Source: an uncultured Acidobacteriia bacterium
GTDB lineage: Bacteria; Acidobacteriota; Terriglobia; Bryobacterales; Bryobacteraceae
DNA length: 64,000 bases
Assembly (NCBI GenBank): GCA_903900705.1
Contig: CAIUOG010000126.1
Span: 1 to 64,000 of the forward strand
Direction: 5' to 3'
The notes under the pieces: generated by a model
Told to the model about the DNA's origin: nothing
Seen by the model: the letters and a program-made list of their open reading frames with translations, nothing else
The model's database searches: none
Position numbers and translations under genes: made by a program
In this document: positions 1 through 64,000 of the stretch, piece after piece
Layout: each line of letters opens with the position of its first letter
Position numbering within the stretch: position 1 is the first letter of the stretch

Positions 1-40
1 ATACCCGCAATTCTGACTCCCGAATTGCGGGTATTTTTTA
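1..40 (+). terminator. Rho-independent terminator of a gene lying left of the window
   Basis: A perfect 13-bp inverted repeat (1-13 paired with 22-34) encloses an 8-nt loop and is followed by a run of T (34-39). The T run puts the direction on the plus strand, so it ends a gene whose body lies outside the window. Confidence 0.85.
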
Positions 41-463
41 CTCCCCGGAAGTTTTTTCCGTCCCCGAATCCCACCGCGTCCGAAAGACAGATTCCAGCTA
101 TTCGGCCCATTGGCATCAGAAAAATACGAGTCGCCGTACCGGAATGGCAGGCATCCGGTGGTGACGCGGCACTCGGGATGCGCCAACATGTCACACGCGA
201 CCGCCGGTTCAGCGGGCCTGTAGGGCAGCATTCCGGGGACAGGGCGTAGTCTGTTACCTTTGGATAGGTAAAGACTTATCCCCTGGACATATATCTTTCC
301 GAGACACCCCCGGAATAATCCGATGGCGGCTTGTGACGCTTTTTCCGCAGACTGCGTCATCCTGTCACATATGCACTTGGATAACATGGTCCCGACGGTA
401 CTGGAACCAATGATTTAGCGGGGCTATCCAATATGGCCCTTGCTTTGCTCTACTGGAATTAGC
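41..463. other. Intergenic region without a supported gene
   Basis: About 420 bp upstream of the subtilase gene. A 74-codon reading frame at 25-249 begins inside the terminator hairpin and resembles nothing I know. A small outward dyad, TTACC then GGTAA, sits at 254-271. No convincing -35/-10 pair could be fixed; the promoter of the protease gene should lie in the last 200 bp. Confidence 0.5.
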
Positions 464-2338
464 ATGGATACGTCGAAATTCATCAGGCTGCTTTCAAAGC
501 AAATCATCTGGCTCGTGGCGTTGAGCTGCACGGCATTTGCCGGCACGCTGTCGCCTGAATTCAAAACTCTACCCGCCAACAGAACCGTGGATGTGATTGT
601 TCAGTTCCACGCGGGCGCTTCGCAGGCTGTCTCGGTTGGCAGAAAGCTTTCTGACCTGCCGGGTGCGGCCATTTACCGGATGACGGCGGCGCAGGCTGCC
701 ACCGCCGCCTCGGAATTCGGGGTCCGTGCGATTTCCCCGGCCACCCGCCCTGTTTTTGGCACGGGTAATTCGGTTCCGGGTTACGATTTCGCCCCGCAAA
801 CCATTCAATCCGGTGGCGATGATTCCGGCTGGTCGTTCCTGCAGGGTTTCGGAATCGGCGTCGCGGTCATCGACAGCGGCATCACGCCGAACCTCGATCT
901 GGCCGGACGCGTCGTTTATTCCGAGAATTTTTCTTCGGAATCCACCACGAACGATAACTACGGTCACGGCACGCACGTCGCCGGCCTGATCGCCGGCAGC
1001 GGCCTGAACTCGTTCGGTTTTTCGCCGAGCATTCACGGAATTTCCGCCGGCGTGAACCTGATTAACCTGAAGGTTCTCGATAAGAACGGCACCTCCACCG
1101 ACGGACAGGTGATCGCCGCTCTCGCCCGCGCCGTGGCGCTCAAGAGCAAATACAACATCAAAGTCATCAACCTCTCGCTGGGCCGCCCGATCTACGAAGT
1201 GTCGGCGCTTGACCCGCTTTGCCGGGCCGTGGAAAACGCCTGGGAAAACGGCATCGCCGTGATTGTCGCCGCCGGCAACGAAGGCCGTCTGAACTCCGCG
1301 GGGACGCAGGGTTACGGCACCATCGCTTCGCCCGCGAACGATCCGCTCGCCATCACTGTCGGCGCCATGAACACGGAGAGCACCTCGACCCGCTCCGACG
1401 ACAAGATGACGACCTACAGTTCGAAGGGCCCGACGCTCATCGAGCACACGATGAAGCCCGATCTGGTCGCTCCGGGCAACAAACTGTTCGCGGTTCTCTC
1501 GCCGGGGTCCACCCTCGCCGGCATGCCGCAGGCTGTTCTTTTCCCCGCACACGATCCGAACTATATGGTCCTCAGCGGAACCAGCATGGCGGCCGCTGTT
1601 ACCAGCGGCGCGGCGGCTGCGATTCTGCAGCGCCACGACCTGACGCCCGACCAGCTGAAGGCGCTTCTCATGAAGTCCGCCTACAAGCTGCCGCGCGCCA
1701 CCTATACCGTCGCCGTGACCGATCCGACGACCCACGCCACGTCGAGCTACACGCTGTCGAATGACATGTTCACTGTTGGCGCGGGCTATCTGGACCTCGG
1801 CAATGCGCTGCAGAATGCGGACGAACGCGATTACATCATCCCCGCCAGCCAGAATGCCGCGTCTCCGGTTGCGATCTTCCACCCGACAGGCAACTCCGGC
1901 AAGGGTACTGTGACGATCCAGAACTACTCGACAGTCTGGGGCAGCAGCGGTTCCACTGTTTGGGGTTCCGGCGGTTCGACTGTCTGGGGTTCCGGCGGTT
2001 CCACCGTCTGGGGTTCGGGCGGTTCCACGGTCTGGGGTAGTTCCACGGTATGGGGATCTTCCACCGTCTGGGGCAGTTCCACCGTCTGGGGTTCTTCCAC
2101 GGTCTGGGGTAGCTCCACGGTCTGGGGCTCATCCACCGTCTGGGGCAGTTCCACCGTTTGGGGTTCCAACACCAGCAGCCCGACCGGTGACTCCGCTCCG
2201 TTCGGCAGCGTCTGGGCACTGGACGGCTCCACCGTCTGGGGTTCTTCCACGGTCTGGGGTAGTTCGACCGTCTGGGGCAGTTCGACCGTCTGGGGCAGCA
2301 TCCTCGGCGGCGACCCGGACAGCGGCTCCACCGACTAG
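464..2338 (+). CDS. Secreted S8 (subtilisin-like) serine protease with C-terminal STVWGS repeats
   Basis: Exported peptidase of the subtilase family. The ATG at 464 is preferred over a TTG at 440 because it gives a clean signal peptide (basic start, hydrophobic stretch, ALSCTAFAG-like cleavage region). Numbered from this Met, the catalytic triad is Asp137 (VAVIDSGI), His168 (GHGTHVAG) and Ser374 (SGTSMAAA), with oxyanion Asn272 (VAAGNEG). A propeptide-like segment covers roughly residues 27-110. The last ~130 residues are low-complexity tandem copies of STVWGS/STVWGSGG, interrupted once by a non-repeat stretch. The tail is known from acidobacterial subtilases but its function is unknown to me; surface attachment or an aggregating spacer is inference. 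Family assignment is secure, substrate unknown. Confidence 0.93.
   Translation: MDTSKFIRLLSKQIIWLVALSCTAFAGTLSPEFKTLPANRTVDVIVQFHAGASQAVSVGRKLSDLPGAAIYRMTAAQAATAASEFGVRAISPATRPVFGTGNSVPGYDFAPQTIQSGGDDSGWSFLQGFGIGVAVIDSGITPNLDLAGRVVYSENFSSESTTNDNYGHGTHVAGLIAGSGLNSFGFSPSIHGISAGVNLINLKVLDKNGTSTDGQVIAALARAVALKSKYNIKVINLSLGRPIYEVSALDPLCRAVENAWENGIAVIVAAGNEGRLNSAGTQGYGTIASPANDPLAITVGAMNTESTSTRSDDKMTTYSSKGPTLIEHTMKPDLVAPGNKLFAVLSPGSTLAGMPQAVLFPAHDPNYMVLSGTSMAAAVTSGAAAAILQRHDLTPDQLKALLMKSAYKLPRATYTVAVTDPTTHATSSYTLSNDMFTVGAGYLDLGNALQNADERDYIIPASQNAASPVAIFHPTGNSGKGTVTIQNYSTVWGSSGSTVWGSGGSTVWGSGGSTVWGSGGSTVWGSSTVWGSSTVWGSSTVWGSSTVWGSSTVWGSSTVWGSSTVWGSNTSSPTGDSAPFGSVWALDGSTVWGSSTVWGSSTVWGSSTVWGSILGGDPDSGSTD
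1927..2304 (+). repeat. In-frame tandem repeats encoding STVWGS
   Basis: About seventeen near-identical 18-24 bp units encoding STVWGS or STVWGSGG. Synonymous changes between units (tcc/tcg, acc/acg/act) show selection on the peptide rather than recent DNA duplication alone. A 20-residue non-repeat spacer interrupts the array near 2170-2230. Confidence 0.9.
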
Positions 2339-2368
2339 TCCCGCCCATCAACGACGATCCATTACTAA

Positions 2369-2400
2369 AAAAGCCCCGATCCTCACGGATCGGGGCTTTT
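2369..2400. terminator. Bidirectional rho-independent terminator between protease and phosphodiesterase genes
   Basis: A perfect 14-bp stem (2369-2382 with 2387-2400) closes a 4-nt loop. It begins with AAAA and ends with TTTT, so it can act on both strands. It lies between the convergent ends of the subtilase gene and the phosphodiesterase gene. Confidence 0.9.
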
Positions 2401-2401
2401 C

Positions 2402-3142
2402 TTATTCCAGCCAGCGGATCAGCGCCGCCGGATCATCCGAAATCACCACATCCACCCCGGCGGCCGTCAGTTCCGCCCAGATCTCCGGAGTATTCGCCGT
2501 CCACACGGCGACCCCGAATCCCGCATCATGCGCCCGCTCCACACGAGACTTCGTCACCAGTCGGTACTGCGGGCACAGCAGGGTGGCCCCGAACTCCTTC
2601 GCCACTTCCATCCAGTCGCGCTCCGTCTCGAACAGCGCCCCGCGCGGCATTTCCGGAGCCGCCGCCGTCACCGCCCACAGAGGCCTCGGATCAAAGCATT
2701 GCAGCATCATCCGGCTCTCCACAGCATGCCGCCGCGCGCATTCCAGAATCAGCGCGGTAAACTCTTCCGGCCCCGGCGTGAGTTCCGGGCGATCCGGGAA
2801 GATCTTCACCTCCACATTGAACCGCACCCCGTTGCCCGCGCCCAGCGCAAACACCTCGTCCAGCGTGGGAATCGGCGTACCCGGCGCCGGCGTCTGATCG
2901 GGGAACGCCGGGTTCTTCCGCGCCCCCACGTCGAACGCGCGCACCTCGTCCAGGCTCAGACTGCGGATCGGAATCTGCGCCACCACGGGATCGTGAGACA
3001 CCACCACCACGTCATCCGCCGTCACCGCGACATCGAGTTCCACCGCGTCCACCCCGACGGCAATCGCGTACCGGAAAGCGGGCACCGTGTTCTCCGGTCG
3101 ACGCGCCCGCGCGCCACGGTGCCCATGCACCTGAATTCTCAT
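2402..3142 (-). CDS. Glycerophosphodiester phosphodiesterase family protein
   Basis: A 246-residue GDPD TIM barrel, expected to hydrolyse glycerophosphodiesters to glycerol-3-phosphate and an alcohol. Family motifs are clear: HRG near the N-terminus (HGHRGARARRPENT), ELDVAVTAD with the metal-binding acidic residues, VVSHDP, EVK in the middle, and the C-terminal GVDVVISDDP. No signal peptide is visible, so it is probably cytoplasmic. The ATG at 3142 is the only sensible start, since further upstream the frame runs into the VWA gene, whose stop lies 14 bp away. The short gap suggests it is the last gene of an AAA-VWA-GDPD operon. Confidence 0.9.
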   Translation of the reverse strand: MRIQVHGHRGARARRPENTVPAFRYAIAVGVDAVELDVAVTADDVVVVSHDPVVAQIPIRSLSLDEVRAFDVGARKNPAFPDQTPAPGTPIPTLDEVFALGAGNGVRFNVEVKIFPDRPELTPGPEEFTALILECARRHAVESRMMLQCFDPRPLWAVTAAAPEMPRGALFETERDWMEVAKEFGATLLCPQYRLVTKSRVERAHDAGFGVAVWTANTPEIWAELTAAGVDVVISDDPAALIRWLE

Positions 3143-3156
3143 CGAGCCCAGTCCCT

Positions 3157-4389
3157 TCAGTGCACCGTGCGCGTCTTGTTGTTCATGTAATCCATCAGCA
3201 GGTACTGCCCCAGCGTGTCCGGCGTGGTGAAATACGCCTTCCCCCGGCACAACTCCGTGATCTTCTGAACAAACTGAATCAGCCCGTAGTCGCTCGCGAG
3301 CATGAAGGTATTGATCAGAATCCCCTGCTTCTTGCACCGGTTCACTTCTTCGAGCGTCCGGCTGATGACCAGCGGATCCAGCCCGAACGCATTCCGGTAC
3401 GTGCTGCCGTCATCGAGCGTAAGCGCGGAAGGCTTCCCGTCCGTGATCATCACGATCTGCTTCATGTCCTTGCGTTCCTGCTGCAGCAGGCGCTGCGCCA
3501 GAATCAGCCCGTCCCGCGTGTTGGTGTAAAAAGGCCCCACCTGTACGCGAGCCAGTTCACTGATGCGTACTTCCTCCGCACCGTCATGGAACAGCACGCA
3601 CCGCAGACTGTCACCCGGATACTGCGTCTTAATCAGATGCGCCAGCGCCATGGCCACCCGCTTGGCCGGCGTAAACCGATCCTCGCCATACAGGATCATG
3701 CTGTGGCTGCAATCGAGCATCAGCACCGTCGCGCACGAACTCTGGTACTCGGACTGGTGTACGTGCAGGTCCTCATACTCCAGCTCAATCGGCGCCTTCA
3801 CCCCCAGCTTCACCCCGCCGCGCCGCACCGCCGAAAACAGCGTCTCGCTGATATCCAGATTCAGCGTGTCCCCGAACTCGTACTGTTTCGTCGACCCCGA
3901 CGACTCAATCCCCGTCGCCAGATCCCGCGTGTCATGCCGGCCGAAACTCGCCTTCCCCAGCGACCCCAGCAGGTCCTTCAGCGTCTTGAACCCCAGGAAG
4001 TCGAGCGACTTGTCCGTCACCTCAAACCGCGCAGCCTGCCCTTCCCCGCCGCCCTGCCCCTGCTCGCCCTGCCCGACGGATATATGCCCCTCATCCGCCA
4101 GCTTGCGCACCAGGTTCTCCAGCAACTGATCCAGTTGCTCATCGCTCAGCGCGTTGAGCTTGTCCATCATCTCCCGCAGCCGCTCGTCCGGAAACAGGTC
4201 GCCGCTTTCCAGCGCGCGCCGGATGGCCTCTTTCAACTCTTCCAGACTGTTGGGATCCCACGCGGAATAGCCGCCATACTGCGAGTTGAAGCCGCTTTCG
4301 AGAAAGAAATCGGCCAGAGCCTCCATCAGCTCCTGCGCGTCGATGCCGAAATCGTCACCCGTGTATTTCGAGAAGCTGACCCATTTCAT
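3157..4389 (-). CDS. VWA-domain protein, partner of the upstream MoxR-like ATPase
   Basis: A 410-residue protein with a C-terminal von Willebrand A domain (about 215-405). The MIDAS motif DxSxS is visible as D226-C-S-H-S230, followed by the helix typical of the fold. The N-terminal half is helical and charged, with a Gly/Gln-rich linker around 104-120. No signal peptide or membrane segment. It lies 16 bp downstream of a MoxR/BchI-like AAA+ gene. Such AAA-VWA pairs behave as two-part chaperones in metal-chelatase and MoxR systems; a role here in maturing a client enzyme is inference from that pairing. Confidence 0.85.
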
Positions 4390-4405
4390 GGCTGTGCGCT
4401 TCTAT

Positions 4406-5917
4406 CTAATTGAACTGACGCCGCTGCCGCTGCCGGGGCGTCTCTTCCGGCTCCGCCTGCTGCTGCCGCTTCCTGTCATCGGCGCCGAACTCCCGCGCCT
4501 CGCTGCGGCTCAGCCGCCGGTGCGCGTACAGGCCTTCCAGCACGAACTCACCCGCTGACGCCCGCACCGCATCCGGCTCATTCGACGTCAGCCCCAGCGC
4601 GCCCGTCTTTTCCAGCAGCCCCTGGATCGTGACTAACTGCATCACCATCTCACCCGAGGGCACGTCCGCCCCCAGCCTCAGTGTCCCGCCCAGTTCAAAC
4701 CACTGCACCACCGGCTGCAGATTCAGCCCCTCGAAGTACCGGTCGAACACCTTCCCCACGGCCAGCCGGATCAGTTCCCGCCCCACCGCGTCGCCGCCCT
4801 TCAGTTCACCCTCGTACTCCAGTTCGATCTTGCCCGTGATCGCCGGCAGCGCCGCGTAGATGTCCAGCACCCGGGGCACCGCCAGATCCTCGCCGTTCGC
4901 GAGCGCGCGCCGCTCCGCGTTCGACACCACGTTTTCCATCACAGAGATCGGCAGCCGCTGTGAAACGCCGGACCGCTTATCCACCCGCTTGTCATCGCGC
5001 GCCGCAAATGCCAGCTGCTCAATCACTTCCGCGATGTACTTCGGCACCCGCACGCCAACCCCGGCATGGCCCGCGCCCCCGCGCGCCGTCCAGGCCTCCA
5101 CACCCGTGATCGCCATCCCCTGCTCCAGCGTCGCCGGGTAATGCGTGCGAATCTCGCTCCCGATGCGGTCTTTGAGCGGCGTAATAATCTTCCCGCGCGC
5201 CGTGTAGTCTTCCGGATTCGCCGTGAACACCATCACCACGTCCAGCGGCAGTCGGACCGGGTAGCCCTTAATCTGCACATCGCCTTCCTGCATGATGTTG
5301 AACAGGCCCACCTGAATCTTGCCCGCCAGGTCCGGCAGTTCGTTGATGGCGAAGATGCCGCGGTTCGCCCGCGGCAGCAGCCCGTAGTGCACGGTCAGTT
5401 CATCGGAAATGTCCTGCCCGCGCCGCGCCGCCTTGATCGGATCGATGTCGCCGATCATGTCCGCAATCGTCACATCGGGCGTCGCCAGCTTCTCCACATA
5501 ACGATCCGCCGCCGCAAGCCATGCGATGGGAGTGGTATCGCCAAACTCCGCAATCATGTTTTTGCAGCCGCGACAAAGCGGGGCGTAGGGGTTATCGTGG
5601 ATCTCGCACCCGGCCACGTAAGGTGTCCACGGGTCCAGCAGCGTGGTCAGCATGCGGATGAGCCGCGTCTTTGCCTGCCCGCGCAGCCCCAGCAGAATGA
5701 AATTGTGGCGCGAGAGCAGCGCGTTCACCACCTGGGGAACCACCGTGTCCTCATACCCCACAATGCCCGGGAACAATGGTTCCCGGCGCTTCAGTTTTTC
5801 GATGAGGTTCGCGCGAAGTTCATCCTTGACGCTTCTCCCCGACAGAAGCTTTTCCGGGTAATCGCTGGTGCGCAAATCTCCCAGCGTGCGTGGCAACTGC
5901 AAAGAGGAATGTGGCAT
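4406..5917 (-). CDS. MoxR/magnesium-chelatase-type AAA+ ATPase
   Basis: A 503-residue AAA+ ATPase of the MoxR/BchI group. The Walker A is G77-LRGQAK-T84, Walker B is the IFAINEL segment at 188-194 (Asn in place of the usual Asp before Glu193), and sensor 1 lies at FTAN (231-234). Three cysteines (104, 115, 118) form a CxxC-type cluster in the first subdomain that could bind a metal. The C-terminal part carries the helical lid. It is the first gene of a minus-strand group with the VWA gene 16 bp downstream. Probable role is ATP-driven remodelling of a partner via the VWA protein; the client is not identifiable here. Confidence 0.88.
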   Translation of the reverse strand: MPHSSLQLPRTLGDLRTSDYPEKLLSGRSVKDELRANLIEKLKRREPLFPGIVGYEDTVVPQVVNALLSRHNFILLGLRGQAKTRLIRMLTTLLDPWTPYVAGCEIHDNPYAPLCRGCKNMIAEFGDTTPIAWLAAADRYVEKLATPDVTIADMIGDIDPIKAARRGQDISDELTVHYGLLPRANRGIFAINELPDLAGKIQVGLFNIMQEGDVQIKGYPVRLPLDVVMVFTANPEDYTARGKIITPLKDRIGSEIRTHYPATLEQGMAITGVEAWTARGGAGHAGVGVRVPKYIAEVIEQLAFAARDDKRVDKRSGVSQRLPISVMENVVSNAERRALANGEDLAVPRVLDIYAALPAITGKIELEYEGELKGGDAVGRELIRLAVGKVFDRYFEGLNLQPVVQWFELGGTLRLGADVPSGEMVMQLVTIQGLLEKTGALGLTSNEPDAVRASAGEFVLEGLYAHRRLSRSEAREFGADDRKRQQQAEPEETPRQRQRRQFN

Positions 5918-5977
5918 GTGGACTCGTCCGAAACTGTCCCGATCTTAGCAACTGCGACCGCCCAAAAACCGGCGAAC

Positions 5978-6583
5978 TTACTTTCCGGCGCGAATCAGCG
6001 ACAGAAACTCATCCCGGGTTTCTTTTTTCTCCCGGAAAGCGCCCAGCATCGCGCTCGTCACCGTGGAGGATTGCTGTTTCTCCACGCCGCGCATCATCAT
6101 GCAGAAGTGCTGCGCCTCGGCCACCACCGCCACGCCCTGCGGGTCGAGAAGTTCCTGAATGCACTCCGCCACCTGCTGCGTCAGCCGTTCCTGAATCTGC
6201 AGACGGCGCGCGAACACGTCCACAATACGCGGCAGCTTGCTCAGCCCCACCACGCGGCTGTTGGCGATGTAGGCGATGTGCATCCGGCCGTAAAACGGCA
6301 GCATATGGTGTTCGCACATGCTGAAGAACTCGATGTCCTTCACGATCACCATCTCGTCATACTTCACTTCAAAAATGGCGTCGTTGACCAGCTTCTTAAT
6401 GTCGGTCGTATAGCCGGAAGTCAGAAAGCGCAGCGCCTTTTCCACGCGCTCCGGCGTGCGCTGCAGGCCCTGGCGTTCCGGGTCCTCCCCAATGGCTTCG
6501 AGGATGCCCGAAACCAGCGGCGCGATCGGTGCTGACGGCTTGCTCGGTTCCAGGACTTTGACGACTGCGCGCTTTCTATTCAT
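5978..6583 (-). CDS. folE: GTP cyclohydrolase I
   Basis: Converts GTP to 7,8-dihydroneopterin triphosphate, the first step of folate, tetrahydrobiopterin and 7-deazapurine synthesis. Family hallmarks are [15 protein letters not shown], the zinc-binding [10 protein letters not shown] and the second Cys region [12 protein letters not shown] near the C-terminus. With the ATG at 6583 the protein has 201 residues. A GTG at 6601 would overlap the queD stop as GTGA and add six residues; neither start has a clear ribosome site. It is the last gene of a tightly packed unit with two PTPS/QueD genes, which fits a shared pterin-type pathway. Confidence 0.95.
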
Positions 6584-6615
6584 AGGCTTCGGATATTTCA
6601 CGCTTCGGATATTTC
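6582..6615. repeat. 16-bp tandem duplication at the queD/folE junction
   Basis: The segment GCTTCGGATATTTCAC occurs twice in direct tandem across the end of the first queD-like gene and the beginning of folE. It creates the overlapping GTGA and the alternative folE start. Probably a slippage duplication; any role in translational coupling is speculative. Confidence 0.8.
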
Positions 6616-7026
6616 ACAGATGTTACGTTCCGTCTCCCAGATGCGAACCTTTTCAAGCCGGGGTCCGGCGTCGGGGAAAACCTCCGCCCAAACGGCCCGC
6701 AGGCGGCGGTCCACTTCAAAGGCCATGTTCTCCGTCGTTGGCACCACCAGCCGGAAGGCCTCAATCTCTTCATTCAGATTCCGGTACCGGAACGGCCGCA
6801 GAATCTGCGCCTCCGCCAGCCGGTCCAGCGCGAACAGATCCACCGCCCGGCCCGTCACCGGATCCACTTCCCCCCGCACCGTCAGTTCCACTTCGTAGTT
6901 ATGGCCGTGCCCGTTCGGGTTGTTGCATTTGCCGTAGATGGCCCGGTTCTCCGCGTCGCTCAGCTGGTGCGAGTGCAGCCGGTGGCTTGCGGCGAAGGTA
7001 TAGCGGCGGCTCAGGTGGACCGTCAT
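6598..7026 (-). CDS. 6-pyruvoyl-tetrahydropterin synthase / 6-carboxytetrahydropterin synthase family, Cys-containing paralogue
   Basis: A 142-residue PTPS/QueD fold. Zinc ligands His15, His40 and His42 are visible (FAASHRL and NGHGHNY), and the catalytic Cys is Cys34 in [13 protein letters not shown], much like animal [13 protein letters not shown] and a C-terminal ETERN segment complete the family pattern. It would act on dihydroneopterin triphosphate, the FolE product, giving either 6-pyruvoyl-tetrahydropterin or 6-carboxytetrahydropterin; the sequence alone does not settle which. Its start overlaps the stop of the neighbouring paralogue by 4 bp (ATGA), indicating translational coupling. 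Confidence 0.9.
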
Positions 7027-7436
7027 TCGCCCCGGTACTCCACAAACAACTCGTTCGTCTCATGGACGCGCACCGAAAACAGCCGCGCGCGCCCCGTCAA
7101 ATCGATATGCGGCGCCAGGCGATTCCAGATGTCGATGGCCATATTCTCCACCGTCGGCACAATCCGGTCGAACGGTTCCACCTCCCGGTTCAGCAGGCGG
7201 TGGTCATAAACACTCAGCACTCTCGCTTCCAGAATGTCCTTGAGATGCTTCAGGTCCAGAATCATGCCCGTGACCGGCTCCGGCGCGCCTTCAATGGCGA
7301 CCTCCACGATATAGTTATGGCCATGCCCCAGCGGGTTCGAAGCCGCGCCGTAGACCCGCTCATTCTCCTCATCGGAGAGCTCGGCGGAACGGCAAATGTG
7401 AGATGCGGAAAACTCTACCTTCTTGGAAATGATCAT
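7023..7436 (-). CDS. PTPS/QueD family paralogue lacking the catalytic Cys
   Basis: A 137-residue paralogue of the downstream gene. Zinc ligands His13, His38 and His40 are kept (SASHIC and LGHGHNY), as are PTVENMAIDIW and the C-terminal [13 protein letters not shown]. The position of the catalytic Cys is Ala32 (YGAASNPLGHGHNY), so ordinary PTPS/QueD chemistry is unlikely unless another residue, perhaps Cys15, stands in. A different pterin reaction or a structural role beside its paralogue is possible. First gene of the pterin operon; the promoter should be in the 53-bp divergent gap to the thioredoxin gene. Confidence 0.85.
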   Translation of the reverse strand: MIISKKVEFSASHICRSAELSDEENERVYGAASNPLGHGHNYIVEVAIEGAPEPVTGMILDLKHLKDILEARVLSVYDHRLLNREVEPFDRIVPTVENMAIDIWNRLAPHIDLTGRARLFSVRVHETNELFVEYRGE

Positions 7437-7489
7437 GGAAGAAAACTTGCTGGTACTCCGTCCGTTAGAATTATAAGAAACCGAACCCC

Positions 7490-8008
7490 ATGAACAAGAA
7501 GTCCGACAGAATCCTGCAGGCCGCGCTCGTACTGATGATGGCGGCTTTCTGCTTTGCCCTCTATACCTCGCTGCACGAAACCGTGGTCAACGCCGGTGAC
7601 CGCGCGCCCGATTTCAGCATCAAAACCGACGCCGGCAAGACCGTCACGGCCAAAGACTACGGCGGCAAACTGCTGCTGCTCAACTTCTGGGCCACCTGGT
7701 GCCCGCCCTGCATCGAAGAGATCCCCGGCCTGAATGAAATGTCGCGCCAGTTGGGTCCAAAGGGCCTGGTCATCCTGGGCGTGAGCGTCGACAAGGACGA
7801 GGCCGCCTACAAGCAGTTCCTGCAGCGCAGCCCGCTCGCCTATCTCACGGCGCGCGACCCCGAACAGAACATCAACCAGAGCTACGGCACCGTCCAATAC
7901 CCGGAAAGCTATTTGATTGACCGCAACGGCAAAGTGGTGGAGAAATATATTTCCGTGCAGCCCTGGGCATCGCCGCAGATGATTCAGCATGTCCAGTCCC
8001 TTCTCTGA
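7490..8008 (+). CDS. TlpA-like membrane-anchored thioredoxin-family protein
   Basis: A 172-residue protein with one N-terminal membrane segment (about 8-27) and a periplasmic thioredoxin/AhpC-TSA domain. The redox motif is W70-C71-P-P-C74, followed by the GLNEMSRQL helix; the cis-Pro region is VQYPESYLID. This is typical of TlpA/ResA proteins that reduce disulfides in periplasmic partners such as apocytochromes. Its 3' end overlaps the beginning of the FAD-oxidase gene by 20 bp, so the two are likely co-transcribed, though I see no direct functional link. Confidence 0.9.
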   Translation: MNKKSDRILQAALVLMMAAFCFALYTSLHETVVNAGDRAPDFSIKTDAGKTVTAKDYGGKLLLLNFWATWCPPCIEEIPGLNEMSRQLGPKGLVILGVSVDKDEAAYKQFLQRSPLAYLTARDPEQNINQSYGTVQYPESYLIDRNGKVVEKYISVQPWASPQMIQHVQSLL

Positions 8009-9455
8009 TCCGGCCGCGACGCAGCGCGTTCCGCTGCCGGAGGCCGCGAAGAAAAAGCTGATCGCCATCGTGGGGCCGAAGGGCTATCTGGATCGCCCGG
8101 AAGACCTGAGCCTCTACGAATACGATGGCAGCGTGGATAAGGCGCGCCCCGAAATGGTCGTCTTCCCCCGTACCACCGAAGACGTCTCCGCCATCGTCAA
8201 AGTGACGGCGGAATACGGCGTTCCCATCGTGGGACGCGGCGCGGGCACCGGGCTCAGCGGCGGGGCGATTCCCGTGGCGGGCGGCGTCACCATCGGCTTT
8301 TCGAGGATGAACAGGATCCTCGAAATCGACCTCGAAAACGAGCGCATGGTGGTGCAACCCGGCGTGGTGAACCTCGACATGTCCCTCGCCGTGCAGGCCA
8401 TGGGCTTCTTTTACGCGCCAGACCCCTCCAGCCAGCGCGCCTGCACCATCGGCGGCAACGTATCGGAAAACGCCGGCGGACCGCACACGCTCGCTTATGG
8501 CGTCACCACGAACCACGTCCTGGGCCTCGAATTCGTGCTGCCCGATGGTTCAGTCCATACGACCGGCGGCAAGGAACCGGACGCGCCCGGGCTCGACCTC
8601 GTCGGACTGCTGACCGGTTCGGAAGGCACTATGGTGCTGGTCACCAAGGTCATCGTGCGCCTGATGAAGACGCCCGAAAAGATCAAGACCATCCTCGTGA
8701 TCTACAATTCCCCGTCCGATTGCGCGGACACCATTGCGGACATCACCGCGCGCGGCATCACGCCCGTCGCGGTGGAAATGCTGGATGGCGAGATGCTGCG
8801 CATGGTGGAGGAAGCCACCCACGCGGGCTATCCGCTCGATGCCGCGGCGGTGCTGCTGATCGAACTGGAAGGCCTGACCGAAGCGGTGGAGGAACAGACC
8901 GGACAGATTCGCGAGGCCTGTGAGCGCTGTGGCGCGCGCGAGTTCCGCGTCGCCAAATCCGCCGAAGAACGCGACCTGCTCTGGAAGGGCCGGAAGAACG
9001 CGTTTGGCGCGGTAGGGCGCGTCAGCCCCTCCTATTACGTGCAGGATGGCGTGGTTCCGCGCACGCAGATTGCCCCGACCCTGCGCCATATCGCGGCAGT
9101 CGCAAAGAAACACAACCTGGGCATCAGCAACATCTTCCACGCGGGCGATGGCAATATGCACCCCATCATCCTGTTCAACCCGCATGTGCCGGGCGAGTTG
9201 GAACGCGCCAAAGCGGCTGGCGAGGAGATTCTCACCTACTGCATCGAAGTGGGCGGTTCCATCACCGGCGAGCACGGCGTCGGCATGGAGAAGAACGAAC
9301 TGATGAGCAAGCTGTTCAGCGCGGAATCGCTCGACTACATCGGGCGTTTCAAGACGCTGTTCGACCCGGCCGGACGGCTCAACCCCGGCAAAGTGCTGCC
9401 CACAGGCAAGGGCTGCCTCGAAATCCGGCAGCGCCCGGGTTCACCAGTCCTTTAA
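7989..9455 (+). CDS. glcD: FAD-binding oxidase, GlcD-like (glycolate/D-lactate oxidase family)
   Basis: A 488-residue flavoprotein with an N-terminal FAD_binding_4 (PCMH) domain, shown by PIVGRGAGTGLSGGAIPV and the TIGGNVSENAGG segment, and a C-terminal FAD-linked oxidase domain with HAGDGNMHP and GEHGVGMEKN. This is the architecture of the glycolate oxidase GlcD subunit and of D-lactate dehydrogenases; 2-hydroxy-acids are the expected substrates. No glcE or glcF is adjacent, so the exact substrate is open. The start at 7989 lies inside the end of the thioredoxin gene. It converges on csm5, overlapping it by 4 bp. Confidence 0.88.
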   Translation: MSSPFSDPAATQRVPLPEAAKKKLIAIVGPKGYLDRPEDLSLYEYDGSVDKARPEMVVFPRTTEDVSAIVKVTAEYGVPIVGRGAGTGLSGGAIPVAGGVTIGFSRMNRILEIDLENERMVVQPGVVNLDMSLAVQAMGFFYAPDPSSQRACTIGGNVSENAGGPHTLAYGVTTNHVLGLEFVLPDGSVHTTGGKEPDAPGLDLVGLLTGSEGTMVLVTKVIVRLMKTPEKIKTILVIYNSPSDCADTIADITARGITPVAVEMLDGEMLRMVEEATHAGYPLDAAAVLLIELEGLTEAVEEQTGQIREACERCGAREFRVAKSAEERDLLWKGRKNAFGAVGRVSPSYYVQDGVVPRTQIAPTLRHIAAVAKKHNLGISNIFHAGDGNMHPIILFNPHVPGELERAKAAGEEILTYCIEVGGSITGEHGVGMEKNELMSKLFSAESLDYIGRFKTLFDPAGRLNPGKVLPTGKGCLEIRQRPGSPVL

Positions 9456-10600
9456 CCGACCTGCAGCTCTACCCAACCGGGCAGGGCGGCGGGCTTGTTC
9501 TTGAGGAAGACCACGCGGCGGGTCTTCGGGAACGGCAGACCGCTCTGAATCGCCTGCTTGTAGAACGGCAGCATGGCGAGAATCTTGCGCTGGTCGGCAT
9601 CATCTCCGCCAATCGCGGCGGATTTGCTCAGGAAGCCCGCGCCCCAGCCAATCGCGACCAGGCATGAGCCGTTCGCTTTGGCGGCTTCGAGCCGGGTCTG
9701 CAGCGCGGCGACAGAAGCGCCCAGTTGTTCCAGACCGGCCCACTGCGCATAGCGGGCGTGCAGTTCCAGCTGTTTGGCGGCGTAGAGATTCGCCGCTTCG
9801 AACAGAGTCTTGTGCGTCACCGGCTGGCTCCAGCGCAGCGTCTGCCGGACCTCTTCGCGATTCAGAAAGTCATTCTCGCGCCAGACGCCTTCAAAGACGC
9901 TGCCGGGCGCGGCCATTTCCGCGAAGGTGGGCGTGGAATCATCCGGACGGCGACCGTCCACGCTTCCCCGCCCGGTCTGTTTCCAGCCAAGTGAAAACTG
10001 CTCGGGGCCCTTCGGAATCAGCGTGGAGAGGCGAAGCAGATAGACGCGGAAGTTCTCCCGCGTCTGCGCCGCGGAATCGCCGATGATGACGGCGCGCATG
10101 CGGTCCGAACCGCCCGCGCCGATGGTGTGGCGCTCCACGTCTTCCGCCGGGCGACGCGGCATGCGGTCGCCCGCCAGCTTTTCAGCGTGGGTATGGAGGG
10201 CGGTGGGCTTCAGTTTTGCGAAGACAAATGCCGTGCGCAGCGCGCCTTTGAGTGCCGCGCCAGGCAGAAACGGGCCCGCTTCACCGGAGGCGAAAGTGGG
10301 GATGCTGAGGCTTTCCGCCGGCGCGCTGTTGAAGTACGGCGTGTAGGCGGCGTCTTCAAACGGGATGCGGCGTTCCGCGTAGTTCTGGGCGAAGCCGCCC
10401 CAGGACGCGAAGTCGAGTTTGGTCGCTTTGCGGAGCTGCGTGAGGTAAGGATCGAGACGCGGCCCTTTCGCCAGCAGCCGGAAGATCTTCGTCTGGTTCA
10501 GGACGTTGACGGTATCGCGCCAGACCATGTAGTCGATGGGCGAGAGGCGATTGCCGTCGCCGACGAGCGTGGGGGTCAGGACTGTGGCCTGGTACTTCAT
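9452..10600 (-). CDS. csm5: Csm5-like RAMP protein of a type III-A-like CRISPR effector
   Basis: A 382-residue RAMP (Cas7-like) protein matching Csm5, the subunit that caps the crRNA 3' end in Csm complexes. Diagnostic pieces are LTPTLVGDGNRLSPIDY at the start, FLPGAALKGALRTAFV (about 130-145), the glycine-rich AIGWGAGFLSKS and the terminal FPKTRRVVFLKNKPAALPGWV. The start overlaps the csm4 stop by 4 bp (ATGA). Last gene of the operon; it ends in a 4-bp overlap with the convergent glcD gene, so nothing else of the operon lies downstream. Confidence 0.87.
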   Translation of the reverse strand: MKYQATVLTPTLVGDGNRLSPIDYMVWRDTVNVLNQTKIFRLLAKGPRLDPYLTQLRKATKLDFASWGGFAQNYAERRIPFEDAAYTPYFNSAPAESLSIPTFASGEAGPFLPGAALKGALRTAFVFAKLKPTALHTHAEKLAGDRMPRRPAEDVERHTIGAGGSDRMRAVIIGDSAAQTRENFRVYLLRLSTLIPKGPEQFSLGWKQTGRGSVDGRRPDDSTPTFAEMAAPGSVFEGVWRENDFLNREEVRQTLRWSQPVTHKTLFEAANLYAAKQLELHARYAQWAGLEQLGASVAALQTRLEAAKANGSCLVAIGWGAGFLSKSAAIGGDDADQRKILAMLPFYKQAIQSGLPFPKTRRVVFLKNKPAALPGWVELQVG

Positions 10601-11754
10601 TCCGCAACCTCAACAGGTGTTTCCGCTACAGGCTCTTCCGCTTCCACCACGACCGGTTCGGGCTCGGATTCGGGCTCCGGCTCGGGCTCAACCATTGACA
10701 CTTCCACCGGGGCTTCGGGTTCCGGAAGAGCTTCAGGTTCCACCGGAGTTTCCACCGCGACCGCCGGGAGCACGGGCGGCGTCACCGTGGGACGCGCGGG
10801 ATTCCGCACCAGAATTTCCATCGGCGCCGGGAAGTACAGCGCCACGCCGGAGCGGTACACCGGATGCGGGAAACCCTCGGGCGCGACGTCCACCGCCCGG
10901 CCCTTCAGCGTTTCCGCCGCCAGCACCGAACCCTCTTCCATCAGACGAACCTGTTTCTTGGCGCCCGCGCCGGCCGGACTATCCGTCCAGCCGCTGCGCA
11001 CCGCCGCCGAGTATTCCCCGCGGGACCAATCGACCACGTCGGTCTCATGCGGCGAGTAGGTCGAGAGCAGCCAGCAATAGCCTTCCGCGCCGGTGGGAGC
11101 AAACAGATGCGCGGCTTCCGAGAACTGCGGCTCGCTCGCGCGGCCCCAGCCGCGGGAGCGCTCCCCGCCGAACCCGGAATCCGCCAGCAGACGCAGAGCC
11201 GACTTCACGCGCGCTTCCCAGGTGGCGTCGGAACAGGAGAACACGCCCCACCAACCGGCGTTCGGCGCAAATTCCAAACAGGCCGTGCGGTGCGGTTCCA
11301 CCGCGCCATTCAGACGGTCCACCGCGGCGGCCGTCCGAACGGAAACACGGAACGGCGAGGCCGCACCCATGGGGAGCAGACACTCCGACTCGCCATCCAC
11401 CGCCCAGCGGGTCTCTTCCACCACGCCGGACTTCATGATTTCAAGCGGTACCAGCTTTGCGCCCTGGAGGTAGAGCCGGCCGGGATTCGAGGGCGGCCAG
11501 ACCGATTTCGGCGGCGGCGCCAGACGCGTCCGGCCCATAAACGGGAAGAGCGAACTGAAGCGGACCACCGGCTCGCTCGCGCGCGCCGTCACGTCCAGCC
11601 AGTCTTCCAGCCAGCCCAGCGCGCGCATGGCATGGGTGACGGCCGAGTACAGCTGGTCGCTGTGGTAAACCACATCGACCCGCTCCCGGTCACCCGCGTG
11701 ATGCCCCACGCGCCACGGACCCGTGGGCCGCAGCTTGACTTCAATCAGACTCAT
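10597..11754 (-). CDS. csm4: Csm4-like RAMP protein (Cas5 group) with an acidic C-terminal tail
   Basis: Csm4 binds the crRNA 5' handle and Cas10. Family features are the N-terminal RAMP strand with HSDQLYSAV, the glycine loop SGFGGERSRGWGR, VRLMEEGSVL and the closing HPVYRSGVALYFP. The domain ends near residue 317. Residues 318-385 are an added low-complexity tail of Glu/Pro/Val, with 18 Glu and only one Arg in 68 residues, not expected in Csm4. The start codon directly follows the csm3 stop (TAAATG) and the stop overlaps csm5, indicating tight coupling. A tail role in contacting the basic Csm2 arm is speculation. Confidence 0.87.
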   Translation of the reverse strand: MSLIEVKLRPTGPWRVGHHAGDRERVDVVYHSDQLYSAVTHAMRALGWLEDWLDVTARASEPVVRFSSLFPFMGRTRLAPPPKSVWPPSNPGRLYLQGAKLVPLEIMKSGVVEETRWAVDGESECLLPMGAASPFRVSVRTAAAVDRLNGAVEPHRTACLEFAPNAGWWGVFSCSDATWEARVKSALRLLADSGFGGERSRGWGRASEPQFSEAAHLFAPTGAEGYCWLLSTYSPHETDVVDWSRGEYSAAVRSGWTDSPAGAGAKKQVRLMEEGSVLAAETLKGRAVDVAPEGFPHPVYRSGVALYFPAPMEILVRNPARPTVTPPVLPAVAVETPVEPEALPEPEAPVEVSMVEPEPEPESEPEPVVVEAEEPVAETPVEVAE

Positions 11755-12588
11755 TTAAGCCGCGATCAGGCCCTCGCCTGCTTCCCGCACTTTGCTCTGC
11801 AGTCCGGCCAGATCGGCGCCCGAGGCGATTTCCTTCTCCGCCGCGCCCGCCGCATAGAAATCCTGCCCGCGCCAGACCAGCTTGAGGTCGCTGAAGCTGA
11901 CCCGACCGCTGCCACGCGAACCACCGCCGCCCAGCGTATCGTCTTCCAGCAGCCGGAGACCCTGCACCAGCACACCAGGCAGAACAGCGTCTTCGGGACA
12001 GAGAATGTCGAGCACGAAACGGACTTTGAAGCGCGCGCCGGCCGGCACGCGTTCGAGCGTGCGGGGGTTGGCCTGCGAGGTGATGCGGTCGATGGCGTTC
12101 TCGCTCTTCACTTCCGTGAGTTCGTCGTCAAGCGTTTCCTTCATCTGCGGCGTGATGCTTTCCGCGACGAGGGGCGCATCGAAGACGCTGAGGCGCGCCG
12201 GGGTGGCGTGGTTGCTGTCGAGATCACCGCCGCCGACCTTTTCCATGCGGCCCGGGCTGCGGCCGAACAGGATGCAGATTTCGTCATCCGGACGGTCGCT
12301 CTGGTGAATGCGGACTTCCTGGCCTTTGCGCTTCGAAAGATAGACGAGTTCCGAGGGCACCGCCGCGCCGGTGGCCTGCTCCAGCAGGGCCCGGATGCGT
12401 CCGCGCAGCGTGCTGCCGGGGACGTAGGGACGCCCGTGCGAATCCTTCACGACCGGATTATCCGCGCCGCCAATTTCCAGCGAGCCTTTGCCCGCGCCGA
12501 TGTGCAGCCCGGTCTCGCAGCGCAGTTCGCCTTCGAGAATCAGCTTGCCGATTAGCTTCAGTTCCGTTTGTGCAGTGTGAGCGCTCAT
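11755..12588 (-). CDS. csm3: Csm3-like backbone RAMP protein with the RNA-cleaving Asp retained
   Basis: A 277-residue Csm3 (Cas7 family), the repeated backbone subunit that binds the crRNA and cuts target RNA at 6-nt steps in characterised Csm complexes. The N-terminus follows the family closely: ETGLHIGAG, IGGADNPVVKD and YVPGSTLRGRIR. The Asp known to cleave RNA (Asp33 in Streptococcus thermophilus Csm3) corresponds to Asp43. The glycine loop near the C-terminus is TLGGGGSRGSGRV. The protein is longer than typical Csm3 (about 220 aa). It lies 22 bp downstream of csm2. Target-RNA cleavage therefore looks intact. Confidence 0.93.
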   Translation of the reverse strand: MSAHTAQTELKLIGKLILEGELRCETGLHIGAGKGSLEIGGADNPVVKDSHGRPYVPGSTLRGRIRALLEQATGAAVPSELVYLSKRKGQEVRIHQSDRPDDEICILFGRSPGRMEKVGGGDLDSNHATPARLSVFDAPLVAESITPQMKETLDDELTEVKSENAIDRITSQANPRTLERVPAGARFKVRFVLDILCPEDAVLPGVLVQGLRLLEDDTLGGGGSRGSGRVSFSDLKLVWRGQDFYAAGAAEKEIASGADLAGLQSKVREAGEGLIAA

Positions 12589-12610
12589 TCGCGTCCTTCA
12601 AAAATCCTGA

Positions 12611-13195
12611 TTATTCGTTGTATGCCACAATCGCTTCGAACAGATCGCGGAAGCGTTCATAGCCCCGGGCGTCGTTCTTGCGGGTGACCTGAAGCAGCAG
12701 CCGTTCCAGCTGGTCGAGGCTGCGCAAACCATGCCGCGCGATGGTGTAGGCCAGGCGGGCGCGGAGCATGACGAACTCGTGCTGGCGTTCGGTTTCCGGA
12801 GCGCGGGTGGCGCGGCGCACCGCGTTGTAGAGGCGGCGAAGCTGGCTGCGGGTACCGGAATCCATGTCGCGCATGCGGCTGACGACGATGTGGGCCTGGT
12901 TATCGAGATAGAGGCTGTCGCCGATGAGCTTTTCAAGTTCGATCTCGGGCGGACCGTCGAAGCGGCGTTCGCCACCCCGATCACCACCACGCTCCCCACC
13001 CCGATCACCACCGGGACGATCACCACCACGGTCGCCCCCGGGACGGCGATCACCGCCGGGGCGTCCGCCACGATCTCCACCGGGACGGTCACCACCCGGA
13101 CGGCCACCGCCTGGACGATCTCCACCGGGCCGACCGCCGCCTTCGCGGGGAGGACGATTTTCGCGGGTTGCCTGTTGCTTCTGCTCTTCAGCCAT
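12611..13195 (-). CDS. csm2: Csm2-like small subunit with an Arg/Gly/Asp-rich N-terminal extension
   Basis: Residues about 83-194 form an all-helical domain like Csm2, the small subunit lining the crRNA-target groove; TRSQLRRLYNAVRR and MLRARLAYTIARHG resemble its conserved helices. Before it lies an unusual ~65-residue low-complexity arm (about 11-78) of GGDRPGG/GGDRGG units with about 18 Arg and 12 acidic residues, certainly disordered and RGG-box-like. Ordinary Csm2 is about 120-160 aa without such an arm. It sits between cas10 and csm3 with 22-bp gaps on both sides, the normal csm2 position. The arm may add RNA binding or condensation; that is inference. Confidence 0.8.
   Translation of the reverse strand: MAEEQKQQATRENRPPREGGGRPGGDRPGGGRPGGDRPGGDRGGRPGGDRRPGGDRGGDRPGGDRGGERGGDRGGERRFDGPPEIELEKLIGDSLYLDNQAHIVVSRMRDMDSGTRSQLRRLYNAVRRATRAPETERQHEFVMLRARLAYTIARHGLRSLDQLERLLLQVTRKNDARGYERFRDLFEAIVAYNE
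12965..13141 (-). repeat. Tandem GGDRPGG/GGDRGG-coding repeats in csm2
   Basis: Degenerate 9-21 bp units encode residues 19-77 of the Csm2-like protein as GRPGGDRPGG, GGDRGG and GGERGG. Repeat number may vary between strains because the DNA is slippage-prone. Confidence 0.85.
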
Positions 13196-13217
13196 GTGTG
13201 TCTCTGATCCTCTGGCG

Positions 13218-14633
13218 CTAGTCTTCTGCGAGTCTCGCCCATTCGAGCGCCACTAAGCCTTCCGGCCTCAACTTCAGCCGGCCCTTTTGACCCCGGCCGG
13301 TAATTTCCTTCACCAGATGCGAACGCAGTTTCTGGAATTCGCGCTCTTTGCGGCTCGCCACGCGGGCGAAGCGTCGCTGGAAGCGGATGGCGCGCGCCAT
13401 GAGACGTTCCGGATCGGCCGGTCCGCCGGGCGTTTCCGCCTTCTTATACAGGTTACGCAACTGGCCGAGAAAGTGTTTCCCGCCGCGGAACTCTTCGTTC
13501 AGCTGGACGACGGTGTCTTTGAGCTCGGAGGCGTCGGCGAGTTGTTTCCATTCGAGCACCTGCCCGAGCATGTAGAAGCAGTCCTTGTCGGAGGACTTGG
13601 CGGTTTCAAGGTCGCGGGCGCTTTCCTGCCAGACGCGGGCGAGGGTGGAGTTGGGGTCACCCAGCGTCATTGACATCGTGATGGTCTTGGCCTCGCCGCC
13701 CGGCAGTTCCTTCAGATTCTCCTCGGCGAAAAGGGCGAAGACGCGCTGCAGTTCGCGGGCGAAACCGGCGAGGGCGTCCCAGGCGCCACAGACGACGAAG
13801 TCAGCGGTGTCGGCGCGGAGGACGGTCACGCGCTGGAAGTAGTCCCCCTGAGAGCAGAGCAGTTCGATTTCACCGGCGAGGAACTGCTTGTAGAGCATGG
13901 ACAACTGCACATGCTCTTCGACGCTCTGGGCACGGCGGATGCGATTGCCGAAATCATCGATTTCGCCGCGCAGCATGCCCCAGAGCTTTTCGCCCTTCGC
14001 GCGTTTGGCGAGTTCCTTCACGGAGGCGATGGCCTCGCCGTTGCGGGCGGCATGGCGGGTGAGCGCGATGTTATCGAGGCCGGCCTGGCGACCGAGGTCC
14101 CAGCGGAACTGGCCGCCTTCGGGGGCGATCAGGGAGGCGAAGTCGAAACTGAAGCCGATGCCGGCGGCATCACGGAGCCCGCGGGGCGTGGAGTCCGCCG
14201 CAGGCGTGGCGGGGACGAAGGGATCGAAGAAGCCCGCGCCCGGAATGGCTTTGAGCGAGGCCTTCATGCCTTCGTGGAGGCGCTTGCGAACGACGGTCCA
14301 GTCGCCCAGGTTTTCGGTGGAACTGAAGGCGACGCGCAGAGTTCCGTCGGTTAATCCGGAAAGCGCGGCGCTGGCGCGGGCTAAAAAGTCGGCGGCGGCG
14401 GTGGCTTTCGAACTATCCGGCAGAATTACCAGAAAACGCCCGCCGCCGGAGGAGCCGAGCATAAGCGGAGGCAACTGCAGTTCGGCCAGCAGGGCGCGGG
14501 GGATGACTTCACCCAGCAGCGCCAGCCACCAGAGGCGCGCTTCAAACGCACGATTATCTTTGTCCGCAGGCGCCCGGAGGAGAAAGTCATCCGCTCCGAG
14601 CAGTCTGCCCTGTAAAAGGATCTGCGCTGACAT
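13218..14633 (-). CDS. cas10: Cas10/Csm1-like protein, short, without HD domain and with a lost cyclase motif
   Basis: A 471-residue large subunit, against about 750-850 for usual Csm1. It begins directly in the first palm domain (LGSSGGGRFLVILP, 59-72); there is no N-terminal HD nuclease. No Cys-based zinc ribbon is visible in the linker. The second palm is recognisable from MLRGEIDDFG (220-229, in place of DxDNLG) and from VLRADTADFVVCGAWD (271-286), which aligns with the YSGGDD...GxWD segment, so GGDD is replaced by DTAD (275-278). A helical D4-like C-terminus follows (about 365-471). It thus appears to have lost both ssDNase and cyclic-oligoadenylate synthesis and to serve as a scaffold. 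First gene of the operon. Confidence 0.8.
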   Translation of the reverse strand: MSAQILLQGRLLGADDFLLRAPADKDNRAFEARLWWLALLGEVIPRALLAELQLPPLMLGSSGGGRFLVILPDSSKATAAADFLARASAALSGLTDGTLRVAFSSTENLGDWTVVRKRLHEGMKASLKAIPGAGFFDPFVPATPAADSTPRGLRDAAGIGFSFDFASLIAPEGGQFRWDLGRQAGLDNIALTRHAARNGEAIASVKELAKRAKGEKLWGMLRGEIDDFGNRIRRAQSVEEHVQLSMLYKQFLAGEIELLCSQGDYFQRVTVLRADTADFVVCGAWDALAGFARELQRVFALFAEENLKELPGGEAKTITMSMTLGDPNSTLARVWQESARDLETAKSSDKDCFYMLGQVLEWKQLADASELKDTVVQLNEEFRGGKHFLGQLRNLYKKAETPGGPADPERLMARAIRFQRRFARVASRKEREFQKLRSHLVKEITGRGQKGRLKLRPEGLVALEWARLAED

Positions 14634-14712
14634 GCGAGGTCTTTCGTTAGCCTACCACCCACATTGGCCTGAGACCGTGAGCACGAAAAACGGAGCTACA
14701 CGGAGGGCAAAC

Positions 14713-15687
14713 CTAAACCGGGACGAACTGTTTCAGGTAGCGGAGGCCGACGCGGAAGCCGGTCTTGTAGCCGTCGTTGATGTCATTGCCGTTGTAGCCA
14801 GGGTGATAGGTGTCATCCTCGTGCTCGATGTTCATGGCGCCGGCGTAGCCTTTGTCCTGCAGGACGGTGAAGAACTTCGGCCAGTCGATCTGACCCTGAC
14901 CGGGGATGCGGTAGCGCCACCAGGAGGCGGGGCCGGGGGGATTGATGCCGGTCTTCTGGAGGACGTGGTACTTGATTTCGGTGTCCTTGAGATGGACGTC
15001 GTAGATCTTATCGGCCCAGTCGCGGGCGGCCTGGTAGGGGTCCATGAACTGGCGGACGTAGTGGGACGGGTCGAACTGAATGCCGACGTAGGGCGAGTTG
15101 CCGAAGGCCTTGAAGAGCGCTTCGTAACCCATGGGGCCGGTGGCGACGTTGGGGCCTTCGGGCCAGGGTTCCCAGATGAGGCGGACCTTGTGCTTCTCGC
15201 AGAGCGGGAAGTATTTCTCCTCGTAGACGCGGCGGATTTCGTCGACCTGGGCGTCGAGTTTTTTGGCCGGGTCTTTGCCGGACATGGTGCCGAGGTGGGC
15301 GACGCCGAGTTTGCCGGCGATTTCGATGACGCCGGCGACGTGGTCGTTGACGGCTTTGCGTTTGGCCGGGTCGGGGTCGATGTGATTGACGGTGACGCCG
15401 ATGACGGAGCAGTGGAGGCCGGACTGGCGCACATCCTCTTTGATCTTCGCGAGGGACGCGTCGGTGGCGATATCGGGCGCCAGGTTGCTTTTGGGCTGGG
15501 CCCAGAAGCCGATGCTGGTGAAACCTTCCTGTTTCATGAAGGCCACGTTGGCTTCGGAATAGTTGACGAGGCCGCCGACCTTCGGTTTCCACATCTCCGG
15601 CCGGGGGGCGCGCTGGGCCTGGGCCTGGGCCTGGGCGGCGGCGAGGGCGGATCCGAGCGCGATAAAACCTCTGCGTGTCTGGCTCAT
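14713..15687 (-). CDS. Exported sugar phosphate isomerase/epimerase-like TIM-barrel protein
   Basis: A 324-residue xylose-isomerase-like TIM barrel behind a Tat-type signal (SQTRRGFIALGSALAAAQA). Metal-site residues typical of the family are seen in LIWEPW, IQFDPSHYV, DVHLKD and MNIEHED. The ATG at 15687 gives the Tat motif near the N-terminus; the frame stays open far upstream over the divergent TonB receptor gene, but that is antisense shadow. Such Tat-exported family members are common in sugar-degrading Acidobacteria and Planctomycetes; substrate unknown. It lies 79 bp upstream of cas10 on the same strand and could share its transcript. Confidence 0.87.
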   Translation of the reverse strand: MSQTRRGFIALGSALAAAQAQAQAQRAPRPEMWKPKVGGLVNYSEANVAFMKQEGFTSIGFWAQPKSNLAPDIATDASLAKIKEDVRQSGLHCSVIGVTVNHIDPDPAKRKAVNDHVAGVIEIAGKLGVAHLGTMSGKDPAKKLDAQVDEIRRVYEEKYFPLCEKHKVRLIWEPWPEGPNVATGPMGYEALFKAFGNSPYVGIQFDPSHYVRQFMDPYQAARDWADKIYDVHLKDTEIKYHVLQKTGINPPGPASWWRYRIPGQGQIDWPKFFTVLQDKGYAGAMNIEHEDDTYHPGYNGNDINDGYKTGFRVGLRYLKQFVPV

Positions 15688-15732
15688 AGGTAGAAGCGAC
15701 GATTCTATCAATGCGGTGCATAATGGAACCAT

Positions 15733-18700
15733 ATGTATTCGTTTCGTTCGCGGGTCTCCATTTTGATCCTGTGTATTCTCAGCGTCTCCACTGTTTGGGG
15801 ACAGACAATTTTCGGCCGGATCTCCGGCACAGTAACAGATTCGAGCGGCGCGGCCATCACGGGCGCCGAGGTGACGATTACCGGCGTGGAAACGCAGAGC
15901 GTCCGTGTGGTGGCGACGGACGGGAACGGTATCTATACGGCGACCAATCTTGCGATTGGTCATTACACGGCGTCGGTGGCGCATGCCGGCTTCCAGAAGC
16001 AGGAACAGAAGGACCTGAACGTGGTGGCCGACGGACGCGTGGAGGCCGACTTCAAACTGCAGGTGGGCGACGTGACGCAGTCGATTGAGGTCGTTGCGAG
16101 CGCCTCGGAGGCGATCAACACGGTCTCCGGCGAAATCTCGAAGACGATTGACCAGAAGGAAGTGGCCAATCTGGCGCTCAACGGCGGCAACTACATCGAA
16201 CTGCTGACGCTGGTTCCCGGCACGGTGGTGACGAACCCGGACCAGTTCAGCGTGACGACGAGCCTGACGGCGACCAATCAGAACATCAACGGCAACCGCA
16301 GCGACACGCAGAACCTGACGGTGGACGGCGCGTTCAACCTGGTGGCGGGCAGCAACGGCAGCCTGATGAACAACGTGAATTCGACGTTCATTCAGGAAGT
16401 GAAAGTGCAGACGTCGAACTTCTCGGCGGAGAGCGGGCGCACGAGCGGCGTCGCGTTCAACGTGGTGACCAAGAGCGGCACGAACCAGCTCCACGGCGGG
16501 CTGTTCGAGATCTTCCGCAACGACAAGATGGATGCGCGGAACTTCTTCTCGGTGAGCAAGACGCAGCTGCGGTACAACGATTTCGGCGGCAGCATCGGCG
16601 GCCCGATCAAGAAAGACAAACTGTTCTTCTTCTTCGGCCAGGAGATCAAGCGGCTGCGGCAGACGCAGAATCCGACGCGCGTGACGGTGCCGGATACGAA
16701 CTTCCTGAACGGCATTTTCGCGGGAACGATCCGGATGCCGGGGACGACGACTCCGTTTCCGAATAACACGCTTCCGCAGTCGCTGATTACGCCGGACGGC
16801 AAGGCGATCGCGAACGTTTATAAGCTTATGTCGGCGCAGGCATCGTTCTTCAACGACGCGGCGGTGACGAACAACCTGATCCTGCAGCCGAGCAACCCGC
16901 TGAACTTCCGGGAGAGCCTGGTGCGCGTGGATTACCGGATCAACTCGGCGCACCTGCTGTATGGCCGCTGGATTGGCGACGGCAACAGCCTGATTGACCC
17001 GTTCGGCACGTTTTCGAGCTCGGGGCTGCCGACGACGCCGACCTCGCGGAACCGCCCGGGGACGAGCTATCTGATCGGCGAGACGTGGCTGCCGACAGCG
17101 ACGATTGTGAACGAAGCGCGGCTCAATGCGAGCTGGGCGTCGCAGCATATTCCGCCGTATGGGAATACGTGGAAGCGGTCGACCTACGGCTTCCAGTTCA
17201 AGCCGCTTTATGTGGGCAACGACCCGTGGGACGCCGATGGCATTCCGGACGTTTCGGTGAACGGCTATGCGAACTTCAAGGGCCCGAGCTTCTCGCTCTA
17301 TTCGCCGTCGACGGACATTCAGTTTTCCGACACGATGACGTGGGTGCACGGCAAGCACATCGTGAAGGGCGGCTTCGCTTACATCCGGGACCGCGTGGAC
17401 CAGAACGGGCGTTCGGCGGTGACGGGGAACGTGACGTTCCAGACCTCCGGCGTGACGCTGACGACGGGGAACGCGGTGGCGGACATGCTGCTGGGCAACT
17501 TCTACAACTTCAACGAAGCGGCGACGGACCCGACGGGTTTCTTCCGGTTCTCGCAGCCGGGCGCGTTCGTTCAGGACAGCTGGAAGGTGACGCGGCGGCT
17601 GAGCCTGGAACTTGGCCTGCGGTGGGAGAACTTCCAGCCGATTTATACGCAGGCGAACAACATGGTGAACTTTGTGCCGGCGTCGTTCGATCCGTCGAAA
17701 GCGGTGCAGATCAATTCGACGGGGAACATTGTGGCGAACTCGGGCAATCCGTACAACGGCCTGGTGCTGCCGGGCGCGGGTGTGCCGGCGAGTGAGCAGG
17801 GACGCGTTCCTGGCAGCACGGCTCCGCTGTTCCAGTCTTTCCCGACGGGCGCTCCGCGCGGGTTCTACAACAGCCAGAACGTGTTCATGCCGCGGTTCGG
17901 GTTTGCGTATGCGCTGACGCCGAAGACGGTGATCCGCGGCGGCTACGGCACGTATTACACGCGGGCGCAGGGGAACATTATCTTCTCGCAGCTGAATATT
18001 CCGCCGGTTACGCAGATTACGCAGCTTTATAACGCGAATCTGGGGAATCCGGGCGGCGGTTCGACGCTGGCGGCTCCGCTGTCTAACATCAACGCGCTGA
18101 ACCCGGCGCTGAAGAACGGCTATGCGCAGCAGTACAGCTTCAGCGTGCAGCGGGATCTGTTCCGCGGCATTGTGGGCGAACTGGCGTATGTGGGCAATCT
18201 GGGCCGCAAGCTGTTGCGCGCTCCGGATATCAACCAGGTGTTGTTCGACCAGTATGCGGCGAATGCGCAGAAGCCGACGGCGCAGCAGCTTCCGATTGCG
18301 GCGCTGCGGCCTTATGCGGGTTATTCGTCGATTTATCAGTACAACAGCGATTCGACGTCGAATTACCACGCGATGCAGTCGTATGTATCGAAGCGCGCGG
18401 GCGCGGTGTTTATGACGGCGAGCTACACGTTCTCAAAGTCGCTGGGCGATTCGAACGCGCAGGGCGACAATCCGGAGAACTATACGAACCGGCATTACAA
18501 CTACGGTCCGACGAGCTTCGACCGGCGGCATGCGTTCATCGGCACGTATGTGTGGAGCCTGCCGCGGCTGAAGACGTGGAATCCGGTGGTTCGGCAGGCG
18601 CTGGGCGCGTGGATGCTGAACGGGATTGTGCGGCTGCAGAGCGGCCAGTATTACACGATCACGGGCAGCACGGCGGAAGGCACGCGGCGCGCGGATTACA

Positions 18701-19026
18701 ACGGGACGGCGGTTTATCCGGCGAACCAGGGTCCGAACAGCTGGCTGCTGGCGTCGGCGTTCAGCGCGGCTCCGGTGAGCCGGCTGGGCAATACGGGGGC
18801 CGGGATTGTGGAAGGTCCGGGGCTGAAGGTTTTCAATTTGTCGCTGGCGAAGAATTTCTACTATCGCGAGCGGTACAACCTGAAGTTCCAGACGGACTTC
18901 TTCAATGCGTTTAATCTGGTGAATTTCTCGGGGCTGGGCACCACGATTACGTCGAGCAATTTCGGGACGTTGTCGAGCGCTTATCCGCCGCGGCAGATTC
19001 AGATGACGCTGAAACTCACGTACTAA
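15733..19026 (+). CDS. TonB-dependent receptor, Oar-like, with N-terminal carboxypeptidase-regulatory-like domain
   Basis: A 1097-residue outer-membrane receptor. A signal peptide ends near VSTVWGQ; the first ~90 mature residues form a CarboxypepD_reg-like Ig fold (GRISGTVTDSSGAAITGAEVTI), then a plug with NLTVDGAFN and FNVVTKSGTNQLHGG, then a long beta-barrel ending in QIQMTLKLTY with the C-terminal aromatic expected of outer-membrane proteins. This type takes up or binds large substrates using TonB energy; the substrate cannot be read. It is divergent from the isomerase-like gene with a 45-bp gap, and converges on a hypothetical gene. Confidence 0.93.
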   Translation: MYSFRSRVSILILCILSVSTVWGQTIFGRISGTVTDSSGAAITGAEVTITGVETQSVRVVATDGNGIYTATNLAIGHYTASVAHAGFQKQEQKDLNVVADGRVEADFKLQVGDVTQSIEVVASASEAINTVSGEISKTIDQKEVANLALNGGNYIELLTLVPGTVVTNPDQFSVTTSLTATNQNINGNRSDTQNLTVDGAFNLVAGSNGSLMNNVNSTFIQEVKVQTSNFSAESGRTSGVAFNVVTKSGTNQLHGGLFEIFRNDKMDARNFFSVSKTQLRYNDFGGSIGGPIKKDKLFFFFGQEIKRLRQTQNPTRVTVPDTNFLNGIFAGTIRMPGTTTPFPNNTLPQSLITPDGKAIANVYKLMSAQASFFNDAAVTNNLILQPSNPLNFRESLVRVDYRINSAHLLYGRWIGDGNSLIDPFGTFSSSGLPTTPTSRNRPGTSYLIGETWLPTATIVNEARLNASWASQHIPPYGNTWKRSTYGFQFKPLYVGNDPWDADGIPDVSVNGYANFKGPSFSLYSPSTDIQFSDTMTWVHGKHIVKGGFAYIRDRVDQNGRSAVTGNVTFQTSGVTLTTGNAVADMLLGNFYNFNEAATDPTGFFRFSQPGAFVQDSWKVTRRLSLELGLRWENFQPIYTQANNMVNFVPASFDPSKAVQINSTGNIVANSGNPYNGLVLPGAGVPASEQGRVPGSTAPLFQSFPTGAPRGFYNSQNVFMPRFGFAYALTPKTVIRGGYGTYYTRAQGNIIFSQLNIPPVTQITQLYNANLGNPGGGSTLAAPLSNINALNPALKNGYAQQYSFSVQRDLFRGIVGELAYVGNLGRKLLRAPDINQVLFDQYAANAQKPTAQQLPIAALRPYAGYSSIYQYNSDSTSNYHAMQSYVSKRAGAVFMTASYTFSKSLGDSNAQGDNPENYTNRHYNYGPTSFDRRHAFIGTYVWSLPRLKTWNPVVRQALGAWMLNGIVRLQSGQYYTITGSTAEGTRRADYNGTAVYPANQGPNSWLLASAFSAAPVSRLGNTGAGIVEGPGLKVFNLSLAKNFYYRERYNLKFQTDFFNAFNLVNFSGLGTTITSSNFGTLSSAYPPRQIQMTLKLTY

Positions 19027-19040
19027 GCAAACGCAGTCAA

Positions 19041-19733
19041 TCAGGCAGCGGCATACTGGCGCAGGGCACGGGGATTCCACCCGTGTTTCTGCGCCAGTTT
19101 TGCTTGTGCGAGGCTCTGGTGGCGGTGGAGGATGGCGGTGAGTTCGGCGGCTGAAAATTCGAAGCCATTGGCCTGGGGGTCAAAGGTTTCGCGCTTCATG
19201 CGGGCGAGGCGGGCGAGAAGGAGAGCCTCTTCGAGGGCGGCGGCGCGGGCGGCTTTGCGCTCCAATTGCAGAGAGCGAAGCTGGGCTTCGTTCTTTTCGA
19301 CGGCGCGGCGGAGGCGACTTTCGTAAAGGGCGAGGAGCTGGAAGTTGTGGGCGTCCCGGAGCCACGTCTGGGCGAGGGTGACGGCGGTGTGGACGGGGGC
19401 GCTGCTGGCGTCGACATTGCCTTCCTGCTGCTGGTGGGCGAGGGCGAAGATGTTGTTTTCGATGGCGGCGGCGCGGTTGAGACGCCAGGTGTCCTGCGCG
19501 ATGGCGGTGACGAGGAGCTCTTCGCGAATGCCTTCGGGCTGGTAAGCCGATTTGAGAGCGGCTTCGTGTCTGGAGAAAGCTTCGGAGTCTTCGGCGGAGA
19601 GGGCGTAGAACTGGCCGGTGAGACCGTGGCGGCGGGCGACGATGCGGGCCTTCTGCTTTCCTTCTTCCGTTTTGGGACCGGTGGACTTTTGGGCGTTGGC
19701 CTGATTGGCGGCAAGCTGTGCGGCTGAGGTCAT
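19041..19733 (-). CDS. Hypothetical protein with NQANAQKSTGPKT motif (acidobacterial family)
   Basis: A 230-residue soluble, mainly helical and charged protein. Its N-terminal segment, ANQANAQKSTGPKTEEGK followed by ARRHGLTG, recalls hypothetical proteins that are numerous in Acidobacteria; I know no function. The middle is Ala/Arg/Glu-rich and could form coiled coils. The ATG at 19733 is used; another in-frame ATG at 19748 would add five residues. The gene converges on the preceding TonB receptor gene with 14 bp between stops. Confidence 0.7.
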   Translation of the reverse strand: MTSAAQLAANQANAQKSTGPKTEEGKQKARIVARRHGLTGQFYALSAEDSEAFSRHEAALKSAYQPEGIREELLVTAIAQDTWRLNRAAAIENNIFALAHQQQEGNVDASSAPVHTAVTLAQTWLRDAHNFQLLALYESRLRRAVEKNEAQLRSLQLERKAARAAALEEALLLARLARMKRETFDPQANGFEFSAAELTAILHRHQSLAQAKLAQKHGWNPRALRQYAAA

Positions 19734-20067
19734 GACTCTGCTTAGCATGACCGGGGCGCGGGAGAAGCGCCCCGGTGAGCGGGAAGAGTCGGTTTTATCA
19801 GGTTTTTGCGGGTGGAAATTTATTTGGCGGCGTTGTGAACGGTACGGCGGCGCACAGTGAGATTCGGAGAATTGAACACCGGGGTTCAGGCTGACTGCGC
19901 TGCCGGTGGCCGGTGCCAAGGCACCGCTGCAGAAACGGAGGGAATCAGAATCAAATTCTGGCTAAACGAAGCAAAAATGAACCGTAAGCAATCCACATTA
20001 AGCCGTTGATAAATATAGTTATTTTTTGATATGACACAGAATCCAGATAGCAGGTATAATCCGAGCT
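19734..20067. other. Intergenic region with two hairpins and the fic promoter
   Basis: Divergent gap of about 330 bp. A 10-bp perfect stem (19750-19759 with 19767-19776) stands at the start side of the hypothetical gene, and a 7-bp palindrome, CGGTGCC-AA-GGCACCG, lies at 19911-19926. From about 19970 the composition turns A/T-rich up to the Fic gene. No gene seen. Confidence 0.6.
20031..20060 (+). promoter_or_regulatory. Sigma-70-type promoter of the Fic gene, predicting a leaderless mRNA
   Basis: A perfect -10 TATAAT (20055-20060) is preceded by ATGACA (20031-20036), one mismatch from the -35 consensus, with an 18-bp spacer. Transcription should begin about 7 bp after the -10, which is the A of the ATG at 20068. 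No Shine-Dalgarno sequence precedes the gene, in keeping with a leaderless transcript. Confidence 0.65.
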
Positions 20068-21285
20068 ATGGCCGATAACTCCGCAGTGCGTTATGTGCGT
20101 CCCAATTACTGGATCATCTATAACCGCGACGCAGTCTTCCAGGAACTCGTGGAGACAAAGGCGGCCGTCCTGTCGTTAAAGGCCATCCCGCACCAGCGGG
20201 ACTGGGTTGAGAGATTGCAGGAGATTCAACTCAAGATGGAAGTCGCGGGCACGTCCAGGATTGAAGGGGCGGAGTTCACGGAACTCGAACTGGAAACTGC
20301 GCTGAGTCCAACGACCTCCGTCAGCGAACTGATCACGCGGTCGCAGCGGCAGGCCCGGGCGGCGGTGAACACTTATAAATGGATATCGGAGATTCCGGGA
20401 GATCGCCCCATCTCGACCGGAATGATCCAGGAGATCCACGCCCATATGGTCCGCGGGTGCGACGACGATCACGTTCCACCGGGAAGATTTCGTGGTCCCG
20501 ACCAGAATGTTACGTTCGGACAACCGCGACACCGTGGCTGCAATGGAGGCGCGGAGTGTGAGGGCCTGATGGGGGAGTTGGTGCGCGCGCTCAACCAGGA
20601 ATTCAAAGGACATGATCCGCTGATCCAGGCAATAGCGTTCCACTACCATTTTGCCGCGATGCACCCCTTCCTTGACGGAAATGGACGAACCGCCCGCGCG
20701 ATTGAAGCCTTGCTTTTGCAAAGGGCGGGGCTGCGGGACACGGCGTTCATTGCGATGTCCAATTACTACTATGAGGAAAAAGCGAACTACCTGGCGGTGC
20801 TGGCTCAGGTGCGGGCGGCAGGGCACGATCTGACGGCATTCGTGGTTTTTGCGTTGCGAGGGGTACGGATTCAGTGCGAGCGGCTAAACGCTGAGATTAC
20901 GATCAACGTCAAGCGCGCCGTGTTCCGGAATATGATGTTTGATTTGTTTCCGAGGCTTCAGACGCCGCGGAAGAGAGTCATTGCTCAACGGCAGATTGAG
21001 ATTCTGAAGACGCTGCTGGAAGGGGAGATCCGTATCAACGAACTGTTCAGGAAACTCGAAAGCGTCTATACGCAAAAGATGAAGGCACCAGTTCCTGCGT
21101 TCCTCCGCGACCTGGAGTCCCTTGTTCATTTGGGGGCGGTCAGGGCCGTCTCCACCGAGAAGTCGAAATTGGTGATCCTTCGGGTGAACCTGGATTGGCC
21201 GCAGGAGGTGACCGAAACCGACTTTATGCGAAGGGTTAAGGATTTGCCTAAAGCGAAGAATCATGAGTTCATGAGCTTCACTTAG
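20068..21285 (+). CDS. Fic family protein (probable AMPylating enzyme) with N-terminal inhibitory motif
   Basis: A 405-residue Fic/DOC-N protein. The catalytic motif H199-PFLDGNGRTA-R210 matches HxFx(D/E)GNGRxxR completely, so nucleotide transfer to a protein hydroxyl, usually AMP from ATP, is expected. The inhibitory signature (S/T)xxxEG is present as T62-S-R-I-E66-G67, which marks the class in which an N-terminal helix blocks the active site within the same chain. The C-terminal ~120 residues look like a winged-helix region. No antitoxin gene is needed or seen. The gene stands alone in an A/T-richer patch between two TonB receptors, which suggests recent acquisition. Confidence 0.92.
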   Translation: MADNSAVRYVRPNYWIIYNRDAVFQELVETKAAVLSLKAIPHQRDWVERLQEIQLKMEVAGTSRIEGAEFTELELETALSPTTSVSELITRSQRQARAAVNTYKWISEIPGDRPISTGMIQEIHAHMVRGCDDDHVPPGRFRGPDQNVTFGQPRHRGCNGGAECEGLMGELVRALNQEFKGHDPLIQAIAFHYHFAAMHPFLDGNGRTARAIEALLLQRAGLRDTAFIAMSNYYYEEKANYLAVLAQVRAAGHDLTAFVVFALRGVRIQCERLNAEITINVKRAVFRNMMFDLFPRLQTPRKRVIAQRQIEILKTLLEGEIRINELFRKLESVYTQKMKAPVPAFLRDLESLVHLGAVRAVSTEKSKLVILRVNLDWPQEVTETDFMRRVKDLPKAKNHEFMSFT

Positions 21286-21318
21286 AGCGGAACAGAGACT
21301 GGGCGCTTTGACACAGAA

Positions 21319-21359
21319 CGGCCCGGAACCGCTCTCGGGATGAGAGAGATTCCGGGCCG
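21319..21359 (-). terminator. Hairpin terminator of the second TonB receptor gene
   Basis: CGGCCCGGAA (21319-21328) pairs with TTCCGGGCCG (21350-21359). It lies just after the receptor stop on the minus strand and after the Fic stop on the plus strand. A long T run is lacking, so it may be only a weak terminator. Confidence 0.5.
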
Positions 21360-21367
21360 GTTGGGGC

Positions 21368-24300
21368 TTAGAAGGACAGGCGACCGGAGAACTGAATCTG
21401 GCGCGGCGTCCAGTAGGAAGTCTGGAGAGACTCGATACCGTCCGTGGTGTTGGGATTCACGCGGCCCTGGAGGTTGAAGGCGTTGAAGCCATCGACGTTG
21501 ACGCGGAGTTTGACGCGTTCGGTGATGGAGAACGTCTTGTAGATGGAGATGTCCGTCTCGTAGTTGAAGGGTCCGCGGAGGACGGTCTGGGAGAAGGGAT
21601 TGGCGCCGGAGGGACCGGGGGAGTAGCCGGTCTGGACGACGCTGCCGTTCTTCAGAGTGAGAGGAACGTTGTTGTTGCCGAACTGGGTGGTACCGGGCGT
21701 GTTGTTGATGGGCGCGAGGTACGGGGTGTAGCTGGCCGGGATGCCGATGAGGCCGTTCTTCGCGGCATTGATGACGGTGGGCGAAATGTAGCCGTTGAAC
21801 CAGAGGTACGACGGGTAGCAGACGCCGGAGCGGCAATCGGTGATGGGCACGGAGCTGCCGTAGTTCTGGATCTGGCTGGTTGCGCCCCAGTTGGAAGCGG
21901 CGACCTGGAAGCCCTGGGAGATGACCTGGCCGACGAAGGCGACCTGGTAGCCGCCGAGGACGGCGTCGACGAACTTGTTGGACTTGCCGAGGAAGCGTTT
22001 GCCCTTGCCGACGGGGAGGTCAACAACGCCGTTGTAGTTGAGGCGATGCTCGGGAATGGCGGTATCGATGTGGTAGTTTTCGTAGCGGTTGAGAGCCTGC
22101 GAGGGGTTCTGGATGGTGCCGGGGTCGAGACCTTTGGGCAGAACGCCGGGGAGGAAGTCGGCCGCGGGGTAGAGAACGTTGTCGCGGAAGGTGTTACCGC
22201 CGACGCGGAAGGCGCGGGAGTAAACGTAGTAGATCTGATAGGCGAAGCCGTGCGAGAACTGCTTCTGGTAGTTCAGCTGGAGAGCGCTGTCATTGGAGAA
22301 GCCGGTCTTGAGGGAGAGGACGTTGCCGCTGCCCCAGACGGTCTGGTCATAGGGGCCGGTGGCGGTGTTGGCGTAGGTTCCGGTGGGGGGAACGACGCCG
22401 TTGACCGCTTCCCACACATAGGTGGAGGGGTGCGAGTTGTACTGATAGTTCTGGTCGAGGTTGGTGCCGTGGGTATAGACGTAAGTGGCACGGAGAACGG
22501 AACCATCCTTAAAGGGCTGTTCGATGGTGAAGTTCGCTTCCTTGACGTGGGCGGGCGGGTAATCCGGCGAGAGGGTGGTGAGACCGATGCCGGGGAGCAG
22601 AGAGTTGATGTTACCGCTGTTCACGACGCCGGTGGTATTGAGGCCGGCGACGGTGGTGACGGGTGAGCGAAGCAGATAGTTCGGCAGACCGTCGGGCGAC
22701 TGGGCAGCGCTGGTGTAGCTCTGGGAGTAGCTGGCGGTGAAGGGGTAGTTGGCGCTGTCGTACCGGACGGAGTTGCGGATCGGCACCGGATAGATGTATT
22801 CGCCGTAGCCGCCGCGGACGACGGTGGCGCGGTTGGCAAACGGGGTCCACGCGAAGCCGACGCGCGGATTGAAGTTGTACATGCTGTTGCGGATTCCGGA
22901 GCTGGGCAGACCGGCCTGGGCGGGAGTTTCGAACTTGACGCCGAGGTTCTGGAGGTTGGTGACGATGGTCTGGTTGGTGTAGCCCTTGTCGATATAGAAG
23001 GACAGGGGGTTGGGGAGCATGAGGGCGTCGTGATTGATGTCGAAGGTGACGTCGAGACCGTCGTTGGCGTGCGGGGCGGGGTGCATTTCCCAGCGGAGGC
23101 CGAAGTTGAGGGTGAGGCGGTTCGAGACGCGCCAGGTGTCCTGACCATAGAAGTCGACTTCCTGTTCGCGGTAGCGGCCGAAGGGGGCGTTTTTGTTCTG
23201 GCTGTAGGAGCTGGCGGCGCCGAGGAAGAAGTCGGCATCCTGATAACCGGTGTTGGGGAGCGCGCCGTAGTTGGCCCCGGTGGAGGGGTCATAGAGGGCG
23301 GTGGCCTGGTTGGTGAAGGCGACAGTGTCGGGCGAGCGATCGGAGAGATAGCCGAAGCGTTCGTGACGGTAGCGGCCACCGAAGGCGATCTGGTGTTTGC
23401 CGGAGATTTTGGTGAGGTTTTCGTCCGCGGTGGAGAGGATCTGGTTCATGCCGTAGTTCCACTGGGAACCGCCGTAGGGCATGATCAGATTCGCGCCGAT
23501 GGCGGGGAAGCCACCCTGACCGAAGTTGTTGGGAAGGCCGAGCTGGGCTTCATAGTTGCCGAGGGAAACGGGGTTGCCCTGGACGTAGAAGCTCTGCCAC
23601 TGCTGGCTGATGATGGATTCGGAGAAGAAGGTGGGCGAGAAGATGTGCGAGAGGCCGAGCGCGCCACTGATGGTGGTGACGGGCTGATCCTGGAAGCCGG
23701 TTGCGCCGGCGGGGAGGCCGCCGCCCGCGATGTTGGCCGGGGAGTTGGCGGGATAGTTGCGGAGCGCCTGCTGATCCTGATGGATGTCAGTAAAGCGGAA
23801 GTAGACGCGGTTGCTCTGGTTGAAGACGTGGTCGAGACGGGTGGTGATGTTGGGCACCGTCTGTTGCACGTTGTTGGTGGCGTTGAAGTTGGAGTGGACG
23901 AGCGGGTTATCCGAGCTGGTGGGCAGCGGAGTGGCCGCGTAGAGGGTTTTGGCGAGAGGGCTTTCGCGGCTGATGGGGATCTGGTTGCCGACGAAGGGGG
24001 TACGGGTGTAGGTGCCCTTGACGGTGGAGTTGGGATCGTAGAGGATCTGGGCGATGCCCGCGCCGTTGATGAGACCGCTGAAGTCGCCGGTACGCATGGC
24101 GGCGGTGGGGACGGCGACGAGTTCGCTCGAAGCCTGGCGGAGGGAGAAGCGTTCGTAGGAGACGAAGAAGAAGGTCCGGTTCTTACCGTTGTAGATTTTG
24201 GGGATGCTGATGGGGCCGCCGCCGGAAGCGCCGAATTCGTTGCGAACGAGGTGAGGCGCGGCGAAGTTGGCGGGGTTCTGACGGGCTTTGGCAACGCCGA

Positions 24301-25069
24301 TGGCGTTGTTGCGGGCCGTTTCGAACATGGTGGCGTGGTACTGGTTGGTGCCGGACTTGGTGGTGAGAATGGCGGTGGCCGGGGTGGAGAACTGGGCGCT
24401 GGAATTGAGGGTCTCGACGCGGACTTCCTGAACGGAATCGGGGTCGGGGAGGATGGCCTGGGCGGTGTTGGCTTCGCCGCCGAAGTTGCGGTTGGTCATG
24501 GGCGCGCCGTCCTGGGAGTATTCCATGCCTTCGCCCATGAGGCCGTTGGCGCGGGTGCCGTTGGCTTCGAGGCCGGGGGTGGTGTTCTGGGCGAGGCCGA
24601 GAACGTTGCGCCCGTTTTGGGGAAGCTGGTCGATGCGCTTGTAGTCGAGCTGGTTGCTGACGGTGCCGCTGTCATAGGTGGCGAGCTGGGCGGTGTCACC
24701 GGAGACGGTGACCTGTTCGGTGACTTCGCCGACGGAGAGTTTGGGGTTGAGGGTGGCGTTCTGGGCGTCCTGCAGGGTGACAGACGACTGGTACTTCTTC
24801 ATGCCAGGAGCGGAGAAAGTGATGGTGTAGGGACCGGCGAAGAGGCCGGGAACGGAGTAGAAGCCGCTGCCGTTGGAAGTGGTGTCGTTGGTGACGCCGG
24901 TGTTCTGATTCACGACGTGAACGGCGCAACCGGGGATGGCGGCATTGGAGGCATCCTGAACGGTGCCCTGAATGGAGCCCGCGCCGCTTTGCGCGAGCAG
25001 GGCTGCGGGAAGAAGCAGGGCGGCGAAGAGTGCCGGCGCTCCGGCGATTCGTTTGAGACAGCTTTTCAT
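21368..25069 (-). CDS. TonB-dependent receptor, Oar-like, with N-terminal carboxypeptidase-regulatory-like domain
   Basis: A 1233-residue outer-membrane receptor. The ATG at 25069 follows an AGGA ribosome site; a GTG one codon earlier is also in frame. The signal peptide ends near LLAQSGAGS, followed by the CarboxypepD_reg fold (SIQGTVQDASNAAIPGC), a plug (LTTKSGTNQYHATMF) and a barrel ending WTPRQIQFSGRLSF. Architecture as in the receptor at 15.7-19 kb, but the sequence is clearly different, so it is not a recent duplicate. Substrate unknown. It is divergent from the multihaem cytochrome gene across a 208-bp A/T-rich gap. Confidence 0.93.
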   Translation of the reverse strand: MKSCLKRIAGAPALFAALLLPAALLAQSGAGSIQGTVQDASNAAIPGCAVHVVNQNTGVTNDTTSNGSGFYSVPGLFAGPYTITFSAPGMKKYQSSVTLQDAQNATLNPKLSVGEVTEQVTVSGDTAQLATYDSGTVSNQLDYKRIDQLPQNGRNVLGLAQNTTPGLEANGTRANGLMGEGMEYSQDGAPMTNRNFGGEANTAQAILPDPDSVQEVRVETLNSSAQFSTPATAILTTKSGTNQYHATMFETARNNAIGVAKARQNPANFAAPHLVRNEFGASGGGPISIPKIYNGKNRTFFFVSYERFSLRQASSELVAVPTAAMRTGDFSGLINGAGIAQILYDPNSTVKGTYTRTPFVGNQIPISRESPLAKTLYAATPLPTSSDNPLVHSNFNATNNVQQTVPNITTRLDHVFNQSNRVYFRFTDIHQDQQALRNYPANSPANIAGGGLPAGATGFQDQPVTTISGALGLSHIFSPTFFSESIISQQWQSFYVQGNPVSLGNYEAQLGLPNNFGQGGFPAIGANLIMPYGGSQWNYGMNQILSTADENLTKISGKHQIAFGGRYRHERFGYLSDRSPDTVAFTNQATALYDPSTGANYGALPNTGYQDADFFLGAASSYSQNKNAPFGRYREQEVDFYGQDTWRVSNRLTLNFGLRWEMHPAPHANDGLDVTFDINHDALMLPNPLSFYIDKGYTNQTIVTNLQNLGVKFETPAQAGLPSSGIRNSMYNFNPRVGFAWTPFANRATVVRGGYGEYIYPVPIRNSVRYDSANYPFTASYSQSYTSAAQSPDGLPNYLLRSPVTTVAGLNTTGVVNSGNINSLLPGIGLTTLSPDYPPAHVKEANFTIEQPFKDGSVLRATYVYTHGTNLDQNYQYNSHPSTYVWEAVNGVVPPTGTYANTATGPYDQTVWGSGNVLSLKTGFSNDSALQLNYQKQFSHGFAYQIYYVYSRAFRVGGNTFRDNVLYPAADFLPGVLPKGLDPGTIQNPSQALNRYENYHIDTAIPEHRLNYNGVVDLPVGKGKRFLGKSNKFVDAVLGGYQVAFVGQVISQGFQVAASNWGATSQIQNYGSSVPITDCRSGVCYPSYLWFNGYISPTVINAAKNGLIGIPASYTPYLAPINNTPGTTQFGNNNVPLTLKNGSVVQTGYSPGPSGANPFSQTVLRGPFNYETDISIYKTFSITERVKLRVNVDGFNAFNLQGRVNPNTTDGIESLQTSYWTPRQIQFSGRLSF

Positions 25070-25277
25070 CACAGTTCCTAAATCCTGAGGTACAGGGTGT
25101 TGAAATTACGGGATACGGGCAAGAGGGGCGAAACGCGGGTGCGGACCAGAGTTAAAGTACTAAAGTTGTGAACAGGAAAACGACCGTACGCCCCAAAGCT
25201 GGAAATAATTATATCGAAACAATATCGTTAACGCAATCGATAACTACAAATATGGAAGCCTGCGGAGAACCGGTGAA

Positions 25278-27551
25278 GTGCTGAAGAGGGCGGGAACGGG
25301 AATACTGGTGGCGGGAAGCCTGTTGCTGGTGACGGGGCAGGCGCCGGACACGCACCGGGAGCCGGGGTATGTGGCGGCGGCGGTGTGCGCGGGGTGCCAT
25401 GGGGGAATCGCGGAGACGTACGGGCGGACGGGAATGGGGAGGTCGTTTTACCGGCCGTCGGCGGGGAATGCGGTGGAGGATTACGCGGGGAAGAACCGGT
25501 TTTATCACGAGGCGTCTGACAGCTGGTTTGAGATGCTGCGGCGGGACGGGAGGTTTTTCCAGCGGCGGTATCAGGTGGACGCGGCGGGGCGGCAGACGAA
25601 CGTAATGGAGAAGCCGGTGGATTACGTGATGGGGGCCGGCAAGCATGCGCGGGCGTATCTGAGCCGGACGGGGCGGAACACGCTGGTGGAGCTGCCGGTG
25701 GCGTGGTATGCGGAGAAGGGCGGGTACTGGGGGATGAATCCCGGGTATGACCGGCCGCACCATGACGGGTTCCGGCGGACGATCACGTATGACTGCATGT
25801 TCTGCCATAACGGGTATCCGGAGATTCCGGCGGGACATGAGGAGCCGGGGGCGGAACCGGTGTATGTGGGGACGATGCCGGAGGGAATCGATTGCCAGCG
25901 GTGCCATGGTCCGGGGGCGCGGCATGTGGCTTTAGCGAGGGCGGGGGCGAAGGCGGGGGCGAGCGGGGAGGCGGTGCGGCGGGCGATCGTGAATCCGGCG
26001 CGGCTGGGAGGGGACCGGCAGATGGAGGTGTGTCTGCAGTGCCATCTGGAAACGACGAGTTTTCCGCTGCCGAACGCGGTGCAGCGGTATGAGCGGGGGC
26101 CGTTTTCGTTTCGTCCGGGTGAGGCGCTGGAGGGGTTCCTGCTGTTTTTCGATCATGCGCCGGGGACGGGGCGGGAGGAGAAGTTCGAGATTGTGAGTTC
26201 GGCGTACCGGCTGCGGAAGTCGGCGTGTTTTTTGAAAAGCGAGGGGAAGCTGCAGTGTACGACTTGCCATGATCCGCACGACATTCCGCGGGGGGAGGCG
26301 GCGGCGCGGCACTATACGGCGGTTTGCCGGGGGTGCCATGCGGGGGCGTTTTCTGAACTGGTGGCGGCGGGGAAGCATACGGCGGCGACGGGGTGCGCGG
26401 ATTGCCATATGCCGAAGCGGCGGAGTGAGGATGTGGTGCATGTGGCGGTGACGGATCACCTGATCCAGCGGCGGCGGCCGGCGGGGGATGCGCTGGCGGA
26501 GTTGCGGGAGCGGCAGGAGAGCGCGGGGGATTACCGGGGCGAGGTGGTTCCTTATTATCCGGCGAATCTGGCGAAGACCGCGGCGAATGAGCTGTATGTG
26601 GCGATTGCGCAGGTGGATCAGAAGAGCAATCTGGCGGCGGGGACGGCGCGGTTGCGGGCGGCGGTGGAACGGGAGAAGCCGAAGCGTCCGGAGTATTACC
26701 TGGAACTGGCGGAGGCGCTGCGGAATGGAGGGAAGGACGCGGAGGCGTTGCGGTATTACCGGGAGGCGGCGCGGGTGGGGCCGGGATCGGGGCAGGCGTT
26801 GCGTCGGCTGGGTGCGGCGCTGCGGCGGAGCGGGCTGGCGGCAGAGGCGGTAACGGTGCTGCGGAAGGCGGTGGGGGTGTCGCCGGATTCCGCGCCGGCA
26901 TGGCATGAGCTGGGACAGGCGTATCGGGATGGCGGGCGGGAGGCGGAGGCGTTGGCGGCTTTGCAGAAGGCGGTGGCGCTCGATCCGGAGATGCCGGAGG
27001 GGTTCAATAATTTGGGCGTGATGTGGTCGGCGGGAGATGAGGCGCGGGCGGAGGGGGCGTTGCGGGAGGCGATCCGGATTCAGCCGGATTATGCGGATGC
27101 GCACGGGAATCTGGCGAATCTGCTGTCTGGCGCGGGGAAGGCGGAGGAGGCGCGGGAGCATTTCGAGACGGCGCTGCGGCTGCAGCCGGGGGATGCGGCG
27201 ACGCGGTACAACTATGCGATGGCGCTGGGGCGGGCGCGGGATTTTGCGGGGGCGCAGAGGGAGCTGGAGCAGTGTCTGCGGGTGAATCCGGACCTGGCGG
27301 CGGCGCATGCGCTGCTGGGGGATCTGTTGATGGCGAAGGAGCAGCCGGGGGAGGCGATGCCGCATTACCGGGAGGTGCTGCGGGTGGAGCCGAATTCGGG
27401 GCGGGGATTGCTGGGGCTGGCCTCGGCGCTGGTGGCGATGGGGAATGTGAAGGCGGCGGTGCCGTATCTGCAGAGGGCGGCGGGGTCGGCGGAGGCGGGG
27501 ATTCGGGAGGAAGCGGTGCAGGCTTTGAAGCAGTTGGGGAGGATGGAATGA
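25278..27551 (+). CDS. Seven-haem cytochrome c with C-terminal TPR domain
   Basis: A 757-residue exported protein. The GTG at 25278 follows a GGAG element and gives a signal peptide. Seven CxxCH haem sites are seen at residues 37, 173, 206, 252, 327, 350 and 373, of the NrfA/hydroxylamine-oxidoreductase-like cytochrome c554 style, with several free His as distal ligands. From about residue 435 to the end lie about eight tetratricopeptide repeats. Such cytochrome-TPR fusions occur in Acidobacteria, Planctomycetes and Verrucomicrobia; they are probably periplasmic electron carriers or enzymes, but the electron partner is unknown. The stop overlaps the arsC start. Confidence 0.9.
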   Translation: MLKRAGTGILVAGSLLLVTGQAPDTHREPGYVAAAVCAGCHGGIAETYGRTGMGRSFYRPSAGNAVEDYAGKNRFYHEASDSWFEMLRRDGRFFQRRYQVDAAGRQTNVMEKPVDYVMGAGKHARAYLSRTGRNTLVELPVAWYAEKGGYWGMNPGYDRPHHDGFRRTITYDCMFCHNGYPEIPAGHEEPGAEPVYVGTMPEGIDCQRCHGPGARHVALARAGAKAGASGEAVRRAIVNPARLGGDRQMEVCLQCHLETTSFPLPNAVQRYERGPFSFRPGEALEGFLLFFDHAPGTGREEKFEIVSSAYRLRKSACFLKSEGKLQCTTCHDPHDIPRGEAAARHYTAVCRGCHAGAFSELVAAGKHTAATGCADCHMPKRRSEDVVHVAVTDHLIQRRRPAGDALAELRERQESAGDYRGEVVPYYPANLAKTAANELYVAIAQVDQKSNLAAGTARLRAAVEREKPKRPEYYLELAEALRNGGKDAEALRYYREAARVGPGSGQALRRLGAALRRSGLAAEAVTVLRKAVGVSPDSAPAWHELGQAYRDGGREAEALAALQKAVALDPEMPEGFNNLGVMWSAGDEARAEGALREAIRIQPDYADAHGNLANLLSGAGKAEEAREHFETALRLQPGDAATRYNYAMALGRARDFAGAQRELEQCLRVNPDLAAAHALLGDLLMAKEQPGEAMPHYREVLRVEPNSGRGLLGLASALVAMGNVKAAVPYLQRAAGSAEAGIREEAVQALKQLGRME

Positions 27552-27898
27552 CGGGTGTGAGGATTTACCACAATCCGGGGTGCGGGACTTCGAGGAACGT
27601 GCTGGCGCTGTTGCGGGAGCGGGGGGTGGAGCCGGCGGTGGTGCTGTATCTGAAGACCCGGCCGGGCGAGGAAGAGTTGGCGGGGCTGGTGGAGCGGAGC
27701 GGGCTGGGAGTGCGGGCTTTCCTGCGGAGCCGGGAGAAGCTGTACGCGGAACTGGACCTGGGGAATGCGAAATGGAGCGAGGCGGAACTGCTGGGGAAGC
27801 TGGCGGAGAATCCGGCGCTGCTGAACCGGCCGGTGGTGGAAACGGCGAAGGGCGTGCGGGTGTGCAGGCCGGCGGAAACGGTGCTGGAAATCCTTTGA
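27548..27898 (+). CDS. arsC: Arsenate reductase, ArsC/Spx-type (glutaredoxin-linked family)
   Basis: A 116-residue ArsC of the thioredoxin-fold family typified by plasmid R773 ArsC. The catalytic Cys is in HNPGCGTSRN, and the Arg residues that bind arsenate in this family are in RAFLRSREKLY, LLNRPVVE and GVRVCRP. It would reduce arsenate to arsenite with a thiol donor, probably glutaredoxin-coupled. The start overlaps the preceding cytochrome stop (ATGA). It lies 27 kb from the separate ars operon at 54.7-58.4 kb, which encodes an unrelated thioredoxin-type ArsC, so two non-homologous arsenate reductases are present. A related non-arsenate YffB-like role cannot be excluded. Confidence 0.85.
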   Translation: MTGVRIYHNPGCGTSRNVLALLRERGVEPAVVLYLKTRPGEEELAGLVERSGLGVRAFLRSREKLYAELDLGNAKWSEAELLGKLAENPALLNRPVVETAKGVRVCRPAETVLEIL

Positions 27899-27949
27899 AT
27901 CGCGTTAGAATGGCGGGTGTCCAAATACCTCGGGAGGGTATAGAAGAAG

Positions 27950-28813
27950 ATGTGCGATCAGGATCATTTTGAAGACGACCGGCTGGAGTTTGAAGCGCGG
28001 GGGCTGGTGACGCGAAAGCAGTTCGGCATGATGCTGGGGGCGGGCGTGGCGATGATGCTCCCGAAGGTGGCGAACGCGGCGGCGGTGACGGAAGGGGAAG
28101 TGAGCGTGACGACGCCGGATGGGACGGCGGACTGCTATTTTGTGCATCCGGTGAGCGGGGCCGCGCCGGGCGTGCTGATCTGGCCGGATATTTTCGGGCT
28201 GCGGCCGGCGTTCCGGCAGATGGGGAAGCGGCTGGCGGAATCGGGCTATTCGGTGCTGGTGGTGAATCCGTTTTATCGGGTGAAGAAGGCTCCGACGGCG
28301 GAGAATGGCGGGGCGACGCCGATACAGAGCGTGATGCCGCTGGCGCAGGGGCTGAATGAGACGACGCATATGACGGACGCGAAGGCGTTTGTGGCGTGGC
28401 TGGACGGGCAGGCGTCGGTGGCGAAGAACCGGAAGATCGGGACGCAGGGGTATTGCATGGGCGGACCGATGGCATTCCGGACGGCGGCGGCGATGCCGGA
28501 CCGGGTGGGCGCGGTGGCGACGTTCCATGGGGGCGGGCTGGTGACGAAGAACCCGAACAGTCCGCATCTGCAGGCGGCGAAGACGCATGCGCAGTTTTTG
28601 ATTGCGATTGCGGCGAATGACGATGCGCGGTCGCCGGATGACAAGGATGTGATGAAGAAGAGCTTTGCGGAAGCGAAGCTGAGCGCGGAGATTGAGGTGT
28701 ATGCGGGGGCGGCGCATGGGTGGTGTCCGCCGGATTCGCAGGTTTATAGTGAACCGCTGGCGGAGAAGGCGTGGGGGCGGTTGCTGGCGCTGTACGGGAA
28801 GGCTCTGGCGTAG
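27950..28813 (+). CDS. Dienelactone hydrolase family protein, Tat/Sec exported
   Basis: An alpha/beta-hydrolase of 287 residues. An N-terminal segment with TRKQFGMMLGAGVAMMLP suggests export or a membrane anchor. The nucleophile is a Cys in GYCMGG, characteristic of dienelactone hydrolases rather than Ser esterases; the catalytic Asp and His are in ANDDARSPDD and AAHGWCPPD. Many such proteins hydrolyse lactones or esters of unknown identity. Start at the ATG at 27950, which follows a GA-rich ribosome site. It converges on the dioxygenase gene with only 3 bp between stops. Confidence 0.88.
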   Translation: MCDQDHFEDDRLEFEARGLVTRKQFGMMLGAGVAMMLPKVANAAAVTEGEVSVTTPDGTADCYFVHPVSGAAPGVLIWPDIFGLRPAFRQMGKRLAESGYSVLVVNPFYRVKKAPTAENGGATPIQSVMPLAQGLNETTHMTDAKAFVAWLDGQASVAKNRKIGTQGYCMGGPMAFRTAAAMPDRVGAVATFHGGGLVTKNPNSPHLQAAKTHAQFLIAIAANDDARSPDDKDVMKKSFAEAKLSAEIEVYAGAAHGWCPPDSQVYSEPLAEKAWGRLLALYGKALA

Positions 28814-28816
28814 TCT

Positions 28817-29839
28817 TCAGCGCCAGACGGGTTGGATGACGGTTCGGCCCGGCCGCAGCGTGAGGTATTGGGCGACGCGCGGCCGGGTGGAGCGGTTGGG
28901 GCTTGCGCCGTGGGGCAGGGCGTGATGCCAGATGACGAGGTCTCCGGCGCGGCCGGGGATGGGGATGGCGGGCAGGGTTTTCATGAGAGCGTGATCGCGG
29001 GGGTTGACGCCTTCGGGGAGTTGGGCGAGCCAGGATTCGAGCCGGTGGTGGAAGCCGGGGACGCACTGGAAGGCGCCCTGGTCGGCCGCGGTGTCGGTGA
29101 GGTAGAGGATGCCCTGGATGCCAAGGGGGACGGGGGTGGCGATGCTGGTGTCCCAGTGGAGATGGGGGCCGGGGAAGGGCCAGCCGGGACGTTCGGGGGG
29201 ATTGAAACCGCCCTGGTCGACGGTGGGCCAGAGGTCGGTACGGCCCCAGAGCTGGGAGAAGGCGGCGTGGATGCGGGGGGCCTGGCGGTTGGCGAGAAAG
29301 GCCGGGTGGCGGAGGAGGGGGACCCAGATGGAGTGGCCGGCGGGGTTGGAGTACCAGGTGTCGGGCTTGGCGGGGTCGACGGCGAGGAAGTGGTAGATGG
29401 CCTGGGCGGTGAGGTGGCACTGAGCGGGGGAGATGGCGTCGTGAAGGATGACGTAGCCGTGTTCGCGCCAGTGGGCGAGGTCTTCGGCGGAGAAGGGGGC
29501 TTCGGGCGAGCCGGGGGCGGGGGGATGACCGGGAGGGGTGAGGCCGGCGAGAGCGGCGTTGAGGTGAGCGACGCGGGCGGGGTCGAGTGAACCGCCGTTG
29601 ATTTCGAGGACCCAGGATTCGAACTGTTCGAAGGTGGGGGAGTTGCGCTGGATGAAGGCGATGGCTTCATGGACGCCGGCGTGGATGCCGCAGAGGAGGG
29701 TGTGGTCGCGGGAGGGGTCGGATTCCGATTCGGGTGGCCGGGCGGCGGTGGCGGCGAGGGTCTGGGACCAGAAGCGTTTGAGGTGGAGGATGCCGAGGGA
29801 ACCGGTTTCTTCGAGGGGAGCGATAGCGGGAGCGCGCAT
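28817..29839 (-). CDS. Phytanoyl-CoA dioxygenase (PhyH) family protein
   Basis: A 340-residue Fe(II)/2-oxoglutarate dioxygenase-like protein. The metal triad is readable as HLHWDTS (HxD) and the distal His in WHHALPHGASPN, followed by the Arg-containing TRPRVAQYLTL that binds 2-oxoglutarate. The ATG at 29839 gives MRAPAIAP; a TTG at 29869 is an unlikely alternative, since it lies at the foot of a terminator. Members hydroxylate lipids and diverse small molecules; the substrate here is unknown. The gene lies alone on the minus strand between a dienelactone hydrolase and a PEP-CTERM gene. Confidence 0.88.
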   Translation of the reverse strand: MRAPAIAPLEETGSLGILHLKRFWSQTLAATAARPPESESDPSRDHTLLCGIHAGVHEAIAFIQRNSPTFEQFESWVLEINGGSLDPARVAHLNAALAGLTPPGHPPAPGSPEAPFSAEDLAHWREHGYVILHDAISPAQCHLTAQAIYHFLAVDPAKPDTWYSNPAGHSIWVPLLRHPAFLANRQAPRIHAAFSQLWGRTDLWPTVDQGGFNPPERPGWPFPGPHLHWDTSIATPVPLGIQGILYLTDTAADQGAFQCVPGFHHRLESWLAQLPEGVNPRDHALMKTLPAIPIPGRAGDLVIWHHALPHGASPNRSTRPRVAQYLTLRPGRTVIQPVWR

Positions 29840-29869
29840 CGGGTAGTTTGCAATCTGAGGGTAACGCAA

Positions 29870-29899
29870 AAAAGGGGCAGACCGAAGTCTGCCCCTTTT
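29870..29899 (-). terminator. Terminator of the PEP-CTERM gene, with a UUCG tetraloop
   Basis: A perfect 13-bp stem (29870-29882 with 29887-29899) closes a loop that reads TTCG on the minus strand, a very stable tetraloop, and is flanked by A and T runs. It follows the stop of the PEP-CTERM gene at 29919. Confidence 0.9.
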
Positions 29900-29918
29900 G
29901 TATTTGGTGCTCAGGAAA

Positions 29919-30647
29919 CTAAGCGCGGCGGCGAAGCTTCATGAAGCCGAGGCCGGCGAGGCCACCGGCGAGAGAGAGCCAGGTGCCCGGTTCCGGAGCA
30001 GAGGCGTCGACGAACTGCGCGCCGCCGAGGGAGAAGTAGTCGCCACCGTTGCCGTAGTAGGTGTTGTCGCCGGGGACCCACTGGGTGGAAACAAACCAGT
30101 CCATGCCGGTCAGGCCGGCGATGAAGGAATTGATGTAAGCCTGGTCAACAGGAGTCTGGGAAACGTCGAAGGCGAGGGAGGAGTGGAGCTGGCCGGACTC
30201 AAGGATGTTCTGGCCGACGACGTACCACTGGATGAGGCTGCCCGAACCTGACTGCTGGATTTCGAGGATGTCGCCGCCAAAGACACCGTAAGGCGAGTGG
30301 GTGCGCTGGGTGTCGGAGGCGTCCGAATTGACCGTAAAGCTATAGGGGGTGGAGCTATACGAGCCCGCAAAGGTGGCGGACAAGGCGGTGCCGGAACTGT
30401 CAGCGGTGCAGGCGAATTCGCCAGCAGAGTGGCTGGTGCAACCGGTGAGCTTCGAGGTATCCCACGTGAGGTTCAGGGAGACGTTATCGACGGTGGTGTA
30501 GGCTCCGCCGGAGCCGGCAAAGTAGTTGGCGTTGTCCTGGCCGGAAGCGGAGCCGGCCGAGAAGTTTAAGTCGATGGCGCCAGCGAAGGAGAGGCTGGGG
30601 GCGGCGGCGACAAGGATCGAGGCCGCGAAAAGGCTGAGCTTATTCAT
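29919..30647 (-). CDS. PEP-CTERM sorting-domain protein
   Basis: A 242-residue secreted protein with a signal peptide (MNKLSLFAASILVAAA...SFAG) and, at the C-terminus, the PEP-CTERM signal APEPGTWLSLAGGLAGLGFMKLRRRA in sequence order: PEP motif, hydrophobic segment, Arg cluster. The exosortase system cleaves such tails for surface or extracellular delivery. The mature part is rich in Ser/Gly/Thr and of unknown function. The start follows a strong GGAGGAA. Divergent from a second PEP-CTERM gene, sharing a 247-bp upstream region that contains a 24-bp duplicated A/T-rich unit. No exosortase gene lies in this window. Confidence 0.9.
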   Translation of the reverse strand: MNKLSLFAASILVAAAPSLSFAGAIDLNFSAGSASGQDNANYFAGSGGAYTTVDNVSLNLTWDTSKLTGCTSHSAGEFACTADSSGTALSATFAGSYSSTPYSFTVNSDASDTQRTHSPYGVFGGDILEIQQSGSGSLIQWYVVGQNILESGQLHSSLAFDVSQTPVDQAYINSFIAGLTGMDWFVSTQWVPGDNTYYGNGGDYFSLGGAQFVDASAPEPGTWLSLAGGLAGLGFMKLRRRA

Positions 30648-30776
30648 TGTTTAAGTTCCTCCGGATATTAGAACTACTACAAGCACGGCATTGAGCGTTT
30701 GGGCCGTCAATTCCGGGGCGCAAATTCAGTACCAGCAGTACTGCGCCGGAGAGGTGCGAGCTTAAGAATTGAAACG

Positions 30777-30824
30777 AAATCGTTATACTATTACAAGACA
30801 AAATCGTTATACTATTGCAAGACA
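30777..30824. repeat. 24-bp tandem duplication between the divergent PEP-CTERM genes
   Basis: Two head-to-tail 24-bp copies (30777-30800 and 30801-30824) differ at one base. Each contains TATACT, a plausible -10 element for the rightward gene. The A/T-rich unit probably duplicates a promoter or operator. A CAGTA-TACTG dyad lies nearby at 30727-30743. Confidence 0.75.
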
Positions 30825-30894
30825 AAAAGCGAGGTTGTGGTCGGGGAACCACAGTGTTCGCGCAGTAAGAAATTAGGAGAGGAAGTTTGAATTC

Positions 30895-31386
30895 ATGAAA
30901 AAGGTATTTTTTGTATTACTCAGCCAGCTTGCGCTGGCGTTTGTGGCTTCGGCCGGCGTGATTCCCGACAACCTGGTTGTCACCAGCAACGGGCTGGACT
31001 GGGTTTGGGCATCGCCCTGCGCGGCAGTCGCGCCGACGTGTGCGGTCGGGGACATTAATTCGGTGGACGGTTTTGTGGTCGCCACCGATGCACAGTGGAA
31101 CAACAGCTGGGCGAGCGCGACCGATCTGTACAACGCCTTCACGCAGATGGGCACCACTACATTGTGCGCCTCGCCGTACTTCAACAGCGGCCACGGCAGC
31201 TGCGATGCGGGCGATGTTGCGGCTGGATACGTTTGGGGCGCGCCGTTCTCGGTGGATCCGACGAATTCGTCCGCGGACACGTTTCTGGTGAGAGGCGCTG
31301 TGGCAGAGGCTCCGGAGCCCTCCACTTATGCGCTGATGACGATGGGGCTGGCGAGTGTGCTCGCCGCCGCGCGCCGCCGCCGCTAG
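30895..31386 (+). CDS. Small PEP-CTERM sorting-domain protein
   Basis: A 163-residue secreted protein: signal peptide to about residue 20 (FVASAGVI), a compact mature domain with six Cys that may form disulfides, and a C-terminal PEP-CTERM tail (APEPSTYALMTMGLASVLAAARRRR). It is divergent from another PEP-CTERM gene. It begins at the ATG at 30895 after a GGAGAGGAAG ribosome site. No known domain is recognised in the mature part; it is presumably a surface or extracellular-matrix component released by exosortase. Confidence 0.88.
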   Translation: MKKVFFVLLSQLALAFVASAGVIPDNLVVTSNGLDWVWASPCAAVAPTCAVGDINSVDGFVVATDAQWNNSWASATDLYNAFTQMGTTTLCASPYFNSGHGSCDAGDVAAGYVWGAPFSVDPTNSSADTFLVRGAVAEAPEPSTYALMTMGLASVLAAARRRR

Positions 31387-31410
31387 ATTCGAAGTTCCAA
31401 AGCAGTTGTG

Positions 31411-31440
31411 AAACGCCGGACACGAAAGTGTCCGGCGTTT
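31411..31440 (+). terminator. Rho-independent terminator after the small PEP-CTERM gene
   Basis: A perfect 13-bp stem (31411-31423 with 31428-31440) with a GAAA tetraloop begins with AAA and ends with TTT, followed by a further T run. It may serve both convergent genes. Confidence 0.9.
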
Positions 31441-31474
31441 TGCTTTTTGGGGGCGGCTTTTTGGGGGCGAAGCG

Positions 31475-32416
31475 TTAAGAGAAGATGCGGTAGAGTTTGA
31501 CGGCGTTGGACCAGGTGATCTGGCGGAAGACTTCGGGGGACGAGTTTTTCTTCAGAACGGCGAGGGTTTCGCGGGCGACGCATTTGCCGCTGAGGCGGGC
31601 GGCTTCGGGATTGTTGCCCTGGGAGATGCCGGCGCCGTTGCCATCGGAGCAGCTGCAGTCGCTGCCGAACATGAGTTTGGCGCGGTGGCGGAGGAGGAAA
31701 TCCTTTGTGAAGGCGGGGTCGCGGGAGAGGGCGTTGTTGCCGGAGTTGGCGGAGAGGTCGCCGTAGAGGTTGGGGAAGTCGGAAAGGAAGCGGTCGGTGA
31801 GGCCGCCGGGTTTGACGGGGCCATCGGGATAGCCGCGATCGAGGGGGACGTTGGAGCTGATGTTGGCCCAGAAGAAGTCGCCGTGGCCGATGAAGGTGGT
31901 TTTGGGGTGGGCTTTGAGGACTTTGTCGAACTCGGGGAATTTGGTGTTGTAGGGGAGTTCGCCGGGGAAGTGGGGGAAGACCTGGATGTGCATCATGACG
32001 GGGACGCGCATTTCGGCGGCGATGTCGTAGACGCGGGTCATTTCGGGGGAGTCGAGGTCGAGGTGGAATTTGAGTTCGCCGATGCTGACTGCGCCGGCGG
32101 AGAGGGCGGAGCGGAGTTTCTGCGCGGCGTCGGGCGCGGCGGGGTTGGTGGAGACGGAGCGGGCGAAGTGGCCGGGGCGTTTTTCCATGGCCTGGCGGGC
32201 GCGGTCCTGGCCGGAATCGGGGGTGAGGAGGAGGGCGTGGGAGACGCCGCAGCCCTGCATGTGGGTGTAGCAGGCTTCGGCGTCGGGGCGGAGGTGGAGG
32301 TGGGTGTCAATGACGGAACCGCCCCAATCCGGAGCGGGGGACGCGGGCTGGGCGTGGGCGAAGGGCGCGGCGGCACCGGCGGCGAGGGCGGTTTTCAGAA
32401 AGGTTCTGCGTTGCAT
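31475..32416 (-). CDS. Tat-exported amidohydrolase-like TIM-barrel protein
   Basis: A 313-residue protein with a Tat signal (MQRRTFLKTALAAGAAAPFAHA) and an amidohydrolase-2 barrel. The HxH-type start of the metal site is VIDTHLHLRP; further site residues are in VPVMMHIQVFPHF, TFIGHGDFFW and MFGSDCSC. Family members are hydrolases or decarboxylases such as those for aromatic acids; the substrate cannot be told. The gene is on the minus strand, divergent from a tannase-family gene, which could point to degradation of plant aromatic compounds, but this is only context. Confidence 0.85.
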   Translation of the reverse strand: MQRRTFLKTALAAGAAAPFAHAQPASPAPDWGGSVIDTHLHLRPDAEACYTHMQGCGVSHALLLTPDSGQDRARQAMEKRPGHFARSVSTNPAAPDAAQKLRSALSAGAVSIGELKFHLDLDSPEMTRVYDIAAEMRVPVMMHIQVFPHFPGELPYNTKFPEFDKVLKAHPKTTFIGHGDFFWANISSNVPLDRGYPDGPVKPGGLTDRFLSDFPNLYGDLSANSGNNALSRDPAFTKDFLLRHRAKLMFGSDCSCSDGNGAGISQGNNPEAARLSGKCVARETLAVLKKNSSPEVFRQITWSNAVKLYRIFS

Positions 32417-32495
32417 GGCGGACTCCTGCGATGTGATAGGTTTGCGGGAAACACGTTTAGCTTATAACGAGCAGGCGCGGAAAGTGGAGGCGGGA

Positions 32496-34166
32496 ATGAC
32501 GGGAATGCGGATTTTGGTGGTGCTGGTGGTGGCGGGTCTGGCGCAGGGACAGACGCGGGCGGCATCGAAAGCGATTACGGAGGCGGACTGCACGGCGGAG
32601 CGGCTGGGGTCGGCGATTCCGGCGGGGGCGATCGGGGAGCCGGTGGGGGCGGTGACGCTGGCCGCGCCGGTGTGGAATGCGGCGGCGAACGGGAACCTGG
32701 CGTATTGCGGGGTGGAGGGGCTGATGGAGCCGGTGGACCGGAGCGCGACGGCGAGGCCGATCCGGTTTCGGGTGATGCTGCCGGCGGAGTGGAGTTTTCG
32801 GGCGGCACAGGTGGGCGGGGGCGGGATGAACGGGGTGACGCCGGATCTGCTGCAGAACCCGGGAATGCGGGGCGGGGCGTCATTAGCCCAAAGGGGATTT
32901 GCGACGTATGGGAGCGATTCGGGGCATCAGATGGGGCGCGGGCCGGGGGCGAACGATTGGGCGCTGAATGAAGAGGCGATTGCGAATCTGGGCTACCTGC
33001 AGCTGAAGAAGACGCATGACGCGGCGATGGTGGTGATCCGGAAGATGTATGGCGAGGGGCCGCGGTTCAACTACTTCTTTGGCACTTCACAGGGCGGGCG
33101 GGAGGCGCTGACGGTGGCGCAGCGGTATCCGGCGGATTACGACGGGGTGGCGGCGAATGTGCCGATTGTGAATTTCTCGTCGCTGATGCTGGCTCCGGAG
33201 CTGATCCGGATTCAGGAGAAGCCGGTGGCGAACTGGGTGACGCCGGCGAAGGTGAATGCGATCCGGGGCGAGTTCATGCGGCAGTGCGACGGGCTGGACG
33301 GGCTGGTGGACGGGGTGATCAACAACTACATGGCCTGCCGGGCGATTTTCGACGTGAAGCAGGGCGCGGCGAACCGGAAGCCGTGGGCGGGGAAGCGTTG
33401 CGCGGGGAATGTGGACGGGAATCCGGGGGACACGAGCGCGGGGGCGTGCCTGACGGACGGGCAGATTGCGACGCTGGAGATGGTGTATTCGCGGTATGCG
33501 TTTGCGACGCCGCTGGCGAACGGGGTGAAGAGTTTCGGGATGTGGCTGCCGAATACGGACCCTTCGGGGAGCGGGCTGATTGCGCCGGCGCGGTATCGGG
33601 GGCAGGAGGGCGCGGCGGCGGATGCGCCGATGCATGCGCATCTGGGAGTGCTGGGGGTGACGGGGTTCCTGTTTCGGGATCCGGGGGCGAATCCGCTGGA
33701 TTATGTGGAGGGCGGGGCGCTGAACGGGAGGCGGGAGGCGTTGTCGAAGGTGCTGGACTCGACGAATCCGGATTTGAGCGGGTTTGCGGCGCGGGGCGGA
33801 AAGTTGCTGGTGGTGGTGGGGACGAATGACACGCTGGCATCACCGGGGGCGCAGCTGGACTATTACCAGGCTGTGATTGACAGGATGGGGCGGGCGACGG
33901 TGGATGCGTTTGCGCGGTTGTTTGTACTGCCGCAGACGGGGCATGGGCTGAGCGGGAGCGCGTACGGGAGCGGGGCGGCGATTCCGAACAGTTATGACAG
34001 GGTCGGGGTGCTGATGGATTGGGTGGAGCAGAAGAAAGCGCCGGGGAAGCAGATCCGGGTGACGGCGGGAGAGCGAAGTCTGCCGATGTGCTCGTATCCG
34101 GAGTATCCGAAGTATGTGGAGGGGGTGGCGGGAGTGGCGGAATCGTATGTTTGCGCGGGGCGGTGA
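32496..34166 (+). CDS. Tannase/feruloyl esterase family protein
   Basis: A 556-residue exported esterase of the tannase/feruloyl-esterase family. The ATG at 32496 gives a short signal peptide (MRILVVLVVAGLAQGQ); an ATG at 32505 is equally good. The nucleophile is in FFGTSQGGREAL (GxSxGG), with a long lid domain containing paired Cys (CAGNVDG, GACLTDGQ), and the catalytic His near QTGHGLSG. It is expected to split plant phenolic esters such as feruloyl or galloyl esters; the exact substrate is not deducible. Confidence 0.9.
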   Translation: MTGMRILVVLVVAGLAQGQTRAASKAITEADCTAERLGSAIPAGAIGEPVGAVTLAAPVWNAAANGNLAYCGVEGLMEPVDRSATARPIRFRVMLPAEWSFRAAQVGGGGMNGVTPDLLQNPGMRGGASLAQRGFATYGSDSGHQMGRGPGANDWALNEEAIANLGYLQLKKTHDAAMVVIRKMYGEGPRFNYFFGTSQGGREALTVAQRYPADYDGVAANVPIVNFSSLMLAPELIRIQEKPVANWVTPAKVNAIRGEFMRQCDGLDGLVDGVINNYMACRAIFDVKQGAANRKPWAGKRCAGNVDGNPGDTSAGACLTDGQIATLEMVYSRYAFATPLANGVKSFGMWLPNTDPSGSGLIAPARYRGQEGAAADAPMHAHLGVLGVTGFLFRDPGANPLDYVEGGALNGRREALSKVLDSTNPDLSGFAARGGKLLVVVGTNDTLASPGAQLDYYQAVIDRMGRATVDAFARLFVLPQTGHGLSGSAYGSGAAIPNSYDRVGVLMDWVEQKKAPGKQIRVTAGERSLPMCSYPEYPKYVEGVAGVAESYVCAGR

Positions 34167-34181
34167 GAGGCCGCCCCGCGC
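34153..34181 (+). terminator. GC-rich hairpin overlapping the tannase stop codon
   Basis: A perfect 11-bp stem (34153-34163 with 34171-34181) closes a 7-nt loop that includes the TGA stop. There is no T run, so termination strength is uncertain. Confidence 0.5.
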
Positions 34182-34190
34182 GGGGTTGCA

Positions 34191-34267
34191 GCGCGCGGCT
34201 AGTACTTGAGCGCGCGGCTAGTATTTAAGGGCGCAGCTAGTACTTAAGGGCGCAGCTAGTACTTAAG
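34191..34267. repeat. Four tandem 19-bp copies made from the 3' end of the adjacent gene
   Basis: Four copies in a 19-bp period (consensus GCGCAGCTAGTACTTAAGG) run leftwards from the stop codon of the gene at 34256-35134. Each carries the final codons and stop (CTTAAGTACTAG on the minus strand). Divergence increases away from the gene. Confidence 0.85.
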
Positions 34268-35134
34268 GGCGCAGGCGCTGATGGCGTTGCTCCAGAGAGG
34301 CTGAACGGGGAAGCTGGCTCCGTTGAGGCTCTGCAGGGAGGTGGCGGAGGTCCAGGCGCACTTGTCGCCGATTTCCGCGCCGGAGCTGTCGACCCAGCCG
34401 GAGCTGGGGAACGGGTCGGTCACGGTTTCGGAGAATTCATGGCCTTCCACGATGGTGATGCCGGCGTTGGGGCCGAGGCTGTTGAAGTTCGCGCCGCAGC
34501 TGGAGCCGGCGTCAGTGATGTACGGCAGGTTGGTGTAAGAGATGTTGCCGGTGGAGCTGTGCCAGGCGCAGTACTGCGTGCCGAAGCCGGAGGCACTGTT
34601 GCCGTGGGCGGTGGCGATGACATACTGCGCGTTGACGTTGGAGGCCGAGGCGAAGTGGGTGGCGGCTTTGGTGGCTTCGGCGGCGAGCTGGGACTGGGTG
34701 GGATGGGTGGGGGCGGCGGCGGCATTGTCATACCAGACGCCTTTGAGCACGCCGGTCTGGTTGCCGGCGTGGACGCCGCCGGTCTGGGTGTACTGGGTGT
34801 CGACGTTCGCCCAGGCGCTGCCGCCGACGTGGCTGAAGAAGTTCTGGAGGATGGCGGCTTCGCCGCTGGGATCGCTGCTCCACTGCGAGCCGTAGAAGAC
34901 CAGGTAGACGGCGGGGGCGGTTTCAACCTTGCCGTTGTGGTAGGTCAGATTGGTGGTGACGGCTCTGGCGGTTTTGGCGGCGGCGGCGCGGGCGAGTGAC
35001 ATCGCCTCGACGGTGGGATGGATGAAGATGGACGGCTGATCGTCATCCCCTTTCCTCTCTCCCCCTTCCTGGGCGAGGAGGAGGGACGCGGGCAGGAGCG
35101 CGAGTCCCAGAAGCGGCAGAAATCTCTTTGTCAT
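34256..35134 (-). CDS. Secreted protein of unknown function with HEFSETVTDP motif
   Basis: A 292-residue exported protein (signal peptide MTKRFLPLLGLALLPASLLLA). The region EGHEFSETVTDP followed by SGAEIGDKCAW recalls the bacterial proteins related to plant phosphate-induced/EXORDIUM proteins, where an HExxE-type motif hints at a metal site. A YGSQWSSDPSGE segment early in the protein also fits. I infer no enzyme activity. The ATG at 35134 is chosen for the signal peptide; upstream in-frame starts extend it without support. Its last codons and stop are repeated four times just downstream. Confidence 0.75.
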   Translation of the reverse strand: MTKRFLPLLGLALLPASLLLAQEGGERKGDDDQPSIFIHPTVEAMSLARAAAAKTARAVTTNLTYHNGKVETAPAVYLVFYGSQWSSDPSGEAAILQNFFSHVGGSAWANVDTQYTQTGGVHAGNQTGVLKGVWYDNAAAAPTHPTQSQLAAEATKAATHFASASNVNAQYVIATAHGNSASGFGTQYCAWHSSTGNISYTNLPYITDAGSSCGANFNSLGPNAGITIVEGHEFSETVTDPFPSSGWVDSSGAEIGDKCAWTSATSLQSLNGASFPVQPLWSNAISACALKY

Positions 35135-35208
35135 TTTTAAATCCCCTCTGTGGCGTACCACATGGGAAATAGTGTAGCTCCTACCGTCTGGTACTTCCAG
35201 TACCTAAT

Positions 35209-36798
<1,590 letters not shown>

Positions 36799-36838
36799 GG
36801 GAAACCATCATATATCGGATTTGCCTCCGGAGGCGGGA

Positions 36839-38221
36839 TCAGGGTGAGGGGGAGCAGCGGGTGGCGAGGACGCGGGCGTTGCGGCGGGAGCCGGCGGTGA
36901 CGTCGAGGCGGAGGAGGATTTCGAAGTGAGGGGCGGGGGCGGAGAGGTTGAGGCCGCAGCCCTTGAGGATGGGGGCGAGTTTGTCGGGGTCGAGGGCGAG
37001 ATCGCCGGCCATTTCGGTGCCTTCGGTGTTGGTGCCGGCGGCGATGAGGACGGAGCCCTTGCCGCCGAGGGAGGAGACGAGGGCGAGGACGGCCCAGGCG
37101 GGACCGGTGGAGCCGCTGGGGACGCCGGGGCCGAGGTCGCGGGGGTCGCCGGGGGCGGGGTTGGGGATGAAGGGGTATTGAGCGCTGTCGGGACTGGTGA
37201 GGATGCGGAAGGCCATCTGATCCTCATAAAGAATGACCCAGGGGTTGGCGTTACTGCTGCCGAGGAGGACGAGGCCAGAGGCGTTCTGGAGGTCGCTGAG
37301 GGAGAGTTCGCGGGCGGAACGGACGTTAAAGTTTTTGTCGTGGCTGACGGCGAGGGCGGCGACGCGGGCGGCGAGGCGGGCGGAAACGATGCTGGTATTG
37401 CGTCCGACGGCGAGGCCGCGCCAGGCGGATTGCAGGGCGGGAGACAGGGAGGGGTCGGGGTTGAGAAAGCGCTTGTTGGCGAAGTCTTCGAGGGAGGGCG
37501 GGAAGGGCTTGAGGTTGCGAAGCGAGCCCATGGAGCTATCGGGGACGATGACGGAGATGGGTTGAGAGCCGCGAAGGAGGGCAGACCAGGGCAGGCCGAG
37601 GGGGTCTTTTTGTGTGGCGGTCTGGGCGGCGGCGGGGGCGGAAGCGCGGTAGATTGCCGTGATGGCGAGGGCGATGAGGACGAGGAGCCAGGTGGCGAGG
37701 GCGAGATTTCTCCAGAGGTTGCGGGGCGACGCCGGGGGCGGGAGCGGCTGGAGGGTGGGGGCGACCGGTGGGGGCGCGGGGAGAGACGGAGGGGCGAGCG
37801 GTGATTTGGGCGCGATCCGGATGGTGGGGATGTAGCTGCCGGTGGGGAGTTCGAAGATGACGGGGTCGCCGGGGAACTGGGTGTAGTAGAGATGGAGTCG
37901 CTTGCGGACGTCACTGGCGGCGACGCGGACGATGGCGTCGGTACCGGTGTCGTAGGCGGGTTCGCGGTTGAAGACGGCGCAGCCGAGGGAGCGCTCCCTC
38001 AGTTCATCGGTGCGGCCGGAGACGGCGAGGTCGACGATGGTGCTGAAGAGTTCGCGGGCGCGGCGGCTGGAATGGAACGGAGGGCTGGAGACGACGCGGT
38101 CACGGGCGGCGAGGATGGTGTCGCGGTCGGCGTGGGTGGCGGCGATGCCGGCGATCGCAGCGGCCTGCGTTTCCAGACTGGTGCGGCCCCTTGAGCGCGA
38201 CAAAGACATCCCGTCTATCAT
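36839..38221 (-). CDS. Membrane protein with N-terminal regulator-like domain, divergent from a TonB receptor
   Basis: A 460-residue protein. Residues about 40-140 resemble the adenylate-cyclase-linked or winged-helix-like segment common in Acidobacteria (ELRERSLGCAVFNREPAYD, DAIVRVAASDVRKRLHLYY). A Pro-rich linker follows, a single membrane helix (about 170-195, LALATWLLVLIALAITAIY), and a ~260-residue periplasmic domain of unknown type. Such genes often stand beside Oar-type TonB receptors, as here with a 169-bp divergent gap, and may sense or control them; that is inference. The start is the ATG at 38221 after AGGGGGT; an ATG at 38209 is an alternative. Confidence 0.75.
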   Translation of the reverse strand: MIDGMSLSRSRGRTSLETQAAAIAGIAATHADRDTILAARDRVVSSPPFHSSRRARELFSTIVDLAVSGRTDELRERSLGCAVFNREPAYDTGTDAIVRVAASDVRKRLHLYYTQFPGDPVIFELPTGSYIPTIRIAPKSPLAPPSLPAPPPVAPTLQPLPPPASPRNLWRNLALATWLLVLIALAITAIYRASAPAAAQTATQKDPLGLPWSALLRGSQPISVIVPDSSMGSLRNLKPFPPSLEDFANKRFLNPDPSLSPALQSAWRGLAVGRNTSIVSARLAARVAALAVSHDKNFNVRSARELSLSDLQNASGLVLLGSSNANPWVILYEDQMAFRILTSPDSAQYPFIPNPAPGDPRDLGPGVPSGSTGPAWAVLALVSSLGGKGSVLIAAGTNTEGTEMAGDLALDPDKLAPILKGCGLNLSAPAPHFEILLRLDVTAGSRRNARVLATRCSPSP

Positions 38222-38390
38222 ACCCCCTGCGAACGTTACGGGGAATGAGTGTTCCTTTTCAGTAGTTTGCGGGGTGAGGGGCGAACCATCCTAACGTTTT
38301 TTTGTGGACGGGATGTGTATAGTATGTGAATACCATGGGTCGCTGCCGTTTCCGATGTGAAACGGGCAGATGATTTTAAGGAGATTCCGC

Positions 38391-41300
38391 GTGCGAACTC
38401 GATGTATTTTAGCTTTACTTTGCGCCCTGCCACTGTCGCTGTTTGGACAAGCCGGCCTGGGCACGATCAACGGATCGGTTGTCGATCATAGCGGCGCGGT
38501 GATTGCGGGAGCCCACGTCAAACTGGTGGAACTCTCCACCAAATCCACTCGCCAGATTCTCAGTAACCAGCAGGGGCTCTTCAGCCTTCCTTCTCTTGTG
38601 CCGGGTCAGTACACGCTGACGCTGTCGAACCCGGGATTCAAGGAAGAAAATCTCGAAAACATTGTTATCAACGGCTTCCAGGAACTGAATGTGGGCGCGG
38701 TGGTGCTGCAGGTGGGAAGCGGACCGGCGGAATCGATCACGGTGACGGCGGACCAGCAGTTAATTAAGGATTCGGGCGAACGCATGGACACGGTCCAGGC
38801 GGAGCAGGTGGCGAATACGCCGAACAACGGCCGGAACTGGGCAAACGATCTGAAGCTGATTCCGGGCGCGGTGATTAACTCGGACTCGCAGATTGCGGGC
38901 CGCGAGTATGGCTACTACGGGTATCAGGATTACACGATCAACGGCAAATCCAGCGTGACGATGCAGATCAATCTGGATGGCGGCAGCATTGTGGACCATG
39001 GCAGCGACCAGAAGGTGACGGTTTCGCCGAGCCTGGAATCGATCCAGGAAATGTCTGTGCTGACGAACAACTTCACGGCGGAGTACGGGAACCGGAGCGG
39101 CGCGGTGGTGAACATCGTGACGAAGTCCGGCACGAACGCGTTCCACGGGGTGGGTTTTGAGAATCTGCGCAATGAAGATCTGAACGCGAACACGTGGGCG
39201 AACAATTACACGGGGTTGCCGCGGGCGGAGTATCGCTATCACTACTTCGGGGCGAACCTGGGTGGTCCGGTGAAGAAGAATAAAGTGTTCTTCTTCTATA
39301 ATTTCGAAGATTTCAAGCAGAACATTCCGGCGTCGATTGTGCAGACGCAGGTGCCGACGGCGCTGGAGCGGCAGGGCAACTTCTCGCAGACGGTGAACGC
39401 GGTGGGACAGCATCCGACGATTTACGAGGCGGGAACGCAGTACACGGGGACGGCGATTCCGCTGCCGAACCTGACGATTCCGCCGTCGCAGATCAATCCG
39501 CTGGGGCAGGCGATTCTGAATCTGTATCCGCTGCCGAACAACCCGAACAACGTGACGGCGAACTACAACTTCCAGTATCAGACGATTCTGCCGCGCCTTT
39601 CGCAGGTGGCGAAGGTGGATTACAACATCAATAATTCGACGCGCATGTATGGGCGCTACTCGAATGACGGCAGCACGAATACGCAGCTGGGCACGTACAA
39701 CACGAGCGCGCCGCTGCCGTTCAACCTGATGCAGCAGTACCGTCCGGACCGGGCGGCGGCGGGGAACGTGACGCACACGTTCTCATCGAACATGGTTCTC
39801 GAGAGCTTCTTCTCGTGGAGCTACGATTATGTGTCGGTGTATCCGACGACGCCGGACAAGATTGATCCGACGAAGCTGGGGCTTTCGGGCCTGCCGACGG
39901 TGTTCCCGTCGAGCAACAGCATTCTGCCGGGCATCAATGTGGGCGGCACGTATCCGACGTTCTCGTTCAACCGGCTGCCGGCGTTTGCGGATGCGAACGA
40001 ATGGCAGGGATCGAGCACGCTGACCTGGACGAAGGGCACGCACACGTTCAAGTTTGGCGGGCAGTATCTGGTGGATACGAAGCAGCAGATCAACTCGGCC
40101 AACAACAAAGGTACGTTTGATTTCAGCCCGAGCCACAGCGTGTTTGACACGAACTACGGGCCGGCGAACGTGCTGGTGGGCGCGCTGAATGAGTTCACAC
40201 AGGTTTCGTCGATCGCGTTTGAGGATTCCGGCTTTAAGGACTTCCAGCTGTTTGCGCAGGATTCCTGGCGCGTTTCGAAGGGCCTGACGCTGAACTACGG
40301 GCTGCGCATGTACCACATGCCGGCGGAAGCGGACATCAATCCGGTGGGCAGCAAGGACGCGGTGTTCCTGCCGTGGATGTACAACGCGGCGAATGCGCCG
40401 CGGTACTACGTTCCGAATCCGGCGAACAAGAGCCAGGTGATTGACCCGGCGAATCCGAACGCGCCGTTGTCGGCAAATGCGGCGTCGATTCTGTTGTACT
40501 CGCTGGTGCCGGGGTCTGGCAGTCTGACGAACGGGCTGGTTCCGCTGGGGACAAACGGCCAGGGGAACGCGGGACTGTTTGCGCCGCGGGCGATTCTGAT
40601 TGCTCCGCGCGGTGGCTTTGCGTGGTCGCCCGGTTTTGATTCGAAGATGGTGATCCGTGGCGGTTTCGGCTGGGGCTACAACCGGAACACGATCGGCGAC
40701 GCGGTGGGCAACTTTGAAAATGGCACGGCGCAGCAGGTGGATTACCTGCAGACGAGCCTGACGAGTCTGTCTGGTGGTTCGGGCACGGCGCGCATCTCGC
40801 CGCCCTCGACGGTGACGGCGCGTGACCCTTCGACGCGGCATCCGCAGACGATTTACGACTACAGTATTTCGGTGCAGCGGGAGATTCCGTTCAACGCCGT
40901 GATCGACGTGGCGTATGTGGGCAATCTGCAGCGGCATCAGGCGGTGGAGTTCAACCTGAACGCGATTGCGCCGGGAACGGCGTATAACCCGGCGTACATC
41001 GATTCGACGAACGTGGGCTATAACTTCTATGGTCCGGTGAGCGCTTCGAATCCGGGACCGTTGCCGGGCAGCCAGGCGATGAATGCGCTGGTGTTGCGTC
41101 CTTACCAGGGCTTCAACACGATCAACGACACGGCGAACGTGGGGAACAACCGGTTTGACTCGCTGCAGATTCAGCTGCGGAAGCGGTTCGGCAACGGGCT
41201 GAGCTTCCAGGCGGCGTACAGCAAGAACCGGCTGATCAGCGGCGTGGAAAACGCGGGGATTTACAGCTATAACTGGAAGCAGTTTTCGGGGTATCCGGCG

Positions 41301-41990
41301 GCGGGCGAGCGGGCGCAGAACCTGAACATCAACTACATCTACAATCTGCCGATGTTTGCGTCGAAGGTGCTGGGCTGGAAGAACCCGGTGGCGAAGACGG
41401 CGATGGACGGCTGGGTGTTTGCGCATGTGTTGAGTTTCTTCGGCGGGCTGCCGTTCTCGCCTTCCTACAGCATTCAGGAAGCGAGCACGGGGACGAGCGT
41501 GAGTCCGACGGTGCTGATGGGCACGCCGGATATTACGCCGCGGCTGGGCGTATCGGGGAATCCGGGGCCGACGAACGGTTCGTATTTCAATGCGGCGGCG
41601 CTGACGGTGCCGGCGCTGTATCCGGTGGGGAATGGCACGGGGCCGCGCAACTACGTGCGGTCACCGGGAACGTTCGGCAACGATATGACGGTGTCGAAGA
41701 AGTTCACCATTTTCGAAGGCAAGACGCTGGAACTGCGGGTGAGCGCGTACAACGCATTCAACCAGGTGCGGCGGACGAGCGTCAATTCGTCGGTGACTTT
41801 TAAGGCGAACGGAGCCAGCTATTCGAATGGCTTCTACATTTACAACACGCCGGACCAGCTGGCGACACGGGCGGGAAATGCGGCTCCGCTGGCGGTGTTC
41901 AACCAGTACCGGACGGGCGAAGGGTTGCTGAACCTGACGAGCGTGTTGCCGATGCGGATCATGGAAGTGGGTTTGAAGTTCCGCTTCTAG
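38391..41990 (+). CDS. TonB-dependent receptor, Oar-like, with N-terminal carboxypeptidase-regulatory-like domain
   Basis: A 1199-residue outer-membrane receptor. The GTG at 38391 is preferred because an AAGGAG sits 7 bp upstream; an ATG at 38370 lies before that site. The signal peptide ends near LPLSLFGQ, followed by the CarboxypepD_reg fold (TINGSVVDHSGAVIAGAHV), a plug with VNIVTKSGTNAFHGV, and a barrel ending MRIMEVGLKFRF. Third receptor of this class in the window and distinct in sequence from the other two. The divergent regulator-like membrane protein could control it. Confidence 0.93.
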   Translation: MRTRCILALLCALPLSLFGQAGLGTINGSVVDHSGAVIAGAHVKLVELSTKSTRQILSNQQGLFSLPSLVPGQYTLTLSNPGFKEENLENIVINGFQELNVGAVVLQVGSGPAESITVTADQQLIKDSGERMDTVQAEQVANTPNNGRNWANDLKLIPGAVINSDSQIAGREYGYYGYQDYTINGKSSVTMQINLDGGSIVDHGSDQKVTVSPSLESIQEMSVLTNNFTAEYGNRSGAVVNIVTKSGTNAFHGVGFENLRNEDLNANTWANNYTGLPRAEYRYHYFGANLGGPVKKNKVFFFYNFEDFKQNIPASIVQTQVPTALERQGNFSQTVNAVGQHPTIYEAGTQYTGTAIPLPNLTIPPSQINPLGQAILNLYPLPNNPNNVTANYNFQYQTILPRLSQVAKVDYNINNSTRMYGRYSNDGSTNTQLGTYNTSAPLPFNLMQQYRPDRAAAGNVTHTFSSNMVLESFFSWSYDYVSVYPTTPDKIDPTKLGLSGLPTVFPSSNSILPGINVGGTYPTFSFNRLPAFADANEWQGSSTLTWTKGTHTFKFGGQYLVDTKQQINSANNKGTFDFSPSHSVFDTNYGPANVLVGALNEFTQVSSIAFEDSGFKDFQLFAQDSWRVSKGLTLNYGLRMYHMPAEADINPVGSKDAVFLPWMYNAANAPRYYVPNPANKSQVIDPANPNAPLSANAASILLYSLVPGSGSLTNGLVPLGTNGQGNAGLFAPRAILIAPRGGFAWSPGFDSKMVIRGGFGWGYNRNTIGDAVGNFENGTAQQVDYLQTSLTSLSGGSGTARISPPSTVTARDPSTRHPQTIYDYSISVQREIPFNAVIDVAYVGNLQRHQAVEFNLNAIAPGTAYNPAYIDSTNVGYNFYGPVSASNPGPLPGSQAMNALVLRPYQGFNTINDTANVGNNRFDSLQIQLRKRFGNGLSFQAAYSKNRLISGVENAGIYSYNWKQFSGYPAAGERAQNLNINYIYNLPMFASKVLGWKNPVAKTAMDGWVFAHVLSFFGGLPFSPSYSIQEASTGTSVSPTVLMGTPDITPRLGVSGNPGPTNGSYFNAAALTVPALYPVGNGTGPRNYVRSPGTFGNDMTVSKKFTIFEGKTLELRVSAYNAFNQVRRTSVNSSVTFKANGASYSNGFYIYNTPDQLATRAGNAAPLAVFNQYRTGEGLLNLTSVLPMRIMEVGLKFRF

Positions 41991-42017
41991 TCGGTAAAGA
42001 GAAGTTGTGGTTGCAGG

Positions 42018-42047
42018 AAGGGCCGCCCACGAGAGTGGGCGGCCCTT
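42018..42047 (+). terminator. Rho-independent terminator after the third TonB receptor gene
   Basis: A 13-bp stem (42018-42030 with 42035-42047), GAGA tetraloop, followed by TTTTC. It directly follows the receptor stop. Confidence 0.88.
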
Positions 42048-42139
42048 TTCTTATTGGGGGGGAATCTCGCCGATGCGCCTGCCTATTCTGTCAACGGAGA
42101 GGGTTTTGACCTGAGATAGGCCGCTTTGGATTCCTGACT

Positions 42140-42161
42140 GGTGATTGCCATGGCGATCACC
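42140..42161. promoter_or_regulatory. 22-bp near-perfect palindrome in the 286-bp gap after the receptor
   Basis: GGTGATTGCCATGGCGATCACC is self-complementary except for one pair. It lies between convergent genes, where an operator would be unusual, so it may be a protein-binding site, a methylation target or a remnant. Nothing else is recognised in 42050-42276. Confidence 0.4.
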
Positions 42162-42276
42162 GTGCCGAACCGCCCTGCGTCAAATCAGGGACGGGAGTTT
42201 CTCATGGAGTCGACTGTTCCGATTTGTCGCGTCGCGCGCTGAAGGCTTTGGCCGCCGACGCTTCCGCTGACTGTGT

Positions 42277-44592
42277 TTAGTTCGAGACGCTGATCAGGAT
42301 ACCGGTCTGGGTGGAAGCGCCGAGCATGACGGCGACGAGGGGCTGGTCGCCGGCGGGGGTGTTGGGGGGGATGGTGACGTTGAGCTGGTAGAGGCCGTTG
42401 CTGACGAGACCGGCGAAGGTGACGGTGGCGGGCTGGCCGGCGATGCGGACGGTGGGGAGGGGTGTGAGGACGCCGGATTGCGTGGGCACGCCGGGGAAGA
42501 CGGGGGAAGAGACGGGTCCGAAGCCGTTGGCCCAGAGGGCGATGGTTTCGCCGGGGTGGACGGGGGTGGTGAGTCCGGGATACAGGGTGGCGGGGCCGGC
42601 GAGGGTGTTATCGGCGTGGGTGGCGACGACGTACTTGCCCCACTGAAAGAAGGCGGGATCGCTCATCTGGGTGGGGACGTTGAAGGGGGCGCCGGCGTTG
42701 CCGTTGACGGTGACCTGGACGGAGGCTGCGCCGGAGAGTGCGCCGGGGGGCGTGAGGAAGTTGATCTGGGTGGGGCTGATGTAGCTGATGTAGGCGCGGG
42801 CGCCGTTGACGGTGACGCTGACGCCGTCGAGGGTGGTGGGCATGCCGAGGATGAAGTCGGCGGCGGCCCAGGAGCGGGAGTCGCCGGCGGGGGCGAGGTT
42901 GAGGCCGTTGACGGAGGACCAGGTGTTGGGGACGAGAGCCGCGTTGCCGCTGGCGGCGTTGATGACGGAGACGACGGAGGGTCCGGTGGGCGCGCCGACG
43001 ATGGCGGGGGCGGCGGTCCAGGTATCGGCGACGGCGCGGTTGGTGGTTGCGCCTTTCTGTTCGGTGGGCAGCCAGGTCTGGACGAACTGGGTGGTGACGC
43101 CGGTGGCGGGGTCGACTTTGACGCGGACGTAGCCGCGGCCGTTGGCGACGACGCCGTGGGTGTAGCCGTCGCTGGTGGCGATGGAGGTTTCGTTGGTGGC
43201 GTTGGTGGCGCCGGGCTGGGGGACTTCCTGGTAGTGGATGCCGTCGAGCTGCTGGTGGACGTAGAGGTGGTCGTGGCCGTGGAAGTAGGCGGTGACGCCG
43301 TATTTCAGGAGCAGCTGGTGGATGGGCATGGCCATGTTGGGGCGGTATTTGGAGAAGGCGTAGGAGCCATCGAGGTTGTAGCCGCCCCATTCGGAGTATT
43401 TGGCGGCTTCGATGCCGCCGCGCATGATGCCCGTGCCGTTGTAGTTCCAGCCGCCGACGAGGTTGTGGGAGAAGACGAATTTGTATTTTGACTTGCCGGC
43501 TGCGAGGGTGTCGGCGAGCCAGAGGTATTGTTCATCGCCGAGGGTGAGGGACCAATCGGTCTGGATGGAGGGGGAGTTGGTGGTCTGCGTAGTGCCCTGG
43601 CGGCAGCAGTCCTGACCGTTGCCGAGGGTGACGGGGTTGGTGGAGGGGGTCTGATTCCAGTAGGGATCGAGGACGATGAACTGGGCGTCGCCCCAGGTCC
43701 AGGCGTAGTAGGCGCGGCGGAGGCCGAGGCCGCAGGGGGCGCTCTCGGAGGGAGCGCAGAGGGCGCCGGTGAGGCTGTACTGGCGGGAATCGCCGGAGAA
43801 GAAGGCGTCGGGGGCGGGACCGGGGAAATACATGTTGCGGTATTGGGTGTCCCAGATGCCGAAGTCCTGGGGGGTGCCGTTGAGATCGGCTCCCCATTCG
43901 CCTTCGTGGTTGCCGAGGGCGAGGAAGAGGGGGACGGAGCCGGTGATGAGGTCGTAGAAAGACCGGTGGAGTTGGGCGCGGGAGAGGACGCCGGCGGCGG
44001 TGGGGCCGCTGTTGCAGTTATTGCCGTTGGTTCCGATGGGTTCGCCGGAGGTGTTGAGTTTGTCGGTGAGCATGGTGTCACCGAGGTCGATGAGGAAGTC
44101 GGGATTATCCTGGAGCTCGTTCTGGAGGGTGAGCTGGTAGACGGCGGGATTGGAGTTGTTGTCGAGGTGGGGGTCGGCCTGGATGACGAAGGTGAAGGGG
44201 GAACCGGCGGGGCGGGCGGTGACGAAGGAGTGTTCGGGGCGGGCGGCGAAGGTGGCGCCGGCGGCGGGGCCGAACTGGAGGCGGTAGAAATAGCGGGTGT
44301 TGGGGGAGAGGCCGGTGAGGGGGATGTTGAGGGGGAGGCCGGCGGCGGCCTTTTGGACGGGGGTGGTGGAGGAGTATGCGCCGGTGGCGACGCCGTACTG
44401 GACGTAGACCTGCATGTCCTGATCGAAAGCGACGTTGAGATTGACGGAGGTGGCGGCGACCTGGCCGAGCATTTCCTGGCCGAGCCAGGGGGTGGTGTTG
44501 AGAGAGGGGAAGGTCTGGGCGTTGCAGGGCCCGGTCTGGGCGAGGGCGGAACCGGCGGCGAAGAGGAAAGCGGTGAGGATGAAGTATTTCAT
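42277..44592 (-). CDS. Exported purple-acid-phosphatase-like metallophosphoesterase with Solibacter-type C-terminal domain
   Basis: A 771-residue secreted protein: signal peptide to SALAQ, an Fn3-like N-terminal domain of purple acid phosphatases, then a calcineurin-like phosphoesterase domain with QADPHLD, IDLGDT, LGNHEGEWG, FSHNLVGG and YFHGHDHLY giving the metal ligands. The last ~230 residues match the C-terminal domain first described in Solibacter (SVINAASGNAALVP, YISPTQINFLTP, QLNVTIPPN). It probably releases phosphate from extracellular esters. It lies 8 bp after a second protein of the same build, on the same strand, hence an operon. Confidence 0.9.
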   Translation of the reverse strand: MKYFILTAFLFAAGSALAQTGPCNAQTFPSLNTTPWLGQEMLGQVAATSVNLNVAFDQDMQVYVQYGVATGAYSSTTPVQKAAAGLPLNIPLTGLSPNTRYFYRLQFGPAAGATFAARPEHSFVTARPAGSPFTFVIQADPHLDNNSNPAVYQLTLQNELQDNPDFLIDLGDTMLTDKLNTSGEPIGTNGNNCNSGPTAAGVLSRAQLHRSFYDLITGSVPLFLALGNHEGEWGADLNGTPQDFGIWDTQYRNMYFPGPAPDAFFSGDSRQYSLTGALCAPSESAPCGLGLRRAYYAWTWGDAQFIVLDPYWNQTPSTNPVTLGNGQDCCRQGTTQTTNSPSIQTDWSLTLGDEQYLWLADTLAAGKSKYKFVFSHNLVGGWNYNGTGIMRGGIEAAKYSEWGGYNLDGSYAFSKYRPNMAMPIHQLLLKYGVTAYFHGHDHLYVHQQLDGIHYQEVPQPGATNATNETSIATSDGYTHGVVANGRGYVRVKVDPATGVTTQFVQTWLPTEQKGATTNRAVADTWTAAPAIVGAPTGPSVVSVINAASGNAALVPNTWSSVNGLNLAPAGDSRSWAAADFILGMPTTLDGVSVTVNGARAYISYISPTQINFLTPPGALSGAASVQVTVNGNAGAPFNVPTQMSDPAFFQWGKYVVATHADNTLAGPATLYPGLTTPVHPGETIALWANGFGPVSSPVFPGVPTQSGVLTPLPTVRIAGQPATVTFAGLVSNGLYQLNVTIPPNTPAGDQPLVAVMLGASTQTGILISVSN

Positions 44593-44600
44593 AAATGCCT

Positions 44601-47405
44601 TTACTGGAGTGAGATGACGGTGGAGGGCTGGGTCTGAGCGCCGCCGACGGTGGCGGCGAGCGAGAGGTCGCCGGAGCCGGATGCGGCGGGGATGGTGACG
44701 TTGATCTGGTAGAGGCCGGCGCTGGTGAGGCCGGCGTAGGAAGGGGTGACCTTCGCGTTGTTGATGAGAAGGGTGACGGGGTTGACGGTGGGCGCGGAGC
44801 CGGCGAAGGCCTGGCCGGGGGGCACGGCGGGGGTGGTGGGGCCGAGGCCGACGGCGAAGAGCGCGAGGGTGTCGCCGGGTTTGGCTGCTACGGTTTTGAA
44901 GCCGAGGGAGGAGCCGGTGGGGCCGAGGATGTCGTAAGATCCGCCGCCATAAGCGCCGGAGCCATCGGGACGGAGAATGATGCCGGCGACGTGTTTAGCG
45001 TCGAAGAGGACGAAGGACGGGGCGATGGGGGCGAGTGTGACGGTGGAGGTGGCGGAGCCGTTGGGGGTGTTGACGACGACGGGGACGGAGCCGGTGGCGG
45101 TGTCGGCAGGGGCCTGGAAGTTGATCTGGGTGGGGCTGACGTAGGAGAGGGTGGCGGGTTTGCCGTTGATGGAGACGTTGGTCCCGGCGAGTGAGAGGGG
45201 GAAGTCGCCGTTCCATTGGGCGGTGGAGGTGGCGAGGTTGGCGCCGTAGATGGTGGCCCAGGAGCCGGGCTGGATGGTGGGAATGGCGCCGGCGACCGGG
45301 ACGACGCCGGAGGGGGCGATGGAGGGAGACAGCGAGGTGGGGGCGAGGGAGCCGAGGGTGTAGGAATCCTGCACGGCGCCGTTGACGACGCCGAGACGGG
45401 CGGCGTCCGCGGGGAGCCACTGGCGAATGTACTGGACGTTGACGCCGGTGGGCTGGACGGTGACTTTGAGGAAGCCGGCGTCGGGATAGAGGGTTTGGGA
45501 GGGCTGGAGGTAGGCGTCCGCGTTGAAGGCGAAGTAGGTGTTGTCGCCGGGGTTGGGGACGGACTGGTAGGTGACGTTGTTGTAGGTCTGGCGAACGTAG
45601 AGATGGTCGTGGGCCTGGAAAAAGACGGTGACCTTGTTCTCTGAGAGAAGCTGTTCGATGGTTTCGGGCCAGGTGAAGGAGGTGGCGGGGGGCGGATCAC
45701 AGACGGTGCAGGGCTGGCGGTTGGCGGCGAAGCCGGCGACGCCGTTGGGGCTCTGGCCGCCGAATTCGTAGAGGGGGACGACTTCCACGCCGCCGCGGCT
45801 GGTGCCGAGGATGTGGTGGGCAAAGACGAATTTCCATTTGGCGGTGCTGTTTTTGAGGGTTTGGGCCAGCCACTGGTACTGGGCGTTGCCGTGGGTGATC
45901 AGCCAGGCGTTGGAGGTTTTGGACTGGTCGTTGAGGCCGGAATCGACCTGGGCGGGGGAGCCCCAGTAGGGGTCGATGACCATGAAAAGGGCGTCGCCCC
46001 AGGTCCAGGAGTAGTAATCGCGAAGGTTGCCGTTGATTTTGGGGAGCTGCGCGGTGTTGCCGGAGTAGAAGGAGCCGGTGATGGGGTCGTTCGGCCCGGG
46101 CATGGGGTAGTAGAGGTTGCGGGCATTCTGGGCCCAGATGGGGACCTGGTTGTCGTTATTGGCGTTATCGGGCAGGAGGTAGTTGAAGAGGGAGGTCTGC
46201 TCGTGGTTGCCGGTGCCGAGGAAGAGAGCGCCGGTGGTGAGGTTGTTCCAGTAGGGGAGCTGGAGGGTGTAGCGGGCGACGACGGCGGGCTGGGTGTAGG
46301 GGTTCTGGACGTTCTGGACGCTGAAGTCGTCGCCGTTGGTGATGTGGAAGTCGGGCTGAGCGGCGGCGGCGGCCTGGAGGGTTTGGGTGTAGAGGTCGGA
46401 GTGGAACATGGTGCCGACGCGTTCGGGGTGGGAATCGCCCTGGACGGTGAAGACGAAGGAGGAGCCGGGTTTGCGCTGGGTATGGAAGGAGCGTTCGGGG
46501 GCGGCGGAGTAGGTGGCGGTGGAGCCGGCGGGGCGGTAGCGGAGGCGGTAGTAGTAAGGGGTGTCGATGGTGAGGCCGGTGAGGACGGATTGGGCGACGA
46601 ATGCGCCGGGGGTGTAGGGGTCGGCGGGGGAGGTGACGACGGGGGAGGTGGTGGTGTAGTTGCCGGGGGCGATGCCGAGATCGTAATAGAGATCGAGGGA
46701 GGCGCTGGACTGGAGGTTGATGGTGGCGGAGGTATCGGTGGGCTGGCCGAGGATCTGAGTGTAGGTGATGGCGCCGGGAGCGATGTAAGTAAAGAGCTTG
46801 TTGGGGGCGCTGACGCCGACGCTGTTGGTGACGGCGACGGAGGCGATGCCGGCGGTGGCCGGGCCGGTGACGCCGGAGATGGAGGTGTCGCCTTTGGTGG
46901 TGAGGCCGGTGAGAGGAATACCGCCGATGGTGACGCTGGTGGCTCCGGAAAAGCCGGAGCCGGTGATGGTGACTTTGACGCCGCCGGTGGTGACGCCGGT
47001 ATTGGGGGAGATGCCGGCGATGCCGGGGGGCGAGGGGAGATAAGTGTAGAGCTTGTTGGCGGCGCTGACACCGCCGGAGGTGGTGACCTGGACGTTGACG
47101 GGTCCGGGGGTGCCCTGGGGGGTCTGGGTGGTGATTTTGGTGTCACTGACGACGACCCAGTCGCCGGTGCCGAGGGAGTTGCCGCCGATGGAGATGGCGG
47201 AGGCGCCGGTGAAGCCGACACCGGTGAGGGTGATGGGGTTGTAGACGTTGGCGGGGCCGGAAGAGGGGGTGACGGCGGTGACGACGGGGACGCCATTGTT
47301 CGGGCCGCCGCCGGGGCCTTTCTGGGCCGGGAGGGAGAAGGCTGCGAGGGTGAGGAGGAAGATGAGGGCGCGCGGGGACCGGGGGCGGACGAGCGAAGAC
47401 AACAT
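44601..47405 (-). CDS. Exported metallophosphoesterase with two N-terminal IPT/TIG domains and Solibacter-type C-terminal domain
   Basis: A 934-residue paralogue of the downstream gene. After the signal peptide come two IPT/TIG Ig-like domains (about 38-125 and 127-210: VTAVTPSSGPANVYNPITLTG and IAGISPNTGVTTGGVKVTITG), an Fn3-like segment, and a calcineurin-like phosphoesterase with QGDSHPE, ITNGDD, LGTGNHEQ, FAHHILG and FFQAHDHLYVRQ. The C-terminus again carries the Solibacter-type domain (SYVSPTQINFQAP, LYQINVTIP). First gene of the pair. The extra TIG domains suggest binding to a cell-surface or carbohydrate partner; substrate unknown. Confidence 0.9.
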   Translation of the reverse strand: MLSSLVRPRSPRALIFLLTLAAFSLPAQKGPGGGPNNGVPVVTAVTPSSGPANVYNPITLTGVGFTGASAISIGGNSLGTGDWVVVSDTKITTQTPQGTPGPVNVQVTTSGGVSAANKLYTYLPSPPGIAGISPNTGVTTGGVKVTITGSGFSGATSVTIGGIPLTGLTTKGDTSISGVTGPATAGIASVAVTNSVGVSAPNKLFTYIAPGAITYTQILGQPTDTSATINLQSSASLDLYYDLGIAPGNYTTTSPVVTSPADPYTPGAFVAQSVLTGLTIDTPYYYRLRYRPAGSTATYSAAPERSFHTQRKPGSSFVFTVQGDSHPERVGTMFHSDLYTQTLQAAAAAQPDFHITNGDDFSVQNVQNPYTQPAVVARYTLQLPYWNNLTTGALFLGTGNHEQTSLFNYLLPDNANNDNQVPIWAQNARNLYYPMPGPNDPITGSFYSGNTAQLPKINGNLRDYYSWTWGDALFMVIDPYWGSPAQVDSGLNDQSKTSNAWLITHGNAQYQWLAQTLKNSTAKWKFVFAHHILGTSRGGVEVVPLYEFGGQSPNGVAGFAANRQPCTVCDPPPATSFTWPETIEQLLSENKVTVFFQAHDHLYVRQTYNNVTYQSVPNPGDNTYFAFNADAYLQPSQTLYPDAGFLKVTVQPTGVNVQYIRQWLPADAARLGVVNGAVQDSYTLGSLAPTSLSPSIAPSGVVPVAGAIPTIQPGSWATIYGANLATSTAQWNGDFPLSLAGTNVSINGKPATLSYVSPTQINFQAPADTATGSVPVVVNTPNGSATSTVTLAPIAPSFVLFDAKHVAGIILRPDGSGAYGGGSYDILGPTGSSLGFKTVAAKPGDTLALFAVGLGPTTPAVPPGQAFAGSAPTVNPVTLLINNAKVTPSYAGLTSAGLYQINVTIPAASGSGDLSLAATVGGAQTQPSTVISLQ

Positions 47406-47535
47406 GGCTTTTGGTTATAGCAGGCGAATGTGAGGGGATTGTGAGGGAGGATCCGGCGGGACGTCCGTCTCCTGGGCGACCGCGTCATGAAAAAAGACGA
47501 GATGGAAAAGCCGGTGCGGGAAATACAGTAGGTAA

Positions 47536-48438
47536 ATGATGCTCAATGGGGGTTACGCGTATACGACGATGATCAGCAGCCGGTATGGGGGGCAGGTGCT
47601 GCGGGAGCATCTGGCGGGGCTGTATCCGCATTCGAGCGCGGCGGAGTGGCAGGAAAAGCTGGACGGCGGGGAGGTGACGCTGGACGGGGTGGCGGCGACG
47701 GGAAGCGAGAGGGTGGCGTCAGGGCAGACGCTGGTGTGGAACCGTCCGCCGTGGGTGGAGCCGGATGCGCCGCGGGAGTTCGGGGTGCTGTTCGAGGACG
47801 AGCATCTGCTGGCGGTGAATAAGCCGGGGGGGCTGCCGACGCTGCCGGGCGGGGGCTTTATGGAGAACACGCTGCTGCGGCTGGTGCAGAGGCGGACGCC
47901 TGAGGCGAATCCGGTACACCGGCTGGGGCGGGCGACGACGGGGATCGTGCTGTTTGCGAAGACGGGGGAGGCGGCGGCGCGGCTGTTCACGGACTGGAAT
48001 ACGAGGCGGGTGGAGAAAGTTTACCGGGCGCTGGGGCGGGGTGTGGCGGAACGGGAGGAGTATGAGATTCTTACGCCGATCGGGCTGGCGCCGCATCCGC
48101 TGATTGGGAGGGTGTGGGCGGCGAGCGCGGAGGGGAAACCGTCGAAGTCCGTGGCGCGGGTGCTGGGGCGCGGCGCGGGCAGCACGACGTTTGCGGTGAG
48201 CCTGCATTCGGGGAGACCGCACCAGATCCGGATTCATCTGGCGTCGATCGGGCATCCGCTGGTGGGGGACCCGTTGTATGGGAGCGGGGGGCGGCCGCTG
48301 GAGGGGTTGCCCGGGCTGCCGGGCGACGGGGGGTATTTTCTGCACGCGCAGTATTTGCGGTTTCCGCATCCGGTGAGCGGGGAGGCGATGGAACTGGAGG
48401 CGGCGGCGCCGGAGGGATTTCCGGAGGGAGGCGAGTAG
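47536..48438 (+). CDS. RluA-family pseudouridine synthase-like protein with the catalytic Asp replaced by Gly
   Basis: A 300-residue protein with an N-terminal S4-like part and the RluA catalytic fold (LFEDEHLLAVNKPGGLPTLPGG, SGRPHQIRIHLASIGHPLVGDPLYG). The signature HRLDxxTSG is here NPVHRLGRATTG, so the catalytic Asp is Gly131. I recall the same HRLG variant in a few plant and bacterial members, so it may define a subclass with altered or absent activity; this is from memory. The start is the ATG at 47536, with other in-frame ATGs close by. greB follows immediately and is probably co-transcribed. Confidence 0.85.
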   Translation: MMLNGGYAYTTMISSRYGGQVLREHLAGLYPHSSAAEWQEKLDGGEVTLDGVAATGSERVASGQTLVWNRPPWVEPDAPREFGVLFEDEHLLAVNKPGGLPTLPGGGFMENTLLRLVQRRTPEANPVHRLGRATTGIVLFAKTGEAAARLFTDWNTRRVEKVYRALGRGVAEREEYEILTPIGLAPHPLIGRVWAASAEGKPSKSVARVLGRGAGSTTFAVSLHSGRPHQIRIHLASIGHPLVGDPLYGSGGRPLEGLPGLPGDGGYFLHAQYLRFPHPVSGEAMELEAAAPEGFPEGGE

Positions 48439-49041
48439 ATGCGAAAGGGGTTTACCAGACAGCCGAAGCCGGATGAGGCGGGGCCGCAGGGGAAGAACTA
48501 CATCACGCCGGGCGGGCTGCGGCGGCTGCAGGAGGAGCACCATTTTCTGTTGACGCGGGAGCGGCCGGCGGTGACGGAGGTGGTGGCGTGGGCGGCGAGT
48601 AATGGTGACCGCAGCGAGAACGCGGATTATCAGTATGGCAAGCGGCGGCTGCGGCAGATTGACGGGCGGCTGCGGTTTCTGCGGAAGAGGATTGAGGTGG
48701 CGGAGGTGGTGGATCCGGAAGCGCCGAGGTCGGGGATGGCGGCGAGCCGGGCGTACTTTGGGGCGACGGTGCGGTATGAAACGGCGGCGGGGGTGGAGCG
48801 GGAGGTGAGCATTGTGGGGTCGGATGAGGTGGATCTGGAGAGGGGGCATGTGAGCTGGCTGTCTCCGCTGGGGCGGGCGCTGCTGAAGGCGGCGGAGGGG
48901 GACACGGCGGTGCTGCATGCGCCGGGGGGTACGGAGGCGCTGGAGGTGGTGGAGGTGCGGTATGAGCGGATTGCGGTGGCGGAGTTTCGGGAGCCGCCGG
49001 GGAGTGAGGCGTCCACACGGGAGCGGGCACGGGGAAAGTGA
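48439..49041 (+). CDS. greB: Transcription elongation factor GreB-like
   Basis: A 200-residue GreA/GreB-family factor that rescues backtracked RNA polymerase by stimulating transcript cleavage. The N-terminal coiled coil holds the signature NGDRSENADYQYGKRRLRQ with the acidic tip residues, and GreB-like RQIDGRLRFLRKRIEVAEVV; the C-terminal FKBP-like domain follows (GATVRYETAAG, GRALLKAAEGD). The C-terminal extension after residue 180 is short and charged. The ATG directly follows the RluA-like stop. Confidence 0.9.
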   Translation: MRKGFTRQPKPDEAGPQGKNYITPGGLRRLQEEHHFLLTRERPAVTEVVAWAASNGDRSENADYQYGKRRLRQIDGRLRFLRKRIEVAEVVDPEAPRSGMAASRAYFGATVRYETAAGVEREVSIVGSDEVDLERGHVSWLSPLGRALLKAAEGDTAVLHAPGGTEALEVVEVRYERIAVAEFREPPGSEASTRERARGK

Positions 49042-49140
49042 GAGGAGCCGTTTCCGACTGGAATGTTATGCTACTACGATCTTAGTTAACACTGGTATCG
49101 AGCCCCGAAGAGGCGCCGGTAGCGGTTCGGAGGAAGTCCC

Positions 49141-52100
49141 TTGAAGAATACGTTTGCCCGTCCCGCACGGGGCATGAGGTCCGCTGTGCGCATTTCGATT
49201 TTGCTGCTGGTACTTTCGGCGGGGCCGGCGCATCAGGCCTTCGCGGGCAGTGTTTACACGTGGGCGGGCGTCTCGGCGGGAAACAGAGGGTGGGATACCA
49301 TCACTTCCAACTGGCTGAACTCATCGAGCGCGCTGGTTCCGTGGCCGAACGACGGGAGCAACACGGCGGTATTCGACCGGGGCAGGTCGAGACGGTGAAC
49401 GCGAACTCAAACGATCACGTCAACGCGATTCAATTCACGGCTGACGGATACATCGTGGACCTCAATGGCGGCTTCCTCTCCCTTGACAAGCCATCCGGGA
49501 GCCCCACGCCGTCGATCAGCGTGGGTTCGGGGATGCAGGCCACGATCACGGATCTTCGCGGCACGAATGGACTGAACTATAGCGGGCCGGGAACGCTGAC
49601 TCTTTCGCTGGGACAGAATCTGAGCGGGGTGACGACGATTGCGTCGGGCAAGCTGGTGCTGGGGAGTTCGCAGAGTTTGCAGAACAGCACGGTGGTGCTG
49701 AATGTCGCCAACGGGCTGCAACTGTCATCGACGGCGACGCTGGGCGGGTTGGCCGGGACGGGCGCATTCTCGGCGGGGACGCTGACGGTGGGTGGCGATA
49801 ACGACAGTACCACTTACACGGGCGGGCTGACGGCGACGACGCTCAACAAGACGGGCACCGGCACATTCCTGCTGAACGGCGGGGCGGCCAACAACATCAG
49901 TACGCTGAATGCGCAAATGGGCAATGTGACGGTGGGAGCGGGCACGCTGAGTCTGGTGCAGCCGACAACGGGTCAGGCGGCGCTGGGTGTGGGTGCGCCC
50001 ACGGTGCCCGGATTCCTGCCGTCGCTGTCGCCGGGGACACTGACGATCAACAATGGCGCGGTGGTGAACACGCTCACGAACACGGGGTTTGCGTATGTGG
50101 ACGGGTCGGGCGGCAGCAACATCACGGTGGATGGCGCGGGTTCCGCGCTGAATACGAAGATTTTCTATGCGGGGACACAGTACAGCGGCGGACTGGTAGT
50201 GCAGAACGGCGGGTTGCTGAGCGCCACCGGTTATGCGGTGGTGGGCGACCAGGGTTCCGGGCTGGCGACGGTGCGGAGCGGCGGCGTGTTCCAGCTGACC
50301 GGGAGCGGCAGTGTGACGCTGGGCGCGAGCGGCGGTACTGGTGCGTTCACGGTGGATGGCGCGGGATCGCAACTGAGCGCCGGGAGCGGCACTGTGGTGG
50401 TGGGGAATGGTTCGCTGACGGCCCAGAATGGCGGGCTGGTGCAGAGCTCGAACGCGATTGTGGGCGGGAAGTACGGGTTCACGGGGACGGCGACTGTGAC
50501 GGGAAGCGGGTCACAGTGGACGACGGGGAATCTGGGGCTGGGCGGCGATGCGGCTGGCGCCGGGACCGCGCTGGGCACGGGAGCGCTGACGATCAGCAAT
50601 GGCGGCGCGGTGCAGGTGACGGGAAAGACCGGGTTCTACAGCGCGGGCAGTTCGCTGACGGTGAATGGCGGATCGCTGACGACGGCGACGCTGGTGTCAT
50701 CGGGCGGGAATGGCAGCATTGTTCTGGCGGCGAATCCGACAACGGGCCAGGCGCTGACGGTGACGGGCGGGAGCGCGGCGAATTATTCGGGGACGATCAG
50801 CGGGAATGGCGGCATCACGCTGAGCGGCGGGCAGCAGACGCTTTCGGGGACGATCAGCGGGGCGGTCGGGCTGACGGTGAGTGGTGGTCAGCAGACGATT
50901 TCCGGGGCGAACAGTTTTACGGGAGCGACCACGATTAACGGTGGGACGCTGACGCTGGGGAACAGCCTGGCGCTGCAGAACAGCGCGGTGGCGGTGAACG
51001 TGGCGGGCGGGCTGCAGGTGAACGGGCTCGCATCTGTGTCCGTGGGCGGCATTTCGGGCAGCGCGAGTTCGATCAATCTGGGCGGCGCGGCGCTGGTGAT
51101 TAACGGGGCGGCGAACAGCAGCAGCGTTTATAACGGGCAGTTGCTGGGTGTGGGCGGGCTGACGATGAACTCCGGGGCGCAGACGCTGGGATCGGCATTT
51201 GCGATTTCGGGCGGGGCTGTGACGCTGAATGGCGGGGTGCTGACGCTGGGAGATCCGACGGCACTGGCCAATGCATCGAGCGTGACGATCAACGGCGCGA
51301 ACGCGCTGAATCTGAGCGGTCTTGGGTATGTGAGTTTGAATAATCTTTCCGGCAGCGGGGCGCTGAATCTGGGGGCGACGTATCTCGTTACGGCGGAGTC
51401 GCAGAGCGCGACGTATTCGGGAGCGATCTCCGGCGCGGGAGGCATCCAGACCCTTGGCGGCGGGAAGCTGACGCTGACGGGCGCCAACACCTATACGGGG
51501 CTGACGGAAGGAGCGAACGTGGCGCAGATGGGCGGCACGAATTACTCGTCGATTGCCGCGGACGGGCGCGGCAATGAGGTATTTACGATTGGCGGCGGGG
51601 CTTATGTGTCGCCAGGCAATGGTTTCGGAACGTTCACGGCGCAGTACGGCGGCACGATTTACTATGGCTCCGCCACGATTGAGGGCGGGTTCATTTCGGG
51701 GAACGGGCACCATATCGCGGGCGATCCGGCGGGCGTGGCTACGTTCAACGGAACGACGATTAACGCGGATGCCACGCTGAACTTCACCGGCCAGACGAAG
51801 CTGAATAACGTCACCAACAATGGGAAGCTGGTGCTTTCCGACCCGACAGTGAGCGTGAACTGGAATTACGGCCGCAATGGCGCGAGCGGCGAAGTGGATG
51901 TGAACAGCAGTTTCAGTGTGGTGGATTTGCAGAGCGCGGGGCTGCTGAAAATCGGTGACGGCGGGACACTTTATGTGAGTCAACTCAACAATCCCCAACA
52001 GTTGCCGGAGAATCTGGTGCTGAGCGCGGGCAGCCGGACTTATGTGGGCAGCGCGGATACGCCGGGCGGAACGATTTCTCTGGCGAACAGCAACCGGATC

Positions 52101-52703
52101 GAGCTGGGTGGTTTGCTGGTGAATAACGGAACGATCAACGGCGGGGTGGACGTGAATTACGGCGGGTTCCTGGAGGGCGCGGGGACGATCACGGGCACGG
52201 TGAATGTGGGGATGGGCGGCACGGTGCACGCGGGGAATTCCCCGGGGACGCTGACGACCGGTGGCGCGACGTGGGGGGCCGGGGCGATTTACGAGTTCGA
52301 CATCGCGGATGCGACGGGGACAGCGGGCAATGCGTGGAGCTTCTGGGATATGACGGGCGGGCTGGATATTACGGCCGGCGGGACGGCGAACAGCCGGTTC
52401 ACGATTGACATCACGTCACTGCTGGGCGACGGAACGGCGGGGCAGGCGGCGAATTTCGATCCGAACCTGCATTACGCGTGGCTGCTGGCGTCGGCGACGA
52501 ATATCAATGGGTTTTCCGCTTCGGACTTTACGCTGACGACCACGAATTTCCAGAACACGTTTGGGAGCAACGGAGGGTTCCAGATCCTGCAGCAGGGGAA
52601 CGACGTGTATCTTTTGTACGCGCCGGAGCCGGGGACGCTGGGGATGATGGTGCTGGCGATGGGTGTTGTGGCGGGGATGGCGAGGCGGAAGCAGCGGGGG
52701 TAA
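49141..52703 (+). CDS. Autotransporter-like beta-helix PEP-CTERM protein, interrupted by a frameshift near 49380
   Basis: A TTG at 49141, behind GGAGGAAG, begins a signal peptide and the segment GSVYTWAGVSAGNRGWDTITSNW typical of autotransporter-like PEP-CTERM proteins. After about 80 codons the frame breaks at the CCGGGGC run near 49377-49384: the continuation QVETVNANSNDHVNAIQF is in the neighbouring frame, and one extra G would join them. The rest (about 1105 codons) is one intact frame of Gly/Thr/Asn-rich repeats (LTVSGGQQTISG type), ending in a PEP-CTERM tail (APEPGTLGMMVLAMGVVAGMARRKQRG). Phase variation, a real mutation and a base-calling error are all possible. The exported product would be a large adhesin or matrix protein. 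Confidence 0.8.
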
Positions 52704-52866
52704 GAGTCTCTTCTCCGGCTAATAGCTGGTATTGGAGCGGTGGAACTGCCCACGTTGACCGCGTAAACGACGTTGGAGGAAAGCTGAAGAGCCTTTCCGG
52801 TTTTCGCTGCTATATTCCTGCAATAACGGGATAGTAACCGGGAAATATGCAAAGTCGGCGGAGCGA

Positions 52867-54531
52867 TCAGAGCAGCCTGAAGTTGATTTCGACGGTGGCG
52901 GCAGTGGGGACGGGGTGGCCGGCGCGGAGGGCAGGTTTGAAGCGCCACTGCTTCAGGGCGTCCAGTGCTTTTTCGTCGAGGCCGAGGCCGATGGGGCGGG
53001 CGATTTTGAGGTTGCCGGGAAAGCCGTCGGCGTCGACGGTCAGCTGAATGGCTACCGAGCCGTTGAACTTTGTGAGGCGGGCTTCCTCCGAATACGCGGG
53101 GTCGGCTTTGAAGAGGACTGAGGGGGGACTCATCGGTCCGGCGGGGAAGGAAGCGGCGGGCGGCGGGGCGGCGGGGAGTCCGCACTCCATATTCACGACG
53201 GCGTGGGCGGCGCGCGGCTGGCCGTTGAGGCTGGCGGGCTGGAAGGTCCAGGCTTTGACGGCGGTGCGGAGGGCTGCGCCGGCGGGGGAAGACTCGACGG
53301 CGAGGTTGGCCGGGTGGCCGGATTTGTCGATGTCAAAAGAGACGCGAATGATGCTGTGTTCGCCGGCGGGGCAGGCGGCCTGGTCGGGCTTGCGGTAGGC
53401 GGCGAGGACGGGGTTGACGCCGTCCGGCTCATTGCGCGACTCGGGGACGACGGTGTAGTGCAGGCTGCGGATGCGCCAGGTGGCGGGGTTATCCAGATGG
53501 AAGGCGACTTCGGCGGCCTGGACGGGAGGCGCGGAAGGCGCGAAACGCCAGGCGGAGACCAGTTCGAGGGCTTTTTCGTCGAGGCCCAGGCCGAGCCCTT
53601 CGAGGATTCTGAGGTTATGGGGTTCACCGGCGGAAGTGAGTTCGAAGTAGACGGAGGCGACGCCTTCGAGCCCGGCGGCGCGGGCTTCGGGGGAGTAGGC
53701 GGGAGCGGCGGGTTGGGGGTTGGCGGGGGCCGAGACAGCGGCGAGGGGCGGAGTCGTCCGGGCTGGAGGCATCTGGACTGGAGGCATCTGGACTGGAGTT
53801 GGCGGGACGGGGCGCTGGAACATGGTCCAGGGAGTTTTGAGGCTGGTGCGGTCACCGGCGATGGCCCAGACGCGCCAGCGGGTCCACATCTGTGGGGGGA
53901 TGTTGCCGGTGTAGTGGGCGCCGGTGATGCCGGTGATGATGTTGTAGACGCCGACGTCGGAGCAGTATTTGTAGGGGGAGCAGGCGCTGAGGGGGTCGAC
54001 TTCGAGGGAGTAGCTGCGAGCGCCGGCGACGGGGGTCCATTCGAAGGTGACTTCGGACGAGTTGGCGGGGAGGAGGGCGTTATTTTCGGGGGCGAGAATT
54101 TTGGGCGCCTGGGGGGGCGTTGGTAAGCCTCCGGTGGTGAACGACAACATCTGCCAGGGTGACTTTTCGCCTTCGAGAAAGCCTGCCGAAGCCCAGACGC
54201 GCCAGCGTCCGCGCTGATCGCCAAACCATTCGAAGTGAAAGCGGGTTCCGCGGAGGTCGGCGGCGCGGTAGGTGCGGCCGGGAGAGACCTCGGAGCAGAA
54301 TTTGGCGTGGGCGCAACAGTCTTCGCAATCGATTTCGACGGTGTAGGACTCGGCCTGTGGAACGGGGGTCCATTCGAACCAGACGTCGCGGGGGTAAGAG
54401 TGTAATTCCACGCCGTCGGCGGGGCTGAGGGGACGGGGCGCGGGGAGAGTGTCGGCGGGAGCTTGCGCGAGCGCGGCGAGGGCGGCGGAGGCGAGCAGCA
54501 GGAAACGGGCGGCGCGGCGGAAGTGTTCCAT
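52867..54531 (-). CDS. Secreted protein with two Fn3-like and three TonB C-terminal domains
   Basis: A 554-residue protein. After a signal peptide (ALAALAQA) come two domains of about 100 residues each beginning FEWTPV, with paired Cys, of Fn3-like build; a short Pro-rich linker (VQMPPVQMPPA, an 18-bp duplication); then three TonB_C-type domains at roughly 280-350, 385-445 and 470-553, each ending in an AWRF/AWTF/QWRF motif. Unlike a true TonB energiser there is no N-terminal membrane anchor with a long Pro-rich spanner. Repeated TonB_C domains may bind peptidoglycan or receptor TonB boxes; function unproven. Confidence 0.82.
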   Translation of the reverse strand: MEHFRRAARFLLLASAALAALAQAPADTLPAPRPLSPADGVELHSYPRDVWFEWTPVPQAESYTVEIDCEDCCAHAKFCSEVSPGRTYRAADLRGTRFHFEWFGDQRGRWRVWASAGFLEGEKSPWQMLSFTTGGLPTPPQAPKILAPENNALLPANSSEVTFEWTPVAGARSYSLEVDPLSACSPYKYCSDVGVYNIITGITGAHYTGNIPPQMWTRWRVWAIAGDRTSLKTPWTMFQRPVPPTPVQMPPVQMPPARTTPPLAAVSAPANPQPAAPAYSPEARAAGLEGVASVYFELTSAGEPHNLRILEGLGLGLDEKALELVSAWRFAPSAPPVQAAEVAFHLDNPATWRIRSLHYTVVPESRNEPDGVNPVLAAYRKPDQAACPAGEHSIIRVSFDIDKSGHPANLAVESSPAGAALRTAVKAWTFQPASLNGQPRAAHAVVNMECGLPAAPPPAASFPAGPMSPPSVLFKADPAYSEEARLTKFNGSVAIQLTVDADGFPGNLKIARPIGLGLDEKALDALKQWRFKPALRAGHPVPTAATVEINFRLL

Positions 54532-54692
54532 AGCCGGTGAGACCTTTCCACGCGATTATAGCCGCTCTTCGGGGCGGGCGCCGGGAACAGATTCCGGACG
54601 AGTTGCCCGTCGTCGTCGCGGGTTCCCACCTCCCGAAATGCGGCACGTCCGGGTTCGAAGGGCACACGTGGTGGCCGACGCCGTTGGGGGGA

Positions 54693-54732
54693 TTGACACG
54701 GAGCGTCGGGCGTGCAATCGTTAATCGACGAT
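54693..54732 (+). promoter_or_regulatory. Probable ars promoter and ArsR operator 1
   Basis: A consensus -35 TTGACA lies at 54693-54698. ATCGTTAATCGACGAT (54717-54732), a quasi-palindrome, covers the -10/transcription-start area just 5 bp before the arsR ATG. A 14/16 match is found before arsD, so both are taken as ArsR-binding sites by position and similarity. Confidence 0.65.
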
Positions 54733-54737
54733 AGGCA

Positions 54738-55091
54738 ATGGAATCTGAGACCAAACCCGACGCTTTGTGTTGCCCGCCGCAACCGACTTATCCGACGCTG
54801 AGCACGCTGGCGCTGGAGGGTGCGGAGGCGGATGACGAACTGGCGAAGCTGGCGAAGGCGATCGGGCATCCGGCGCGAGTGCGGATTCTGCGGATGCTTT
54901 CGAGAAAAGAAGCGAGGGTTTGCAGTCAGATTGTGGATGAGCTGCCGCTGGCGCAGTCGACGGTTTCCGAGCACCTTCGGATTCTGAAGGATGCGGGCCT
55001 GGTGCGGAGTTCGCAGGATGGGCCGCGCGTTGGCTACTGCATTGATTTCGACGGGCTGCGGCGGTTGAAGGCGCTGGTGGCGATTATCTGA
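54738..55091 (+). CDS. arsR: ArsR-family metalloregulatory transcriptional repressor
   Basis: A 117-residue winged-helix repressor. The DNA-binding part is readable as SRKEARVCSQIVDELPL, QSTVSEHLRILKDAGLV and GPRVGYCIDFDGL. It has Cys pairs that could bind arsenite: Cys9-Cys10 near the N-terminus (ALCCPP), and single Cys in helix and wing regions; the exact inducer site cannot be assigned by eye. First gene of arsR-arsD-arsA-aquaporin-arsC, preceded by the operator overlapping its promoter, with a second copy before arsD. It therefore likely represses the operon until arsenite or antimonite is present. Confidence 0.92.
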   Translation: MESETKPDALCCPPQPTYPTLSTLALEGAEADDELAKLAKAIGHPARVRILRMLSRKEARVCSQIVDELPLAQSTVSEHLRILKDAGLVRSSQDGPRVGYCIDFDGLRRLKALVAII

Positions 55092-55119
55092 TGGAGAAGT
55101 CTTTTTTTGTGCAGAGTCT

Positions 55120-55137
55120 ATCGTCAATCGTCGATTA
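55120..55137 (+). promoter_or_regulatory. Probable ArsR operator 2, before arsD
   Basis: ATCGTCAATCGTCGAT (55120-55135) matches operator 1 at 14 of 16 positions, and the 11-bp core TAATCGACGAT is exactly inverted at 55127-55137. It lies in the arsR-arsD gap, 21 bp upstream of the arsD start. Confidence 0.6.
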
Positions 55138-55157
55138 CCGAATTCAGGAGAAACGTC

Positions 55158-55523
55158 ATGCTGAAGCTGGAAGTTTTTGATCCTCCGCAATGTTGTTCGA
55201 CCGGGGTTTGCGGGCCCGGCGTGGATCCGAAGCTGGTGCAATTTGCGGCCGACCTGCACTGGCTGGCCAATCAGGGTGTTGCCGTGGAGCGCTTTAACCT
55301 GGCGCAACAGCCGATGGCGTTCGCGGCGAACGCGGTGGTGAGCGCAACTCTGCGGCAATCGGGCAACGAATGTCTGCCGCTGGTGCTGCTGAATAACGCC
55401 ATCGTGAGCCGGGGCACCTATCCGGGGCGACAGGAGCTGGCCCGGTTTGCGGGGGTTGACCCGGACGCCGCGCAAAAGCCGACGGGAATGAAGCTGCCGG
55501 TGATCCAGTCGGGGTGTTGCTAA
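55158..55523 (+). CDS. arsD: Arsenite metallochaperone ArsD
   Basis: A 121-residue ArsD, which carries arsenite to the ArsA ATPase. The chaperone Cys residues are C12, C13 and C18 (PPQCCSTGVCGPG), as in characterised ArsD, and the C-terminus has another vicinal pair (C120-C121). The start at 55158 follows AGGAG. It lies 10 bp before arsA, which fits direct handover to its partner. Confidence 0.93.
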   Translation: MLKLEVFDPPQCCSTGVCGPGVDPKLVQFAADLHWLANQGVAVERFNLAQQPMAFAANAVVSATLRQSGNECLPLVLLNNAIVSRGTYPGRQELARFAGVDPDAAQKPTGMKLPVIQSGCC

Positions 55524-55533
55524 GGACACTGTC

Positions 55534-57321
55534 ATGAATACGGCGGGGATGGCCGGGCTGACGACGCGGATTCTGTTTTTCACGGGTAAGGGCGGGGTGG
55601 GTAAAACTTCGCTGGCGTGCGCGACGGCGGTGTCGATGGCGCGGGAGGGCAAGCGGGTGCTGCTGGTGAGCACGGATCCGGCGTCGAATCTGGATGAGGT
55701 GCTGGGCGTGCGGCTCAGCGGGACGGCGACGGCGGTGCCGGGGGCCGACGGGCTGTTTGCGCTGAATATTGATCCCGAGGCGGCGGCGAAGGCGTATCGG
55801 GAGAGAGTGGTGGGGCCGTATCGGGGATTGCTGCCGGAGGCCGCCGTCAACAGCATGGAGGAGCAGCTTTCCGGGGCCTGCACGGTGGAGATTGCGGCGT
55901 TCGACGAGTTCACCCGGCTGCTGGGTGACGCGAAGGCGACGGCGGGATATGACCACATTCTGTTCGACACGGCACCGACGGGCCATACGCTGCGGCTGCT
56001 GAAGCTGCCGGCGGCGTGGACGGGGTTTATCGCGGAGAATACGAGCGGGAGTTCGTGCCTGGGTCCGCTATCCGGGCTGGAAACGCAGAGGAGCCTTTAC
56101 GATGCCAGTCTGCGGGCGCTGACGGACGCGGCCACGACGACTCTGGTGCTGGTGAGCCGGCCGAGCCGGGCGACACTGGCGGAGGCGAGCCGGTCGAGCG
56201 GGGAGTTGTGGGAGATGGGGGTTCGGAATCAGCGGCTGTTTCTGAACGGAATTTTCACGGCTCAGGATCGCACCGACGTGGCGGCGTGCGCGCTGGAAGC
56301 CCGCGGGCGGGAAGCTCTGGCGGGAATGCCGGCGGGGTTGGCGGCGCTGCCCCGGACAGAGGTGCCGCTATTGCCGTGGGCGCCGATGGGAATCGGGAAT
56401 CTGGCGAGGGTTTTTGGCGGAAGGGACGAGGGTGCGGCGGTGACGGTGGTTCCCGAGACTCCGGAAGCGGAAGCCGCTGACCTTTCGCTGTTCGCGCTGA
56501 TTGGCGAACTGGAGAAGGCGGGCCGGGGAGTGGTGATGACGATGGGGAAGGGCGGCGTGGGGAAGACGACCATCGCGGCGGCCATCGCGATTGAACTGGC
56601 GCATCGGGGGCATGACGTGCACCTGAGCACGACCGACCCGGCGGCGCATCTGACGGCGACGGTGGACGGGCGGGTGCCGAAGCTGACCGTCAGCCGGATT
56701 GATCCGATGGCGGAGACGCGTGAGTATGCGCGGGCGGTGGTGGAAAAGGCCGCGCCGCAGCTGGATGCGGCGGGGATTGCGCTGCTGGAGGAAGATCTGC
56801 GCTCCCCGTGCACGGAAGAGATCGCGGTATTCAGCGCTTTTGCGCGCACGGTAGCCGATGGGGAGAAGGGGTTTGTGGTGCTGGACACCGCGCCGACCGG
56901 GCATACGATTCTGCTGCTGGATGCGGCGGAGGCCTACCATCGCGAAGTGACGCGGACGATGAGCGATCAGCCGGATTCGGTGCGGAATCTGTTGCCGAGG
57001 CTGCGGAATCCGGAGTTCACGCGGGTGCTGCTGGTGACGCTGCCGGAGGCTACGCCGGTGCATGAGGCGGGGCGGCTGCAGGAAGACCTGGCGCGGGCGG
57101 GGATTCAGCCGTTTGCGTGGGTGGTGAACCAGGCATTTTCCGTGGCGCGGTTTACGGATGCCGCGCTGAAGGAGCGGGGGCGGAGGGAAAGGCCGTTTGT
57201 GGCGGAGGTGCGGGAGAAGTTCGCGCGGCGGATGGCGGTGGTGCCGTGGGAGCCGTTTGAGCCGATCGGCGCGGAGCGATTGCGGCAGTTGGCGGTGGAG
57301 CCGGGAGAGATGACGATTTGA
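55534..57321 (+). CDS. arsA: Arsenite-stimulated ATPase ArsA (two-domain)
   Basis: A 595-residue double-domain ATPase. Two Walker A loops are intact: G18-KGGVGK-T25 and G338-KGGVGK-T345. Both halves have the DTAPTGHT signal element. The three Cys that form the metalloid site in plasmid R773 ArsA have equivalents at C116 (GACTVEIAAF), C175 (SSCLGPLSG) and C426 (SPCTEEIAVF). ArsA normally powers the ArsB permease, but no arsB or acr3 is in this operon; the next gene is an aquaporin. The stop overlaps the aquaporin start. Confidence 0.95.
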   Translation: MNTAGMAGLTTRILFFTGKGGVGKTSLACATAVSMAREGKRVLLVSTDPASNLDEVLGVRLSGTATAVPGADGLFALNIDPEAAAKAYRERVVGPYRGLLPEAAVNSMEEQLSGACTVEIAAFDEFTRLLGDAKATAGYDHILFDTAPTGHTLRLLKLPAAWTGFIAENTSGSSCLGPLSGLETQRSLYDASLRALTDAATTTLVLVSRPSRATLAEASRSSGELWEMGVRNQRLFLNGIFTAQDRTDVAACALEARGREALAGMPAGLAALPRTEVPLLPWAPMGIGNLARVFGGRDEGAAVTVVPETPEAEAADLSLFALIGELEKAGRGVVMTMGKGGVGKTTIAAAIAIELAHRGHDVHLSTTDPAAHLTATVDGRVPKLTVSRIDPMAETREYARAVVEKAAPQLDAAGIALLEEDLRSPCTEEIAVFSAFARTVADGEKGFVVLDTAPTGHTILLLDAAEAYHREVTRTMSDQPDSVRNLLPRLRNPEFTRVLLVTLPEATPVHEAGRLQEDLARAGIQPFAWVVNQAFSVARFTDAALKERGRRERPFVAEVREKFARRMAVVPWEPFEPIGAERLRQLAVEPGEMTI

Positions 57322-57980
57322 GAAGAATTGTGGCGGAGATGGTGGGGACGGCGTTGCTGCTGGCGACGGTGGTGGGGTCCGGAATCATGGGAGAGCGGCT
57401 CTCCGGGGGCAATGTGGCGATTGCGCTGCTGGCGAATACGCTGGCGACGGGAGCGATGCTGGTGGCGCTGATTCTGACGTTCGGGCCGATTTCCGGAGCC
57501 CATTTCAATCCGGCGGTGACGCTGGCGGACGCTTACCAGGGCGGCATTCGGTGGCGCGAGACGCCGGGGTACGTTGTGGCGCAGGTGGTGGGCGCATTTG
57601 CGGGAGTGGCCACGGCGCATGTGATGTTCGGCGAGCCGGTGTTCAGCGTGTCCCGCCATGTGAGAGCCGGGTGCGCGCAGATGTTCAGCGAGTTTGTGGC
57701 GACGTTCGGACTGCTGGCGGTGATCCTGGGGTGCGGGCGGGCGCGGGCGGCGGCGACGCCGTTCGCGGTGGGCGCGTATATTACGGGCGCGTACTGGTTC
57801 ACGGCGTCGACATCGTTTGCGAATCCGGCGGTGACACTGGCGCGGTCGGCGAGCGATACGTTTGCGGGAATCCGGCCGGTGGATGCGCCTGGGTTTATTG
57901 CGGCGCAGCTGGCGGGGGCGGCGTCGGCGACGATACTATTCCGGTGGCTTCATTCCGTGGAGAGGGAAAACAGTTTATGA
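57318..57980 (+). CDS. Aquaporin / aquaglyceroporin (AqpS-like)
   Basis: A 220-residue major intrinsic protein with six membrane segments. The two NPA boxes are readable (HFNPAVTLADAY and FANPAVTLARS). The start is a TTG overlapping the arsA stop (TTGA). In Sinorhizobium meliloti the aquaglyceroporin AqpS in the ars operon lets arsenite flow out down its gradient after reduction by ArsC. Here it stands between arsA and arsC, with no other exporter in the operon, so a similar channel role is the natural reading. Whether ArsA can act on a channel is not established. Confidence 0.9.
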   Translation: MRRIVAEMVGTALLLATVVGSGIMGERLSGGNVAIALLANTLATGAMLVALILTFGPISGAHFNPAVTLADAYQGGIRWRETPGYVVAQVVGAFAGVATAHVMFGEPVFSVSRHVRAGCAQMFSEFVATFGLLAVILGCGRARAAATPFAVGAYITGAYWFTASTSFANPAVTLARSASDTFAGIRPVDAPGFIAAQLAGAASATILFRWLHSVERENSL

Positions 57981-58417
57981 ACAACAGGAAACGAGTGCTG
58001 ATTCTCTGCACGGGGAATTCGGCCAGAAGCCAGATGGCGGAAGGCTTGCTTCGGCACGACGCGGGGGAGCGGTTTGAGGTGGAGAGCGCGGGGACGAAGG
58101 CGAGCCATGTGCGGCCGGAGGCGATCCAGGCGATGGGTGAAGTGGGTATCGATCTTTCCGGACACCGATCGAAGAACGTGAGCGAATTCGAGGGGCAGAA
58201 GTTCGATTTCGTGATTACGGTGTGCGACAACGCGCGGGAGACGTGTCCGGTGTTTTTCGGAACGGCGGAGCGACTGCACCACAGTTTTGAAGATCCGCCA
58301 CCGCCGAACACCGGTACGGAGGAGGAACGGCTGGTGATCTTCCGACGGGTGCGGGATGAGTTGCGGCAGTGGCTGCGGGAGTTCGCGCGGAGCCACGATG
58401 GCGGCGACCGGGGGTAA
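57977..58417 (+). CDS. arsC: Arsenate reductase, thioredoxin-linked low-molecular-weight phosphatase type
   Basis: A 146-residue ArsC of the low-molecular-weight tyrosine phosphatase fold. The P-loop is LILCTGNSARSQMAEG (CxxxxxR with Ser), and the second and third Cys are in VITVCDNARETCPVFFG. The Asp of the catalytic loop is in FEDPPPPN. It reduces arsenate to arsenite using thioredoxin. The start overlaps the aquaporin stop (ATGA). It is unrelated in fold to the ArsC at 27.5 kb. Confidence 0.93.
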   Translation: MNNRKRVLILCTGNSARSQMAEGLLRHDAGERFEVESAGTKASHVRPEAIQAMGEVGIDLSGHRSKNVSEFEGQKFDFVITVCDNARETCPVFFGTAERLHHSFEDPPPPNTGTEEERLVIFRRVRDELRQWLREFARSHDGGDRG

Positions 58418-58423
58418 ATGGTT

Positions 58424-58440
58424 CCGGTAATTTTTACCGG
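58424..58440. promoter_or_regulatory. Palindromic upstream site, copy 1 (candidate enhancer for the sigma-54 activator)
   Basis: CCGGTAATTTTTACCGG is a perfect inverted repeat: 7-bp arms with a 3-bp spacer. It is centred about 60 bp upstream of the -24 element of the next gene. A 15/17 copy lies at 63648-63664 upstream of another sigma-54-like promoter, next to an NtrC-type regulator gene. Confidence 0.65.
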
Positions 58441-58491
58441 GAGCGGGCTGCTGTTTCGGATGAAGTGTTGAAAACAAAAGGCCGGCGGGCC

Positions 58492-58507
58492 TGGACCTTC
58501 GCGTGCA
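58492..58507 (+). promoter_or_regulatory. Sigma-54-type -24/-12 promoter, copy 1
   Basis: TGGACCTTCGCGTGCA has GG at 58493-58494 and GC at 58505-58506 with exactly 10 bp between, the invariant sigma-54 spacing. It differs from TGGCACG-N4-TTGCW at several other positions. The predicted start at about 58518 gives a 13-nt leader holding the GGAGG. Confidence 0.5.
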
Positions 58508-58530
58508 GTTTGCATGGCCGGAGGTTCATC

Positions 58531-59376
58531 ATGAACAGAATTCATTACGGCTTCTCATTACTGGGCGCAGGTTTGCTGACGGCGGGCGGCGTGACGACGT
58601 ACGAACACTCGCGGACGAACGCGCTTGAAGGGCAACTGCGCGAGGCGAAGGCCACCGTGGCGAGCGTGGACGCGCGGTCGCGCGAGGTGGAGGCCCGGTG
58701 GCAGAACGCGATGGCGGAGCTGCGCAGTGAGATGGATCAGACGCGGGACCAGACCGGCAAGGACGTGGCGCAGGTCTCGCGGCGGGCGGTGCAGGCGGCG
58801 CAGAGCCAGACGCGGCGGATCAGCCAGCAGCTGAGCGAAGTGAAAGAGAACCTGCAGACGACTTCCACGGCGGTCCAGGGGATTGCGAGCGAGGTGGGCG
58901 CGGTGAAGACCGACGTGACCACGGTGCGGTCCGACGTGAACGCGGTGAAGACCGATGTTGCGACGGCGCAGACCGACATCAACGACACGAAGAATACGCT
59001 GCAGCGCGCGAAGGGAGACCTGGGGGAACTGAGCGGGCTGATTGCGACGAACTCCGAGGAGATCAAGCAGCTGCGGGCGCTGGGTGACCGGAACATCTAT
59101 GAGTTCACGCTGGCGCGGGGGACGATGCAGAAGGTGGGCGATATCCAGGTGCGGCTGAAGAAGTCGGACAAATCGAAGAACCGGTTCACGCTGGATGTGC
59201 TGGCGGACGACAAGCGGGTGGAGAAGAAGGACCGGACGGTGAACGAGCCGGTGCAGTTTTACACGGCGGGCGCGACGCGGCCGTACGAGATTGTGGTGAA
59301 CCAGGTGCTGGGCGACAAGGTGGTGGGATACCTTGCAACGCCGAAGGTGTTGAGTTCGCGGACGCAGATGCGGTAG
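58531..59376 (+). CDS. Membrane-anchored coiled-coil protein of unknown function
   Basis: A 281-residue protein. The ATG at 58531 follows GGAGG; an N-terminal membrane/signal segment (YGFSLLGAGLLTAGGV) is followed by a long coiled coil (about 25-185) with heptad repeats of the type VKTDV/VRSDV/VATAQTDI around 115-150. The C-terminal ~100 residues (FTLARGTMQKVGDIQVRLKKSDKSKNRFTLDVLADD) look like a small beta-domain, unrecognised. The gene is preceded by a 17-bp palindrome and sigma-54-like promoter, with the next gene 10 bp downstream, so both are probably expressed under control of the neighbouring two-component system. Confidence 0.75.
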   Translation: MNRIHYGFSLLGAGLLTAGGVTTYEHSRTNALEGQLREAKATVASVDARSREVEARWQNAMAELRSEMDQTRDQTGKDVAQVSRRAVQAAQSQTRRISQQLSEVKENLQTTSTAVQGIASEVGAVKTDVTTVRSDVNAVKTDVATAQTDINDTKNTLQRAKGDLGELSGLIATNSEEIKQLRALGDRNIYEFTLARGTMQKVGDIQVRLKKSDKSKNRFTLDVLADDKRVEKKDRTVNEPVQFYTAGATRPYEIVVNQVLGDKVVGYLATPKVLSSRTQMR

Positions 59377-59386
59377 GAGGCATGGG

Positions 59387-60052
59387 ATGAAACCGAAAAG
59401 CATACTGATTGGGGTTGCGGCGGTGATTCTGGTGGCGGGTTATGGACTGGGGCGGGCGCGGGCTTCGGGGGTGGGTCCGGCGACGCCCGCGAGCACAGCG
59501 CCTGTTCAGACAAGGCCAGGTCCGGCACCGGTGGTGAGACCGGCGGTGGTGATTCCGAAGGGGACGATGTTGCACGTCCGCCTGAACGAAGCGCTGGGAA
59601 CGGCGACGAGCCGGCCGGGGGAGCGGTTTGACGCGACGCTGACGGAGCCGCTGTTGGCGAATGGCGTGACGGTGGTCCCGCGCGGGACACAGGTGAGCGG
59701 ACTGGTGCGGGAGGCGATGCCTTCGGGGCGGCTGAAGGGGCGCGCGGTGCTGATGCTGGCGCTGGAGAGCATTGAGATGAACGGGCGGCGGATTCCGATC
59801 CAGACGCGGGCATTCACGGAGACGTCCGGCCGGCACAGGAAGCGGAACAGCTGGTGGCTGGGCGGCGGCGCGGGCACGGGTGCGCTGATTGGCGGGCTGG
59901 CGGGCGGCGGCGCGGGGCTGGCGATCGGAGCGGGGAGCGGGGCGGCGGTGGGCCTGACGGGCGCGCTGCTGACGGGCCGGAAACAGGTTCGGCTGCCGGC
60001 GGAGGCGGTGGTCGGATTCCGTCTGGAGCAGCCGGTGACGATTCACGGCTGA
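59387..60052 (+). CDS. Exported or membrane-anchored protein with glycine-zipper segment
   Basis: A 221-residue protein: an N-terminal membrane/signal segment (ILIGVAAVILVAGYGLGRA), a Pro/Ala-rich linker, a conserved-looking beta-domain (IPKGTMLHVRLNEALGTATSRPGERFDATL), and a glycine-zipper helix pair (LGGGAGTGALIGGLAGGGAGLAIGAGSG) near 158-185 that may insert in a membrane. A similar build is common in Acidobacteria hypotheticals. It is 10 bp after the coiled-coil gene and ends at a terminator shared with the convergent lipoprotein gene. Confidence 0.72.
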   Translation: MKPKSILIGVAAVILVAGYGLGRARASGVGPATPASTAPVQTRPGPAPVVRPAVVIPKGTMLHVRLNEALGTATSRPGERFDATLTEPLLANGVTVVPRGTQVSGLVREAMPSGRLKGRAVLMLALESIEMNGRRIPIQTRAFTETSGRHRKRNSWWLGGGAGTGALIGGLAGGGAGLAIGAGSGAAVGLTGALLTGRKQVRLPAEAVVGFRLEQPVTIHG

Positions 60053-60073
60053 AGCCCCGGGACGGGAGCGGTG

Positions 60074-60105
60074 AAAAAGGGCGGCGCGAAAGCGCCGCCC
60101 TTTTT
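60074..60105. terminator. Bidirectional terminator between the glycine-zipper and lipoprotein genes
   Basis: A perfect 14-bp stem (60074-60087 with 60092-60105) with a GAAA tetraloop is flanked by A and T runs. The lipoprotein stop TAA (minus strand, 60105-60107) overlaps its base, so this serves both convergent operons. Confidence 0.92.
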
Positions 60106-60587
60106 TATTTGGGAAGAGTGCGGAGGAGATCCTGCCCGAGGAGGTCCGCGCGGCGGGCGAGCTGGAGGGCGGTAGCGGGATCGTTGTCGCGGGTGGCGGC
60201 GGCCTGCGACACGAAGCTCTGCATTCTTTCGAGCGTTTCCCGCTGGGCTGGATTCAGGGGCTGGCGGGAGGCGCGGGCGACGGTGGCGCGGGCGCTGGTC
60301 AGCAGCTGATCGAGTTCCCGCAGGTACTGGCGGTTGGTGGCGGGAGGCAGCAGGACGCTGAGAGGGGCGGGGGGCGGCGGGGGCGTGGGCGGTTTTACGG
60401 CAGGGGTGGCGGGCTTTTTGGGGAGCCGTCTGGTGGGGGCCGGTTTGGCGGGAGCCGGCGTGGTGGCGGCGGGGGCAGGCGCGGGCGCGGGCGGAGTCGG
60501 TACGGGAATGAGCGGTTTTTTGTGGGCGGCGCAGCCGGCGAGCGTGAGGCTGAAGAGGCCCGCGCAGAGGCAGAGATGGCTTTTCAC
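60105..60587 (-). CDS. Lipoprotein with Pro/Ala-rich linker
   Basis: A 160-residue lipoprotein: the lipobox LAGC (Cys18) follows a hydrophobic signal, then comes a ~55-residue Pro/Ala/Lys-rich spacer that could cross the periplasm, then a helical C-terminal domain (RQYLRELDQLLTSARATVARA) with no family recognised. Its start overlaps the histidine kinase stop by 4 bp, so it belongs to the regulator-kinase operon and may form part of the sensing system. That role is inferred only from the gene order. Confidence 0.8.
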   Translation of the reverse strand: MKSHLCLCAGLFSLTLAGCAAHKKPLIPVPTPPAPAPAPAATTPAPAKPAPTRRLPKKPATPAVKPPTPPPPPAPLSVLLPPATNRQYLRELDQLLTSARATVARASRQPLNPAQRETLERMQSFVSQAAATRDNDPATALQLARRADLLGQDLLRTLPK

Positions 60588-62140
60588 GGGAGGCGCTCCG
60601 GGGCCGCGAGAGGCAGCTTTACTTCGAACACAGTTCCCTTCCCCATTTCACTCTCCACTCCGATTGTCCCGCCATGGAGGTGGACGGCGCGGAAGGCCAT
60701 GGCGAGGCCGATTCCGGTGCCGCTGGTTTTGGTGGTGAAGTAGAGCTCAAAGATGCGTTCGAGGTGAGCGGGGGGGATGCCGGGGCCGGTGTCGGCGAGT
60801 TGAATTCCGCAGAGACCGGCGTCCCGGGTGACGTGGATATCGAGGCGGCCGCCGTGCTCCATGGCTTCGATGGCGTTGACGGCGATGTTGAGAAGGGCCT
60901 GGCGGAGGAGGCCGGCGTCGGCTTTGACGATGGCGGGTTGGGCGGGGTGATGGAGGTGGACGGTGATGCCGCGGAAGCGGGCGTCGGGTTCGAGGAGGTC
61001 GAGCATGCGGGCGATGTCGGCGGAGATGTCGAGGTCGGCGAGGTTGAGTTCGACGGGGCGGTTGAAGTCGAGGAAGGTGCGCACGACGCGGTCGAGGCGG
61101 ACGATTTCCTCGGTGAGGATGGCGAATTCATCCTCCGCGCCGGGGGAGTCTTCGGCGATGCGGTCGCGGAGCATTTCGAGGCGGAGGGCGATGGAGTTGA
61201 GGGGATTTTTGATTTCGTGGGCGACGCCGCGGGTGAGGCTGTTGATGGCGGTGAGGCGGCGGGCGAGGGCGATCTGGGCTTCGAGGCTGGCGCGGGAACC
61301 GGCGTCGAGTTGTTGCAGTGCGCCGTCGAGATCTGTACGCAACTGGCTGGCGTCGGCGCGGGCTCCGCGGAACTGTTCGCCGAGGAGGCTGAGTTTGGAT
61401 TCGATGAGGGCGAGTTCGGGCGAATCGTGGCGGCCGGGGGGCTGCTGAATGGGTTTGCCCACGGCGATGTCGTCGATGAGGTGGGCGATGCGGGCGAGGG
61501 GGCGAAGGGCGAGGTTCGCGGAAAAGAAGGCCAGGCCGAGAGCGAGGATGAAAGCCGCGGCGGAGGCGATGGCGAGGTCGCGGAGCCTGGGCAGAGTGGC
61601 GGCGCGAAGGAGCACGGGGGAGACGAGGACCTGGACGACGAGGAGAGGCGCGGGGTCGCCTTTGACGCCGAGGGAGACGCGGGTTTCGTAGTCCTCGTGG
61701 CCGGCGAGGAGGGCCTGGAGGCGGAGAAGGGCGCCGTGGTCGCGGAGCACGCGGAGGTCGGGACGGCGGGCGAGGGGCAGGAAACGACGGCGGGGATTGG
61801 AGGAGGCGAGGGTGATGCCTGCGCGGTTGGCGACGTTGATTTCGACGATGGCGCGGGACTGAGCCATGGTTTGTTCGAGGATGGCGGCGAGGTCCGTGTC
61901 ATCGGCCAGGAGGCGATCCCAGGAGGCGCGGGCGGGGGTTGAGGGGGCGGAACCGCCGGATGCGGAACCGAGGCGGCGCAGGAGGAAAGACTGGATCTCT
62001 CCGGCTGCGCCTTCGGAGCTGGAGGCGGCGGTTTCGAGTGAGGCTTCGGTGATGCTGCTGAGACTGAGCCCGGTCAGGGTTGCGGCGACGATGGCAACCA
62101 TGGCGGCGGTGACGGAGAGTAGCCGCACGCGGAGTGTCAT
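60584..62140 (-). CDS. Membrane sensor histidine kinase (NtrB/PrsK-like partner of the sigma-54 regulator)
   Basis: A 518-residue kinase. Membrane segments are at about 7-30 and 185-208, with an intervening ~150-residue periplasmic sensor domain. A HAMP-like segment follows (LALRPLARIAHLIDDIAVG), then the phosphoacceptor His in GVAHEIKNPLNSIALRLEML, the N box (LLNIAVNAIEAME) and the G boxes DTGPGIPPAH and GTGIGLAMAF. It sits 16 bp downstream of the response-regulator gene, which it should phosphorylate. The signal is unknown. Confidence 0.93.
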   Translation of the reverse strand: MTLRVRLLSVTAAMVAIVAATLTGLSLSSITEASLETAASSSEGAAGEIQSFLLRRLGSASGGSAPSTPARASWDRLLADDTDLAAILEQTMAQSRAIVEINVANRAGITLASSNPRRRFLPLARRPDLRVLRDHGALLRLQALLAGHEDYETRVSLGVKGDPAPLLVVQVLVSPVLLRAATLPRLRDLAIASAAAFILALGLAFFSANLALRPLARIAHLIDDIAVGKPIQQPPGRHDSPELALIESKLSLLGEQFRGARADASQLRTDLDGALQQLDAGSRASLEAQIALARRLTAINSLTRGVAHEIKNPLNSIALRLEMLRDRIAEDSPGAEDEFAILTEEIVRLDRVVRTFLDFNRPVELNLADLDISADIARMLDLLEPDARFRGITVHLHHPAQPAIVKADAGLLRQALLNIAVNAIEAMEHGGRLDIHVTRDAGLCGIQLADTGPGIPPAHLERIFELYFTTKTSGTGIGLAMAFRAVHLHGGTIGVESEMGKGTVFEVKLPLAAPERLP

Positions 62141-62156
62141 GTTGGTCTCCTGAGGG

Positions 62157-63551
62157 TCAGCGATCGGGGGTTCCGGTCTGGCGGAGTTTGTTGAAGAGGG
62201 TTTTGGTGCTGATGCCGAGAACTTCGGCGGCTTTGGTGCGGTTGCCGCCGGTGTGGCGCAGGGTGAGGTCGATGAGGGCGCGTTCGGCCTGATCGAAGGT
62301 GACGCCGGGCTGGAGCAGGACGGAATCCGCGGGGGTGGGCGGCAGGGTGGCGGCGGCGGTTTCCGAGGCGGGGCCTGAGCCGGAAGCGGCGAAGCCGGGT
62401 GGGAGATGCCGGGAGGTAATGGTTCCGGAGGAGGCCAGGATTACGGCGCGTTCGAGGATGTTGCGGAGTTCGCGGATATTGCCGGGCCAGCGATGGGCGT
62501 GGAAGGCCTGGGAGACTTCGGGGGAGATACCGGTGACGTGGCAGCGGTGTTTGGCGTTGAGATCGCTGATGAGGAGGGCTGCGAGGGCGGGAAGGTCCTG
62601 TTTGCGGTGGCGGAGGGGCGGGAGGTGGAGTTCAAAGACGTTGAGGCGGAAGTAGAGGTCTTCGCGGAACGAGCCGCGGGCGATGGAGTCGCGGAGGTTG
62701 CGATTGGTGGCGGCGAGGACGCGGACGTCGACTTCGACGCCGCGGGCCGCGCCGATGCGGCGGACGGTGCGGTCTTCGAGGACGCGGAGGAGTTTGGCCT
62801 GGGTGCTGATGGGCATGTCGCCGATTTCATCGAGGAGGATGGTGCCGCGCGAGGCGAGTTCGAAGCAGCCTTCGCGGCGTTCGGTGGCTCCGGTGAAGGC
62901 GCCTTTTTCGTGGCCGAAGAGTTCACTTTCGATGAGGGCTTCGGGCATGGCGGCGCAGTTGAGGGCAAAGAAGGGGCCGGCGTGGCGGGGACTAAGGCGG
63001 TGAATGGCGCGGGCGATGACTTCTTTGCCGGTGCCGCTTTCGCCGGAGATGAGGACGGTGGCGGAGGTGGGGGCGACCTGATCGAGGAGGTAGTAAATCT
63101 CCTTCATGGCGGGGGATTCGCACTCGGGGCCGGGGGCGATTTTGCCGCCTGGGGCAGCAGCGGAGGCGCGCTGCTTTTCCATGGCGCGCTGCTTTTCCAT
63201 GGCGCGCTCCAGGATCATTTTGAGGGCGGCGGGCTGGACGGGTTTTTCGATGTACCAGAACGCGCCGAGGCGGTGGACGGTTTCGAGGGCGGCTTCCACG
63301 CTGCCGAAGCCGGTGAGGACGATGGCCTGCGCGCGGTTGCCCATTTTGGCGAGGCCGGCGAGGAGACCTTTGCCGTCAAGGACGGGCATGTTGAGGTCTG
63401 TAATCACGACGTCGGCATCGAAGCCGCGGAGGCGGAGCAGCGCGTCGGAGCCGTTGGAGGCGGAGGCGACTTCGTAGCCCCAGCGCATGAGGATGCTTTC
63501 CAGCGCGCCGCGCTGGTTTTTCTCGTCGTCAACAATCAGAATTCTGCCCAT
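62157..63551 (-). CDS. NtrC-family sigma-54-dependent response regulator
   Basis: A 464-residue activator. The receiver domain (1-120) has the acidic pocket in VDDEKN and the phospho-acceptor Asp in VVITDLNMPVLDG. The AAA+ domain (about 145-375) has ISGESGTGKEVIARAI (Walker A), the sigma-54-contacting EKGAFTGATERR and ILLDEIGDMP (Walker B); the C-terminal Fis-type helix-turn-helix is GNRTKAAEVLGISTKTLFNKL. A six-residue direct repeat (AMEKQR twice) in the linker comes from an 18-bp duplication. It is divergent from a gene with a matching palindrome and a sigma-54 promoter, hence likely controls it. Confidence 0.95.
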   Translation of the reverse strand: MGRILIVDDEKNQRGALESILMRWGYEVASASNGSDALLRLRGFDADVVITDLNMPVLDGKGLLAGLAKMGNRAQAIVLTGFGSVEAALETVHRLGAFWYIEKPVQPAALKMILERAMEKQRAMEKQRASAAAPGGKIAPGPECESPAMKEIYYLLDQVAPTSATVLISGESGTGKEVIARAIHRLSPRHAGPFFALNCAAMPEALIESELFGHEKGAFTGATERREGCFELASRGTILLDEIGDMPISTQAKLLRVLEDRTVRRIGAARGVEVDVRVLAATNRNLRDSIARGSFREDLYFRLNVFELHLPPLRHRKQDLPALAALLISDLNAKHRCHVTGISPEVSQAFHAHRWPGNIRELRNILERAVILASSGTITSRHLPPGFAASGSGPASETAAATLPPTPADSVLLQPGVTFDQAERALIDLTLRHTGGNRTKAAEVLGISTKTLFNKLRQTGTPDR

Positions 63552-63591
63552 TGGTTTTCGTGACGGCTGCGGTCCGGAGCGCGGCGAGGGA

Positions 63592-63620
63592 CGCTTTCAG
63601 GATAACGGAATCTGAAAGCG
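63592..63620. promoter_or_regulatory. 9-bp inverted repeat upstream of the response-regulator gene
   Basis: CGCTTTCAG (63592-63600) and CTGAAAGCG (63612-63620) are exactly inverted with 11 bp between, about 40-70 bp upstream of the regulator ATG. It may be an operator or a leader hairpin; no promoter elements could be fixed. Confidence 0.45.
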
Positions 63621-63647
63621 AGGCTTCCGGCGGAGGAACCTTCCCGT

Positions 63648-63664
63648 GTGGTAAAAATTACCGG
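63648..63664. promoter_or_regulatory. Palindromic upstream site, copy 2 (candidate enhancer for the sigma-54 activator)
   Basis: GTGGTAAAAATTACCGG matches the reverse complement of the site at 58424-58440 at 15 of 17 positions. It lies in the divergent gap between the NtrC-type regulator gene and the gene starting at 63792, centred about 95 bp before the -24 element. Confidence 0.65.
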
Positions 63665-63749
63665 TTTCTTCCTTTCCTGGAGGTGTACGAGGGAGACAGA
63701 GCATGCCGATTGCCGTTTGCTTTCAGGAATTTGAGCGGCAGGCTGGGTG

Positions 63750-63765
63750 TGGCAGACGCGTTGCA
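63750..63765 (+). promoter_or_regulatory. Sigma-54-type -24/-12 promoter, copy 2
   Basis: TGGCAGACGCGTTGCA matches TGGCACG-N4-TTGCW in 10 of 12 defined positions with the exact GG-N10-GC spacing. Transcription should start near 63776, about 16 bp before the ATG, and the leader holds AGGAGGCAGGAG-like purine-rich sequence. Confidence 0.75.
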
Positions 63766-63791
63766 GAAGGAGGAGGCAGGAGCGAATCCTT

Positions 63792-64000
63792 ATGACAACA
63801 CAATTTCGAAGCATTTACGCGATGGGGCCGATCGCCCTGGCGGCGACGTTCTCTCTTTGCGCGCAGAATCTGACGGTGCTGAACGCGGCGTCCTTTTCCG
63901 CGGGATCGGTTGCGCCGGGCAGTATTGTGACGATGTTCGGGAGCAACCTGAGCGCGGGGACGGGCGCGGCGACCGACGCGGGGCATCCGCCGGTGATGCT
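63792..64000 (+). CDS. Secreted protein with Solibacter-type repeat domain, 3' end outside the window
   Basis: The first 69 codons are present. A signal peptide ends near SLCAQ, followed by LTVLNAASFSAGSVAPGSIVTMFGSNLSAGTG, the start of the domain seen also at the ends of both metallophosphoesterases at 42-47 kb. Here it begins directly after the signal peptide, so the protein may consist largely of this domain, or have more behind it. The start at 63792 follows a sigma-54-like promoter. Partial; function unknown. Confidence 0.8.
   Translation, partial: MTTQFRSIYAMGPIALAATFSLCAQNLTVLNAASFSAGSVAPGSIVTMFGSNLSAGTGAATDAGHPPVM

Follow-up and report, generated by a model that had tools for sequence, protein, structure and literature searches.

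The window, a 64,000-nucleotide stretch of DNA from an uncultured member of the family Bryobacteraceae, carries on its minus strand (14633-9452, as read from its open reading frames) the operon cas10-csm2-csm3-csm4-csm5, with gaps of 22, 22, 0 and -4 nt between consecutive genes (Table 1). All five open reading frames that the original prediction had placed here in csm order were confirmed. NCBIfam cut-offs were passed by Csm2 (42.8 bits), Csm3 (187.9 bits), Csm4 (143.2 bits) and Csm5 (54 bits). The Cas10 protein matches TIGR02578 (Csm1) with an E-value of 3.5e-35, but its score of 121.9 bits lies below the cut-off of 170; it does pass the Pfam palm2 cut-off (32.4 versus 27).

Table 1. Features of the csm operon, in window coordinates; roles are taken from extracts of the papers cited
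Feature	Position	Strand	Description
cas10/csm1 homologue	13218..14633	-	471 aa; lacks the HD domain; consists of palm1, a shortened middle, palm2 and a C-terminal part
DTAD in the cyclase GGDD slot of Cas10, residues 275-278	13800..13811	-	Placed by alignment
GEIDDFG, degenerate palm2 DxD motif, Cas10 residues 223-229	13947..13967	-	First Asp replaced by Glu, second Asp kept
csm2	12611..13195	-	194 aa; N-terminal part rich in R/G/P/D, probably disordered; core highly conserved
Csm2 Arg120, counterpart by alignment of the target-cleavage Arg (SeCsm2 R49)	12836..12838	-	Role: PMC10289348
csm3 (Cas7)	11755..12588	-	277 aa
Csm3 Asp43, counterpart by alignment of the conserved RNase-loop Asp (SeCsm3 D32)	12460..12462	-	Roles: PMC10289348, PMC10497410
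csm4 (Cas5)	10597..11754	-	385 aa; C-terminal tail acidic and proline-rich; His297 is, by alignment, the His stacking on the crRNA 5' nucleotide
csm5 (Cas7-like cap)	9452..10600	-	382 aa

Profile-profile alignment (probability 99.9) places the 471-residue protein on residues 280-826 of ordinary Cas10; among the PDB alignments listed, those with Csm1 start at residues 253-273 of the latter, and the GGDD columns fall on residues 275-278 of the window protein. Judged by these alignments, it is a strong Csm1 homologue lying below the equivalog cut-off, and its identity as a Cas10, which had been left open to structural comparison, is upheld. A gene other than Cas10, or a set of chance open reading frames, is ruled out by the TIGR02578 match together with the PDB and profile-profile alignments. 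Since Cas10 matches are present in 17 of the 18 other sampled genomes of the window's genus, and none of the Cas10 matches in 57 genomes is interrupted by a stop codon, chance or assembly error can be excluded.

Two losses in Cas10 and a conserved RNA side

Alignment indicates that the HD domain and the part following it are missing from the window Cas10 and that a shortened region separates the two palms; neither an HD nor an HN dipeptide occurs anywhere in the protein. A profile built from the HD region of ordinary Cas10 matched none of 96 family Cas10 frames and none of the 7061 frames of at least 60 aa in 98 family loci. As a positive control, the same profile found 11 of 12 outgroup loci (ordinary III-A loci from the same phylum), seven of which had also served to build it; the locus missed, L167, holds a Cas10 frame of 346 aa. 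Outgroup Cas10 proteins with a short HD motif in frame (n = 9) measure 822-929 aa, and GGDD is present in all 12 outgroup Cas10.

The cyclase motif follows a different course. A GGDD-type motif is kept in 68 of the 93 family tree rows with a readable motif (60 GGDD, seven GGDE and one GSDD), that is, in 68 of the 75 rows from genera other than the window's, and is lost in all 18 rows from the window's genus, where the slot takes 12 different forms and the first catalytic aspartate has become Ala (13), Ser (4) or Gly (1). Losses outside this genus amount to seven rows, five of them GGND, with one more in a locus off the tree (L095). The tree group adjoining the window's genus (n = 4) has GGND in g7, g23 and g41 and GGDD in g15, and the minimum number of motif state changes on the tree is six. 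Column entropy at the GGDD slot is high in the window's genus (65th-97th percentile within the protein) and low elsewhere (7th-24th); the phenylalanine that follows is invariant. With the HD region absent from all 96 family frames and the cyclase motif intact in most other genera, the two losses are separate, the HD domain being absent family-wide and the cyclase site having disappeared later, in the window's genus.

The residues expected to act on RNA, placed by alignment of Csm2, Csm3 and Csm4 to solved structures, are conserved. Csm3 Asp43 is kept in 96 of 97 family rows, the remaining one being a gap; Csm2 Arg120 is also kept in 96 of 97, the exception being a glycine in L056 (G016), from the window's genus; the tyrosine and arginine of the next Csm2 helix occur in all 97, and the Csm4 histidine that stacks on the first guide nucleotide in 93 of 95. 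Roles for the Csm2 arginine, the Csm3 aspartate and the guide-stacking Csm4 histidine are described in part of PMC10289348. The counterpart, by alignment, of the tyrosine stacking at guide position -2 is His155 here. In an experimental Csm system, according to extracts of PMC10497410, knock-down of target RNA was not noticeably affected by removal of the DNase or cyclase activity and was abolished by Csm3 D33A. Since the RNA-side residues are kept and the DNase and cyclase are dispensable in that system, guide-directed RNA cleavage is the expected, predicted remaining activity of the complex.

Selection acts on the whole operon. In nine within-genus pairs (Nei-Gojobori), dN/dS ranges from 0.04 to 0.13 for cas10 in eight, the ninth being saturated, and from 0 to 0.09 for csm3; for all five genes it is at most 0.17 within the genus, these values being approximate because several pairs approach saturation at synonymous sites. 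Purifying selection of this kind speaks for a functional system. The original prediction, which had Cas10 start in its first palm without an HD nuclease and read DTAD for GGDD and GEIDDFG for DxDNLG, is borne out in these respects, as is its expectation for the output: with no HD and no GGDD, the window complex is expected to lack both DNA cleavage and cyclic-nucleotide synthesis, and its RNA-side subunits are intact. The double loss that it described is real in the window's Cas10 but is not a single local event. As grounds for refutation it had named close relatives with an intact GGDD or HD together with decay at this locus; relatives with an intact GGDD do exist, but decay was not found, the Cas10 matches having no stops and dN/dS being low.

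Two subunits carry extensions. The part of Csm2 that precedes the core spans 46-217 aa in 83 loci (upper bounds, since lengths are measured from the earliest possible start codon), with a median content of 71% R/G/P/E/D; ordinary Csm2 (n = 7) measures 135-152 aa in all. In 20 of 81 loci, Csm4 ends in a net-acidic tail longer than 60 aa. The Csm2 stretch and the Csm4 tail could bind RNA or partner molecules. Conservation of the Csm2 core was considered as a sign of domestication and dropped: ordinary III-A outgroups give the same rank order, with the Csm2 core more conserved than Csm3 there too (0.869 versus 0.816; 0.701 versus 0.660).

Distribution, inheritance and guide supply

More striking than the double loss is the fixation of the operon as a core element of a bacterial family. 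Cas10 matches occur in 57 of 101 genomes in a sample of relatives, corresponding to 57 of its 61 family members, and in none of its 40 genomes from outside the family (24 of which are not itemised). Csm3 is matched in 184 of 200 family genomes, in 136 of the 141 of good quality and in 69 of 76 genera. Among the 16 misses, G023 has its cas10 at a contig end; no Csm3 match was obtained in any sampled member of g8 (five genomes) or g90 (two). Across a phylum sample, 38 of 396 genomes have a Csm3 match, 35 outside the family and three inside, counting the window's own; the best identity outside the family is 46% among long matches, higher figures being confined to short pieces.

The gene order is identical in the 57 cas10 loci as far as their contigs contain the genes (csm2 in 56, csm3 in 56, csm4 in 54 and csm5 in 54), and with 41 further loci all five genes are found in 91 of 98, the other seven carrying one to four; the search for this order among relatives, suggested by the original prediction, thus gave a positive answer. 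The near surroundings vary: in the flanking stretches covered, one of the 56 other loci shares the window's upstream neighbour and one its downstream neighbours. A downstream gene common to 14 of the 57 loci, all from other genera than the window's, is presumably a GspA-type ATPase. On a tree built by a quick method from the Csm2-Csm5 sequences of 95 family loci and 11 outgroup loci, with 28 of 103 inner branches open, the labels of 15 genera require 14 changes, which is the minimum (shuffled mean 43.8); g73 is the one non-exclusive genus, with g70 nested inside it. Inheritance within the family looks vertical, since the minimum number of label changes fits this mode; the comparison is with genus labels.

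The predicted guide processor is a lone Cas6 gene, Pfam-supported and unlinked to the operon (G000:C117 in the window's genome). Of 200 family genomes, 173 have a Cas6 match, as do 126 of the 141 good ones, some of these matches being weak (to E 1.7e-4) and possibly paralogues; a phylum sample of 149 genomes gave 25 Cas6 matches besides the window's, at E 1e-32 or weaker. His248 of Cas6 is invariant in 17 orthologues. Cas6 is absent in nine of the 16 genomes without a Csm3 match versus 18 of the 184 with one (p 2e-5), and among good genomes in two of five versus 13 of 136 (p 0.09), counts that are confounded by incomplete drafts. All three genomes sampled from genus g96 (G127, G166 and G188) carry Csm3 and lack a Cas6 match; G121 has neither.

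Arrays were sought at several levels. A scan for repeats, which recovered arrays at five of eight cas1 loci, detected none in the window and none near 17 lone cas6 genes; among 57 csm loci it gave regular repeats in L052, L078, L079, L088 and L096, in L078 and L079 with almost the entire unit repeated, and runs of N in L098. Genome-wide, the array search of the window's genome consisted of two consensus patterns, other repeat types lying outside its coverage: the CAATCC pattern (one repeat type) gave no hit and the GTTTC pattern 23 hits versus 28 in the control, which is control level. Over the family, the CAATCC pattern has at least one hit in 33 of 61 genomes (the reversed control hits two), and three or more hits on one strand in 12 of 61. 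Cas1 is present in 13 of 25 sampled family genomes and has no match in the window's genome. Two arrays lie near cas6 paralogues, in L127, which is an ordinary system, and in L120, which probably is one by its shared genes. Genome G113 has the core operon and a second, ordinary III-A system (an 842-aa HD Cas10, an NE0113 CARF protein, Cas6 and an array); by shared genes, G028 and G044 probably carry such a system too. G113 offers a useful one-cell contrast between the core operon and ordinary III-A. For the Bryobacteraceae strain F-183, an extract of PMC8759368 reports that no CRISPRs were detected.

The idea that a guide RNA is encoded next to the operon was rejected: the window leaves little room for one, with 79 nt upstream to the stop codon of the next gene and csm5 overlapping a facing gene downstream, and has no Rfam match at gathering scores and no array-like repeats nearby. 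Comparison of 20 cas6 loci (17 of lone Cas6 and three of a distant paralogue) gave no conserved guide beside cas6: nothing other than cas6 and a frame on the opposite strand within it is shared by more than three of the 20. As to cyclic-nucleotide effectors, Csx1_CARF was matched in none of 61 family genomes (control positive in two of 14), Csm6_HEPN in none of 61, with its control also silent, and the NE0113 CARF family in 11 of 101 genomes, not including that of the window. The original prediction had missed that the operon is a core, apparently vertically inherited element accompanied by a lone cas6, with no array found.

A probable RNA-directed complex and the alternatives

We consider it fairly probable that the operon encodes a III-A-derived Csm ribonucleoprotein, for which we infer guide dependence, that would be RNA-only in the window's genus, and, as part of the same joint explanation, that it is a fixed core element of the family and not an exchanged defence cassette. 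As far as its sequence tells, the complex is without the features that define a working III-A system, namely the HD domain, the GGDD motif and a linked array. Csm3 and Csm2 would form a filament that holds the guide RNA and cuts paired target RNA, the 5' end of the guide being capped by Csm4 and the Cas10 remnant, which would be retained as a structural part, and its 3' end by Csm5; the separately encoded Cas6 would probably make or trim the guide. Assembly, RNA cleavage and the partnership with Cas6 are what we infer. The family-wide role may include signalling, the cyclase motif being intact in most other genera.

What such a complex is for can be read in different ways. The family may have domesticated a III-A effector as a housekeeping RNA-guided ribonuclease, with Cas6 making guides from non-CRISPR transcripts, Csm cutting RNAs of the cell itself or of resident elements, and the window's genus having dropped every other output; we put this forward tentatively, as possible. 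A somewhat less probable reading is that of a reduced defence complex borrowing crRNAs in trans from arrays at other genomic sites, an arrangement proposed for III-G (PMC12669027, in extract). The retention of Cas6, the presence of Cas1 in 13 of 25 sampled family genomes and the CAATCC pattern in 33 of 61 genomes, with three or more hits on one strand in 12, are in keeping with borrowing; on the other hand, the window's own genome has no Cas1 match, no CAATCC hit and GTTTC hits at 23 versus 28 in the control, array signals over the family are patchy whereas Csm and Cas6 are near-universal, and G113 (probably also G028 and G044) keeps a second, ordinary III-A system, that of G113 having its own Cas6 and array.

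The extended Csm2 N-terminus (46-217 aa as upper bounds in 83 loci, against 135-152 aa for an entire ordinary Csm2) would suit a non-catalytic RNA-binding platform in which, for example, an RGG-like Csm2 N-terminus does the work and cleavage is irrelevant; this we regard as very unlikely, the cleavage aspartate and arginine each being kept in 96 of 97 copies. Least probable of all is a decaying relic of III-A immunity that has merely escaped deletion so far, a reading that is already largely refuted: two catalytic functions are indeed gone and the GGDD slot drifts within the genus, but dN/dS of the five genes is at most 0.17, no Cas10 match in 57 genomes contains a stop, the RNA-cleavage residues are conserved and Csm3 is found in 184 of 200 genomes. 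A merely local double loss by decay is ruled out by the dN/dS values and the family-wide distribution. The guide-dependent ribonucleoprotein of the preferred reading, having lost HD and cyclase and kept its RNA-cutting residues, and being carried, apparently by vertical descent, by almost the whole sampled family with no array found at the operon or so far in the window's genome, suggests an immune machine retained for another, or a very reduced, RNA-guided job.

Relation to known type III systems

Type III effectors usually have a patchy distribution and go together with arrays and with DNA cleavage or signalling by cyclic nucleotides. In contrast, 69 of the 76 genera sampled in a single family of soil bacteria have this Csm machine, which is HD-less in every copy read, and the window's genus offers natural copies in which RNA cleavage is the sole remaining predicted output. 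The question of whether CRISPR effectors can turn into cellular RNA-regulation machines thereby becomes testable, and intact GGDD, GGND and fully lost motifs coexist across the family, open to comparison. If domestication is true, the complex would be a prokaryotic equivalent of RNA interference that works independently of adaptive immunity.

The statement of the original prediction that no described III-A form is known to lack both activities is uncontradicted: no description of such a system was found in the open-licence literature, most subscription papers lying outside this scope, and the main text of PMC12669027, as distinct from its supplements, contains none of the word stems Acidobacteri-, Bryobacter- and Solibacter-. 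An extract of PMC11742911 reports other type III variants of Acidobacteriota and gives arrays for every one of its ten predicted systems. As far as the open-licence literature shows, what is new is a III-A-derived Csm variant without HD and GGDD that is fixed in one family.

With type III-A the operon shares the same five families in the same order and the aligned, conserved Csm3 aspartate, Csm2 arginine and Csm4 histidine; it differs in the lack of HD and GGDD, the shortened middle of Cas10, the unlinked cas6, the absence of an array in the window and of Cas1 in the genome as far as found, and its core-gene distribution. According to extracts of PMC12669027, III-G and III-H resemble it in their inactivated Cas10 cyclase site and absent adaptation genes, and III-G also in that no array has so far been found for it; they are the reverse in having an apparently active HD, Cas7 aspartates that are not conserved and predicted DNA cutting, whereas here the HD is lost and the Cas7 aspartate kept, which places the operon outside both. 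III-I, in the same source, is alike in a Cas10 without cyclase function, kept Cas7 aspartates and predicted RNA cleavage, but has a fused Cas7-11i and a Cas10 without detectable sequence similarity, unlike the five separate csm genes found here. A further parallel is the Csm knock-down tool of human cells, in which RNA cleavage is independent of DNase and cyclase (PMC10497410, in extract), an independence that is predicted here; that tool is a transplanted laboratory system supplied with guides, whereas the operon described here is natural and fixed.

A second type III-A system

In G113, one of the sampled genomes, the core operon is accompanied by a second, ordinary III-A system, the Cas10 of which (842 aa) has both the HD domain and GGDD.

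Locations of the features described
Feature	Location	Description
Ordinary III-A system	L127:315-8314 (G113)	Cas10, Csm2-5, NE0113 CARF protein, Cas6, array
csm2	window 12611-13195	N-terminal extension rich in R/G/P/D
Csm4 tail	window 10597-10851	C-terminal, acidic and proline-rich
Exact tandem repeats	L078:3328-3597	54 nt
Exact tandem repeats	L079:9046-9395	~70 nt, immediately upstream of cas10
Tandem repeats	window 1903-2313	spacing mostly 18 nt
folE-like gene and two QueD/PTPS-like genes	window 5978-7436	minus strand

Repeats and neighbouring genes

At the csm loci L078 and L079, nearly the whole unit is repeated, and the repeats do not resemble a CRISPR array. Tandem repeats also occur in the window, where, separately, what we take from the sequences to be a folE-like gene adjoins what seem to be two adjacent QueD/PTPS-like paralogues.

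Terminal extensions of Csm4 and Csm2

Of 81 loci, 20 have a Csm4 tail longer than 60 aa. The Csm2 extension spans 46-217 aa in the csm2 genes of 83 family loci (upper bounds, counted from the first possible start codon) and is reminiscent of RGG RNA-binding regions.
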